This document shows positions 1-64,000 of a DNA stretch of 64,000 nt, piece after piece. The notes beneath the pieces were generated by a model. That model searched no databases, was not told the DNA's origin, and saw only the letters and a list, made by a program, of their open reading frames with translations. Made by a program: the position numbers and the translations under genes. How positions within the stretch are numbered: the first letter of the stretch is position 1; the number at the start of each line of letters is the position of its first letter. Origin of the DNA: Protoeuglena noctilucae (taxonomy: Eukaryota > Chlorophyta > Pedinophyceae > Marsupiomonadales > Marsupiomonadaceae); NCBI GenBank assembly GCA_958009085.1, contig OY253675.1:1173398-1237397 (forward strand), given 5' to 3'.

Positions 1-489
1 GGGCAGGGGGTCTCGCGCGCCAACCACTCGGGTATTCGAAGCCTCGACAACTCAACGAGGCGTGCGGTTCACGAAATCGGCAAGGCTGTGGGAAACTAGG
101 TCAGGGTGCTGGGACCCGCGCCCTGGAGCGAGATGCGACTCGACGCGCGTCCGAGATCCACAACCGTACCTTGTCGTAGCTAATAGGCCGGGCGCGGTGG
201 TCCAGGGAGGCTGGCGTGCCTTGCAGGCCAGCGAGGCACACAACGAAGCTTCACAGCGCGAAACTGGGCCACGTCGTCGCGGCTGCTGTTCCGAATTTCA
301 CAATCGAGAGACTTGGCGTGAGGTAGGATGTCGTGGAGAAGCGTCTGACGGTTTTTCGAGCTGTCAGAACGCAAGCGTGCACAGGATTCGCGACTGTGAG
401 GCCATAAGTGGGCTCATGTATTCGCTACGCGCCAGGTGAGGCTGCTAGTCAGCAGCACAGCGCAGCCCCTTCGCTGTCAACCACCAGGC
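1..489. other. No gene recognised
   Basis: Several short open frames exist on both strands but none resembles a known protein or has splice signals that would join it to one. The sequence leads into the WD40 remnant that follows. Confidence 0.4.
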
Positions 490-600
490 GAGCCATGGGA
501 CGCAGCCACAGGCGCAGAGGTGCGCATGCGATCGGGGCACACGAAGGAGGTGCTGACGGTGGCTATGTCGCCTGATGGCAAGACGGTGGCTGTGCATTGA
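490..600 (+). pseudogene. WD40-repeat remnant (3' end)
   Basis: From about position 496 the plus strand reads a typical WD40 blade: it opens with WDAATGAEV, continues with a GH dipeptide (RSGHTKEV), and has the strand motif SPDGKTVAV before a TGA at 598-600. No second blade or upstream exon could be joined to it within the window, so I read it as the tail of a broken or mostly off-window gene. It may instead be the last exon of a gene starting left of the window. The blade type (WDxxTGxxV, SPDGKTVA) is the one common in NACHT/WD40 and bacterial-type WD40 proteins. A gene with a WD-like C-terminus also sits at the right-hand telomere of this window. Confidence 0.5.
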
Positions 601-665
601 CCCCTTGTCCTTCAACGCTGCATAGGCCGTACCGCGCTGCGCCCCCGCTGCACCCCGCAGCCCCG

Positions 666-1802
666 TCACTGCTTGAGGTGCTTGTCGAAGAAGGCAAACA
701 GACGCTCCCACGCCAGCTGCTGGTTCTCGGGCTTGGGCGGGTGCGCCCCGATCTGCTCCCGGTGCTTGGCCGACGCCTCGCTGGTGCTGTTGAGGAAGGC
801 GTGGGCCTCGCCGGGGTAGATGAACACCTGGCTCTGCGGGTGGGACAACCCAGCGACACCGTAACGAATTTCTCCCGCACACCCTGCCCTCTCACCCATG
901 CCGTCGCCCTCCCGCATATCCTGCCCCATCACCACACCCATCGCCCTTCCCAGGCCTCACCTGCGCCCCCGCAGGCGACTTCTTCAGCTTGGCCTCGAGC
1001 TTGAGCGCCGAGTCCTTGTCCGAAAAGCCCTTCATGGCGTCCGCCTCGCCGAAGTGGCCCTCGACCGGCACCGCGATCTTCTCCGGCTGGCAGATGGCCT
1101 CGGCGGGGATGCCGTAGAAGGGGGCGGCGCAGTCCACGCCCGCGTGCTGCGCGGCCGCCAGCGACAGCGCGCCGCCCATGCAGAAGCCCACCACGCCGAC
1201 CTTGCTGCTCCCGGAGGAGCGCAGGAACTCGACGGCCTGCGTGATCTCCTTCACCGCGCCCGGGAAGTCGAGGTTGCTCATCAGGTGGTGCGCCTCCTCC
1301 TTGTCCACGCCGATCTTGCCCTTGTACAGGTCGGGGACCTGCAGGAGAGGACAGGGGAGTGGTGCGGAGGCGGGGGCAGCGTGAGGACTGGCTTACTAAA
1401 CGAGCACAGCACCTCGAACACTCACCAGGACGCGGAAACCCTTGCTTGCGATCTTGAGCGCCTGCTCCTTGATCTCGTCCGTGATGCCCCACCACTCCTG
1501 CGACGCGGGGACAGAGGGGGACGAGGGTGGGCAAAGGGATAAAGCCTGTGGCAGCAGACGCGCGAGGTCCAGCGCGCCCGACCGGCCAGTATAGTCCGCC
1601 GGCGAGAGCGCCGCGAAATTTGATATCATTCACGGACACGCGCGGGCCGCCTGCGCCGCCTGTCGAGGGTGGCACGCGCGGTCGCAGCCCGCTTTCCGGA
1701 GCGTCGCCCGCCGGCCGTCACCTGCACGCAGACGACGCCTGGGGCGCCGGCCGCGCCGGCGACGTACCCGGGAAGGTTGTCACCGAACGTGATCTTCTCC
1801 AT
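666..1802 (-). CDS. Dienelactone hydrolase family protein
   Basis: Four exons on the minus strand (1722-1802, 1426-1497, 961-1338, 666-833) join in phase to a 232-codon reading frame ending in TGA. The protein starts MEKITFGDNLPGY. It has the alpha/beta-hydrolase nucleophile elbow GFCMGG, with Cys in place of the usual Ser as is normal in this family, then an acidic residue in HFGEADA and the catalytic His in GEAHAF. Size and motif spacing match carboxymethylenebutenolidase/DLH-like enzymes, which open lactone or ester bonds. The physiological substrate in algae is unknown. An in-frame extension upstream of the chosen ATG (starting MRLRLSQQ) could act as an organelle-targeting peptide. The three introns are GT-AG. 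Confidence 0.85.
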
Positions 1803-2246
1803 CTTGCCTGCGGGCGCGGGCTCGAGCGCAAAAAGCTGTTGGGAAAGCCGCAGCCGCATGCGGGCCGATGCTGTCGTGCAATGTGCCCGGACCCATTGGT
1901 GAGGCAAGCCATGTGACAAGTAGTCCTCAAGCATGTCCCCAGAGCTAGCAGATGCGCGAGGATGCAATGAGGAGCACAGGACTTTACCTTTTGCAGAGAA
2001 ACAGTTCCCCATAGCAACAAGAAATGGCAAAGACGCAGGAAAGGAGTGCACCAACAACACTTGGTCAGACAGTCGCGTCGACAGGTGAGGGCGGGGTCCA
2101 AATCCTGATGGCAACTTTCACCCGCCTCCGTCAGGCTCGAGATTTTCACCAAAGTCCCACGAGCCAAGGCTTGGAGAGCGTGTTGTGGTAGTGCATAGTT
2201 ACTTGTGATCGTCATAGGCCCACCGAGTACGGCCAGGAAGCTGCTA
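1803..2246. other. Intergenic; no gene recognised
   Basis: This lies between the divergent dienelactone hydrolase and FKBP genes and presumably holds both promoters. No clear TATA box or conserved element could be identified by eye. Confidence 0.4.
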
Positions 2247-3194
2247 ATGGTGCAGGTTTTGCACACGGGGACGTCCCGTGGCCAGGCGAGAGCCGTGCGG
2301 AATGCGCTTGGTGACTCTTGCTTTTATCGCACGTAGACTTACAATCGCGACCACCGAGACCCCCCCCCCCCGCAGTTGGTCGTGGCGCGGGCGGGCAGGC
2401 GCATCGATCCGCGCCCTGGAGCAGTCGCCGTGGCCGCGAGCGTCCTTCTCGTGACGGTGAGTGCGCTATCTTGACAAGTAATTGGCGATCTCTGACAGGA
2501 AGAGCGGTCGTTCCTTGAATGGGGTGTTTTGTGTCCACGCACGCAGGGCAGCGCAGACGCTCGGGGGCCCCTGGCGCGCTGCCCGTCGGGATCTGCGTCC
2601 ACTTCCGGCGCCATCGAGTTCTGCGACATCCGCGTGGGTCGGGGACGGGAGGCCCTGGCGGGGGACAACGTCGTCGTCACGCGTGAGGGGCCGCGTGCCA
2701 ATGCGGGCAAGTCCGTGCATCGGTAGTACTGTACGCAATCTGCCCACCTCGCACCCCCCCAGTGGTGGCCCGCGGGGAGAGCATGGACCGGGTCTTCGCC
2801 TCCCAGCGTAACTTCGAGGTCCCCGTGGGCGACCCGGCGCAGAAGATGGGGCAGATGGGGTCGGGCGTGGACGGCCTCCGCGCCTTCGACGCCGTGGTTC
2901 TGGGCCAGCCGGGGATGCCACCCATGCGCGAGGGCGGCGTGCGACTCGCCCACCTGCCCCCTGAGGCGAGCACCGCGGCCATCGCGACATGCCATGGGGG
3001 CCGGTATGCCATGCCCACCTGTGCCATCGCGACATGCCTTATCCCGTGCCGCTGACTGGCTGCAGGAGGCGTACGGCGAGCGGGGCATGGGCTGCAGCAC
3101 GACCAAGGCCACCAAGGGCCAGAGAGTCGGGTGCATCGTGCCGCCTGGGGAGCCGGTCGAGTTGCTGGTCGAGTACATCGAGAGGGGATTCTGA
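2247..3194 (+). CDS. FKBP-type peptidyl-prolyl isomerase-like protein, probably thylakoid lumen
   Basis: The proposed exons are 2247-2294, 2376-2456, 2547-2682, 2763-2965 and 3066-3194, all in phase. The conserved part begins IEFCDIRVGRGREAL and passes through a GDNVVV strand. Its central segment contains MPPMREGGVR (the FKBP position usually reading GM..GG.R), LPPEEAYGERG (usually PPELAYG) and a final VELLVEYIERGF. Several active-site aromatic residues of canonical FKBPs are not evident, so isomerase activity is uncertain, as in many lumenal FKBPs. The preceding exon reads a twin-arginine stretch (AGRRIDPRPG), a hydrophobic run (AVAVAASVLLV) and an A-x-A-like site (SADA), as expected of a Tat-type lumen signal behind a transit peptide. 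The last intron has a GC donor (GAG|GCGAGC). The first exon is the least certain part. Confidence 0.65.
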
Positions 3195-3421
3195 AGCATG
3201 GGTGGCCGTATCTGTAGGGACTCTTCCCCATGCAATCACCAACACTTGAATCGGTCACTTAGTGGGGAATCCACCGGCGGGAAAACTGTGCTATGTTGAG
3301 AAGTGGAGCTATCGAGGGAGGTGCAGTGTCAAGGAATCGAGGGCCAAGGGCATTTATGAGGAGCGGCACGGCATGTGTCGCCCACGCTTGGCTGGGCCGA
3401 CAGCCCCGGGGGTGAGAGGCG

Positions 3422-4299
3422 TCAGCTGAGGGCGGCCGCGTGCCGCGCTGCGAGGCGCAGCAGGTGTCGCTCGGCGTCGCGCCAGTCGGTCACGCGGCGG
3501 ATGCGAGGGTGAGTGTCGAGCCCCTCGCCCTGCGGTAAGGTACAGATGCAAGGTATGCACGAGTCGCACTTGGCGAGTTGAGACAACTCTGCTTAGTTAC
3601 ACCTCATTGTATTGTGCCGATTCTCTCGCCTTGCTCCATGGGTATTCGAGCCCCCAGTCGTAGAGGAGGACGTCGATGCCGGCGTCGGCGCACTCGCGGG
3701 CGTACCCCGGGTTGTCGTCCACCAGCACCTGCGCCCCGATCTCGCGGCAGATCTCGCTCTTGGGCCTCGACGCCCCCGCCAGGGCGAAGTGGTTGCCGAA
3801 GTGCACCTCCCCAAACACGCCCGGGAAGTGCGCCTGCGAGTGCGGGGGCAATGGCATGATCAGACGGACCGTGTCTTACCCATGCATGCCGGGTCAGATG
3901 CGCATCCCTGTAACTCCCCGTCTCTCACCTCGATCCACGCCAGTGTTGGCTCGCGGATGGCGTGCTGCCTTGAGGTCACAACCACGAGGTCGCAGTGGGC
4001 GGAGAGGCGGCGGAGGGACTCAAGGGCGCCCGGGATGGGCGGGATGCCGGCGGCGAAGTGCGGCGACTGGAAGAACTCGTGGACGATGTGGTTGGAGTGG
4101 TCGGTGGAGCACTGCCACACCGACGCAAAGACGTACCGGTCGTAGTCGGACACGGTGAAGCGCATGCCGTGGCGCTCGGCCAGGAAACGGTTCAGGCACA
4201 CCAGGAACTGACCCAGGACCTCGTCCACGTCCACGGCGACGCGCAGGCGGGCCGGCGCGGAGGGCGCAGGGGCGTGGGGAGGGCGGCGCGAAGGGCCGA
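3422..4299 (-). CDS. HAD-superfamily hydrolase, 5'-nucleotidase-like (5' end incomplete)
   Basis: Three exons (3929-4299, 3630-3833, 3422-3529) join in phase. The first carries HAD motif I as VAVDVDEVLGQF, where DxD is the nucleophile pair, and motif II in DLVVVTSRQH. The second carries the C-terminal acid motif VLVDDNPGYAREC. The last ends RIRRVTDWRDAERHLL, a tail typical of the plant and algal HAD proteins with this layout. The family members most like this dephosphorylate small substrates; the substrate here is unknown. The exon at 4299 opens at a good acceptor, and no in-frame ATG follows before motif I, so a further 5' exon (likely a transit peptide) must lie upstream and was not found with confidence. 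The last intron appears to use a GC donor (AAG|GCGAGA); a GT alternative 30 bases downstream would add ten residues. Confidence 0.65.
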
Positions 4300-5415
4300 C
4301 TGCGAGAGGGGAAGCTTGGGAGAGACATCATCGGATGTCGACGACAGAACGCAAATGTACCAGCAGGCGCTGCGAGGGAGGCGTCGGCGACGCTTGGGGG
4401 CAAACGCTGGGGCGCCCGGCAGCGCACAACTGGCTGCGAGCGCGCGAAGCCCGGGGGGGCGGCGCGCGCGGTCGGGCAGCACGAGAAAGATCGAGTCCGC
4501 GCGGCCGCAGTGCGAGGACCGCGCAGGCCGCGAGGACGGCGCGGGCCGGGGCACAGGTCTCCGCACGCGCCGCAGAGTTTTGAAAAGCGCTGCAGTCGGG
4601 CCGGCGTGGGGCCGGCCCGTACGAGTGTGAGGGCCCAGGAACCCGTCGGCAAGGCGGAAAAGGCGCAATGCAGTAGGGCCGCGACGCGCACGCCCCTCCA
4701 AAGCTGAGCGCGGTCGGGACGCGCTGCGGACCGCACCAGCGGTCCTTGCAGGGGGACGAGCAAGTGACATTGCCACGAAATAACGAGAGGCACGCGACGA
4801 GGAGTCTCGCCAAAGCCTGACCAGCCCGGGGAGGGGAACGCACCCGAATGGACCGGCTGCGCGCCCAGGTCGAGCGCCAGAGCCCCGGCCTTGATGCGAC
4901 TGTCTCTGAGATGAGATGCCTTCCCGTAATCGCCGCCCGGGGCCGCGGCTGCGCGGGTCGACACCCTCCCCGCGCTTCGACGCTCCCGGGGGCCCGCTGC
5001 GGCAGCCGAGCAGCTACAGGCGCATGGCAGGTGAACCGCCAGCGGCCGCATTGACGAGGATACCCAGCAGACGATCGCAAGTGCCGCCAACTGATGCAAG
5101 GGAAGACCGCCTTGCCCAGACAAACACACGGCGGGCAGGCGGGCAGCAACTTCGGCACTGGGCGCATCGGTGGCCCGGCGACGGCGAGGAGCGCGGCCGG
5201 CTTTTGTATGCCCTACGTCAGAATTGGCGCCCACGCTTTGATTGAGGCCCTGGCGATGCCCACGCTTCGTGAGTCACTCGAAAGGACCGGTGGGCTGCGA
5301 TCGGGGGCGTCTGCTCTCGCGCAGCAGCGCATCTCGGCGCTCATGGCGCCACGCGTGCTGGCCTAGACCTCGCCGATGCCGAGCGCCCGCACGAGCTCGT
5401 GCGCGACGAGCGTTA
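4300..5415. other. Unassigned stretch, possibly holding the first exon of the HAD gene
   Basis: Long frames are open on both strands but look like GC-rich background. The HAD gene needs a 5' exon ending in phase 1 somewhere here. One candidate on the minus strand starts at 5167 (MRPVPKLLPAC) and ends at a GCAAGG donor, but the implied intron of ~800 bases would be far longer than others in the window. Nothing else was recognised. Confidence 0.3.
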
Positions 5416-7360
5416 ATGGCTTCCGGGCCTCCGCGCCCCCCGCGGCCGGCCTCCCCTGAGGATCTGGACGATCCCCAGGCCGCGCAGATGGGCCCTCACT
5501 ACCGCAAGCCGAGCAAGCCGCCGCTCTCGCCGGGGACACGCGAGGGCGACTATGAGGACTCTCCCGCACGGTGATGCGCAAGCCCAGGCTGAAGTCCTCG
5601 CGCTCCCATCGACCCCTCTGCTGCCTGTCGCCTTCGCCCACGTGCCGCCATCCCCCAGCCGCAGTCCCTTCCGCCCCGCCGTCCTCTCCCGCCTCCTCCG
5701 CTGGGCCGACGGAGCTGCGAGGGCCCTGCCTCTCTTGAACCGCCTCCACCGAGCACGCGTCCCCCTGCTGCTGGTCGCCCTCACGGCGCTCCTGCTCACC
5801 GCCCTCCGCGCTGTGTGGAGCACGCCCCTGCCTTGCCTGCCCCCCGGCGTGGGTCAGACAGACGCGGAGGGCAGGTCCCTGCCCCGCGCGTCGCTGCTGC
5901 CGCCCGGGTCGCCCCTGCCACGGTACCCCGGTCCGCCACCCTCCGAGGTGACACGGCAGGTCCTGACTTGACCAAGATAGCCACATGCTGTGTTACGGAG
6001 CTGTTGCTAAGACCTCACCCGCTCGTTGTTTCCTAAGCGATGGTGATTGACTCACTGCCACCCGCCCCTGCGCACTCACGCAGCCCAACAAGTACACGCT
6101 CCTCGTCAACACCTTCCGCCGCCCAGACCTCCTCCGCCAGTGCATCGCGGCCTACGAGAGCTGTCCCCGCGTTGACGCCATCCACGTCGTGTGGTCTGAG
6201 CCGTCTCCACCCCCCGACCCCTCCCTCTCCCCCAACCTCTTCAGCCCCCGCATGCAAGTCACCTACCACCCCTTCCCCACCACCTCCTTCACCAACCGCT
6301 TCCGCCCCGTCGACGGCATCCGCACCGCCGCCGTCGTGAGCATCGACGACGACGTCTACACGCCCTGCGCCAGGCTGGACGAGGCTTTCGATGCCTGGAA
6401 GAGACACCCGCACCTGCTCGTGGGGTTCTACCCCAGGGCGACACCGGCAGAAAGGGGCGACGGGGGCACGTGCCGGTACAGGTGACGCGACCGTGTTGGG
6501 GAGGGGCTGTGTGCGTGTGTGCGCTTGTCAGACTTAGCTCTGCGAGGGAACAGTTGGCAGCAGATGTACCTTCGGTCCTCGACCCTGCAGCTACGCCAAC
6601 AAGCTCCGCACCATCGCGTGGGAGGGGGAGTACTCGATCGTGCTGACCAAGGCGGCCTTCCTGCACCGGGACTGGCTGGCGGTCTTCACGCAGTTGGCGC
6701 CGGCAGCGATGAGGGCCCATATCGACGCCCACCGCAACTGCGAGGACATCGCCATGCAGATGGTCGTGTCGCACTTCACGCAGGCGAGGGATAGGCAACC
6801 GGGGGCACAAGGGGCGTGGCCGGCTGCGTCTTGCACCTGGTTGGTCTTGCTGCAACGCGTACCCTCCATCGCTCGCACTGTGCAGGAGCCCCCGGTTGCG
6901 GTCATCAACCGGAAGATTCGCGACGAGGGAGCGGCGGGGGGCTCGGGGCAGAAGAGCGCAGTGTCAGGGAAGAAGGACCACGTGGGTGAGCATGGATGCA
7001 GGCGTGAGTGGGGTGGAGCTGGGGTGAGCATGGATGCAGGCGGGGGTGGAGTTGGGGTGAGTTTGAGTGGAGGTATGGGTGGAGCTGGGGTGAGCATGGA
7101 TGCAGGCGGGGGTGGAGTTGGGGTGAGTTTGAGTGGAGGTATGGGTGGAGCTGGGGTGAGCATAAATGGAGTCGGGCTGAGCGTGGGTCCGACCATGGCG
7201 CTGGGATTTCAACTGGCGTCCCCTTTCGCCCATCGCAGCCGTGCGGAGTGAGTGCCTGAACGCCTTCGCCTCGATGCTCGGCCACATGCCGCTGGTGCCG
7301 AGGTCACTGGCCGACGAAGGCAGCTGGTGGGCGTGGGTGGCGTCCGCCCCTTGGGTGTGA
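5416..7360 (+). CDS. GT64 exostosin-like glycosyltransferase, type II membrane protein
   Basis: Six exons (5416-5570, 5659-5959, 6084-6481, 6591-6783, 6886-6985, 7239-7360) give a 422-residue protein ending in TGA. A proline-rich cytosolic tail is followed by one membrane segment (VPLLLVALTALLLTALRAVW). The lumenal GT64 domain starts YTLLVNTFRRPDLL, has the metal-binding acidic motif VVSIDDDVY, then FYPR, YSIVLTKAAFLH and CEDIAMQMVVSH. These are the conserved landmarks of the EXTL2-type domain that adds N-acetylhexosamine in the Golgi or ER. The acceptor in an alga is unknown. The intron after residue Q of SHFTQ has a GC donor (CAG|GCGAGG) with no GT nearby. The following intron holds a minisatellite. 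An alternative first exon begins at 5552 and reads straight through the first intron. Confidence 0.85.
6986..7175 (+). repeat. Minisatellite, 66-bp unit, inside GT64 intron 5
   Basis: A 66-base unit beginning gtgagcatggatgcaggcgg starts at 7024 and repeats at 7090 almost exactly. A shortened version precedes it (from 6986) and a degenerate start follows at 7156. Each unit begins with a sequence matching a splice donor (GGG|GTGAGC), so the array offers several donors in tandem. It lies wholly in the intron and ends before the acceptor at 7237-7238. Confidence 0.85.
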
Positions 7361-7558
7361 GGGCAGCGTTCAAGTGCCGTAGCGTGGCATGTGGCAAGTG
7401 CTTTAGATGTGCCATTCTTAGCAGGAACCGAGTCGAACAGCCGAGCTGAGACAATGTGCCGCCAAGGCATGCGGGCTTGCAACGACACAACCCAGCACAG
7501 GGCCGCCGTCAACGCCCACGACGGCCCACGAGCCCAAAGCTTTTGCCAGGACATCCCC

Positions 7559-9057
7559 TCACACGTCCTCCTCCGGCATCGCCCGCAGCGACTCTTTGGC
7601 CGAGTCGCTAAGCCCGGGTGCCCCCCCACGCATGCCGTAGAGCTCCAGCGGTGCCTTTGGCTCCCTCCACACCACCGCGATGCGCTCCTCCGGGACCTGC
7701 TCGACCAGCTCCGCCAGCTCCCGCAGCAGGCTCAGCAGCCCTTTCGTCGGGTCCCTCACGCGCGGCGCCACCTCCTCCTCCAGGCTCCCCGGGGACCTCT
7801 GCTCGACCGACGCGAACACGCCCCGGTCGTGGCGCCCGTGCACAAGCCACTCCGTCCCAGACAGCGCCATCTGCGACCACTTGGACCCCGCGTCCAGGTC
7901 TTTACGGTACGACCGCGACGCCATCTCCACCGACGCCCACCCCGCCTGCCCCCAGTCCCCCACCACCTCCGCTGCAACCAGGTCCGACACCCCCGCCCCG
8001 GCAGCCTGCTCCGACAGCCCAAGCCCAAACATCGCCGCTGAGAGGTCATCCACGCCCCCCTCGGCCTCGGCCACGCTCTCGCCCGCCACCACGGCGTCGG
8101 CATCGTAGCGCACCAGCAGCCCCAGCCCACTGCCGTCCGCGGGGCCCAGGCGCCCCCGCACCACGCGCTTGTACCCGGGACGGCCCTGGCCACCCGGCGA
8201 AGGCTGAGTGACGTACTGCTTGAAGGCAGTGCCGTACCCTGGGTGGCCTTCTCCCCAGGAGCGCGGCTCCCGGCGCAGCACCACGAGCGCGCCGCCCACC
8301 ATGCCGAGGTCCATGCGCAGGGGCATGTTGTCGTCGTACCAGGGCTCTCCCGCCACGAAGGCCAGCAGCTTGCGGAGGTTGTTGCGGTCAGTCACGGGCG
8401 TGGCGGGGCGCGGCGACGGGGCGGGGCCGAGGTCGCGGTAGACCCGCATCGCCACGACCATCGGGACGAACGGGGCATCTGGCACGCGGCGGGCATTTTC
8501 GTCAATGACATTGCCGCCGCTGTCCAGGTCCAGCTGCGAGATACACAAGGAAGGGCAATAGACATCAGGGCGTGATGTCCCAGCATGCGTGCCTGCCCAT
8601 CACACGATAGGTGGTCCATGGCAGCGCAATGTTCTCGCACCTGGAAGGGTGTCTCGGGAAGCGGGTCCCTCAGCCGGGGCGGGAGACCCGGCACCACGAT
8701 CGTCGGGGACGGCGCATCGCGCCAGGTGTACGTGGCGACGACGCGCTCGCAGTGGAAGCGCACGGGCGGGCCATCTGGATGTTAATAAGAGAAGCCGGAT
8801 GGGGTGAGGAAGCGCCTCGCGGGGCAGCGAACAACGAATCTCGTCTTGAAGCACGAACCGCAGTGTTGGCAACCATGGCGCCCCCGTGCCTCACCCGCGG
8901 ACGCGTGCTCCTCCGCACTGATCGCCCAGATCGGGCCCTCTTCCATCTCCAGGTCTTCCTTCCACCGATGCGGGTTTGCGAGGATTTCACGATGCGAGCT
9001 CCCATACGCGCGGCCGCGGCCACGCCGGCTACGGCCATACGAGCCTCTCCCCGACAT
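7559..9057 (-). CDS. Protein of a mainly fungal family often mis-named GGPP synthetase; RNA-decapping-like fold suspected
   Basis: Exons 8895-9057, 8641-8774 and 7559-8533 join in phase to 423 residues. The start MSGRGSYGRSRRGRGRAYG is Arg/Gly-rich. Landmarks are ATYTWRDAPSPTIVVPGLPP, then DENARRVPDAPFVP, then VTDRNNLRKLLAFV, then HPGYGTAFKQYVT and LLVRYDADAVV. The TDRNNxRKLLxF block with the preceding TYxW...PTIxVPGxPP block is what I remember from fungal proteins carrying the automatic label geranylgeranyl pyrophosphate synthetase. No prenyltransferase DDxxD motif is visible, so that name is misleading. A relation to DXO/Rai1-type nucleases has been my impression only. Function: unknown. 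Both introns are GT-AG, and the branch-point-like CTTATTAAC sits very close to the acceptor of the first. Confidence 0.55.
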
Positions 9058-9262
9058 CTCACACGGCCGAGATCAAGCAGCTGTAATCGGCTCTGGCAGC
9101 AGCTGGCCGGTGAAACGCCGACTAAAGAGCTGCGTCCCAGCTGTGTCACGATATCGTCAGAGAGCTGCGTGACCGGACCGGGCCTCTGCTGCACCCGCGC
9201 CCTGTCAGTTCCCATCGCCTGCAAGCCAAGAACGGCTCTCGTAGCTCGTGATTGTCCCCAGG

Positions 9263-9871
9263 ATGGCTGTGTGTGCGTCTCCTGCGGCGGGGCCCGCGAT
9301 GAGCCAACGCGTTCCGCGCCCCGCAGCGCATCGGCCTGCTTGGGGAGCTCGCCAAGGGCCCGCAGTGCTGGGTGCCGCTGCAGCGGTCGCCGCGCTCTTG
9401 TCCTGCGGGTCCCCCGCCATGGCCGTGGACGACATCGCCATTTCCCTCGCCCCTCCCGGCATGAAGGCGTATATGGGCAAGCGATGCACGCGAATCGCTA
9501 GCGTCGCTCGCTCGTCACATCGTTGGGGCGCCAGTTCGACCTCCTAACCCATGGCTCGTCGCAGACGATCGCGACGAGGCGATGCGCAACAAATGCCCCG
9601 GCGGCATGTTCGACTGCGACGGTGACCGCCGTGAGTACGCGCGTAACCAGTGGGCGTCGTTCCAGAAACGGATGGAGGCGCGGGAGAGCGGGGCCAACGC
9701 TGGCAGCGAGAATCCGCGCGAAAGCAGCGTGGCGGATGCCCAGGTGACCGCGCGGTGGAAGCAACAGAGTTTGGAGAGCTTTATATGTCGTATCCCAACC
9801 CCTCCCGTGTCCGTTACTCGCAGGGAGCCCGGCTCAAGACCGCCAGTGCATCCGCGCAGGCCCTGCAGTGA
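9263..9871 (+). CDS. Small predicted thylakoid-lumen protein, function unknown
   Basis: Exons 9263-9476, 9565-9743 and 9824-9871 join in phase to 146 residues. The N-terminus is a transit-like, Ser/Ala/Arg-rich stretch followed by a hydrophobic run (VLGAAAAVAALLSCG) and SPAMAVDD, a good lumenal processing site after AMA. The mature part is short and charged, with two cysteines in KCPGGMFDCDGDRREYAR and a basic/acidic helix (NQWASFQKRMEAR). I do not recognise the family; photosystem-associated small lumenal proteins have this general size and layout. The first intron has the donor G|GCAAGC, a GC donor with the best-known GC-type consensus; the second is GT-AG. Confidence 0.6.
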
Positions 9872-10088
9872 GCGCACACCTGCGTCACCTGTGATCCGAT
9901 TTGTCATTCTTCGTAGCGGCATAGCGATCCAGTGGCGCCATGCCACGTCATATTCTGCCTTTTCCACTTCGTTTCAACGGGGCAGCGCATGTGCACATGT
10001 GCGCTCGCTCCCCCTTCCAGTTATTATCCACCCTCCTCCTCCTCTAGCCCCCCAGCTCCGCGCCGCAGCGCGCATGCTCCCCCCCATT

Positions 10089-12666
10089 TCATCCCACGGC
10101 CCCCTCCAGCTTGAGCGACATGAGCTGGTTGACCTCGGCCGCAAACTCGAGGGGCAGCTCGTTGAACACCTCCCGGCAGAACCCGGAGATGATCATGCCC
10201 ACGGCCTGCTCGGCGTCGATGCCCCGCTGCATGAAGTAGAAGAGCTGGTCCTCCCCAATCTTGCTCGTGCTGGCCTCGTGCTCCACCCGGGCGGACGGGT
10301 TCTTGACCTGGATGTACGGGTACGTGTTGGCGCCAGCGCTGCGGGGAGGGAGCGCGGGAGACGAGGGATGAGCTGAGAGATGAGGGACACCAAACCGTAC
10401 TAAGAGTGGCGACTACCACTGGGAGCAGCACTGGTAACCGTACTGAGTGGCGCACCGTCACCCACAGCCACCCCTCACCTGTCCCCGATGAGCATGGAGT
10501 CGCACTGGGAGTAGTTCCTGGCCCCCTCGGCCGTGGGCGCGATCTGCACCAGCCCCCGGTAGCAGTTGACGCTGCGCCCGGCCGAGATTCCCTTGGACAC
10601 GATGCGGCTGCGGGTGTTGCGCCCCACGTGCACCATCTTGGTCCCCGTGTCAGCCTGCTGCCGGTTGTTGGTCAGCGCCACGCTGTAGAACTCCCCCTGC
10701 GAGCGGTGCCCCTTCAGCACGCAGCTGGGGTACTTCCAGGTAATCGCTGACCCCGTCTCCACCTGCGTCCAGCTGATCTTGGAGTCGTCGCCCGCGCACA
10801 GGCCCCGCTTGGTCACAAAGTTGTAGATGCCCCCGCGGCCCTCGGCGTCCCCGGCAAACCAATTCTGCACCGTCGAGTACTTGATCTCCGCCTTCTGCGT
10901 GGGGCACGGGCAGGCGAGGGCGGGTGGGTGAGGTGCGGGCAGGTGGCAGTGAGCGCAGCGGTAAGCAATGTGGCTGGTCAAACCGAGCGGCACGGTCGAC
11001 ACAACACACACCCAACGCAACCTCCCCCCCGACTCACCTCCCCCGCCCAGAGCTCCACGACGGCGGCGTGCAGCTGGTTCTTGTCGTAGGCCGGCGCCGT
11101 GCACCCCTCCAGGTACGACACGTACGCATTGTCCTCGCAGACGATCAACGTGCGCTCGAACTGCCCCGTCTCCTGGGCGTTGATGCGGAAGTAGGTGCTG
11201 AGCTCCATGGGGCACCGCACGCCCTTGGGGACGTACACGAAGGAGCCGTCCGTGAAGACCGCCGAGTTGAGGGCGGCGAAGTAGTTGTCGCTCACGGGCA
11301 CCACGGAGCCCATGTACTTGCGCACCAGGTCGGGGTACTCGCGAACCGCCTCCGAGATGGACATGAAGATGACGCCGTGCTGCGCCAGCTCCTCCCGGAA
11401 CGTCGTGGCGATCGACACCGAGTCAAAGACGGCGTCCACTGCCACGTTGGCCAGGCGCTTCTGCTCCGCGAGGGGGATGCCCAGCTTCTCGAACGTCGCC
11501 AGGAGCTCAGGGTCCACCTCGTCCAGGCTCTGTTGGGAGCGAGTGGAGGGTTGCAATGGGTAGGCACACAAGCCAGGAGCGTCGAGGGGTGCTTGCAAAC
11601 GTATATCCACGGCCCGGGTTGTAATCAAAACGCTCCCATTCTCCCGCGTCTCGCCTTCTTCTTCTCCTTGACCTTTGGCTCTGCGTAGTAGGAGATGTCC
11701 TGGTAGTCAATCGGCTCGTACTGGTTGTCCAACCAGGTGGGCTCCTCCATCGTCAGCCACTTGCGGTAGGCCTTGAGGCGGAACTGCGGAGACAAGCGAC
11801 CGCATGGTGAATCCCCGCGCAGGCGAGCGGGGCGCACAAGAGGCTGTCATATCGAGCAGTCCGCCCTGGCCCTGGCTCTCGTGGCTCTCGCGCTCGCCTC
11901 TAACATCCACTCGGGCTCCTCCTTCTTGGCCGAGATGAGCCGGATGACGTCCTCATTCAGGCCCTTTGGGATGATCGTCTGCTCGATGGAGGACTTCCAG
12001 CCGTACTTGTAAGGCCTGGGGGCAACGAGGCGAGCTGCGGGCTCACGAGACGCGTCTCCGAGTGCAGTGCGCTGGTGCATTGGGACACAGAGCTCGAAAA
12101 GAAGCTATGGCGCAGAGGGCCACCGCGCCAGAGCCTCGCGCGCTGCCCCGCGACGGCTGCGTTGGGTGGAACAAGCAGACGAGGCGCCCGCTCGGCGCCG
12201 GGGGGCTGCCGGGGACCCGCAGGAGCAGGACAAGCGCGCGTCGATCACAACAAGCGGGCGCGAGACTCCGAGATGGCAGGGAGGGCGAGGAAGCGGCGCG
12301 GGACCGGGTGGATGGAGACAGCTAGTCGAGCCCCGTCGCTCGACGCGCGGGGTGGCCGGGGGCGAGCGGACGTATGCCCCACGCGCCGATTCTTCATCAA
12401 GACGGCAGACCAAAATGGTGCAAGCCCGCGTCTCGCCCCGACGGCCGCAAGGTCGCTGGGACTTGCAAACCCGTCCCCCCGCACCTGTTCAGCATCTGCG
12501 AGAGCTCCTGCTTCTGCTCCTCGACCGCATCGACCTCTGCCGCGCGTGCAACGACGCGCCTGCGGGCCATCGCCGGCCTGGGCGGGGCCGGCGAGCAGGC
12601 CGACCCTTCCCGGGCCTGGCCGAGGCCCGCGGCCGACACGGCTGGCCGAGCAGCCGCAGCGACCAT
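10089..12666 (-). CDS. SUFB: Plastid Fe-S cluster scaffold subunit SufB
   Basis: Six exons (12485-12666, 11898-12015, 11655-11783, 11038-11529, 10479-10894, 10089-10338) give 528 residues. The mature part starts near [20 protein letters not shown] and includes [49 protein letters not shown] and [20 protein letters not shown]. These are diagnostic SufB blocks. SufB forms the SufBC2D complex that builds Fe-S clusters in plastids. The first exon ([17 protein letters not shown], then [11 protein letters not shown]) is a chloroplast transit peptide without an ER signal. In most red-lineage plastids sufB is plastid-encoded, so a nuclear copy with a simple transit peptide favours a green-lineage host. 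Two introns have GC donors: after EWMLE (GAG|GCGAGC) and after KVKEKKK (AAG|GCGAGA). Confidence 0.95.
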
Positions 12667-13110
12667 GGCCACTGTCGCTCTCGGAAGAGGAAGGAACGAT
12701 TGCGCGCGCGCGCAGGGACCTCGCAGAGGACTTCGAGGCCTGGCCGCTTGCGCAAGGTGGAGAGGAGAATCTACGTCAGCTGGGCTCTCCTAGACGCAGT
12801 AAAGAGGCAAGGACTGGCGGCAGGTGGGCGGGGAGGGCTCCCTTCAGGCGTGGGGATTCGCGCCAGAGGGCGCGCCAGTGGAAGGGGGCCAGGAAGCCAA
12901 TGGGGCTCTCATCGGTGGCCAATTCCTGCTCGCGTTCCTCTTAGCATCGCTCCGGTGTCCACCACCACGCCCCAACGTCCCTAAATTGGATTGGCAGAGA
13001 CGAAACGTGTACTTTGCCAAGCTCTTCATCTGCAGACATCTCCAGCATCGAGCCCACGTCGCGATTGCTTCCATAGCTGCCGAAGACTCGCTTTGGGGGA
13101 TCCGCGGGCC
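12667..13110. other. Intergenic; no gene recognised
   Basis: Divergent promoter region between SUFB and the twin-CX9C gene. Open frames here do not resemble known proteins. Confidence 0.4.
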
Positions 13111-13524
13111 ATGCAGCCACCAGAGAAGGTGTGTGCGCTCCACGCCAGCGCCTCCCGATCATTTCCGAGCCGGCAGCGAGTCCTCAGGATCGCGCGTCCG
13201 CGCAGGAATCTTTGAAAGCCGCGACGTCCCCCGAAACGAGCGACGAGAGGGCGAACAAGCACTTTGAGTGAGCGAGCCACGAGGCATGAGCGACTCAGGT
13301 GCCACTGCAGAGCTCTGGTGTGACACCCGGGCCGCCCTCTTCTGTCCCCCTGCAGTGGCGGGCAGGTGTGCTCGGAGCAGCGCACCCGCGCCATGCAGTG
13401 CCTCATGGCTGGGTACGAGGGCGACAAGAGGCGCGAGGCTGCCCGGGACAAGTGCCAGGCGCTGATGCAAGAGTACAAGGACTGCAAGAAACAGCACCGC
13501 TTCGACAAGTGCTCCGTCATGTGA
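13111..13524 (+). CDS. COX23: Twin CX9C (CHCH) mitochondrial protein, COX23/CHCHD7-like
   Basis: Exons 13111-13128, 13206-13267 and 13356-13524 join in phase to an 82-residue protein starting MQPPEK and ending CSVM before TGA. The last exon holds two CX9C pairs, CSEQRTRAMQC and CQALMQEYKDC, in a predicted helix-turn-helix, the hallmark of small intermembrane-space proteins oxidised by MIA40. Size and the spacing between pairs match COX23/CHCHD7, which assists cytochrome c oxidase assembly. Other CX9C families (COX19, CMC) are possible. The six-residue first exon depends only on splice phase and is less sure. Confidence 0.75.
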
Positions 13525-13597
13525 CGCACCTTCCCAGGCGCTCGCCCGGGGCAGGGCAGGGCAGGGTGGGCCGTTAAATCGCACCGCTAGTTCCCTC

Positions 13598-17218
<3,621 letters not shown>

Positions 17219-18639
17219 GGTAAGCACGCTTTGTCGATCAAAAGCCGCTGCGGGCCGACTCCGAGGACCGATGCGGCCGGAGACGACGCGAGGGACACCG
17301 CAGTCTTGAATGTATGGCGGCTGACGATGCGGATGGTGGAACAACAAAAGGGAGGGGCAACTTTGCCCGCCAGTGTCAGTTGTTTCGCTCGTGGCGCTTT
17401 CATCTCATCCCGCTCTCGGGGGCTCGGGCACTCCTGAGTGTCGGCCCGGCGTGCCACTGGCTGGACCGGGTTCCTGGTGCGGCAGCTGGCTCGCCGGGGA
17501 CTCCAGGTTGCCTCTCTCCGCAGTTGCTGCCACAGGACCCCCTGGCTGCCTTTACCTTCAAGCCCTCCTTCTTGGGTCGCTTTTGGGGGCCCTCGCTGTG
17601 CTCGGCACCCTCGTGGCGCTCGCCCCGGCACGCTCTGAGGCCCCCGTGCACTCTAGGACTTGGAACGGGTTCCGCCGGACCCGCCGGCCTGGAACCGCTT
17701 GAAAGGGGATCCTAACTGGGGAGCGTGTTCATGGTAACCCCTTCTGGGGACCTGGCGGAACCCGCGTAGAGCACGGGGTTCCCCTGGGGAACTGCAGCGG
17801 TGACGCCCGCTTGGAGCCCGCCTGGGAGCCGAATTCCGATCTAGCTCCTTCCATTGCAGCCCTTGCTGCAGCCCCAGCCAGCCCCATGTCGTCCGGGAGT
17901 GGGTCCCTGGGGTGCGTACTTGATGGGCGCACTCGATGGGTGCACTCAATGATTGCTGTCAGGCCGGCCTGGCGATCTTCCGCGCCGCTCACTGCGCGTA
18001 CTCCGTGATCGCCACTCCCTTCTGTCACTGGGTGTACCCGGCCCTCCATGGTTCCCGCGCCCCGTGGGCGCTAACGATCCAATCGTGTCGAGGAAGAGCC
18101 AATCCCTGCCGGGCATCTCCGTCGGGGATCGACTGTTCCTCGTGAAGATCGGGGTATCGGCGCCCCCGGGCAAGGGAGTGACGGTGCAGGGGTGCACAGG
18201 GACGAGGCCTTGCGGGCCTGAGCTCCGGAGGGGGCGGGTGCCCTTGCGCAGCGCAGCAACGCCCCAAGTGAGTAGTGTGGCACGTGCAGCTACGAGCCAC
18301 TGGCCGAGCTCGACGTGTTTGGCGGGAAGGGCGTCACCATCCGCGACCTCCTGGTGAGCCAGCGCGTGCTTGGATAGGTGGTCGGCCCGCCGGCCACGGA
18401 CGCACAGCGACGCCCCGGCATGCCCCTGCGTGCAGGACACTGTGAAGGGCCGGGAGCTGCTGGTGGCCATGGTTGGGACATGGATGAGCAAGGAGGGCTT
18501 CATCGGCTCTGGGCGTTCCCGCTCTCGGTCGGTTTCGGATGGATGGAGCTAGGTCATGGAGGGCGAGGGGGTGGCCATCGATGTTGGGGTGGCTGCGATC
18601 GAGGGTACGGCACATTTGCCGTCGTGCTCGAGGCGGAGG
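17219..18639 (+). other. ADCS upstream region with unrecognised, possibly coding fragments
   Basis: About 1.2 kb of this is shared with the right arm. On the plus strand three short open segments flanked by splice-like signals look coding: one containing GISVGDRLFLVKIGVSAPPG (about 18110-18175), one reading YEPLAELDVFGGKGVTIRDL (about 18289-18350, followed by a GTGAGC donor), and one reading DTVKGRELLVAM (from about 18435). They may be exons of one gene pointing into the assembly gap. I do not recognise the protein and could not join the exons with certainty. Positions 18455-18639 have no counterpart outside the gap. Confidence 0.35.
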
Positions 18640-18839
18640 NNNNNNNNNNNNNNNNNNNNNNNNNNNNNNNNNNNNNNNNNNNNNNNNNNNNNNNNNNNNN
18701 NNNNNNNNNNNNNNNNNNNNNNNNNNNNNNNNNNNNNNNNNNNNNNNNNNNNNNNNNNNNNNNNNNNNNNNNNNNNNNNNNNNNNNNNNNNNNNNNNNNN
18801 NNNNNNNNNNNNNNNNNNNNNNNNNNNNNNNNNNNNNNN
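18640..18839. other. Assembly gap of exactly 200 N
   Basis: All 200 bases are N, a round scaffold-gap size rather than a measured length. The symmetry axis of the inverted repeat (18647) falls inside it, so the missing sequence is the hairpin centre or spacer. Confidence 0.95.
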
Positions 18840-21800
18840 CCCGGCCCTTCACAGTGTCCTGCACGCAGGGGCATGCCGGGGCGTCGCTGTGCGTCCGTGG
18901 CCGGCGGGCCGACCACCTATCCAAGCACGCGCTGGCTCACCAGGAGGTCGCGGATGGTGACGCCCTTCCCGCCAAACACGTCGAGCTCGGCCAGTGGCTC
19001 GTAGCTGCACGTGCCACACTACTCACTTGGGGCGTTGCTGCGCTGCGCAAGGGCACCCGCCCCCTCCGGAGCTCAGGCCCGCAAGGCCTCGTCCCTGTGC
19101 ACCCCTGCACCGTCACTCCCTTGCCCGGGGGCGCCGATACCCCGATCTTCACGAGGAACAGTCGATCCCCGACGGAGATGCCCGGCAGGGATTGGCTCTT
19201 CCTCGACACGATTGGATCGTTAGCGCCCACGGGGCGCGGGAACCATGGAGGGCCGGGTACACCCAGTGACAGAAGGGAGTGGCGATCACGGAGTACGCGC
19301 AGTGAGCGGCGCGGAAGATCGCCAGGCCGGCCTGACAGCAATCATTGAGTGCACCCATCGAGTGCGCCCATCAAGTACGCACCCCAGGGACCCACTCCCG
19401 GACGACATGGGGCTGGCTGGGGCTGCAGCAAGGGCTGCAATGGAAGGAGCTAGATCGGAATTCGGCTCCCAGGCGGGCTCCAAGCGGGCGTCACCGCTGC
19501 AGTTCCCCAGGGGAACCCCGTGCTCTACGCGGGTTCCGCCAGGTCCCCAGAAGGGGTTACCATGAACACGCTCCCCAGTTAGGATCCCCTTTCAAGCGGT
19601 TCCAGGCCGGCGGGTCCGGCGGAACCCGTTCCAAGTCCTAGAGTGCACGGGGGCCTCAGAGCGTGCCGGGGCGAGCGCCACGAGGGTGCCGAGCACAGCG
19701 AGGGCCCCCAAAAGCGACCCAAGAAGGAGGGCTTGAAGGTAAAGGCAGCCAGGGGGTCCTGTGGCAGCAACTGCGGAGAGAGGCAACCTGGAGTCCCCGG
19801 CGAGCCAGCTGCCGCACCAGGAACCCGGTCCAGCCAGTGGCACGCCGGGCCGACACTCAGGAGTGCCCGAGCCCCCGAGAGCGGGATGAGATGAAAGCGC
19901 CACGAGCGAAACAACTGACACTGGCGGGCAAAGTTGCCCCTCCCTTTTGTTGTTCCACCATCCGCATCGTCAGCCGCCATACATTCAAGACTGCGGTGTC
20001 CCTCGCGTCGTCTCCGGCCGCATCGGTCCTCGGAGTCGGCCCGCAGCGGCTTTTGATCGACAAAGCGTGCTTACCATGTCCATCCGGTGCCTGTTGGTGG
20101 ACAACTACGACAGCTACACGTACAATCTGTTCCAGGCGAGACGCAGGCGCGGCGACATCCCCGGCAGCCGGCGCACGCCAGCCACTTGCGCTGCCAGACG
20201 TGCCGTCGTCGCCCCTGCAGCTCCTGTCCGTCGTTGGCGGGGGCCGCGTCGATGTCGTGCGCAACGACGCCGTCTCGTGGGAGGACCTGAGGCCCCGCAT
20301 CGAGGCCGGCGACTGGCACTGCGTCGTCCTCTCGCCGGGGCCCGGCACGCCCGACCGGTGCGTGCAGCCGCTCCCCGCGCCCGCCGCAGCGTGGTCCGCC
20401 CCCGCGTGGCCCGCATCCCCGCCCTCCCGGTCTCCCTCCCGCAGCGCGTCGGACGTGGGCGTGTGCGTGGACGTGCTGCGCCACGTGGCGAGCGTGCCCG
20501 TCCTGGGCGTGTGCCTGGGCCACCAGGCTTTGGCCGCGGCGCACGGGGCGCGCGTCGTGCGGGCGCCGGAGCCCGTCCACGGCCGCCTGTCCCTCCTGGA
20601 GCACGCCGGGCACCCGCTGTTCGCAGGCGTGCCCCCGTCCTCCCCCGTGGTCCGCTACCACTCGCTGGTGGTGGACGCGGCCACGCTGCCGGCGGAGCTC
20701 ACGGCCATCGCGCACTGCACCCGCGAGACCTACGCGCCGCGGGCGGACCCCGCCGGTCGCGCGGGGGCGGACCCGGGGGAGCGGCTGGTGATGGCGCTGG
20801 CCCACCGCACACGGCCGCATGTGGGGGTGCAGTTCCACCCAGAGAGCGTCCTCACGTCGCACGGGTGCGCGGCGCATGCGAACAGCGGCCGGCGCGACTG
20901 GGTCACTGCCTGGCACATGACGGGCGCTCCTCGCATGCTCCCTCGCAGGCCGCGCATGGTGGAGAACTTCCTGCGCATGGCCGCGGCCTTCTGGGGAGGG
21001 GCTACGGTACCTGCATTGCTGGGCGTCCCCGCTGCTGCTGGGGCGATGGTGCACCGGAGTGCACTGGAGGAGGAGTGGGCACAGGCCGGGTGCAGAGGTG
21101 CGTTCGGTGGTGGGGGAGACCATGCGAGGGCAGTGGCGTGTGCGCGTATGCTCTGTTGATCTCATCTGCAGAATAGGGGCGCTGCGTGCAGATGGCTCTC
21201 TGGGGCTGTGCTACCGCAAGGTGGCGGGCGTGCTGGGCGCGGTGGGTGGCTCCGGCAACCTCTTCTGGAGACTGTTTGGGGGGGAAGAGCCCCGGATGCC
21301 GGGCACCGGGTGCTTCTGGCTCGACAGCGCAGCCGCGGACCGGTGAGGGCGGGGCGGTGGGGGACAGTTAGGCGACGCATGGGATGGGATGGCCTGGCAG
21401 CGACGCTGCTGAGCGTGCGTTCGCAGGGGTCGGTTCTCTTTCATGGGGGCGCGGGGAGGGCCCCTGTGGCGGCGGTGGGTGTACTGGGTGCCGCGGGGAG
21501 AGGAGCGGGAGGGGCGGCTCGAGGTCACGGACGGGCCAGGGGCGGGTGAGCTGGCTGCTGGGGGCATTGTCAGCTGCCTGGTTGCAACGCGTGCGCGGAC
21601 ACGTGATGGCATCACCTTCATCGCCCCTCCAGGTGTCAGTGTCGCGGGGGTCCGCTGCTGGGGTCGCTGAAGGCGGCGCTGGGGGAGGCGCGGGTGCGGT
21701 GGGGGCCAGGAGACGCGGCGGCCCTGCCGTTCGACTTCTGGGGGGGCTTCGTGGGGGTACCTGGGGTACGAGATGCACGCCGAGTGCATGGAGGGGGGCG

Positions 21801-21862
21801 GGCCGCAGCCGCGGGACAGGTGAGAGGGTGGGCGGGTGCGCAAGGGGCGGGGGAGGTGTTGT
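18840..21862 (-). repeat. Right arm of ~3-kb inverted repeat
   Basis: Reverse-complement partner of 15436-18454. It is four bases longer, and all four extra bases are single G insertions in G runs near 21535, 21563, 21649 and 21753. It then diverges at 21863, where a weaker match to the sequence outside the left arm continues for some tens of bases. Confidence 0.9.
20076..21825 (+). pseudogene. Inverted partial copy of ADCS, 3' truncated and frameshifted
   Basis: The plus strand repeats ADCS exons 1-7 in order, starting with the same ATG at 20076 and the same GC donor after exon 1. The amidotransferase domain (exons 1-4) is intact in sequence. Exon 6 carries one extra G and exon 7 two extra Gs relative to the left copy, and the PabB exons 8-13, with the chorismate-binding site, are absent. 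At best it could encode a PabA-like amidotransferase fused to a truncated tail. The identity to the working copy is so high that the duplication is either very recent, maintained by gene conversion between the arms, or an assembly artefact. Confidence 0.8.
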
Positions 21863-22414
21863 AATGGGGCGTGTGAGGGACAGTCATGGCGAGGACGCGC
21901 GCGCATCGCGGATTGGCAGCCACCGCTGCGGTGGCACCCCAAGAGCTCAGGAATGATGCGGTTCACGGGCGCACACATCGACGCAGTGGCCGAGGGGATG
22001 ATTGAGAAACCGGGGATTCAAGGTTATCCAACAGGACCCCGCAGCCTTGAAGGACAGTAACCGCGCGCTTTCCAGCTAGCGCGTAGTGCTTGCCAAGGCC
22101 TGCGCCACGCAGCATCGCACGCCCGACCGTCATGCGGGAGACTGCGCTTAGGAAGGTGAGAGATGATGGGCTGCTTAGTGCGAGGCACCCCAATGTCGAT
22201 GTGGGGCCTGGGAGTGGCCATCGGATGTCGCCACTCCTCAGCGCCCACATCACCACGGGGGCCTTGGCCAGGGCACCTGCCTTATCTAATTTTGCTATGC
22301 GGAGGGTTGGCAGTACCAGACGGCGGGGGCGCCGTGCCGCACACCCTTGTGTGGGGCCTGAGTGCCCTTGTCATTGGCGCACGAGTGCAGCCCCCGCGCG
22401 GCGGTCTTGTTGCA
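21863..22414. other. Between palindrome and third ADCS fragment; nothing recognised
   Basis: The first ~90 bases resemble, at lower identity, the sequence just outside the left arm (around 15350-15430). The remainder has no clear gene. Confidence 0.35.
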
Positions 22415-22725
22415 GCGGGCTGGCTGGCGTGCGCCGGCTGCCGGGGATGTCGCCGCGCCTGCGTCTCGCCTGGAACAGATTGTACGTGTAGCTGTCGTAG
22501 TTGTCCACCAACAGGCACCGGAGGGACATGGTTGTGCACGCCATGCTGGTTGAAGGTGCTGCTGCAGGCCGGCTCTGAGGGCGATGGGCGCGGAGGTTAC
22601 GCGTGGGACACCGCGTATCTTTATCTGGATGGCTGGCGAGACAGGAGGCGGAAAATTTAGAGGAGGGAGCCCAGTTGGCCCGCCCCAGTCAGCTGTTTCA
22701 TTCGCGGGGAGGGCTCTGGTTCATA
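22415..22725 (-). pseudogene. Third, decayed copy of ADCS exon 1 and its flanks
   Basis: Positions about 22420-22530 match ADCS 17111-17218 almost base for base, including the 20-codon first exon (with codon 3 changed from ATC to CTC) and its GCGAGA donor. Upstream of the ATG, to about 22725, the match to the ADCS promoter side continues in a diverged form (for example the ctgtttcattcgcgg block against tgtttcgctcgtggc). No other exon is present. Confidence 0.75.
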
Positions 22726-22754
22726 GTTCTTGAACTCCACTTCCTATACTTTGG

Positions 22755-22826
22755 GATGCCGTGGCGCAGTGGAAGCGCAGTTGCTTTACACGCAAAAGGT
22801 CGTCGGTTCGAACCCGACCGGCGTCA
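22755..22826 (+). tRNA. tRNA-Val (UAC)
   Basis: A complete 72-base cloverleaf. The acceptor stem is GATGCCG/CGGCGTC with one G-T pair and discriminator A at 22826. The D arm is GCGC/GCGC, and the anticodon loop TTTACAC gives anticodon TAC. The T arm is GTCGG-TTCGAAC-CCGAC. The first pair of the anticodon stem is a G-A mismatch. No intron and no encoded CCA. It lies 25 bases upstream of the permuted tRNA-Ser, so one Pol III transcript might cover both. Confidence 0.85.
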
Positions 22827-22851
22827 CACGGCCTGTGGAACATACAAGCGA

Positions 22852-22960
22852 ACCCTTGGCGGAAGCCGCGCAGGTTCGAATCCTGCCGAACACGGTCTCT
22901 CCCGGATGGATTCTGGGACGACGTGTTCGTCGCCTAGTGGCTATGGCGAGGGTCTTGAAT
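22852..22960 (+). tRNA. Circularly permuted tRNA-Ser (UGA)
   Basis: The 3' half comes first: anticodon-stem strand ACCCT (22852-22856), a long variable arm (GCGG/CCGC), T arm GCAGG-TTCGAAT-CCTGC (22870-22886), acceptor strand CGAACAC (22887-22893) and discriminator G. After 28 intervening bases comes the 5' half: acceptor strand GTGTTCG (22923-22929), D arm GCC...GGC with an AGTGG loop (A box), anticodon-stem strand AGGGT (22949-22953) and loop CTTGAAT with anticodon TGA. The acceptor halves pair 7/7 and the anticodon halves 5/5 only if the order is reversed. Flanking sequences can pair (GGGCC after the 5' half with GGCCT before the 3' half; ATGT with ACAT), as needed for splicing-endonuclease cleavage. 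The long variable arm and anticodon agree on Ser. Confidence 0.85.
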
Positions 22961-22968
22961 GTCGGGCC

Positions 22969-22985
22969 TTTTTGCTTTTTTTGTT
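22969..22985 (+). terminator. RNA polymerase III T-run terminator
   Basis: Runs of five and seven T separated by GC, followed by a further T run, lie 8 bases after the 5' half of the permuted tRNA. This is where Pol III would stop if the two halves are transcribed as one precursor. Confidence 0.75.
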
Positions 22986-22995
22986 TTTCCCGCGC

Positions 22996-23090
22996 CCCGG
23001 GGTGTCAGCTGCCCCGGGGGACGGCACTTCTGCCGCAAGGCGTGGCTCTGAGAGTCATAGCACCCCTCGACTGTTGAATCGCTCATCATC
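22996..23090 (-). repeat. Dispersed repeat, copy 1 (box C/D-like)
   Basis: About 95 bases shared with two other copies (about 23214-23324 and 24036-24146). Read on the minus strand it begins ATGATGA (box C-like) and ends CTGA (box D-like), flanked by short C/G-rich stretches that can pair. Copy 1 lies directly after the Pol III terminator of the permuted tRNA. Confidence 0.6.
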
Positions 23091-23213
23091 TCCGGGGGAC
23101 GGCGCCCCTGTCGCGACCACGCCATGGACCCGCTCGGTGCTGCGGCACCCGGCGCTGGTGCCGCTGTGGACCGAGGCGCAGAGGCTCGCGGCGGGCCTCG
23201 ACATCACTTGGGA

Positions 23214-23324
23214 CTGCAACGATGGAAACCCCGGGGTGTCAGCTGCCCCGGGGGACGGCACTTCTGCCGCAAGGCGTGGCTCTGAGAGTCATAGCACCCC
23301 TCGACTGTTGAATCGCTCATCATC
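23214..23324 (-). repeat. Dispersed repeat, copy 2 (box C/D-like)
   Basis: The same ~95-base core as copy 1, plus ~16 bases (ctgcaacgatggaaac) shared only with copy 3 on the plus-strand left side. The stretch around the box C-like end reads catcatcatc, one triplet longer than in copy 1. Confidence 0.6.
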
Positions 23325-24035
23325 ATCGACATCACTTGGGAGCACGTGCCACGGGAGCAGAACGATACTCCAAGGTCGTCAGCGTGATGGGCCAAGGTCG
23401 TCAGCGTGACAGGCCAAGGTCATCTGGGCGTGTGGGGGCGAGGAGATGAGGGACGGGCCAAGGCCGACGGACGCGGGAGAGGACGGGCCAAGGGCCAAGG
23501 TTGACGTGCGGGAGCGAGGAGCGGGGTCGCGTCGTGGGTCTCTGGGCACACGGCCGAGTGGGTCGTGCCGGCGCACGCACCCGGAGCGGGGCGGTCTGGG
23601 GCGGTCCATATGAGAGGCAGCCGGCCCTCAGGGGCGCCGCGTGGGCGAGCGGGGCGCCCAGGGGCAACGCTGCGCCCCCCAAGGAACGCCGTCTGCGTTC
23701 GGACCGTCCCCACCGCCCTCGCGTCCGGGCCAGCGTCGCCGGGTGGGCGAGCCAGCCGGGCCGCCTGAGGAGGATGGGAGGAGGGTAGGGAGCGGGGGAT
23801 GTCATGATTGGCCGCACATAAGCTACACAGATCGTCATTAGCCTCGGCCTCACCTTTTGTAATAGACGCCCGGGGGTCTCCACGGAGGGCCCCCGCGGCT
23901 GCATCGTCCCACTCTGGGACGGCGATTCTGCCTTCGGGCGCAGCGAGGGGGCTAGGGGTGCAAGAATCCGGGGTGGGCGACCCCTTTGCCTTCGGGTGGG
24001 GCAACCTAGCGGGGGCGGGTCTTAGTGCCGATGCA
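23325..24035. other. No gene recognised; short GGCCAAGG repeats at the left
   Basis: Positions about 23370-23505 contain several spaced copies of ggccaaggtcgtcagcgtga and shorter variants. The rest, up to the third dispersed repeat, has open frames on both strands that look like background. Confidence 0.4.
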
Positions 24036-24146
24036 CTGCAACGATGGAAACCCCGGGGTGTCAGCTGCCCCGGGGGACGGCACTTCTGCCGCAAGGCGTG
24101 GCTCTGAGAGTCATAGCACCCCTCGACTGTTGAATCGCTCATCATC
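24036..24146 (-). repeat. Dispersed repeat, copy 3 (box C/D-like)
   Basis: Core identical by eye to copies 1 and 2, with the same left extension as copy 2. It is followed directly by unrelated sequence (tgggtctctgg). Confidence 0.6.
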
Positions 24147-24600
24147 TGGGTCTCTGGCGAAAAACGGCCCCCGCGCGCCGTCGCGCCTGCCGAGGCACGC
24201 ATCCTGCTTAGCAAGCGCACACGCGCCGGATGCGGCCTCAATGCCTACACCGTACAGCCGCACAGCTGTATCGCCACTCAAGTGTCGTGCGGCCGGCCCT
24301 TTCGGACCCAAAACGACTCGGCGCGGACGCAGGGAAGGCCTTGGGCAACGTGCTGCGGTAGCCCTGCGTTTTCGTTCGCGCAATCGTGACTGTTGGCTCA
24401 GGGTTGCACGCACTTGTTCTGACAGGATGCGCTGCGCCGGGTCCGAGACCGCGAAAGGCGCCCTGGCAGCGCTGGGGCCCGCCAGTCCTGCCAGTGCACC
24501 TGCGTCGTGCCCATGTCGGAATGGCCTAAAGCTGGCGCGCATCCGGGCCCCACGGTCGGAGCCCAGGCAGCAATGCCGCGATTCACAGCGGGTGCTACGC

Positions 24601-26515
24601 CTACCCCGGGGTGCCCCCCCCCCGCGGCTTGTTGGTCTTGGCCGCCGCGGCCGCGCGCCTCTTGATGGCGTCCCTGTCGGTGCCGTACTCGCCCTCGTCG
24701 TCGCTGCTGCTCCCCGACCCCCCGGACGTGTACCCCCCGTAGGGCTCCAGGCCCTGGTGCACGAGCTTGGCCTCCAGGTACGCCCCCTGCGCGGCCGCGG
24801 GCGCCTGCTCCTCCTGCTGCCGCCGCCACTGCACCACGGCCCGCAGCGCCGCGCCCGTGACCGCCGGGTCCCGCGGCAGCACCGACTGCAGCCGGGCGAG
24901 GTGGTCGGCGCAGGCGGCCAGGGTGGCGTCGACCGCCACCGCGGGGCCGTGGGGCACGGGGGGCCCCACCGCCGCGCGCGTCACCACGGCCGCCACGTGC
25001 GACGCCCCCGCCCGCAGCTCCAGCAGCGTGCGCCGCAGCCGCTCCAGCTGCCGCCGCGCCCCCTCCGCCTCCGCCTCCAGCTGCGCCTGCTCCTGCCTCA
25101 TGGACTCCACCCTGGCCTTGGCGCTCGACGCCTGCACCACCGAGAACCGCAGCGTGTCCAGCTCCCCCTGCTCCCGCTCGATGCGCGCCGCCAGGTCCTC
25201 GATGCGCTCCTCCGCCGCCATGCGCTGCCGGGCCAGGGACAGCGACGTCTTCTGCGAGGCCTGAAACTTGGACACCACCTCCTCGGGGTTGTCTGCCCCC
25301 GTCAGCTCCTTGATCTGACGCTGGGGGAAAGGGGGAAGCGGGGGATGCAAGTGGAGAGAGGGGCGCCCATGGCAGAGCGCAGACGAGTGCCACGCATGCA
25401 GAACTAAGCTGGCTCATTTCGCTGAGAACAGACATGCAGGGCCGTCTCTCAGAGCCGCCCCTTGCACTCTCTCTCACCAGCGCCTCCTCCAGCTCCATGA
25501 GGGTCGTCTGGTCGTCCTCCCCCTGCGTCCCCCTCTGGCTCTCCCTCCCCGCCACCTGCGCCCGGCTCTCCTGCGCGATCTGCTGCATCACGCGCAGGCG
25601 GGGGTTCTCCCGCAGCTGGTCGGCCGTGCGCGCCTGCATGCCCCGGGCCGCCTGCCGCGTCTGCAGGACCTGCCGCCGCTTCTCCATCATCCCCCGCGCC
25701 ATCCGGCTCTCCTCCCGCTGCTGCTGCTCCCGCAGGTCCCACAGGTCCCGCCGCGCCGCGTCCCGCCCGTGCTTGGCGTCCGCCTCCATCAGCGCCAGCT
25801 CGTGCAGGTCCGTCCGCAAGGCGTCCAGGTTGGTCTCCAGCGCCGCCAGCTGCGAGTCGAACGTCACCCGCTCCTCCCGCAGCCGCGCAAGGATCTGCTC
25901 GTACGTCCGACGGATCGACAGCGCCTCCCCGTGCTTGAGCGCCACCTTCTCCAGGCGGTTCTCCAGCTGCCGCAGCGCACGCAGCTCCGGCTCGTGCTGC
26001 TCGTCCAGCGACTGCACCACGCGCGCCTGCTGCGACAGCTGCCGTGTCTCGCTCTGGCGCTCCCGCAGCAGCGACCGCAGACGCGTGCGCTCCTGCACCA
26101 GCTCGTCGTGGCGGCGGCGAAGGCCATGCTCCTGCCGCAACAGCTTCTCAATCTCTTTCGAGACGGGCAGGCGCTGCGTGCGCTGGCGCTGCGGGAAGGG
26201 GGGAGGCCGCGGGTCACTGCGTGTTCGCCCGGTGCACGGAAACACAGCTGCCGGCCCTGCGCGTGCCCCGCGCCCCTCGCCTTGGCCACCGCGCTGGCTC
26301 TCAAGCGCTCTTTGAGGCTCTTATTCTCCTCCTTCAGCTGCTGGATGGTGTTCTGGTTGGTCTGGATGGTCCAATGTGAGACCTCAAAAAAGGCCCGCTG
26401 GTCCTCCTCTGCGGGCTCGCGGCACGGTCAGCACATTGCACGCTTTAAAGGGCTTGCGGGACCAGCGTAGAGATGCGGAATGCCTCCGCCGCTGCGACTC
26501 ACTCTCGTTCATCAT
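24601..26515 (-). CDS. ODA1: Outer dynein arm docking complex subunit, ODA1/CCDC114-like
   Basis: Four exons (26503-26515, 26281-26408, 25478-26188, 24601-25320) join in phase to about 523 residues, starting MMNEKEDQRAFFEVSHWTIQ. Most of the protein is predicted coiled coil. Conserved stretches include NTIQQLKEENKSLKERL near the N-terminus, RRTYEQILARLREERVTFDS in the middle and QIKELTGADNPEEVVSKFQ in the C-terminal half. The last matches the ATG-x-DxxEVIxKF block of the ODA1/CCDC63/CCDC114 family. These proteins form the docking complex that fixes outer dynein arms to axonemal doublets. The C-terminus is Ser/Asp- and Lys-rich. The second intron has a GC donor (AAG|GCGAGG). The 13-base first exon rests on phase and a good GTGAGT donor. 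An ORF-level alternative, another ciliary coiled-coil protein, is less likely. Confidence 0.85.
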
Positions 26516-27463
26516 GCGACGCGAGGGACAGGGCCCCCGGCCCCCGCCCGCGCAGCGGGTTCACCGCGCCTCACGGGCAGCCGATGGAAGGACTGTGAGA
26601 GAAGGGACGGAGGGGTCGGCATGTTCGCATCTACGGCCCAGCGCGGCGGGGCGATGCAGAAATGTCGTGCAGTGCAGGCGCGCGGTTGTGGTGCTCTCGC
26701 GCCAGCGCCAGTCGTGAGGACGGGCGCGGCATATCACTGACCCTACGACAGCGCAGACGCGGGGATGTTGTGCTGCCCCTGCGGTCCTGGGCGCTGGGCT
26801 GGGCTCGGGGGATTTAACTGGTCGACTGCGCGAGGGAGGAAAGCCTGGGACACGCGGTAGCGAGCCTGAGCTCCATGGCTTCAAATAGGTCACTCCACCA
26901 CACCCGGACGATGCTGGCCACACGAGGGCGAAGCCATGCGTCTCGGGTTTCGGGCGTCGGGCGGAGCGGTGTCGGGGGGACATCGCCGTCACACGCGCGT
27001 GCGGGGACGCATATTTGTTCCCTAGCCAACGTGTGTCCGCTCAAGTGCACCGGAACCCCGAGAGACAGCTCGCGAGAGTTACATCGAGCCCACAGCCGGC
27101 CCGGACGTGCATCCTCCCGACCCCGGCTCATAAGCGAGCGTTTCTTTCGGGTGAGCCAGCTGAGGGTCACAGCGTGCGTGCGAGGCTGCTTCTGCGGCGC
27201 GGAGGCGGCGCGGCGCCCCGCACGCCAGCTCGCATGTGGGGGGATGCCGAGGCGCCCCCGGTGGGCGCCGGGCTCGCAGGAGTCCCGCGGGGGCTGGCTT
27301 TCGAAGCTTTGATGACGAAACGTCCCGCGCGGACACGTTGCTCCTCGCGGGGGCTCGCAAGCGCCTGGTTCCCATCTCCCCATGACGCTTTCGCTGCAGG
27401 GCCGCGTTCAAGGGCGGGGCGTGCGACGGCGCGGGCGCGCAGGGGCCCAGGAGGCGGGGAAAG
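26516..27463. other. Divergent promoter region of two ciliary genes
   Basis: About 950 bases separate the start codons of ODA1 (minus) and CFAP20 (plus). No convincing exon was found. 5' UTRs and a shared regulatory region for cilia genes would be expected here, but I see no motif I can name. Confidence 0.4.
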
Positions 27464-28489
27464 ATGTTCAAGAACACCTTCCAATCGGGATTCTTGTCCA
27501 TCCTGTACAGCATTGGCAGCAAGCCCCTTCAGATCTGGGACAAGCAGGTCCGCAATGGCCACATCAAGCGCATCACCGACCAGGTGAGCGCCGCGCTTGA
27601 GCATGGCGTCAGAAAGTCGACACGAGCTCTCCGGTCCCGCCGGGCCTCGGTCGGGGCCTCCGGGGCGGGGAGCGAACGTCTCAGGGTGGTCCCCCTCCGC
27701 CCGGACACACCCCGGCGCCTTACGCCCGGAGCTCCCGCGCCGTGCCTTATCTTCGAATGTAGTGGCTGTGCCGCGTCCCTCTCGCCGCGCCGCGGCTCGG
27801 GGGCCAGGGGAGCGCCTGGGGCCCCACATGCGCCATGTCCGGCCCTCCCCCTCCGCGCCCGCAGGACATCCAGTCCTCCGTGCTAGAGATCATGTCGACG
27901 AACGTCTCGACGACGTATATCACGTGCCCGGCGGACCCCCAAAAGACCCTGGGCATCAAGCTGCCCTTCCTGGTGATGATCATCAAGAACCTGAAAAAGT
28001 ACTTCTCCTTCGAGATCCAGGTGACCCGCGGGGGCGCAGCTGGGTCCGCATGAGACCACAGAGATGGACTGCGGGCACGCGAGGCCCGCGGGACCCGCAC
28101 GCGGCGCCCCGGCCCGGGCCCTTTGAATGCACATGGGCCGCCCCCGCCGCGCGGGCGCCCGGCCCGAACGCCGCCCTCTCCCCGCCCCGCAGGTCCTTGA
28201 TGACAAGAATGTGCGCCGGCGGTTCCGCGCGTCCAACTACCAGAGCACCACGCGCGTCAAGCCGTTCATCTGCACCATGCCCATGCGCCTGGACGAGGGA
28301 TGGAACCAGATCCAGTTCAACCTCAGCGACTTCACGCGCCGCGCGTACGGCACCAACTACGTTGAGACGCTGCGCGTCCAGATCCACGCCAACTGCCGCA
28401 TCCGCCGCATCTACTTCTCCGACCGCCTCTACTCCGAGGAGGAGCTCCCCGAGGAATTCAAGCTCTACCTGCCCGTGCAGAAGTCGTAG
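27464..28489 (+). CDS. CFAP20: Cilia- and flagella-associated protein 20 (BUG22)
   Basis: Three exons (27464-27583, 27865-28020, 28193-28489) give 190 residues, close to the usual ~193. The sequence starts [20 protein letters not shown] and contains [59 protein letters not shown] and [19 protein letters not shown]. These are near-invariant in CFAP20 from algae to animals. It is an inner-junction protein of ciliary doublets needed for normal beat. All introns are GT-AG and the stop is TAG. Confidence 0.97.
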
Positions 28490-28707
28490 ACAGGACGCCA
28501 AAGGGGTCTATGGGGAACGCGGTTGCCACGCGCCGACGGAGCAGGCCCACGTTTGCTGGCGCATACGCGCGCATGTCTCATGAGCCTGGCGCCGCTGGGG
28601 GCTTTGGCCGCCCGGTGTTCGCTTGCGAGGGCGGTGCATCTGCCCCAGACGCTGCGATTGAAATTCTTGAGAACGACCTATCCCTGACACAACGACGACG
28701 TGTCATG

Positions 28708-31700
28708 TCAGGCCGCCCCTCGCTTCGCTTTCTTCTCCTTCCCCTCCCTCTTCTTGCTCTTCTTGTAATCAACCTTCCCCTCGCCGGCCTCCCCCTCTCC
28801 CTCCACTGCGTCGCCTCTCTTCCCCTCCCCCTCCCGCCCGCGCTGCTTCTTCCCACCCCCCGCCCCACCCGCCTCTCCCATCCCATCCACCGTGACAACA
28901 TCACCCCTCTTCTTCCCCTTCTTTCCCTTCTTCCTCCCCTCCCCCTCCCCCGCATCCCCCACTGCCAGACCCCCCACATCCTCCTCTACCTCCAGAAGCC
29001 CACCCATGTCCCCATCACCACCACCATCGCCACCCCCGCCTTCGCCCTCGCCCTGCCCATCCCCCCCACGCCGACGCTTCCTGCGGCGCAACAATGACAC
29101 CAGCCCACTCGCCCATATCATGGCCACACACCAACCCCGCTCTGCAGACCCCCCATGCAGATGCACACGCGCGCCCCCCCACCTGCCCTTGCCCCGTTTC
29201 TCTCCCCCCTCCTCTCCCTTCAGTGCCCTGGCAAACACCGCCTCCATCGCCGCATCCACGTCCGCCCCCTGTCCCTGCGTCCCCTTCTCACGCCGCTCCC
29301 GCGCCCTCCCCCCGAACCCCAGCATCGCCATCACCTCATCCACCACCGCCCCGCCCACCCCCATCGCACGGTGCACCGCCTCCCTCGTACCACCCTTGGT
29401 ACCACCACCGCCCTTGTCACCCTTCGCCCCCCCGCCCTCTCCGCCCCCCGTCTCCTTGGCTCCACCAAACAGCGACTCGTACTCTGCCATCGTCTCACGC
29501 GCCCTCTCTGCGTTTCTAGCCCACGCGTCCCGCGACTGCCGCAGCCCCGCCACGTCGCACTTGCGCAGGAGGGGAGGGCCCCAGCGGAGGCGGGACTAGG
29601 GTGCAAGGGAGACGGGTGCGTGTGGGTGAGGGGGTGAGGTGTGTCGATGCTGCCAGTCACAGATCTGTGTAAGCGCTAGTCATTTACCACTTAGGCAACC
29701 GGTTCCTCTCACCAGCACCTACCCAGCACCCCTTAGCTCTCACCAACACCCACCAGCACCCCCCGTTCCTCTCACCAGCACCCCCTCCTTGTCCCCCAGC
29801 TCCCCCGCAATGGCCTCCCGGTCCGCCACCGCCCCCGCGTCAAAGCACCGCTCCACCGTCCGCGCCCCCGCCCCCGACCGAATGGCCAGCTCTGCATACG
29901 ACCCTTTTAGTGCAGACAGCACCGATGCCTTGGCCTTGGCACCCGCACCCGATGACAGGAAAGCCTCGATGCACCGACAGCCACCACGGTCCATGGCCAG
30001 CTGGGGGGAGAGAGGAGTGGGACTACTAGAGGGTGAGACATGTTAAATGCTGCCTCAAAGACATGGTAATGGTATTAATGGACACCATGCACCGCCAACC
30101 ACTGACAGCGCTACCATCGCTCATAACGGTAATCTTATCGCAGTGACCACATTCCTGCGTCCCCCTCACCGTCACGAGGTCCTCCTGGGGCTGTGCGGCC
30201 ATGCTGGGGGGGGGGGGGGGGGGGGGCAGTGAGTGAGTGGTCAGAAGCAGCAAGTAGGCAATGCAAGCTAGGGCTGTTAAGAGTGTCATGTCAATCACTG
30301 CATGACTCCTCCCCACCCACTGCGCTGCCCCCCACCTGTCTGCGAATGGCTGGCAGTCCGCGTAGGGCATCCCCAGCACCCCCTGCAGGATGCTGCATCC
30401 CAGCACCGACAGGCGGGGCTCGGGGGCACGCGCGGGCTTGCCTTTGCGCTTCTGGCTGCGGGGGCGGGGCACAGGGGACATTCATATGCACATTCGAATA
30501 GAAATGGCATTGAAAACACCGAGTCACAGCCACGCATAAGCAGCGTCACCTCGGCACTCGTCACTATCTCCCCACCACCCTGCTCGCCCCTCACCTCTTG
30601 GTGCGCTCACAACTGCATATAAGCAATACTGCATGGACACTTGTCGCTATAAGCCCATGCGTCTGCCTGCCTCTCACCTCTTGGTGCGCTCCACTTCGTA
30701 GTCGGTCGCCCTGTCCCCCGCCGCCTCCAGCCCCGCCCTGACACCCTCGGGGTCCTTCACCAGACCCTGACAGGGTGGGAGAGACCATGGGACATTGCAA
30801 CAGAAACGCGCGGTTACAATCACGGCATATGGATGCTGTGCATTCACGCGTGCCCACCACTCATGGCACCCGATCAGCACACGAACGCACCGTCACCCAG
30901 CAGAAGCACAGCATAGTACCTATGCTGTGTACACTCATACCAACCACGCCCCTCACCGTCAGCACCAGGCACGGCACCAGCGCCCGCACCCCCCTCTTGG
31001 CCGCCTTGGGGTGCCCCTCTTTCAGTGCACCCCTCAGCGCCTCGCACGCGGCGCGGCACCCTGCCCCCAGCCTGGCGCTGGCGTGCACGGCCGCTGCCAC
31101 CACCCCTCCCCTGCCGTGCTGCAGCAGGTGGGGGAAGTCACCCGCCAACTCACTCAACTGCGAAGGGACAACAAAAGGTGTGGCATTTTGTAGAAGACGG
31201 GAGGGGGTGAGTGAGCACCGGGGATGCCACGACACGCAGAGACTGCCATATGGGGGTAAGTTATCGACCACCCTCCATGTGCTCATGCCAAACACCATAG
31301 TACTGCCCTTCGCCCATCGTCTGCCACAAAACCATAGTCATCCTTGCCAGTCCACTCGCGTCCCCTCACCATGGCCTCCAGGTCTGCCTGGCTGGGCGTG
31401 GAGGACAGTGCCGCCTGCAGCACAAAGTTGGCGTGGGGGTGGCGCGCCAGGCGGGGGGCGCGGCCGACGACGAAGCGCGCCACGAACTCCGAATGAAGGG
31501 GGGCGGGGCACACGGCCAGCACCGCCTGCGTGGGAGAGGGGAGAGATGGGAGGTGGGGGTGCATGGGTGGTAGTGGTAACGAACACACAGTCTGCATGGG
31601 TGCGGATGGGAATGGGTAACGAACACACACTTTGCATGGGTAAACATGGGCAGTGGTGATGCGCACACCATGCATGGCCAGGACCGTTTCATTCAGGATC

Positions 31701-33377
31701 TCTCGCCTCCAGCAGGTGGCTCCCCGCCACCTCCCCCGCCATGCGCCCCACGTCGTCCGCTGCCAGGTCCGCCAGCAGCTGCCCCGCCTGCTTGAGGCCG
31801 GCACCCGAGGGGAGCAGCGCCGAGGAGCCCAGGAGGGAAGGCACCAGCAGAAACACTGGGAGGAGGGCGGAGATAAGGGTGGGGTCATTGGTATGCACTG
31901 GGGTCTGTCACGCTCGCTCATGCCAGTCTCATGTACGACCCCAATCGCACGCATGAATTGCATTCGTGTGTTGTCATCCATGCTCATGTACACAACCCCG
32001 TCGTCTCCTCACCAATGTCCTGGTCCCCCTCGAGTGCGTAGAGCAGCGCCTGGATGGCGGGGGACGCATAGGGATGCATGGCCAGGCGGTCGGTCCACTC
32101 CCCGGGGCTGCGGGACGCCAGGGCAGCCACGGACTTGGCCACGGACATCTGAGGAGAGGGAGGGGATGGATGACAGGAAGTGATTCAGTGTGTGATTGAC
32201 TAAGTGACCCTGCTACGGCCTTGGCCACCGCCATCTGAGGGCAGTGCATGAGCACCAAAGGACTGAGTTAAGGTGTGTTCATCATGTCCCTCACCGTGCA
32301 TTCCGGGAAGGGCGGCGCCTGTTGCCTCTTCGCCCCCGCCCCCTCCAGCTTCCAAGCCCCCCCTCCCCTGCCGCGCTCCAAGTCACACCCAGCTGCCGTC
32401 GACAGCAGCCGCCTCAGCACATGCGACCCGCACTTGTCTGCAGACAGCAGCAGACGCCAGGGACAGTGGAGCCATAGTCACAAAACGTGACTCACTCACC
32501 TGCCGTCATTCTCTCTCCCATGCCCCATGCCTCACCCGCCGCGACCGCGTGCACGTCCCTGGTCATCGCTGCCGTCACGTGACCCATCGCGCGGCGCAGG
32601 GGGCCACTTTCGCTGTCCTCCCCCCCCTCCTCCTCTTCCCTCTGCGCCAGGGCACCGATGCGGTCCAAACACTTGTCAAGCACACGGCTGCCGAAGCTGG
32701 GGGCAGGGGAGCACATCGCGACAGTCACGGTGGTGTTAAATGGCCAGAAATTATCTGTGGTGTGAGAGAACACATGCGCATAGCCACTCCCCTGCCCCGC
32801 TCACAGCCGGCTCACTGCAGCCACCCTCGCCTGTCCACCGCCCAATCTCACCCCCACCCCTGCCCTCGCCTGTCCACCGCCATGGTCCCCAGCGCCTGGG
32901 CATCGAGGCTCTCCACAAACGACGCCAGGTGATGCGGGCCCAGTGCCCCAATCAGCGCCTCCACGGCCAGCGACCCATCGCGGTCACAGCACACCGCCAG
33001 CTGCTGAGGGGCAAGCTCCTGAGTGGAACGAAGAGACGAAGAGGGAGTGGGCAAGGATGTGAGAACAGAGCGGATGTGAGGACAGGACTGCCATGGCGGA
33101 CCCAGGGCCGGGCCACTTCCTCTCTAATCAATTCACTACATGACACACTCATATCATGCCCAAGCAACGACTCGCCTCGAGCACATTCTGGACGAGGATG
33201 TCCCGCTCGTCCTCGTCATCCTGTGGGGAGGAACGCAGGTCCGGCACAGGCGCACGACGCGGGTGCGACCTTCTGTGCCCGCGCTTCCGCCGCGCCCCTC
33301 ACCACCGACTGCAGCTGACCCTTGATCTCCTTCAGATACGCGAGGGTGTCGCGCGAGACCCTCCCAAAAGCCGACAT
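28708..33377 (-). CDS. NOP9: Nucleolar pumilio-repeat protein NOP9
   Basis: Fourteen in-phase exons from ATG 33377 to TGA 28708: 33303-33377, 33176-33220, 32870-33018, 32536-32696, 32295-32437, 32013-32148, 31707-31855, 31370-31525, 30957-31157, 30678-30766, 30336-30455, 30170-30203, 29776-30000, 28708-29595; about 856 residues. PUF-type repeats are evident, for example SFGSRVLDKCLDRI, DKCGSHVLRRLLS, HPHANFVLQAAL and LAMDRGGCRCIEAFL. The block RWGPPLLRKCDVAGLRQ matches the end of the NOP9 fold. The C-terminal ~200 residues are Gly/Glu/Lys-rich and end in lysine clusters (nucleolar-type signals). NOP9 binds the 3' part of pre-18S rRNA and holds back premature processing. Three introns have GC donors (after VLE, VDR/S and HLLE). 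Intron sequences contain small tandem duplications. Confidence 0.85.
30206..30226 (+). repeat. 21-base G homopolymer (C tract of a NOP9 intron)
   Basis: Twenty-one consecutive G on the plus strand, i.e. a pure C tract directly before the CAG acceptor of the 34-base NOP9 exon 12. A similar G16 run at 14079-14094 precedes an ADCS acceptor. Such runs are prone to sequencing length errors. Confidence 0.8.
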
Positions 33378-33979
33378 GGCGCGCGCCACGCCGCGCGGGG
33401 CTGGGGGCGGAGCGCGGAGCCGGGAAAAGCAACGCTGTGCCGCCGCAAGGTCAGGCCCTCCCCCAGAACAACGCAGAGGTATAGGCGGCCGAAAAGGCAC
33501 GGCGACGAATGCATGCGCAGTCAAGGGTTCGCAAGTCGTCGAGTCACGCCAAGCGGACGCGACAGAGCGAACGGGCGGGCCCCTGCCCTCCGTCAGCACG
33601 CAAGGCTTGGTTCGTGCGTGACCTTGGCAGGAGAGGGGTGGGAGAAACGCGTGCGCGCTTCTTCACTTGTTCGAGATTACCTGGTCATGCATGGGCGGCG
33701 CCCAGGACATCCCCCTCGCCCAGGGTTCACTGACACGGTGCGGCCGTCGCAGTGCCAGACCTCCACGGTGGCGCTGCGCCTGTCTTCCTTTGTGCGCCGG
33801 GCACTCCCGCCCTTCCTCCTTCCGCTCGTGTCGCGAGACGCCCTCTGATGCACGCGCACGAGCCCTCCGCCTGCGTCTGCAGCTGCCAAAGCTCCCCCGT
33901 GCGCCTTCTGCGCGCTGCAAGTCCCGCCGTGCCGGCCACCCTAAACTTCTGAGTCACGGTCGTGCGCCAACCCGTCGCC
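33378..33979. other. Divergent promoter region of NOP9 and RRP8
   Basis: About 600 bases between two head-to-head ribosome-biogenesis genes. No exon or named motif recognised. Confidence 0.4.
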
Positions 33980-36731
33980 ATGGCGGGCCCCTTCCCCCTC
34001 GGGGCAGGTTGGGAGGACCTGCAAGTGCAGCCCCTGTTGAGCCCGGGTGAGCGCCGCGTAGGGGATGCGGGGCGGCGCAGTGGCTTCCCGTCGGGATATA
34101 TACACGCTCTCTCTTCCTGCGCTGGAGCGGAGTCGACCTTCGCGCGTGATCGGTGGCCGCAGTGGGCGACGTAGGGGACGCAGACCCCAAGAAGCTCAGC
34201 AAGAGGCGAGCGGCGATGCGAATGGCGGGAATGCATGTGGGATGATGAGTGGGTGTTGTTGCGCATCGCCTCATCGTTCGCGGCGGGCACTGCGTGCTTG
34301 ATTGTGGCCGAACCCTAACGCTGCGTGCTTGGCAGGCAGCACCCTTCTCCTTGCCTCTCAACAGCACCCATGCTGCATCAATCGCCCTCCTCATTGCAGA
34401 CGGAAGAAGCAGGTTGCGGAGTTCGCGCGTGGCTTGCGTGAGATGGAGGACCTGGCTGCAGGGGTGATTCGCGTGCCTGGTGTTGTCAGGGGGACGGGGG
34501 AGGGTGGGGCCGCAAGGGGAGGGGAAGGTGGGGGAGAGGGAGATGGGAAGGCGAAGGGGGTGGGGAAGGAGAAGGGGGGCAAGAAGGAACGAAAGGGGGA
34601 GAGGGATGGGAAGGGAGATGGGAAGGGGGGCAAGAGGGAGGGAGAGGGAGAGTGTGATGGGGGTGGCAAGGGGAAAAAAATGAAGGGAAAGGGAGAGGGA
34701 GATGAGGGTGAAAAGGAAAAGAAGAGGGAGAGGGAGGGAGAGGGCGATGGGAAGGCAAAGGGGGTTGCCAAGGTGGGCAAGAGGGAGAGGGAGAGCGAAG
34801 GGGGTGGTAAGAAGGGGACCAAGGGGGCAGGGCGCGAGGGTGGGGTTACTGACAAGGGGCGTGCAGAGGGTGGGGAGGGAGAGGGTCAGGGTGCGAGGGA
34901 GAGTGACGGGGTCAGTGGCGCTGGGAATGTGGGAGGGGTAACGGGTGGGAGCAAGAAGGGCAAGGGGGGTGAGAGGAAGGGAGGAGCGGGGATAGTGGAT
35001 GGGCGGGGAGAGAAGGGGAAGGGAGAAAGCAAAGGGGGTGAGAAGAGGCAGAGGGAGGGCGGGGATCTGGGGGGCGGAGGGGATGGTGCAGCGGGGGTGG
35101 AGGCGGAGGGTGGGGGAGAGGGCGTGGGGGCGAAGGGGAAGGGGAAGGGGAAGAAGAGGAGGGAGGTGGAGGGTGGTGAGGTGGAGGACACGGGGGTGGG
35201 TAAGAAGAGGAAGAAGGGCGACAAGGGAGATGAGAAGGGTCAGGGAGAGAAGGTGACCGACAAAGGGGTGGCTGGGAAGGGCGAGGGGGTGGGCGAGGGT
35301 GGGAAGGGAGACGCTATAAGCGAGGGTGGCCAGGCTGGCAAGAGGAGCAAGGGCAGCAAGGTCGACGATCCAGGCATGCAACAAGAGAGGGACCCTGAGG
35401 GGTCGCGGTCTGCCACGGCCGGCCCCTCTCCTGCTTCCCACTCTGCCCCGTCCTCGCTCCTTGCCAAGATGCGCGGTCACCTGGCGGGCGGTCGCTTCCG
35501 CTCTCTGAATGAGGCTTTGTACACCCGCACGGGTGCGCAGGCGGCCGCGATGATGGCCGAGGACCCGGGCCTCTTTGACGCCTACCACCAGGGGTACCGG
35601 TGAGAGATGGGGCGCATATGGGTGTGTGTGTGCATGTATGCCATTGATGCTTGTTGACGCCTACCACCAGGGGTACCGGTGAGAGATGGGGTGACGGGGT
35701 ATGTGCATGCGTGACATTGATTGCTCTGTGCGTGAGGGTGGCGTCATGGGCCACTCAAGTCACCCATCCACGCTCATTCCCCCGCAGTTCCCAGGTGGAG
35801 GGGTGGGAGGAGAATCCCCTGGACGTGGCCATCCGACGCATCAGGGGGATGCCCAAGGCGAGAGAGTTGCTTAGGGATATACGGCTGCAGTGCATGATGC
35901 TGTGTCCCTCTCTAACCCTCTGCTGCGCTTGAGAGGGAGCGGCAGATCGCAGCACATGACACGGTGTCCTCTCTATCACCGACTCTATTCCCCTCTGCCA
36001 CTCCCCCTCAGGGCTCCGTGGTGGGTGACTTTGGCTGTGGGGACGCGCGCCTGGCTGCCAGCGTGCCCCACCGCGTCCACTCCTTCGACCTGGTGGCCAA
36101 GAACTCCAAGGTCGTGGCGTGCAACATCGGTGAGACCAGCCACTGCTGCTAAGATGGCAGCGATGCGGGTTCTGTCACGCAACACCCAAGCACAGTTTGC
36201 AGCGTGCCGTGTGCCACTCCAGTGTGCGGTGTGCAGTGTGCGACTGCTCTACCTCTCTCGCTCGCCTCGCAGGCCGCGTCCCCCTCCCCAACGCCTGCCT
36301 GGATGCGGCGGTGCTGTGCCTGTCCCTCATGGGCACCGACTACGGCTCATTCCTGGAGGAGGCCAGGCGCACCCTCAAGCAGGGGGGGCTGCTGTGGATC
36401 GCGGAGGTGAGATCGTGGGGAGCAGAGATGCGGCACCTCTGCTTAAGTAGGGCTAAATGCGGCTGTGAGATCCCTGCCGTTACACCTACATCCACTGCCA
36501 CTCCTTCCACCCCTCAATCATCGCCCCCAGGTGCGCAGTCGCTTTGCCCTCCCCGACGAGCGGTCAGGACTGGCCGCCTTCCGCAAGGCGCTGACCTCGC
36601 GGGGATTTGAGGCGGTGCGCGTGGATGCCAGCAACAGGATGTTCGTGGTGGTGGAGGCGCGCAGGGGTATGGGGGGAGGGGAGGGGTCAGCGTGGCCGGC
36701 GCTCAAAGCGTGCGAGTACAAGCGGCGGTGA
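33980..36731 (+). CDS. RRP8: Ribosomal RNA-processing protein 8 (rRNA m1A methyltransferase)
   Basis: Seven exons (33980-34046, 34184-34205, 34400-35599, 35788-35857, 36012-36129, 36273-36406, 36531-36731) give about 603 residues. The C-terminal SAM-methyltransferase domain reads MRGHLAGGRFRSLNEALYTR, then VVGDFGCGDARLA (SAM-binding loop), FDLVAKNSKVVACNIG, LCLSLMGTDY, GLLWIAEVRSRF and NRMFVVVEA. These are RRP8 signatures; the enzyme makes m1A in large-subunit rRNA and acts in the nucleolus. Between residues ~50 and ~350 lies a Gly/Lys/Glu-rich low-complexity region encoded by one purine-rich exon, far longer than the linker in most RRP8 proteins. Two introns have GC donors (AG|GCGAGC after exon 2; AAG|GCGAGA after exon 4). 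The last codons are repeated downstream in a tandem array. Confidence 0.93.
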
Positions 36732-36905
36732 TGTATGGGTGTAGGTGGAGAGCTGAGCGGTGCTTGTGAAGGCTTGCGAGTACAAGCGGCGATGAGGGTG
36801 GGGATGAATGGAGCTGAGTGGTGCTTGTGAAGGCATGCGAATGCAGGCGGTGGTGATGAGTGTGGCGAGCTGAGCGGGACTTGTAAAGGCGTGCGAGTGT
36901 AACAG
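36700..36905 (+). repeat. Imperfect tandem repeat, ~60-65-bp unit, at the 3' end of RRP8
   Basis: Three to four units contain tgcgagtacaagcggcgg-like and gagctgagcggtgcttgtga-like blocks. The first unit overlaps the last RRP8 codons and stop. Later units run through the 3' flank, and the lysine/arginine-coding block is recognisable in unit 2. Confidence 0.75.
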
Positions 36906-37082
36906 CCCTGGCAGCCCCTCGCATTTGCCCTGTAACAGCATCAAGCGCCGATAACCACGCGTCTGCTTCAAGCAGCGCCTCTCAAGGGCGCGTGCGCGCA
37001 GTCGCTGCCTACCACCGCACCCCTCCCACGCATGCCCGCCATGCGATGTATTGCACACTGGCATGCGTCACCCGCGGTCCCT
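36732..37082. other. Convergent intergenic region
   Basis: Apart from the tandem repeat ending near 36905, nothing is recognised between the 3' ends of RRP8 and the first FAS1 gene. No clear polyadenylation signal of a known type was seen. Confidence 0.4.
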
Positions 37083-39342
37083 CTAGCACCCGGGGCACCC
37101 CGTGGCCAGCAGGCCGAGGCTGGCCCAGAGGAGGTACTTGAGGATGCACCAGGGGTTCTGCGGGGGAGAGACGAATTGTGACAGGGGTGTCGTGTGCCAT
37201 GCACAAAGTCTGCTCAGCCGCGGCCAGGGTCAGCCGCACATGGAATGCATTAAGTCCATGACCCAGGTCTAGCCACCCCCAAACCCCCACTGCGCTGACG
37301 CGGCCGCCTCGTCGGCTGCCTGGTCTGCTCACCTTCTGCACGAACACCGTGACGGGCTCGACGGGCTTCTCGACGGTCTTGACGAAGGTGAAGAACTCCT
37401 TGGTGTACACCTGAGGCAACGAGACAGCCACAGATGTTGGCCATTACACATTCTGCGCATTCCTCGCCAGGAATCGTCGCTGGCTACGATCGCCACGCTG
37501 CCCATCCCCGCCCACTTGCCGCACCCCAAGTCGCCACCACCACTGCCCTGCGCATCCCTGCCCACCGCACTTGCAACTTGCCACCCTAACCCTAACACTC
37601 CCCTCCCCCCTCACCACTTCGGGCACGGTGACGGTCTTCTGCACCGGCACGATCTCCACCTCAGGCACAGTGACGGTCTTCTGCACGTGGATGATCTGCG
37701 GCACGGTCTTCTCGATCGTCACCACCTTGGTCTCCACGGGCACCTGCTGCACCGTGGTCGTCGTCGTGGTCGTCTGCTGCTCCTGCGTGGCCTGCACCAC
37801 CGGGGCCGTCACGGTGGACGGGGCCGTGACGGTCGAGGGGGCGCCCGAGGCATTCACAGACGTGGTGGTCGAGGAGGAAGACGGGGAGGAGGAGGAAGAC
37901 GTCGCGGCTGGGGAGAGGGAGGGGCAGCATGGGTGGTGGGGACAGGACAGGAGAGCGCTGTGCGGGGTGCAGCTGCGGGGGCGCTCGCAAGACACCAAGG
38001 GCGAGGAAGCAGCGAGTCGCGTCGAGCTACAGCAGCCTCTGCCTCTCACCCCCCGACGCCGTGAGGTTGGGGAGGAGCACAGCGTCGATCTCCGTGACCT
38101 GCACCTGCGTGCCGCACACGTCCCCGCCGCCCACGATGTTGGCCGTGGTGCCGCCGGACGAGGTGACGGTGGAGGCGGTGAGGGTGTCGCTCTGCCCGTT
38201 GAGCGTCGTCAGCGTGCCCTGGTAGCAACCGCCGCCCTCTGCGGCAGGCGGACCAGCAACAGGCTTGGTCAGGGAGGGTGCCGCGCATCGTGGCCAGCAG
38301 AGAGCGATGCACATAACATGGGAGCAGGCCATGTGCTGCATTTGAAATAAGAACACGTCAATGCGCCACGCATCGCCCCTCACGGCTGACGTGCTGCTGG
38401 AGCACGAGGATGAGGAGCTGCTTGTTGGCATAGAGCTGGTCCTTGGTGACCTGCAGCTTGGAGAGGAGGTCCGCGAAGGCCTGGTTGGTGGGGGCGAAGA
38501 TGCACGCGGGGGTGTTGAAGATGGAAGCCGCGAGACCAGCGCTGCGGGGGGGGGGGGAGGGGGACGAGATGAGCTGAAATGTGAGGCAAGTGCGCATGGG
38601 GGCGACCATGGGATGGCGATCCCCCTTGCAGGTGCCAGCCCCGCCCTTGGCCACGACTCACGCGTTGAGTGCGTCCGCGAGGGCCGAGAAATCGCTGAGG
38701 AACTGGTTTTGGTCCAGGCACGAGGAGGAGTTGGTTGTGACGGACTCCGTGGGGCCGGAGCCGGACAGGTTCAGAGACACGGACTGGACTGCGGGAGGGG
38801 AGCGTTTGCGGGAGATGCGGACGCGCGTGGGCGGGAGATGCACGGATATCGGAGATCGCAGCCGGCCGCAGGCGCAGGCGGGGCGGGCAAAGCGGATGAG
38901 TGTGCCATGGAACGGCGCGGGAGGGGCGCGGGCATTGACGCGCGAGTCCCCATCGTCACACCTGGGCCCGATCCCTGCACCCTGCGGGCACGCACGAGGG
39001 GGACGGGCTCGTTGGCGGGGCGCGCGGGGCCAGCTGCACAGGGACCCCTCAAGGCCGGCGGCTGCGGCAGAGTCGATTATACGCGCTCTCGAGCCACATA
39101 ACGCATCACTCGTGCAATATATCCCCGCGATAGGTAGCCTCAACGCTCAACGCATGGCCGTCGAGGCCGGGAGGCGCCGCATCCGAACCGGCGAGCACGA
39201 AGCCGCGGGGCGCGTGCCGCGTCGCGTACGGGGCCTAATGAGCCCTTCATTGGACGCAACTATGTAAACGCGCTCACCTGCGTGCGCTCGCCACCCCCAT
39301 ACCCATCGCGAGGAGCGCGACGAACGCCTGGACGGTCCGCAT
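37083..39342 (-). CDS. Secreted FAS1 (fasciclin) domain protein A with C-terminal membrane anchor
   Basis: Proposed exons: 39278-39342, 38662-38788, 38384-38541, 38050-38238, 37615-37907, 37333-37410, 37083-37157. The first reads a good signal peptide (MRTVQAFVALLAMGMGVASA), but its splice phase does not fit the second exon, so a small exon is missing or the first exon belongs elsewhere. The FAS1 domain includes FSALADALNAAGLAASIFN, CIFAPTNQAFADLL, LLILVLQQHVS and VQVTEIDAVLLPN. It is followed by a Ser/Thr/Pro-Val-rich region with repeats of VTVPEV and KTV. The protein ends in a hydrophobic segment (CILKYLLWASLGLLATGCPGC), probably a membrane anchor. FAS1 domains act in cell adhesion or the extracellular matrix. 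A second FAS1 gene lies 6.6 kb to the right on the same strand. Confidence 0.75.
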
Positions 39343-39632
39343 CGTCGTGCTCTGGGGTGATCGACCGCAGAAAGCGCAAAGATCGGCAATGGCAGATCGC
39401 GACGCCGACAACGGCTACAAAAAGCCTGGAGCTGGGGCCGCGGAGTGGCGTCAGGGACGCACCGCAGCAAACATGCCCATGCCCGCCCGCCCACGAGGCC
39501 CAGGGCGCCCCTCCGCGCGAGAGGCGCCAGGTGACGCAGGCAGCAGGTCTCACTCGAGCTAACACACTTCAAGCGAGCGGCAGCCATGGCCGCGCGTGGC
39601 CGCAGGGCTCCATGCATGTGCGCCCGGGCGTC

Positions 39633-40304
39633 TCAGCAGCGGAATTCGTGGCCCGTCAGCCGCATCACCTCCTCCCGCAGCCTGCGGACACAGACCTTGT
39701 GATCGACGCGGGCAGCGGCTGCACTGCGCGGGCGCGGTAGCCCGCCGCTGCCTGCCCCCACCTGTCGTGCATCTCGTGCCCGTCCCGGTGATAGACCCAC
39801 CGGCCGCCCCTCAGGTCGTACCGCACGGGCCCCGACACGGGCGACGATGCCCAGATCTGCCGGTTCGGGGTCTGCTTGTTGATGACGTACGTGCCCAGTG
39901 AGCCCAGCCGCACCGTCAGCACCCCCTGCACGCACTCCACGTCCGACCCCTGCAGTGGCACCGAGGCAGGACTCTCACCCTGAAAGCCAGCAGCCTCTCG
40001 CATGACAGTCCCACTGCACACACGCTCCCCTCCCCATCTATCAGATACCCCACGTGTGGGTGCCCTCCCCAGCGGCCCTCGCCTGCACATCGTGTTCCTC
40101 AAAGAAAGCCTCGAAGTTCTCCAGCAGTCCGTGCAGGCACTCGTCCGCAGCGTTGTGGAATGCGTGCTCCGGCACCTCCTCCGCGTGCATCACCCTCAAG
40201 TCGTCCCCACGCCAACGCGTCTGACGAGCCCCTACGCCCCACCACGGGCCAGGCAGGGGGCGGATGGCCGCGCGGGACAGGGCGCAGCCAGGGTGCAGGC
40301 TCAT
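39633..40304 (-). CDS. FXN: Frataxin (mitochondrial Fe-S cluster assembly)
   Basis: Exons 40083-40304, 39762-39949 and 39633-39681 join in phase to 152 residues. The N-terminus ([19 protein letters not shown], then [10 protein letters not shown]) is Arg-rich without acidic residues at first, as in a mitochondrial presequence. The frataxin fold follows: helix 1 with acidic residues ([20 protein letters not shown]), then [49 protein letters not shown] and a last helix. NKQTPxxQIWxSSPxSGP is diagnostic. Frataxin modulates cysteine desulfurase in cluster assembly. The first intron has a GC donor (CAG|GCGAGG). An in-frame extension upstream of the chosen ATG is open for over 100 codons but is unlikely to be protein. 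Confidence 0.92.
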
Positions 40305-41111
40305 CGCACGCGTGTCGTTGCCGCCTGGGATCGCCGATGTGGCCGCGTCATCTGCCCCTTGGCTCAGACCTCGCCTCCCTTCACTCAGAGACGTACTCGA
40401 CAGCGAGGCCGAGAGGCATCGGCACGCCAGCATGACGCCAGACTCCCCTGTGTACGGAAGGTGCGAATACCGGTGGGATCCCACTCGCGGCGGGGCAAGG
40501 AGCAGGCAGGGATGCGTGCAGGCCTCGAGAGCGCTCGCAGCAAAGCAGAGAATGAGAGGGCGACGGATGCGACGCGCAGCTAAGGCAGATAGCGCTATGT
40601 GCGCGAGCTGGCGAGAAGCATACACAATCACCGACGGCGGCAGCCCCGCGTCCAGCGACGTGCGCCACGCCGGCCATCCCCGCGGCGGATCTCCCCGGAC
40701 GCCACGCTTTGACAATGCCCCTCTATCAGGTGAAGTCGATGACGTCGATCGAATGACGAGAATGCAGCAACAAGCCCGACGCTCGAAGCGAGTCCGTGGC
40801 TTTGTGCATGCAAGCTTGGTGAAAATAAGCCAGCAGCGGCGGGCTCAATGCTTTGGTACTTCTCGGCAACGATCCCTGCTGCACGCCAGCGGCAAGGACG
40901 GCTTCTGTCGACCTCCTGACGAGACGGCGACTCACTGGGGCTCTGACATAGGGTTTCGCTCCAGGCTGGCAGTGCCAGGTAAGCGGCTCTCATGACCGGG
41001 AGGCGTTCATGGGAACGTGTATGAGCCGGGCCACTGCTGGAGGAAGGGATGGTCCGGTCAAGGGTTGGTGCCTAGGGCCGCCCGTTTCGTAACGTCCCTC
41101 CCACTGGCAGC
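40305..41111. other. Divergent intergenic region; nothing recognised
   Basis: About 800 bases between the frataxin start and the glutaredoxin-like start. Frames open on both strands show no family resemblance. Confidence 0.4.
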
Positions 41112-41774
41112 ATGGACAGGCCGAGGGTGGTCTTGTATTACACGAGCACGCCCTCCACGCACAAGGTCAGGTCGGACACCCAGGTCCTGCAGACGCTTTT
41201 GATAGGTGACAGTTGGTCAAACGCATGGGGCCCCAGGCGCGCCCGCGCCGTTCCGTGGCCCGCGCCTCGCGCCATCGCGTGGACCAGCCGCGACGCGAAA
41301 TTGAGTGCGCGCTCGCGGCCAGGCGCGGCCCCCACGCAGCGCGCGCTCGCCCGCGGTGCCTGCGTCGTAACAACTCCCCGATGCCGCCTATATCCCACCC
41401 CTGCAGCCAAGTCCCGCTTTCAGGGGATAGATTACGAAGAAGTGGATCTGTCGGAGGGCCCGTGGGCGCGCCGGCAGATGCTCCAGGGCCGGGGCGCCTC
41501 CATCATGTGAGCGGCTCGCTCGAGCGGCGCCCGGGCAGCGCCTCCGTCTGGCCGGCGCACCTCCGCTGCCACCTGTCGCATCTACATAACATTTTGTCAC
41601 CATCGCTGCCCTTTCCGCAGCCACATTCCGCAGCTGCACGTCGGGGGCGTCTTCCTGGGTGGCCTGCGAAGGGTCCAGGACCTGGAGGACGAGGGGCTCC
41701 TGAACGACATCTTACTCGGCCACCAGCCACCCACGCCACCCAGCGAGGAGGCCTACCCCGAGTACTGGCTGTGA
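41112..41774 (+). CDS. Glutaredoxin/thioredoxin-fold protein, SH3BGR-like, lacking the CxxC site
   Basis: Exons 41112-41205, 41407-41506 and 41621-41774 join in phase to 115 residues. It starts MDRPRVVLYYTSTPSTHKVR, where a glutaredoxin would have its CxxC. It continues FQGIDYEEVDLSEGPWARRQ, then HIPQLHVGGVFLGGLRRVQD and LEDEGLLNDIL. The cis-Pro (IPQL) and the VGG...L..LE..G.L pattern are glutaredoxin-like, and the YTSTPSTHK start resembles SH3BGR-type proteins that have lost the redox cysteines. Redox catalysis is therefore unlikely; a binding role is possible. The stop overlaps a GTGAGT donor-like sequence (GCT|GTGAGT), so an extension by splicing cannot be excluded. Confidence 0.65.
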
Positions 41775-41866
41775 GTGTGTACAGATGGGATGGCATGAAC
41801 ACGCGTGCGTTTACGTGGCAGAAGCAGCGATAGCGTTGCCCCCGCAGGCCCCTGGTGTGAGCCGGG

Positions 41867-44800
41867 ATGTCGACGCTGGGGGAGGTGGGGGGTGCGGTGG
41901 CCCACGACGCCAGGCACGCAGTCCCGGGGGGCTCCTCCTGCGCCCACGCGAGTGCCAGCGGGCGAGGGGCGGGGAGGGAGCGTCGTAGGGGCAAAGGGCA
42001 GGCTGCGGGGCAGGGGGGTCGCGGGCGAAGGGAGCCGAGGGCGCTGTCGGCGGGGGAGGTGTGCCAGGCGTGGCTGGAGGCGCATGGGTCATGCGTGGAG
42101 GGGCTGCGGAGGGGGGTGGCGGCGGCTGGGTGGGCAGTGGCATGCGCACTCATGGAGGGGGCGACGCACGGTGAGGGTGGAAGGGGATTTGTGCATTGAT
42201 GTGATGCTCACGGCGCCTGTCCTGTCGGGGATCAGGGACACGCACCTGTCGTCGTGTCGGCTTGGTTTGTCTCTCGTCCTTTGCGGTGTCTCGCTGAGTA
42301 ATGGGTAGCCGATGCCGGGTCTCTGCCACCCCTGCAGTCGGTGGGTCCATGGGGGGACGCGCGCGTGCCTGCGAGCCACTGCGGGACTTTGCCTGGGAGC
42401 AGCTGCACACGGGTGAGGGATGCCGTCCTTCTGCTCCAGGCATACGAGTATTGGCCCCCCGCATCCGCACTTGTTTCACCATTCAATCCCCACGTCTCTT
42501 TGTTCCCCCCCCCCCCCAGGCCATTGGTGCGACGTGCCTGAGCTGTGGCGGGACCTCTACGCCCTGGCCAGCTGCCTCCAGGTAAGTGATGGCCCATGCA
42601 CATCACATGCTCAGATGCGCACTGCATGTCAAGCACCTTCTCTGCAGCAAGTGACCGTTCTTAGTACCATGTACAAAGCACAATCGCGTCACCCACCCCC
42701 AGGTGGCGTGCGAGGGTCACGCGTCGGTGGAGTCCCAGTGCCGCAGAGACGCCCTGGTGCGCCACATGCGTGCATTGGACATGGCTGCCATGATGGGCGG
42801 ACCAGGCACACGGGGGCTGGTGCAGGCCATGGCAGCCGCCGTGCACGCGGCACTAGCGGACCAGGCGGGGTGCGTGTGGGTGCACATGCCATGGCACACG
42901 TGCTGCTGCTGTGTGTTGCAATAAGCATCGCTGTGCCTGGTCTCATTCTCCTGCAGAGATGCGGAGGACGAGGATGCAGGCGGGGATGGGCTGCCACGTG
43001 CCAAGCGGCCACGCGTGGGTGGCGATGCAACTGTGGCTGCGGCTGCGACAGTGGGTGTGGCTGCTGCAGTTGCTGCGGAGAGCGGATCGGGTCGTGGGAG
43101 TGGCGTGCGTAGGAGGGCGGAGGGGGAGGCGGGGGCTGGGGAAGCGGGTGCCGGTGCGTGGGTGGTGGCTTGCAAATGGCGATCGACTCAGAATGGAAGC
43201 GGCCGTATCTGCCTGGCATGGTAACTCGCCTTGCCTAGTACTGCACGCATGCTGCACAGCCCTCTCCGCCCCCCATCCCCGCAGCCCCCCCTGCCAAGCG
43301 CCCTCGTCAGTTGTGGGACGACGGCACGTGCCATGACGAGGACGTGCCACCAGGCAGCCTGGCAGGGGTGGGGCAGCCAGTGCCCACCCTCGAGGCAAGG
43401 ACGCACCTGTTTGTGTGGCTGTGCTGAAGCTGTCTGGTCATGAGCCACGTCTCTGTCGCCATCCACTCTCGCTTCCATGCAGCAAAAATCGATGCCGCCA
43501 TGCATGTCCTGTCATCCCACCGCTTCTCTGCCCCCGCAGCGCCCCTCCCTGCAGTCCTTCTGGCAGTCTCACATGTCCGTGGAGGGAGGCCGCCCCGCGT
43601 TGCTCACCGGGTGCATGGACCACTGGCCGGCCATGTCCGCCTGGCCCGACCCCGGCCACCTCCTCCGCGTCGCGGGGTTCCGTACCGTGCCCGTGGAGCT
43701 GGGGAGCAGCTACCTGGCACCCGAGGTGGGGGAGACTGCAGTGGGCAGCTGTGTGCATGACTGTCATAGCATGAGAGACTCACCTTGACAGGCACAGCAT
43801 GACAGGCACCTCACGAGAGACCCAGCATGACAGGCACAGCGTATGGCAGGCACATCATGACAGTCACAGCATGACAGTCACACCGCGTCCCCTTCCGTCT
43901 TTGCAGTGGACGCAGCGGCTGATGACCGTGGGGGAGTTTGTGAGGGACTTCATGAGGCCAGGCGGCACAGGGAACGCCACGCCAGGCGCGGAGGGGCACG
44001 GGCAGAGCGCGGCTGTGGCGGGGATGCGGGCGGCTGCCACTGCACACGCCAACGAGTGGGCGGGTGCGTGGGTTGATAACGCGCAAGCTGTGCATTGGCC
44101 CTCCTCTACTATCGCACTGCCGGTCTTTTCCACCTGGTTATCGACCCCGCTGACTTTACCCCTGGCCTCGCAGGCTCTTCCGCATGCTCGCCACCGCGTC
44201 ACTGGCGAGACACACCAGCCGGCAACGGTGAGGGCAGGCGACTAATTGCAGACGCTGACGACGGCCACACCGTCACAGCCACTCCCAACGCACCCAACGC
44301 TTCTGACTTCCCCCGCAGTTCACACCAACCGCCGCCTGCGCCGCCACTCGCACTCCCCCTCGCACACGTCCACCTCCGCCCCGCACCCGCCCCCCACCGA
44401 CTCCGCCTCCGCCACCCCCCACTCCTCCGCCCCCGTGCACCTGGCCGCGCCCTGCGTAGACCCCGTCTCGCGCCCCCAGCACCGCCTCAGCTGCGGTGTC
44501 GGGGAGGTGGGGGAGAGACTGGCGGGCAGCATGACGGAGCTGAGGGGTGCCCTGTCACCCGCGCAGCCGCCCTCTCCGCCCGCCTCTCTGCCCGGGCCAC
44601 TCACGGGGTACCTGGCGCAGCATCCCTTGTTGGACCAGGCGAGTGATGCATGGGTGAAGAGGGAGCAGCCACTGCTATGCATGCCTTGGACCAGGCGGGT
44701 CTTAGGTGAGGAGGCGAGGGCGTTGATGGACCGTCCGGTTGATAGTATTAACAGCCACCCATGTCAACGCCTGTGTCCCTCAATCCCCGCAGATCCCGGA

Positions 44801-45342
44801 GCTTCGCCGCGACGTGGCTGTCCCCGACTACTGCTGCCTGGGCAAGGGGGAGATGCGGGGCATCAACGCGTGGTTCGGGCCCAGGGGCACCGGTGAGGGG
44901 CAACGATCATGGGGACATGAAGGGCGACGATGCTGGCATGCAGCGACACTCCATGCTGTGCCTTGCTTGCGACTGGTTCGCTGTCATCAAGTGCACCCCT
45001 CTCTTGCATGCACCCCCACACCACCCTCTCCCCCCCCCAGTGACCCCCCTCCACACCGACCCCCACCACAACCTCCTCTGCCAGGTCGTGGGCAGCAAGT
45101 ACGTCCGACTCTACCACCCCTCCCACTCCCACCACCTCTACCCCCGCGGAGACTCCCTGCACTCCAATGCCAGCCGCGTCTCCCTCGACCGCCCCGACCA
45201 CGGCCGCTTCCCACTCTTCACCGACGCCCCCTTCGCCGAGTGCCTGCTGCGGCCGGGGCAGATGCTCTACATCCCGCCCGGGTGGTGGCACTACGTCCGG
45301 TCACTCTCTGCGTCCATGTCCGTCTCCTTCTGGTGGGAGTGA
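41867..45342 (+). CDS. KDM8: JmjC-domain oxygenase, JMJD5/KDM8 type
   Basis: Twelve in-phase exons: 41867-42170, 42338-42412, 42520-42581, 42703-42869, 42957-43153, 43285-43394, 43540-43725, 43907-44063, 44174-44227, 44319-44638, 44793-44892, 45041-45342; about 677 residues. The N-terminal half resembles the helical part of JMJD5 ([28 protein letters not shown]). The catalytic domain has [60 protein letters not shown] and [13 protein letters not shown]. The Fe(II) ligands are H and D of HTD and the later H of WWHY, and NAWFGP is typical. JMJD5 uses 2-oxoglutarate to hydroxylate protein arginine; the plant homologue affects the clock. Ser/His-rich and Ala-rich insertions enlarge the protein. 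Two introns have GC donors (GAG|GCAAGG, CAG|GCGAGT). Confidence 0.88.
43785..43890 (+). repeat. Short tandem repeats in KDM8 intron 7
   Basis: About six degenerate copies of a 13-17-base motif (agcatgacaggcac, agcatgacagtcac) fill most of the intron before the acceptor at 43905-43906. Confidence 0.75.
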
Positions 45343-45945
45343 CACGAGGGTGCAGAGCGGGATACCGACCGGTCGATCGGTGCAGTCTTCCAGCAAGAGT
45401 GGGGTAGGGCAGCGAGGGAGAGGGACGGGACGGGGCGTGGGCTGTGAAGTGCCACGACACCCGACCCCGCGCCGGGACCTTCCCATCCGCCCCTTTTGCA
45501 CTCCGGGCGCCGCCTCGCCACCCCGCTTTTCCTCTGTCCGTCTTTCCACGGACCCGCCCTTGCCCGCCGTTCCTCGGATCCCCTCGTCGCTCACAGCCCT
45601 GCTGAGACTCCCACCCTTTGCGCGTTCCAGTGCCCGACTGCGTGGGCAAGCGCATCACCCCCGCACGCCACTCTCCCGGTGCCGTGCCACGCCCCCACCT
45701 GCCGAGTTAGGCTTGGCTGCCTGCTAGCCCCGCTCTTGTTAAGATAACCCTCTTTTAACCCAATTTGCCGCCAGCAGTCGTGCTTCGCTCTAGTCCGCTC
45801 ATTATCCGCTTTTCAAACGTGGCAGACGCGCGGGCGGGGCTGCCGCGTTGCGCGAAGACAGCCCCGCATAGCGATGGCAAGCTGGCAAGGCCTGGCCGCT
45901 GCTGGCAGGCCCGTCAAAGGGGAGGGTGCCCCTGAGCCGGCCGAC
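45343..45945. other. Convergent intergenic region; nothing recognised
   Basis: Holds the 3' flanks of KDM8 and the second FAS1 gene. The AT-richer stretch around 45735-45790 may be near the 3' ends, but no signal could be named. Confidence 0.4.
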
Positions 45946-47893
45946 TCAAGCCTGCTTGGTGGCAGCAGCGCCGGGCTGGGCAGCAGCGCCGGGCTTAACT
46001 GCGGCGCCGGGCTGTGCGGCGGCACCGGGCTGAGCAGCGGCACCGGGCTGGGCAGCAGCGCCGGGCTGGGCAGCAGCGCCGGGCTGGGTGGCAGCAGCAG
46101 CAGCGCCGGGCTGGGCAGCAGCGCCCCCACCCTGCGGCAGGTTGAGTCCCGAGGGGAGGAGGACCTGGTCGATGATCTGCGGGGAGGGGGGAGGGGAGAG
46201 GATGGGTGGCAGGGGCGTGAAACAGACCCATCACCCTGGCACCTGGCCATCCCCCTCCTTACCCGGACTTGCAGGTTGGTGTTGCAGATCCTGCCACCCC
46301 CCAGGATGGTGGCGGTGGTGCCGCCGGGGGACTTGACCTGGGCGCGGCTGACGGTGAGGTTCTGGCCGTTGAGGGTGGGGACAGAGCCCGTCGCGACGCA
46401 GGACTTGGTGCCTGGGTGCAAGAGAGGGGTCGTGTGGGTGGCACAGGTAGAGACTGAGCGGTGAGTGCACCTGCTGTTGCATGCACGCGTGCATTGGCGT
46501 GCATCCCATGCACGCGCATGCGACTGTGCAGTGTGCCGCATCCGCGTGCCCACTCACTGCTGATGTGCTCCTTGAGCACCGCCGTGAGGAGCTGCGTGTT
46601 GGAGAGCAGCTGCTGCTTGGTCTCGTTGAGCTTGGACAGCAGCGCTGCGGGGAGGGAAAGCGAGATGCACGGTCGCTTGGACATCGGGCAAAAGTGGCGC
46701 GTGCCGAGCCAGGGATGCGCATTCGCAGTTGCGCAATGCTCACCCTGGAAGGCGGAGTTGGTGGGGGCGTAGACGCACGCGCTGCTCTTCAGCAGGAGGT
46801 CGATCAGGTTAGCCCTGGGTGGGGGGAGAGAGCAGGGGCGACATGATGATAGGCTTCCGACAAGGGCACACGACCATCTCATGTCTGCATCTCCTGAATC
46901 TCAGCGTGGCACAACACATGGCCATCCCTGCATCTCAGCCGTGCATGCTCACTCCTTGAGGGCGTCAAAGAAGAAGTACTGGCGCACGTTGAGGTCGGAG
47001 AGGTTGATGCAGTAGCCGGGGGCACGGGGGCGCGAAATGGCCTCCCGGGGCGGGGGGCCCATGCCCATGTTGCCAGCGCCGCCCATGTTGGCCATGCCGC
47101 CCATGTTGGCCATGCCGCCCATGCCCATGCCCGCACCCATTCCGCCAGCACCGGCAGCACCGCCCGCACCTGCGCCCGTCGCACCTGCACCCGCTGCACC
47201 CGCGGTGGGGTTGGCATCGGCAGCCATCCGGCGCATGCCACCCGCGCCGCCAGCGCCCGTCGCACCGCCAGCACCGCCACCAGTCAAGCCGCCTGCGCCG
47301 GTCGAGCCACCCGCGAGGCCGACGCCCGTGGAGCTGCCCGCGAGGCCACCGCCCGTCGTGCTGCCGAGACCAGCCGTGGGTGGCACGGTGGGCGTAGGCA
47401 TGACGGTAGGCAGGGGCGTGGCGAGGGTCTGGGAGGAGGGCTCATTGGCCTCGATGGGCCTCTCCTTGGAAGAGGGCTCCTTGGCCTCGATGGGCTTCTC
47501 GACCTCGCCCGACCGCATGGTGGATGTCGGGGTGGTCATCGGGGTGGCCAGCGGGGTGGTGAGGGGGGTGGCCGTAGGAGTGGTCGTGGCCGCGACGGGG
47601 GTGGTCGCCATCGGGGTCACCAGGGGCGTGGCGGCCACCGTCGGCGCGGGCGTGACGACGGCAACCGGGGTCGCGGCGGTGGCCTGCGCGAGGCTGCGGG
47701 GAAACGGGGGGCGGGGCCTAGGGTGTCGGTTGGCTGTCGAGCCCCGCGCGGCAACTTCCAGACATTTACGCAGCCGCAGAGCCGCGCGATGGGATCTATG
47801 GTGACGAAATCGCCCGTACCTCTTTGCCTGGGCGCCTCCGATGGCCAGAGCGGCCACCAGGAGGGTCCCGCCGAGTCGCGAGACCAGCCGCAT
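45946..47893 (-). CDS. Secreted FAS1 (fasciclin) domain protein B with low-complexity ends
   Basis: Six in-phase exons (47820-47893, 46953-47693, 46744-46814, 46558-46644, 46263-46411, 45946-46176) give 450 residues. A signal peptide (MRLVSRLGGTLLVAALAIGG, cleavage near AQA) leads into a ~240-residue Thr/Pro/Ala/Gly-rich region with MGGMANM repeats. The FAS1 domain includes VRQYFFFDALKEANLIDLLL, ACVYAPTNSAFQALLSKL, LLTAVLKEHIS and VRIIDQVLLPSGL. The C-terminus consists of about eight AAQPGA repeats. Exon borders in the FAS1 part resemble those of protein A, and the two probably arose by duplication. Threonine/proline-rich regions suggest O-glycosylation and a cell-wall or matrix role. All introns are GT-AG. 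Confidence 0.85.
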
Positions 47894-48227
47894 CTTGACG
47901 CGTAAAGTGGGCGATCGGGAACGGAGGGCGGCTCGACGAGGCAGGTTCGAGATGACTGTCGCGATGGATCGGGCGGCGCGGCCTTTAAGCTGCTCAGGCC
48001 AGGTGGCGCCAGTACGCCAGACCGTCTGGCAGCCCCTGCGCGCTCCCGCGCGGCGCTCTGTCCTCCTCTCTTTAAACGCTTTCCTAGATGGACGGCGTCT
48101 TCCCCAGCGCAACGATGCCAACGCGCTCGGCGCGCGCCCCCGCAGTCGGGCTAGCTGTCGGCCTGAGTGATCCCGAAAAGGGGAGCGCGGGCGCGCGTGT
48201 GCAAGGCCTCCCTCCCATCCTCGACCC
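47894..48227. other. Intergenic; nothing recognised
   Basis: Upstream of the FAS1 B start and downstream of AAGAB, both on the minus strand. Presumed promoter of FAS1 B. Confidence 0.4.
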
Positions 48228-49450
48228 TCAGTCGTCCTCCTCCCCGCCCAGCAGCCCCGCCATGCGCTCCGCCAGCTCCGCCGCCCCGCGCCGCCGCTCC
48301 GCGTCCGTCATGGCCCCCATCCGCGCCCGGTGCGCCGCCATCGCCGCCAGGAGACCCTCCACCTCCGCCGCCTCCTCGTCCCCTCCCCCCTCGCCGTCCT
48401 CCCGCATCGCCGTCTCCACCGCCCGATCCGCCAGCAGCTCCCGCTCCACCTCCGCCCCCTCGCCCCCGCGGCCCATGTGCTCCTCCATCTCCCGCGCGAG
48501 CTCCGCCTCCAGCTCCGCCTCCACCCCCAAACGCTCCCCGCCAGGGCCGCCATCCCCCGCCTCCCGCGCCAGCTCCCTCTCAATCTCCGCCTCCAGCTCC
48601 GCCTCCAGCCGCCGCTCGTCCTCGTCGCCCGCGGCTGCACCGCCGTTGGCCCGCGGGGGAGCCGCGTCCCCCGCCCCCAGCAGCGCGCGCCCCACCCGGC
48701 GCATCCCCGGCCACGGGCACACCCCCAGGGCCTCCACCACGCGCCCGGCGCCCATGCGGTCCGCCTCGCGGCCCCGCGGCTGCCCCAGCGCCTCGTCCAG
48801 CGCCGCGTCCGTCGCACTTAGCAGGACGGGCTCCATGCCCACCTCGGCCGCCCACGCCCGCGCGTCGTCAAAGAAGGGACACAGCGCGCAAGGACCGGCG
48901 GGGCCGGGGGGGACCGGGTGCGCGGCCCCGCAGCCGGGGCAGGGGGCGGCGTCGCCAGTCGGGCCGCCCCCCACGGCCAGCACCAGCAGCCGCGCCTCCC
49001 CGCACGCCGGGTCCGCCAGGGGCTCCCCTGCAGCAGCCGACGGGGGAGGCGGGTATCCAGCTGTCCTCATGCATCTCGACGCGCACCGCACAAGCATCGT
49101 CTTTCCCGCCAGCGCCCGGCCCGTCTGCTCTCAACTGCGCATGCCACTGCACCCCGTCACTCACCTGCGTCGCCACGGAGGGTCTCCTGAAGGCGGCGGA
49201 GGGACTCCCGGTCGCCGCCGTCACACACTGTGAGGAGGGCGCCCGGCGCTCCGCCCGCCCCCTCCGCCGCGAGCCGCTCCCCCGCAGCCCGCAGCGTCAG
49301 CGGCTGCACGACCAGGTCCGCTGTGTAATAGCGCGTGGAAAGGGTCCATGGCACCCCGCCCTCGGACGCGGGGCGACCCGTGAGATGCGACGCGACGCTC
49401 TCCGCGAGGTGCAGGTCCTCCGCGACCACCCAGACCACCGCGGACGCCAT
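48228..49450 (-). CDS. AAGAB: Alpha/gamma-adaptin-binding protein p34 (AAGAB) family
   Basis: Two exons (49165-49450 and 48228-49027) join in phase to 361 residues. The N-terminal half (MASAVVWVVAEDLHLAESVA, TRYYTADLVVQPL, LLVLAVGG) fits the Rab-like pseudo-GTPase fold of the family. RVVEALGVCPWPGMRRVGRA matches the region that in AAGAB reads like R(I/F)xEAL...xWxxM. The C-terminal half is a Glu/Ala/Arg-rich helix ending in a short conserved tail (DAERRRGAAELAERMAGLLG). AAGAB is an assembly chaperone for AP-1 and AP-2 adaptor complexes. A cysteine group (CPGC...CALC) in the middle is unusual and could bind metal. Family assignment is by motif memory. Confidence 0.65.
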
Positions 49451-49491
49451 GGCTGGCCCCGTGGTGCGCACACGACCTGGGTCGCTCTATT

Positions 49492-49868
49492 CTAATACCG
49501 CCCGCAGTTGATGAAGGCGCCAGCACCCAAGCACAGGCCAAACATCGCCGCGGACTGCACGGACGTCTGCCCGACGTGACGCAGGCGGTAGAGGAAGGGG
49601 ACGGGGAGCTTGAGGGCCTCCCAGGAGCCCCAGATGGTCCCGATCGCCACGCCGAGGGCCCCGCCGACTGCGCGACGCGAGTTTGTAAAGCCATTCTAGC
49701 GATGGACGCGACGAGCGGGCCGAAGGGTCGCGATCGGGGCGATGGCGCGCGCATGAAAGCCTGGCCAAACCGCATCGCCCGCCCCGCTCCGTGGGGTGGG
49801 TCTGGGCGCGCAGAAGCAGCCTCACCAGCAGCTCCGTTGACTATGGCCTGCGAGCAGTCACGTGCCAT
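49492..49868 (-). CDS. ROMO1/MGR2-like mitochondrial inner-membrane protein
   Basis: Exons 49826-49868 and 49492-49667 join in phase to 72 residues. The protein reads MARDCSQAIVNGAAVGGALG, then VAIGTIWGSWEALKLPVPFL and LRHVGQTSVQSAAMFGLCLG. The two glycine-rich membrane segments and the R-(H/Y)-(I/V)-GQT-xxxSAAxFGxxLGxG pattern are those of ROMO1/MGR2, a small subunit that gates lateral release at the TIM23 translocase. The usual length is ~75-115. The exon is open upstream of the ATG (SDWCRRTGCRK) after a perfect acceptor, so a longer N-terminus from a further exon is possible. Confidence 0.75.
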
Positions 49869-50355
49869 CTTGCGGCAACCCGTGCGTCGGCACCAGTCGC
49901 TCTGCGGGGGCGGAGACGGGGCGATGCGGTCCAGCGCGACAACCCAGAGCTCGGCCCGGTCTACGGTCAATAGCAAAGCATCTTAGTGACTCTCTGAATG
50001 CGGGATGACGATGCGCCGGGGCTGTGGTCGCGCCATCGCGGGGTCACCGGGCGTGTGCGTGGAGAGGGTTGTTGGGCCCCGCCTTGTCCTCTGCAAGTGT
50101 CACGGCGACGCGTAGGTCATCCGTAATCAGCTCGCGCCCTGAGACAGCCGCGCTCACTGGCACAGGAGCCCGTCAGATGTTTCACGTCCCAGCGGGACAA
50201 GCCACGCGGCGTGGATGGCAGCACAACGCAGGCAGCGAAGACGAGGCTATCTTGATTCTCCCAGTCCTGACCATTCAACCTTTGGATGACATCCATTTCA
50301 CGATGCATGGCATGCTTGTGCGACAGACAGGCTGCAACGAACCAGCCATGCATCT
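49869..50355. other. Intergenic; nothing recognised
   Basis: Lies between the 3' end of pICln and the start of the ROMO1-like gene (both minus strand). A 5' exon of the ROMO1-like gene may be hidden in the first ~100 bases. Confidence 0.35.
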
Positions 50356-51290
50356 CTACGGCTCTTCGGCGTCCTCGAACTGCCCATTGCTGTCCGCCCC
50401 CCCCTCTCCCTCCCCCTCCCCCTCCCCCAGCATGTCCCCCAGCCGCTCCATCGCCCGCCGCTGCTCCTCCGTAGCCCCCCGCATCGCCGCCGCCTCAAAG
50501 AACACGTCGTCGCCCTCCTCGCCCGACTCCGCCCCCTCCTCGTCCGGGTGCAGCGCCGCGCACTCGCACATGCTCTCGAACAGACCCTCCAGCTCCCCCG
50601 CGTCCTGGGGCACCAGGCGCACCTCCGTCATCGCATCCTCCTCAACTCCACCATCCCCATCGCCATCGCCATTGCCGTTGTCCTCTCCCCCCGCGTACGT
50701 CCCAGCCACCTGCGCGTGCAGGACAGGGTGCCACGGGGTCACGTTGGCACAGGGAGCGACCGCAGCGTCCCCCCTGCAACCCACGCCCAGTCTTGAAACG
50801 AGAGACTCGCCTGGCAGTAGATGCAGGGCCTCGGGTACGCAGACGTGTCGCGGGACACGGCGTGGAGGACGAGGCCACGGAAGTGGATTGCCAGGCCTGG
50901 CTTTGTGCGGTCGTCCTGCGAGTAGCAACAGGGCCCGGTTGGATCTACCACACATAGCGTCCCCAAACGCGCTCTCCGTGGCTGCAGCAGACCGAAGAGC
51001 GCCCCGCACGGCGCTCGCGCCCCGCTGCTCGCCTCTGGCAGCCAAATGATGCGCGCAGTCGTCACGTACAGGTTCCCCAGGCCCGGACGCTGCTCCTCGT
51101 CGAACGCGATCTCAACCTGAGAAGCAACACAGATCGTGTTAGCCGCTGCGCGCGACAATCAGCTTCGCGAGCCCCACGCTGCAGCGCTGCTCACGTGCGG
51201 CACTTTTCGGACCACCTCCTCCCCCTCGATGACCAGGACGGGCGCGCCAGTGTCGTCCCGATTCACAAAGTCATTGATGTACATCGCCAT
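50356..51290 (-). CDS. CLNS1A: pICln, methylosome subunit / Sm-protein assembly chaperone
   Basis: Four exons (51195-51290, 51033-51116, 50811-50915, 50356-50709) join in phase to 212 residues. A PH-like N-terminal domain reads VEIAFDEEQRPGLGNLYVTT, then ARIIWL, GLAIHFRGLVLHAVSRD and PRPCIYCQ. The C-terminal part has TEVRLVPQDAGELEGLFESM, then CECAALHPDEEG, and ends in acidic stretches (EGEGEGEGG, EDAEEP). IYCQ and CECxALHPD are typical of pICln, which loads Sm proteins for snRNP assembly. Two introns have GC donors (GAG|GCGAGC after WLPE; CAG|GCGAGT after IYCQ). It neighbours another splicing gene, SLU7, head to head. Confidence 0.92.
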
Positions 51291-51748
51291 GGCTGCCTCA
51301 CGCCTGGATCTGCGCCCTGCGGCGTGGTGGGACCTGCTTTGCGCTGGCCAGGCACCAGTGGCGCGATCGAAGGGGCAAGCGCTGATGCGGGAGCATGTGC
51401 GTGTGTGGACTACAATCAGCTGTCCGGCACACGGGTCCCGGTGTTCCGCCGGCAATGCGTTCATCTTCTGGCGCCTGGGTTTCCTGGCGTGTGACGCACC
51501 TGAGAAGCTGCGGCTCAAGCTCTCAGAGACCCGAGCTTGCTCTCAGATTCCCGAAGCGCAGGACGTTGGGCTCGACTCGGATCGTGGACGCCATCGCCAC
51601 GCACGGGGCTGCACGAATCGGACGCGCTTTTGATCCCGACGAGCGACGGCCGTGCACGCAGACAGGCACTTGCGCGCAGATTGTCGACCCCACGGCCTGA
51701 AGGTCGTTACTTGGCGGCCTCGCCGCGCAGGGAGGGGGCCCCGTGGCC
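51291..51748. other. Divergent promoter region of pICln and SLU7
   Basis: About 460 bases between two head-to-head genes of the splicing machinery. No exon recognised. Confidence 0.4.
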
Positions 51749-54570
51749 ATGGGGACCGAAAGCAAGGCAAGTTCGTCGCGAGGCAGGCCCATGCGTTCGG
51801 CGTGTCGAGCACGGACCCTTTGCAGTAATTAGACACTGCGAATACGCCTAGATGATTGCCCTCTTGCGGCTTCCCCAGCCGCGCGGTTGCCTCAAAGCCC
51901 ATGCCTCCCCTTCGCGCGTCTCCAGGACCCCGCGGGGGGTGAGGGCGTCAACCCGCACATCCCCCAGTTCATGTCAAGCGCTCCGTGGTATGCGGCGGCG
52001 GGGGACACCCCCCTGGGTCACCAGAAGAACTGGAAGGGGGCGGGTCCGCGCGAGGAGAGCGTGTGGGCGGCCCGGGTGCGCAAAACCTTCCAGGCCACCA
52101 AGTTTCGGAAGGGAGCGTGCGAGAACTGCGGCAGCATGACGCACAAGAGCGCCGAGGTGGGACCTGTGGGCTGCACTGCGTGTGGGGCGTCAACTGGGGG
52201 GGCGCATGTTGCGCGGTTGAGTGCAGAGCGTGACGCGCGCGGCCCTTCCCACCGCAGTGCCTGGAGCGTCCTCGCAAGGTCGGTGCCAAGTGGACGGGCG
52301 AGGACATCGCTGCCGACGAGGAGGTGGAGGACGCGGGGGGGGAGTCGTACGACGCGAAGCGCGACCGGTACCGCGGCTATGACCCCGAGGACTACCAGCA
52401 GACGGTGGCGAGATTCGAACGCATACAGGAGCTGCAGCAGAAGGCGGTCATCAAGAAGCTCATGGAGGCAAGGAGGGGTCTGTTTTGGACGTCGCCTGCT
52501 TGCGTGCCTCGCTTGGCGTTGCTGCGACACCCGCGGCGCTGTTTCGCCTTCAGGAGGAGAATCTGACAGCGGAGGAGGCGGCGCGGAAGGCGGAGGAGGC
52601 TCTGCTGGAGGCCGCGAGGGTGGACGCCAAGCAGGAGGACACGGGGGCGTTTGCCAAAGTGGAGAAGCGAGTGCGGCAGGGGGGAGGGGGGGGCAGCGCG
52701 GGGACGGGTGAGGAGAGAGGAGCGGTGGGCGTGGGTGGCACGGGCCGGCGCAGTGCGCAGGGGCGGGTGGCTGTCGCCCATTGCTGCAAGCCCCACGTCG
52801 TTCCTCCACCCCCCCTCTCCTCCCTCGCAGTTCGCAATCTGCGTATCCGCGAGGACACCGCCAAGTACCTCCTCAACCTGGACCTGGACTCCGCGTACTA
52901 TGACCCCAAGTCGCGGTCGATGCGTGAGGACCCCACGCCCCACCTCAGCGCCAAGGAGAAGGCGAGGGTGGGAATGAATGAGCATGGCATGGCGTTACGT
53001 GTAATGGCACGCAGCTGTGGCATGGCATGGGCACGCTGGCTGTGCACATGCGGCAGTCAGTCTCGAGGCCACCCTCTCACGCATGTACATGTGAGCCGAC
53101 CCCTCATGTCGCCTGCCCCGTTGTCTCCCAGGTGTTTGCCGGGGAGAACTTCGAGAAGGCCTCCGGGGAGTTCCGCGAGTGGCTCCTCCTCCAGGAGCAG
53201 GCGCAGAAGGCGTGGTCCATGGGCGTGGACATGCACACCCACGCCGCCCCCTCCCAGGCGGAGCTGCTGCGGCGTCAGTTCCTGGAGAAGCGCAAGGCAC
53301 TGGCGACGAACCAGAAGTCGGGGGTGCTGGAGAAGTACGGTGAGGAATAAGAGTGGGGTCAGGGGTCCTGTGTGGGGGGTCGATAGATGCGCACCCTTCT
53401 CGGCAGTCGCGGGATCTCCGTCAATGGTGATGGTTGAGTGCCTGCGTCCATGTCACCCCCACAGCCACTCTCTTCGCCATCCATCAGCAAGCGCTTCCTC
53501 TAGTATCACCCGCATCCCCACTCACCCCCAGGCAACGTGGCGGAAGAGGAGCCTGAGGAGCTGCGGGAGATGCAGCAGACGGAGGCATACGTGGAGTACG
53601 ACAGGGCGGGGAGGGTCAAACTGGGGAAGGCGAGAGATGGGTTGAGGATGATAGCACTCTCTCTTGTGTGCTCTCTTGTCATGCTCACCAACCACGCGTG
53701 CACACCGTCGCCTGTCGCCTCACCCTATCGCTGCTCTGCCCGCGTCCCCAGGAGTCCCGGGTGTTTTCCCGCTACAAGGAGGACGTGTTCCCCGGTAACC
53801 ACTCCTCCGTGTGGGGCTCGTGGTGGCACGCGGGGCGGTGGGGGTACCGCTGCTGCCATGCCACGGCGCGCAACGCCTGGTGCACGGGGGAGGCGGGGGT
53901 GCGGGCGGAGGCGGAGAAGGAGGCGCGGATGGAGAGGAACGTGGAGAGGAGGGAGGCGGAGAGGGAGGCGAAGAAGGACAGGGAGGGGGGGGAGGGCGCG
54001 GGTGCGGGTGCGGGTGCGAGTGGTGCGGCCAAGGGGCAGGGGCGGGACATGTACGGGAGGGAGCTGACGTTGGACGAGGAGGTGGACCCGGGGAAGCTGA
54101 AGGAGGCGCTGGAGAGGTGAGGGGGCGGGGGGATGGGATGGGTGAGGCTTGAGGGTGGGAGAAGCTGAGAGGTTGGGGTAGTTGGCGAGTGGATGGTGCT
54201 GTCATGACGATATGCTGATAACAGTGGTCGGTCAGCGACAGTCACTTGCTCGCCCGCGTGCGCAGGGAGGAGCGTCGCCTGCGGGAGCAGCGGGAGGGGG
54301 AGGGCGTGGACGGCCGCAAGCGCAAGTACATGACGCCGGGGTCCACGGACGGCATGACGGTGGAGGAGCTGGAGGCATTCCAGGTGAGGCTGCCCTGGTG
54401 GTGTTGAAAAGCTGGGTCAATGAGCAAGGGGCGGGCAGGGTGCAGGTTAGCGACTGGCTCCCCGCGTGCGCAGAGCGAGATGAGAGTGCCGCGCCCTTGC
54501 CCCGCAGATGAAGCGCGTGAGGGCGGACGATCCCATGGCGCAGATGAAGGGGGACGACAGCCTGCTCTAG
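51749..54570 (+). CDS. SLU7: Pre-mRNA splicing factor SLU7
   Basis: Ten in-phase exons: 51749-51766, 51926-52156, 52258-52467, 52554-52707, 52831-52961, 53132-53339, 53532-53629, 53752-54116, 54266-54383, 54508-54570; about 531 residues. Key stretches are [15 protein letters not shown], a CCHC zinc knuckle in [52 protein letters not shown] and [14 protein letters not shown]7 acts in the second step of splicing and helps choose the 3' splice site. Four of nine introns have GC donors (AAG|GCAAGT, GAG|GCAAGG, AAG|GCGAGG, AAG|GCGAGA), the highest share in the window. The six-codon first exon (MGTESK) is inferred from phase and its GCAAGT donor. Confidence 0.93.
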
Positions 54571-55231
54571 GACCACGCCTGTGTCTCTGTCTATCGAACG
54601 TTCTGCTAGCGTAGGGGGCACAGACCTCCTTGGCGCGAGTGTTGAAGTCGAGAGCGAGTGGACGACAGGCAGATGGCGTTTCCGATGCTCAGCGAGCCTC
54701 GAATCTGCACGAAACGGAGCCCGTGATGTCCGGCGCATGGGCACTTGCGTCCCGGACGAGCGTCAGACGTCGCACGCGACAGAACTCGCTTTGCCAGGCT
54801 ACAGCGTAATTTCATACTGTCGTATCTGTGACCCGACGTGGCCTGCGCTGCGTTTCGCCCTCAGGGGCGACGGCGCAAGCTGCGCGATGCCGTGGGCTGT
54901 TTAGCGAATAGGTTCCTCTCTTGCAGTCGCGATGCCGCTGTGATGTGTGTGCAACATGCGCCTTTACTCTGCTCACCATGCGTAGCGGGTCTTTCAGAAC
55001 CCCAGCGATTCCCGCCAACAGCTCAGGCTGTGAGTGTGCGCAAAAGGTGACCCACGCGGCGATGCGCGCATGTTCTGCAGGCGGCATTATGCAATCCCAT
55101 CTCCATACCATGCATACGAATTCTTTGCGTGGTTATCGCGCCCGCAATGAGCCTCACCGAGGTGCTCCAGCGCGCACACGCAGGTGCTGCGTGATGAGAC
55201 GGCTGCCCGCGACTGACGACGACTGGCCGGC
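54571..55231. other. Intergenic; nothing recognised
   Basis: About 660 bases between SLU7 and the subtelomeric STAND-type gene, somewhat lower in GC than the genes. No exon recognised. Confidence 0.4.
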
Positions 55232-58200
55232 ATGGGCAACACTTGCGGTCGAACCCCGAGCGCCTGGGATGGCGCGGGGCCCGCGACTGCCGCGGACGCA
55301 GCCGCAGCTGTGCTCGCTTTGCTGTCGCCCGGGGCCCTGCCCCAGCCTCCAAGCCCAGCCAGGTGCGTGCCTGGCCGCGACTCTCCGCCCGCTATTCAAT
55401 GTCGAACGCTGCGTCGCTTGCACCACCGCTGCTCTTCCCTTTGCAGTGGGCATGGCGTGACCTGCGTGTGTGGCGTGAGGCACGTGCACAGCCAGCTCTT
55501 GCAAGGGCAGCTGGATGCGATGTCGCTGCATGCGGTGCGGAGGGCAGTGGACGCGGCCCGGGCAGCGGCAGATGCCACCGCGCGGGCGTGCAGGGAGAGG
55601 GACGCGCGTGCAGGCGGGGGGTCGGGACGGGGGACCAAAGAGGGCCGCAAGGGGAGAGCAGGGATGGGGCAAGATACGGCCGCGCTGGAACCCGCGTCTC
55701 TGCTGCCCCCCGCGCGGGTGGCGGAGGAGCTGGACAGCTGCCCGGCTGCCGTGGCAGAGGCAGTCAGGTGACGACCTGCCGCAGAGGGCGCGTCGCTACC
55801 CGAGGTGTCCTCGGCTGCTGCCTTTGCATCGCCTCATCCCTTCCCTCTTCCTGCAGTGAGATGTGGGCGCTCGCAGTGCGTGGCTGCGACGCCTTCGCCG
55901 CCTGCCCCCTGCCCCGTGCCAACGCCGGCAAGGTGCTGGTCGCCCTGCTGACCGCGGCCGCCTCTGCCAGCCTGGTGAGGGACAGGAGGACACATGGATT
56001 GCGTCGCATTCATAGGCCAATCTGGCTGATTGATGCAATGCACCCACGCTTGCTCCCGCAGGCAAGTCCCACCAACCTGGGCCTCCGCGCCTCATTCCTC
56101 GCTGAGCTGGTGGCCGCGTGCCGACTGGCCGCCAACTTCCTTACGTCGTGTCCCGGGGAGGGGGCACTGCGGAGGGCACTCGGGGACCTGCCAGGTGCGT
56201 GGCAGCCCTAGGCACTTGCACCCACTCCCTCCGCTCAGCAGTGCTTTGCAGCAGTGGGCGTTGGTGCCTACTCCTCGCTACCACCCGCACCCCGGCCACC
56301 GCTACTGCCTCACCCCCCACATCAGATGACCAGGACGCGGTGATGGCCGTGGGGGACGTGGCAGGAGCAGCAGAGCCACTGTTCGACACAGCAGCGCTGC
56401 ATGGGTGGAAGGCATGGCGCTTTCGCGACGGCGTGCGCACTCTGCGGCGGCGGGTGGCGAGGGCAGGGGGTGCCGCGACAGTCGAGGCGGCCGTCCTGGG
56501 GTGAGATGCCGAGCAGACGATGATGTGGATGTGGGTCCTGCATGCCTCGTCAGCCGACGCCTCGCGAATCCTCTCCCGTCGCAGTGCGCTCGAGTCCCCC
56601 TCCCGCATGGCAGCGGTAGCGGCCGTGCTGGGGATGACCGGGGAGGCGCTGAGGGGGGCGCTGGAGGCGGTGGGGGTGGTGCCGGGCGACGGTGGCGGGT
56701 GTGGCGAGGGGGGCGTTTGGGACGACGAGGGGAAGACTCCTCTGCCACCATGGATGCGCCAGGTGCCGATGAGAGAGGGCGCAGATGCATCGCTGCTAGG
56801 GCCATGGCTGTGCAACTGTCGCTGTGACTGATCCCCGACTGCCTCTGCCCCCCAGGCGTGGTTGTCTGCCGCACAGGAGTGGCACTCACAGGCGCAGTGC
56901 CGTGGGGTGCCCGCCGCAGTGCTGGCGTGGCGACTCCTCCACCAAAGCCGCAATGCCACCCCCGATGCCGTCGCTGCCCACCGCGCGGCGCTGCGGTCCC
57001 TCGCCGCGCAGGGCGTGGCCTGCGACGATCCTCGCCCCCTCGCGGATGCGGTGCTGCAGCCGATGATGGACCCCCTCGGGTGCGTGCCTGCGACAGTGGT
57101 GGTTGAGCACATGCGCGACAGCTGCGCACCCAGGCAGTCCAGTCTCGGCATCCAAGCAACTCTCCCCACCCGCAGACTCGGCCGCGTAGGTCTGCAGGAC
57201 TTCGCCCTCTTTTACTGCCGTGCCCCCGCCGCCCTCGCCCACCTACGCAACAGCAAAGGGGATGGCCACCACACCACCACGCACAGCACGGGCAGCGAGG
57301 GACCCACGCCGGTGTTCTCTTCTTCGTTCTTGTTGCAAGCCATCGCTGCGTGCAGGGACTCGCTGGGTAAGTGCGGGGCACCAGCCACAGCGATGCAGTC
57401 GCAAGCACGGCACAGGCGCCCATGCTTGCACTGCCCGCCTCGCCGTCGCAGGGGAGGCAGCCGCCCACGCCCCGCTGCTCCGTCGCCTCCGCGGCCAGCT
57501 GCGGCGGTCGGGACTGTGGCCGCCCCCCCGCCCCCGCGCCTGGGCTGGCGCGCTGGCCCTGCGTCAGCCGGGGTCGCTCACGTGGCTGCTGGACGCAGTC
57601 GGCCGGTGGGACGCGCGGGGTCGCTCGCCGAGGATGCTCTAAGTAGAAGGGCCGGCGGGGTCGGGCAAGACGGTCGCAGCCGCCACGGTCGCTGCCACGA
57701 GTGGGGCGGCCGCGTGCTTGTGGATGCGCCACGACGAGGCCACGGGCATGGTGAGTGGTCGCATCTGCTTGTCGCATGTGTCGCTTGCTATTGCGCCACG
57801 GAGGTGTCTCTCTGGTCGTCGCTGCCCCTGCGTGTCCCATCGATTGCTTGTACGTCTGTGTCACTCGGTGCCTCCCTCGTCGTCTCCGCAGAGACCGGAG
57901 CGCGTGGCTGCGGCGCTGTGTTGCCAGCTCGCGGCCCACAGTGCCGTCTTCTGCAGGAGCGCCCTCGAGTGCCTGGCCTCCGCAGAGGCAGGCGCCCGCG
58001 ACCGATGCGAGGGTGCGCCGGGGGCGGGGCTGCGGGAGGCGGAGGCGGAGGCGGTCGTGGAGGCGGCGCTGCTGGCACCAGGTGGGACGTGGGGGGTAAG
58101 AGAGATGGGCTGGCATGTTACCCGGCTGAGGGCTGAGATGCGTCATGTCGTGCATGCGCACGAAGGCACTCGTTGCCAAATGTCGCGCCTGGCAGCACTG

Positions 58201-61200
58201 ATATGGCAGGATCAAGCTGACCCTCACCCTCACCCTCGCCTCCACAGCGAGGTCCGCCTTCTGTGGCCGCGGTGCCCCGGTGCTGGTGGTGGTGGACGGC
58301 CTGGACGCGGCACCCATGCATGCGGTGGCCGGGGAGAGGGGGCGGCTGGCGGCCGAAATGGCGTCCCTGGCGCAGCGGCTGCCGCGTCGGCTGCGGGTCG
58401 TGGCCACCGTCGCAGATCACGATGCGTGCGCGGCTGCCAGGGACGCCTTCGACGCCCCGACCGTCACTCTTCGCCCAGGTACGGTCACCTCACCTGCACG
58501 TGCGCTGGCCTGGGCGGCTAGTAAGCCTCGCCCGCAGTGGGCGTAACTGCTGCTGCGTCTGCCTGTCTCGCAGTGTCTCGCCGCCGTATGGCAGAGGTCG
58601 TGGTGCTGACACGCCTGGGCATGGCAGAGGCGGGGGAGGGGGGGGAAGCGCAGGTGGGCACGTGGCGAGGGAGCAAGATGCGAGGCACGGGTCTTGACAT
58701 CGCGAAGCACTACCCTGCTCTTGTACGCAGAGGAGGAGGCGTGGCGGGGGCTGCTGGCCTGCAGAGGCGCAGCGAGACGAGGGGGGCTGTGGGGTCCCAA
58801 GGCGAGAGAGGGGGACGGTGGCCACATCGGGCCAGCCGCATAGGAACGGTGGTCATCTAATCATTCATCCCTCCCCTCTTGCCGCAGCGTTCACCCCGCG
58901 TGGCACGCCCTGCCCCCCCGTGTGGCTGTGGAGCGCCTGGTGGTGGCCAGCGGTGGGTGCCCGGGGGGAGGGGCACTGCTGGCCGAGGATCCAAGCACTG
59001 CCCTCGCCATGGCTGCGGAGGGGGGCGCTGTAGTGTCAGGGCCCGAGGCGCTGGCTGCGGTGGGGCGGGAGGCAGCGCGTCGCCTGTGGGTGGCCCTGGC
59101 AGGGGAGGGGGAGGGTGTGGATGATGATGCGTCGCAGGGGGCGTGGGAGGCCGTGAGCGCGGGGTTGGACAGCGAGGGACGGGGCGGGGGCGCGTGTGGT
59201 GCGCTGGGGTGGGTCATGAGACGGTGCGTTGGGGCGGAGTGCTGCAGCGATGCGATGGGCTGGCGGAGATGCCGGTTGCGCTGGGCTGCTGCTGATGTAT
59301 GGCTGCCTCCACTTTCCCAGGTCCAGAGGACGGCCTGGGACGCTCGATGCCCCGACGCTGGGACGTGATGCGCGGGGGTGGGAGCGCGTGGCGAGGCGGG
59401 GGCGGAGAGGGGGTGGGCCAGTTGGGGAGGTGGGTGGCGCGGAAAAAGCGGCGCAGTTGCGGGAACGCAGCGAGTCATGTGAACCGCGCCTGCCTCTGAC
59501 GCTGGGGATGGCCCCGCCCTGGATGCAGAGCGTGGGTGCCAAGGCAGCCACCAACGCAGGTGCCGCCTCGCTGCCACGGTGGGGTTGGCGCGTGGGAAGG
59601 GCAGAGAGGCGTCCGCGTCCAAGCCTGGCCTCATCTCCCGGCGCGGATGCCACCCCCGCGTGGCATCGGTACCTGATGGGCGCGTCGGTGCCATGGGGCG
59701 CGCTGAGGGAGGAGATGGGGGACGCCGCAGACCTACTGCTGGCAGACGAGGTGAGGAGTTGGAGCATGACACGGGGTGATGACAGCAACAGAGCAGAGCG
59801 CAGCCTTACACTGGCCCTCCCCGCCCTCGCAGCTCCTCCGCCTGTGCACGGCGGTGGCTCAGCGTCCCAGCTCCACCCCCTGCCCCCTCGTGTCCGCCCA
59901 CGCCGCCCTCCTCTCCGCGCGACTCCGCTTCCTCGACACCCCCTCGCGCCATGCAGCCACGCTCGCCCTCCTCCCCCTCCTCGTCACAGCACGGGACCCC
60001 CTGCGACCCTCGGACGTCGCAGAAATGGCCGACGCAGACAGCGGCAGAGACGCGCGAGGGTGGAGGGACATGGCCATGCGACTCTCCCCCGCCGTGCACT
60101 GGGACGCCTGCGACGACACTCTGCGCATCGCCAGTCCCCAGGTGGGGCATGCGGACGATGGAGAGGGGCATGCGTCGTGTCGCTCTCTCCTCTCAGCGCG
60201 CTTCCTGGCCCCTTCCGCAGTTCGCCACGTGGCTGGCGGAGCAGAGTGCGACTGCGCTCATGGAAGTCGCGGGCGGGGCAGGGGCAGGCAAGCCCCTGCC
60301 GGCCCTCACCCTCCGGCGCCTGGGCCATGCGGCGTGGTCGCAAGCGGCCCTGCGATGGCACGCCAGGGGACGCGAGGTCTTCCGGAAGCGCCCACTCCTC
60401 CCCGGCCTCGTGCGCCGCGCATGGCCCCTGCCCCCCGTGCTTCTGCAGGAGGGCGCATGGCATGCCGCGCAGATTGTGCGGTGCGTGGTCGCGGCGGCCG
60501 CTGTGCTTGGCTTGCGCGACTCACCTGCGGCAGCCCCCACATGCACCATTCCGCACCTTCATCACAGCGACGGTCGCCTGCCCACCCTGGCAGACCTCAT
60601 CCCCCCTCTCGCGGATGTGCCGGTGAGGGACGCGGACGTCGCGGCGCTGCAACGCGCAGCGCAGGGCACAGCTGCGGCGCGGGTGATGCGCGCGCTGCGT
60701 GGGTGGGGCTGGGGGTGGGGGCAGGGCATCGCAGACGCAGCGCCAGGGGAGGGCGACACTGGGACGGGGGAGAGGCGGGGAGAGGGAAGCCCTGAGGGGC
60801 GTGCACCCCCTGCAAAGGGAAAGGCGTCAAACGCACCTGCTGCAGCCGACTCCGCCCCTGCGGCTGGTGTGCCCGATCGCAGCTCCTCACCCTCGCCACG
60901 GTGGACGGGGCACAGGGACAGCGACGCGGACGAGGGGCTGCCGTCCTTGTCCTACGGCGAAGGCGCTGCTGGGGGAAAGCGCGGGTCGGCAGAGTACACG
61001 GCGACGGGCAGGGACTGGGGGCAGCTGCCCGCGGTGGTGAGCATGCGTGGCTGCGGGTGAGTCGCAGGCGGATGCAACGATGCCCAACCATCCAGCTGCC
61101 CCGTTCCGCCCCAGGCCCGCCTGCTTTTCAAAGACCTCCCCCGGCTGCGGCACGCGGTGCGCCAGGCAGCCGCCCTCTGCCGCAGCACCCTGCAGCTGGC

Positions 61201-63737
61201 CGCGGCACTCGAGGCGCACGAGGGGCCGGCGCACCTGGACGGGGCAGGCGATGCGCTGACGGCGGCGCTGGAGCAGGCGCGGGCGGCGGAGGCGCTGGCG
61301 GAGGGGTGCGCGAGGTGACCGCGGCTCTGATGCTTGGGCGCGGGGTGGCAGCAACGGTGGCCCAGCGCCATGCTGTGCCCCTGCAACGGGCAGCCGGCCC
61401 TTCCTCGCGCACAGGCAGTCGCGGATGGACCGAGCTGCGGTCGAGTCGACTGCCGCTGCCCTGGCCAGCACCTCCTCTCCCCAAGCGATGCGGACGTACG
61501 CGGCCCAGGCGGCGCGGTCTGCCCTTGCTGCAGACCTGGCCGGGGCACTGGCAGCCGCAGCCAAAGACATCCGCAGCGAGAGTGAGGATGCTGCAGTCTG
61601 TCGGGGAAACGCGCCCCGCTTGTGCCACGCGACCTGCGCTGCAGTGTGTGACCTTCGCCCGCCCCCGCAGTGGCGCCCGTGCGTGCGGTCGTGGCCCTGG
61701 CCTCGTCGGCCCTTCCCACAGCGCAGGCGTCCCCCGCCCGGCTGATGTGGGCCCTGGCCAACGCGCCACCCGGCAGCCTGGCAGCCGAGGACGCCCAGGC
61801 GCTCGCCTCTCTTGCAAAGGGCCGGCACGCTGCCCGCCGCACAGGCACGAGGAGTGCGCGATGTCGGGTCGCATGGATGCTCAATGGCTAACATGTATGC
61901 GACTTCCTGTCCCTTCCGCGCCTCCAGGCCACCACGGGTCAGACCGGCATCCGGACCTCCGTGCGTCGGTCACGGTCGCGGCCCTCCCACCTCCCCTGCC
62001 AGCCGCGTCGATGGGGCGCATCGGCGCAGACGCCGCGGCTCACGGGGGTGCGGAGGACCGCCTGGCCGCACGCACCCTCCAGTGCCAGGCCACCACCACA
62101 GGGCACCTGCTGGCCTGGGGAGGGAGGCACACGGGCGTGGAGGCGAGCGCGGGACGGGGTCGCATTCGGGGCTAAGCGCGTGCAGTCGCGCGCAACCACG
62201 CTGCCGTGTCTCTTCCCGCCTCGCAGGTCCTGGACGCCGACACGGGGGCGCGCATCGGCCACCTGGACCACGCCAGGCACGGACTGGGGCGCCCCTGGGG
62301 ATGCGCGCAGGTCCTGGACACGGGTGAGAGGCTGCGGGCTGTAATGTCCTGGTTCTCTGGTTGCGCGATGTGACCGCCCCCGTGATAGCGATGCAGCACC
62401 CCACGCCTCACCCCCCGCAGCCTTCTGCGCGACGTGGGGATGTGCGGGCCTGGTGTGCATCTGGGACATACCCTCCGCTGCCCTATGCCACACCGTCCCC
62501 GTCCCCAGCGCCCCTCTGCTTGGCGTGGCCTTCTCCCGGCCTCGCGTGCCAGCCCACGGGTCGGCGGGTGCGGCCAGTGGCGCCCAGACAGACTCGCCCG
62601 CTGCCAGCCGGGCGCCTGCAGAGTCGACCAGCGACGCGCGGTGGTGGAGCAAGCGCCAGGGGAAGAGGCGAGTGGGGCGATGGGCGGGGCGACGATCCTG
62701 CTGTTAGGATGGGTCGGGGCTAGGACGCCTATGTTGCTGCTTCCCGCAGGACGGACGGCGTAAAGCCGGGAGTGGCGCCAACCTCGCCGTCCACGGCCCC
62801 CCCGGCCAAGCGGTGGTCGACCACATGCGACGAGGGCCTCTCGTGCTTGGTGAGAGACGCGCGGGTGGCACGCTGTGCGGCACAGCCTTGCTGGCCATCT
62901 CACGCACGTATCCGGCTCGGGTGCTCAGGCGTGGGACGCCGGGGGCAGCGTGTGGAGTGTCCAGGTGGGGGCCGGCCGGGAGGCGCGGTCGCTGACGGGG
63001 CAACGGGCGACGTTCGTGGGGGCGAAGCCGCAGCCTGGTTGCGTCGTGGTGGGGTTCGAGGACGGGAGCTTGCAGGCGTGGCGGCCTGGGGACGCGGAGG
63101 CGTGGGCGGAGATGAGGGCGGCGTCGGGAGAGGCGAGGGGCACTGTGCGCTCTGCGGCATGGCATGGCTAGGAGAGGCACGCATAATCGAGCGCATGACT
63201 TTCATTCGCAGATGTTGCCCGTGGTCGGGGCGGCGCTGCTGCCTCGCGGCTCTGCGATGGGGAGGAAGCGGCAGGAGGCGGCTGGGCCGGCCCCCCGCCC
63301 CTTCCGGGAGGCGCTGTCGTGGCACGAGGACGGCAGCCTCGTCCTGTGGGTGCGTGGAGATTTGATAGGGTGCAGGCTAGCGCGGAGGCTGCGTCTGTGA
63401 GATGGCAGCCGTGCCCCTGACCTCCATCGCAGGACGCGGACGAGGGTCGCGTGGCGTCGCGGGGCAGGCAAGGGGAGGATCACGAGGGAGAGCGGTCCGC
63501 GGCAGTGATGGGGATCGCGAGCCTGCGAGCTGGCGGGGCGGAGACGGACGGCGCCCTCCGCAGGGGCGACACGTTCGTAACGTGGGACGGGGCGGGGACG
63601 CTGGCGCTGTGGGGGTGGCATGGCGCCGGGCTGGAGTCCACCCGCTCGCTGCGCATGCCCCTCGTAGACGGGGGGCGCGTGGCGGACGCGGTGGCTGCGG
63701 GGGACGGCAGGCGAGTGGCGGGCGTGTGTGATGGTGG
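55232..63737 (+). pseudogene. NACHT/STAND-like ATPase with WD-like C-terminus; in-frame stop, truncated by telomere
   Basis: Exons 55232-55362, 55447-55767, 55857-55974, 56062-56194, 56326-56500, 56585-56762, 56856-57079, 57176-57366, 57452-57750, 57892-58081, 58248-58478 and 58574-58653 join in phase. The N-terminus MGNTCGRTPSAW is a good N-myristoylation site with Cys-5 for palmitoylation. An Ala-rich helical region of ~650 residues precedes a P-loop VEGPAGSGKTVAA (57646-57684) and a Walker-B-like VLVVVDGLDAA (58280-58312), spaced as in NACHT/STAND ATPases. A TAA at 57640-57642 is in frame four codons before GPAGSGKT. Between 58.73 and 58.89 kb no splice combination keeps the better-looking frame. 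Further exons run to 63.7 kb; the last ~1.5 kb codes WD-like blades (CAGLVCIWDI, VGFEDGSLQAW, EDGSLVLWDADEG, GDTFVTWDGAGTLALWGW). The final blade is cut by telomeric repeats. The ligand and partner are unknown. Confidence 0.65.
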
Positions 63738-64000
63738 GTTAGGTAGGCAGGTTAGGGTTAGGTAGGGTTAGGGTAGTAGTTTTTTAGGGCTAGTTAGGGT
63801 TAGGTAGGTTTAGGGTTAGGGTTAGGGTTAGGGTTAGGGTTAGGGTTAGGGTTAGGGTTAGGGTTAGGGTTAGGGTTAGGGTTAGGGTTAGGGTTAGGGT
63901 TAGGGTTAGGGTTAGGGTTAGGGTTAGGGTTAGGGTTAGGGTTAGGGTTAGGGTTAGGGTTAGGGTTAGGGTTAGGGTTAGGGTTAGGGTTAGGGTTAGG
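63738..64000 (+). repeat. Telomere, (TTAGGG)n
   Basis: Degenerate TTAGGG-like units occupy about 63738-63810 and perfect TTAGGG hexamers run from about 63810 to the window end. The G-rich strand points rightwards, as expected for a right chromosome end. The repeat is the human-type hexamer, not the TTTAGGG of most plants or the TTTTAGGG of Chlamydomonas. Confidence 0.98.

Follow-up and report, generated by a model that had tools for sequence, protein, structure and literature searches.

A nuclear tRNA-Ser(UGA) gene of the alga Protoeuglena noctilucae, a pedinophyte that lives as the green endosymbiont of Noctiluca scintillans, is very probably a working, circularly permuted gene of type II (junction 37/38), as judged from its sequence and predicted structure, and the searches found three permuted Ser(UCN) genes in all, this one included. 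The gene lies in the 64,000-nucleotide stretch of DNA analysed here (the window), whose end is also the end of contig C8; the assembly searched comprises 26 contigs and 26.3 Mb.

Layout and detection of the permuted locus

Direct reading and a structural scan both place the two halves of tRNA-Ser(UGA) in reversed order at 22851-22959 on the plus strand, with the 3' half upstream of the 5' half and 28 nt between them. The 3' half (22851-22894), which is also recovered by ARAGORN when the halves are joined, begins with A38 (22851) and continues with the 3' strand of the anticodon stem, ACCCT (22852-22856), a 13-nt variable arm (22857-22869) in which a 4-bp stem can be drawn by eye, the T arm with the B box (22870-22886), the 3' strand of the acceptor stem, CGAACAC (22887-22893), and the discriminator G73 (22894). 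CCA is not encoded, GTC standing directly after G73. The intervening sequence between the acceptor strands (22895-22922, 28 nt) has no T4 run. The 5' half (22923-22959), also matched by the covariance model R1 described below, starts with the acceptor strand GTGTTCG (22923-22929) and ends at A37; the D arm with the A box lies between that strand and the 5' strand of the anticodon stem, AGGGT (22949-22953), and the anticodon TGA (22956-22958) sits inside the loop CTTGAA. The 5' half is followed by the trailer of the precursor (22960-22968) and by terminator-like T-runs for RNA polymerase III (T5, T7, and T5 within 22969-22988), so that the first run of four or more T's comes at +9 nt.

Because A37 ends the 5' half and A38 starts the 3' half, the junction is 37/38, i.e., type II. 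The acceptor, anticodon, and T stems consist entirely of Watson-Crick pairs (7/7, 5/5, and 5/5, respectively) and the D stem has 3 of 4 pairs; the acceptor and anticodon stems are perfect in the reversed order only. A long variable arm together with discriminator G73 marks tRNA-Ser, and the locus has both. (A preliminary description of this DNA had already recognised the locus, the upstream position of the 3' half at a distance of 28 nt, the perfect pairing across the reversed order, and the T-runs behind the gene. All of these stand; its coordinates, 22852-22960, were one base off.)

In linear mode ARAGORN calls no tRNA at the permuted locus in any of the seven stretches tested. In circular mode it calls one in all seven, but its reading of the anticodon shifts with the cut points, from Ser(tga) for 22852-22960 to Lys, Gln, Gly, or an ambiguous call for the six other stretches. 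When the two halves are joined at the structural junction, the resulting 81 nt are read by ARAGORN as a complete tRNA-Ser(TGA). This bears out the earlier expectation that the joined sequence would read as tRNA-Ser, as does a conventional tRNA-Val(UAC) at 22755-22827 on the plus strand (ARAGORN; Rfam RF00005, 63.3 bits) the expectation that a permuted tRNA-Ser(UGA) gene stands beside a normal tRNA-Val gene. The tRNA-Val is the sole tRNA called by ARAGORN and Rfam in the whole window; at a relaxed threshold the Rfam tRNA model matches the T arm alone at the permuted locus, with 14.5 bits against a cut-off of 29.

The covariance model R1, which has the halves swapped, was trained on 18 conventional nuclear tRNAs of Protoeuglena, the Ser(UGA) locus being left out. 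Its best match in the window is 22864-22959 (41.1 bits, E 1.2e-9), the next best reaching 15.6 bits. With E allowed up to 1, its 108 matches come from 60 loci. R1 also matches conventional tandem tRNAs, taking the 3' half of one with the 5' half of the next; a plastid Ile-Ala tandem pair obtains 40.6 bits against the 41.1 of the Ser(UGA) locus. Since R1 fires on tandem tRNAs, only loci with pairing of the acceptor and anticodon stems were counted as permuted. In the structural scan, the Ser(UGA) locus scores 40 and is the only hit in the window.

Several other features of the window and of contig ends were seen in passing. An inverted duplication (15436-18454 and 18840-21862; 3.02 kb, 99.8% identical, 385-bp spacer) carries a glutamine amidotransferase gene (PF00117), which may belong to aminodeoxychorismate or anthranilate synthase, and a diverged further piece of the duplication (87%) lies at 22421-22614. 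Directly downstream of the permuted gene are three copies of a repeat of about 112 bp (22979-23090, 23213-23324, and 24035-24146), a 31-bp piece of which is also present downstream of tRNA-Arg(TCT) on contig C17; this repeat may be a mobile element favouring tRNA genes. The window, and with it contig C8, ends in a short-period tandem repeat (63738-64000) that is probably telomeric. A CCCTAA-type telomere is found at the start of contig C7 (L015 1-250), and tRNA genes lie about 0.4-1.6 kb from ends of contigs C2, C7, C11, C17, C20, and C21.

Predicted precursor fold, transcription, and maturation

The 140-nt Ser(UGA) precursor has a predicted fold of -69.8 kcal/mol (z = -5.3), a value equalled by none of 200 shuffled sequences, which bears out the leader-trailer pairing proposed in the preliminary description. 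The leader (22828-22850) is the spacer that follows tRNA-Val and is free of T-runs; in the fold it pairs with the trailer. Its CAAG (22845-22848, positions -6 to -3) can form all 4 pairs with the CTTG of positions 32-35 (22954-22957), giving the 4-bp central helix of a bulge-helix-bulge in which 3-nt bulges, CGA and AAT, hold both splice sites. This central helix is also present in the minimum-energy fold. There the CGA bulge is kept, and A37 and U+1 pair with the leader, which reduces the other bulge to 1 nt; the acceptor, T, and anticodon stems are formed, but the D arm and the variable arm are paired with each other and so lack stems of their own. In the permuted Ser(CGA) and Ser(AGA) genes described below, the 32:-3 pair is kept, but each has only 2 of the 4 central-helix pairs, and their precursors fold no better than shuffled sequences (z -1.2 and -0.4, respectively). 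On these predictions the bulge-helix-bulge would be relaxed or absent in both of these genes. A tRNA splicing endonuclease domain (contig C15, 44.1 bits) and an RtcB ligase (contig C13, seven exon-sized matches) are both encoded in the genome.

In a permuted gene the B box comes before the A box, an order regarded as unsuitable for TFIIIC, and an upstream TATA-like element is thought to stand in for the two boxes (both views from the review PMC3978253). Such an element (TATAA or ATAAA) is found 59 nt upstream of Ser(CGA) and 54 nt upstream of Ser(AGA). Simple patterns detect no TATA-like element in the 85 nt preceding Ser(UGA), and by the same kind of pattern the element is absent in 11 of 32 conventional tRNA genes, tRNA-Val included. 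The tRNA-Val gene and the permuted gene downstream of it are separated by 23 nt, and there is no T4 in 22828-22968. The first run of at least four T's after tRNA-Val lies at +141 nt, past the permuted gene; the corresponding distance is 0-69 nt in all 31 other nuclear tRNA genes compared, two of which come from one array. As no T-run occurs until after the permuted gene, we infer a Val-Ser dicistron, and the arrangement suggests that tRNA-Val is the first cistron of a Val-Ser(UGA) transcript.

The route by which tRNA-Ser(UGA) would be made can be outlined as follows. RNA polymerase III would begin at tRNA-Val(UAC), a gene with normally ordered A and B boxes that lies upstream, and transcription would pass through the permuted Ser gene and end at the T-runs at 22969. 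The tRNA-Val would be freed from the joint transcript by end processing, and the Ser leader and trailer are predicted to pair, creating the bulge-helix-bulge at the anticodon loop. The tRNA splicing endonuclease would cut at 37/+1 and -1/38, and a ligase would join A37 to A38 to give an RNA circle, two steps that are known from other algae. Removal of the 28-nt intervening sequence by RNase P and tRNase Z would then open the circle, CCA would be added to the opened tRNA-Ser(UGA), and the product, as a tRNA-Ser, would read UCA and UCG codons.

The Ser(UCN) genes of the genome and the weighing of alternatives

All three intact Ser(UCN) tRNA genes found (UGA, CGA, and AGA) are permuted. The scan and R1 locate Ser(CGA) at C21:355269-355356 on the minus strand and Ser(AGA) at C3:13423-13511 on the plus strand; both have intervening sequences of 7 nt and acceptor and anticodon stems without a mismatch, and in circular mode ARAGORN calls Ser(cga) at the one and Ser(aga) at the other for 2 of 6 end choices each. 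The three intact loci thus lie on three contigs and have a common architecture. A degraded permuted copy of Ser(CGA), seen by eye and matched by R1 with 34.7 bits, is located on the strand opposite to the intact Ser(CGA), at a distance of about 4.7 kb (C21:350441-350529); it has lost G18G19 and gained one base in the variable arm (the ARAGORN call of Leu for it is a misreading). The degraded and intact Ser(CGA) share 83 of 89 gene columns, and their 94 aligned downstream positions are identical; Ser(AGA) agrees with Ser(CGA) in 79 of 92 columns of the gene and in 39 of 60 of the trailer. Given these shared gene and flank columns, Ser(CGA), its degraded copy, and Ser(AGA) look like one family that has multiplied in permuted form. 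To judge by this family and its decayed member, permuted genes may be copied, drift apart, and decay without leaving the permuted state.

Compared with the CGA and AGA genes, Ser(UGA) has 26/37 or 26/38 matching positions in the 5' half and 35/44 in the 3' half; compared with two Ser(GCU) genes, it has 23/37 and 21/37 in the 5' half and 28/44 and 26/45 in the 3' half. The idea, based on the D-loop, that the 5' half of Ser(UGA) was derived from Ser(GCU) was therefore rejected, both halves being closer to CGA/AGA. The Ser(GCU) genes are conventional and lie on contigs C7 and C24. On C24 (L024, L025), six conventional tRNA-Ser(GCT) genes form a tandem array with a spacing of 2.3-3.1 kb, and in the first 10 kb a 5S rRNA gene on the opposite strand comes after each of four of them.

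A broader reading, to which slightly better than even weight is given, combines two proposals: that Ser(UGA) is the second cistron of the tRNA-Val transcript, with tRNA-Val supplying ordered A and B boxes and no TATA element of its own being needed, and that the whole UCN set comes from permuted genes that multiplied and switched anticodons while permuted. If this is true, the Val-Ser arrangement would explain how the permuted Ser(UGA) gene can be transcribed without an upstream TATA box of its own.

The search for conventional counterparts used two approaches. A pattern of the Ser(UCN) variable arm plus T arm, applied to the whole assembly with up to 3 mismatches, gives 4 matches, all 4 in permuted loci; a reversed-pattern control gives 0. 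A whole-genome search with the joined Ser(UGA) gives no match beyond the two window halves, a result of low sensitivity, as this search missed even the sister genes and so excludes only close copies. Conventional Ser(UGA) was found solely in plastid and mitochondrial contigs. Hence the further point of the preliminary description, that an intact nuclear Ser(UGA) should be lacking elsewhere, fits the 4/4 permuted Ser(UCN)-type 3' halves, within a nuclear tRNA list that is incomplete (63 of 445 family-search candidates scored) and from which a conventional Ser(UGA) could be missing if its 3' half were strongly divergent. Inosine at A34 of Ser(AGA), if formed, could also read UCA, so that Ser(UGA) may not be essential. 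An exact search of the viral contigs with the Ser 3'-half pattern gives no match. In mitochondrial cox1, AGA stands at alanine positions (the expected residues being taken from known cox1 sequences), and the first 250 codons contain no UUA or UUG; by eye, a long reading frame runs from cox1 into a maturase-like stretch, with a group II intron match just after it. These traits are in line with Protoeuglena noctilucae (PMC12574857), and a protein search with rbcL indicates a green plastid.

Other permuted genes were sought with a type II scan limited to junction 37/38 and with a survey of T-loops, which covered 60 of 60 nuclear places of GGTTCGAATCC, 37 of 37 nuclear places of a longer motif, and 100 of 234 places of GGTTCRANTCC (other T-loops on contigs C11 and up lie outside its coverage). 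Beside conventional tRNAs and non-tRNA sequence, the survey yielded the three intact permuted Ser loci and one weak hit (score 34, in L015), which was rejected because it joins two neighbouring conventional tRNAs. A further candidate, L120 (R1 25.3 bits), has no tRNA halves on reading. Sequences that resemble a tRNA 3' half with a T arm occur in L058 (C8:518960-519240, both strands) and L086 (minus strand); ARAGORN and the type II scan both leave them uncalled, and they may be tRNA genes that are rich in introns, permuted in another way, or decayed. Directly 5' of conventional tRNA-Thr(CGT) at the start of contig C7 (L015 428-490; R1 36.6 bits), tRNA-Ala(TGC) on C20 (L012), and tRNA-Arg(CCG) on C15 (L021) lie sequences that resemble a T arm and contain a B box; these may have been left by other permuted or tandem tRNA genes. 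The anticodon GAT is unusual for tRNA-Ile in eukaryotic nuclei. A tRNA-Ile(GAT) lies on nuclear contig C20:885717-885790 (L011), and a nuclear tRNA-Ile(GAT) is named for Cyanidioschyzon in the review PMC3978253.

The Ser(UGA) locus could also be read as what is left of two tandem tRNA-Ser genes without their outer halves, that is, as a pseudogene that merely looks permuted. Permuted genes have been proposed, among other origins, to descend from tandem duplicates whose outer halves were lost (PMC3978253), and a degraded permuted Ser(CGA) copy does exist in the same genome. However, the acceptor, anticodon, and T stems of Ser(UGA) are perfect and its splice helix has 4 of 4 pairs, no outer halves are left at the locus, the joined-order and pattern searches found no conventional nuclear gene to replace it, and decay looks otherwise, as the loss of G18G19 and the extra variable-arm base of the Ser(CGA) copy illustrate; such a remnant is quite improbable. 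Less probable again is a split tRNA, in which two half-genes would give separate transcripts to be joined in trans. The halves are indeed separate in the DNA, but they lie 28 nt apart on one strand, with no T4 in the intervening sequence and a T-run after the 5' half only, a pattern that fits known permuted genes rather than archaeal split genes. That the locus is a product of chance or an assembly artefact is scarcely credible, and no observation speaks for it. When 400 random 64-kb sequences with the dinucleotide frequencies of the window were scanned (25.6 Mb, both strands), nine weaker hits were obtained, the best scoring 36, so that none reaches the score of the locus; moreover, the same architecture recurs at three loci on three contigs. 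A permuted, working tRNA-Ser(UGA) gene remains the preferred reading.

Relation to known permuted tRNA genes

Permuted Ser(TGA) genes of Ostreococcus and Micromonas, whose class is the Mamiellophyceae, were reportedly described by Maruyama et al. in 2010. Table 1 of the review PMC3978253 lists type II permuted Ser(TGA) for Ostreococcus lucimarinus, O. tauri, and Micromonas sp. RCC299, with the same tRNA, anticodon, and 37/38 junction as in Protoeuglena; the intervening sequences are 13, 33, and 12 nt, respectively, versus 28 nt in Protoeuglena, and the O. lucimarinus gene has an added intron at 27/28. Thus, permuted type II Ser(UGA) is already known from Ostreococcus and Micromonas, and the Protoeuglena gene is of the same kind, a likeness that is drawn from tabulated features and not from sequences. 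Unlike those genes, it follows a tRNA-Val without a terminator. According to the same review, permutation tends to affect class II tRNAs (PMC3978253), and the idea in the preliminary description that a class II tRNA is a demanding case for permutation is not upheld.

New here are the pedinophyte as host, the permutation of every UCN gene found, the apparent duplication of genes already permuted, and a plausibly new Val-Ser arrangement. A literature search (subscription papers and supplements lay outside it) found no paper on permuted tRNA together with Pedinophyceae, and the terms dicistronic and polycistronic are absent from the review PMC3978253. Permuted tRNA genes are thereby extended to a further green-algal class, the Pedinophyceae, and to an alga dwelling in Noctiluca, and the Val-Ser arrangement provides a testable explanation for the transcription of a gene whose A and B boxes are misordered.

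Among other hosts, Cyanidioschyzon merolae resembles Protoeuglena in having reversed halves and a T-run after the 5' half, but its junctions lie at several positions and none of its 11 permuted tRNAs is Ser (PMC3978253). Auxenochlorella, of the Trebouxiophyceae, provides a core chlorophyte nucleus with permuted tRNA genes (PMC12633428). The two isoacceptors permuted beside Ser(UGA) in Protoeuglena, Ser(AGA) and Ser(CGA), are likewise the ones permuted in chlorarachniophyte nucleomorphs, those of Bigelowiella natans (PMC3978253) and Amorphochlora amoebiformis (PMC4494063). The B. natans genes share the 37/38 junction and have 5-nt intervening sequences, versus 7 nt in Protoeuglena (PMC3978253); the host compartment there is the nucleomorph of a secondary endosymbiont, whereas here it is a pedinophyte nucleus, and the accessible passages on the chlorarachniophytes do not mention a permuted Ser(UGA) (PMC4494063, PMC3978253). 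As Ostreococcus and Micromonas, the chlorarachniophyte nucleomorphs, and now a pedinophyte all have permuted Ser(UCN) genes, a single versus a repeated origin becomes testable by comparison of the genes.
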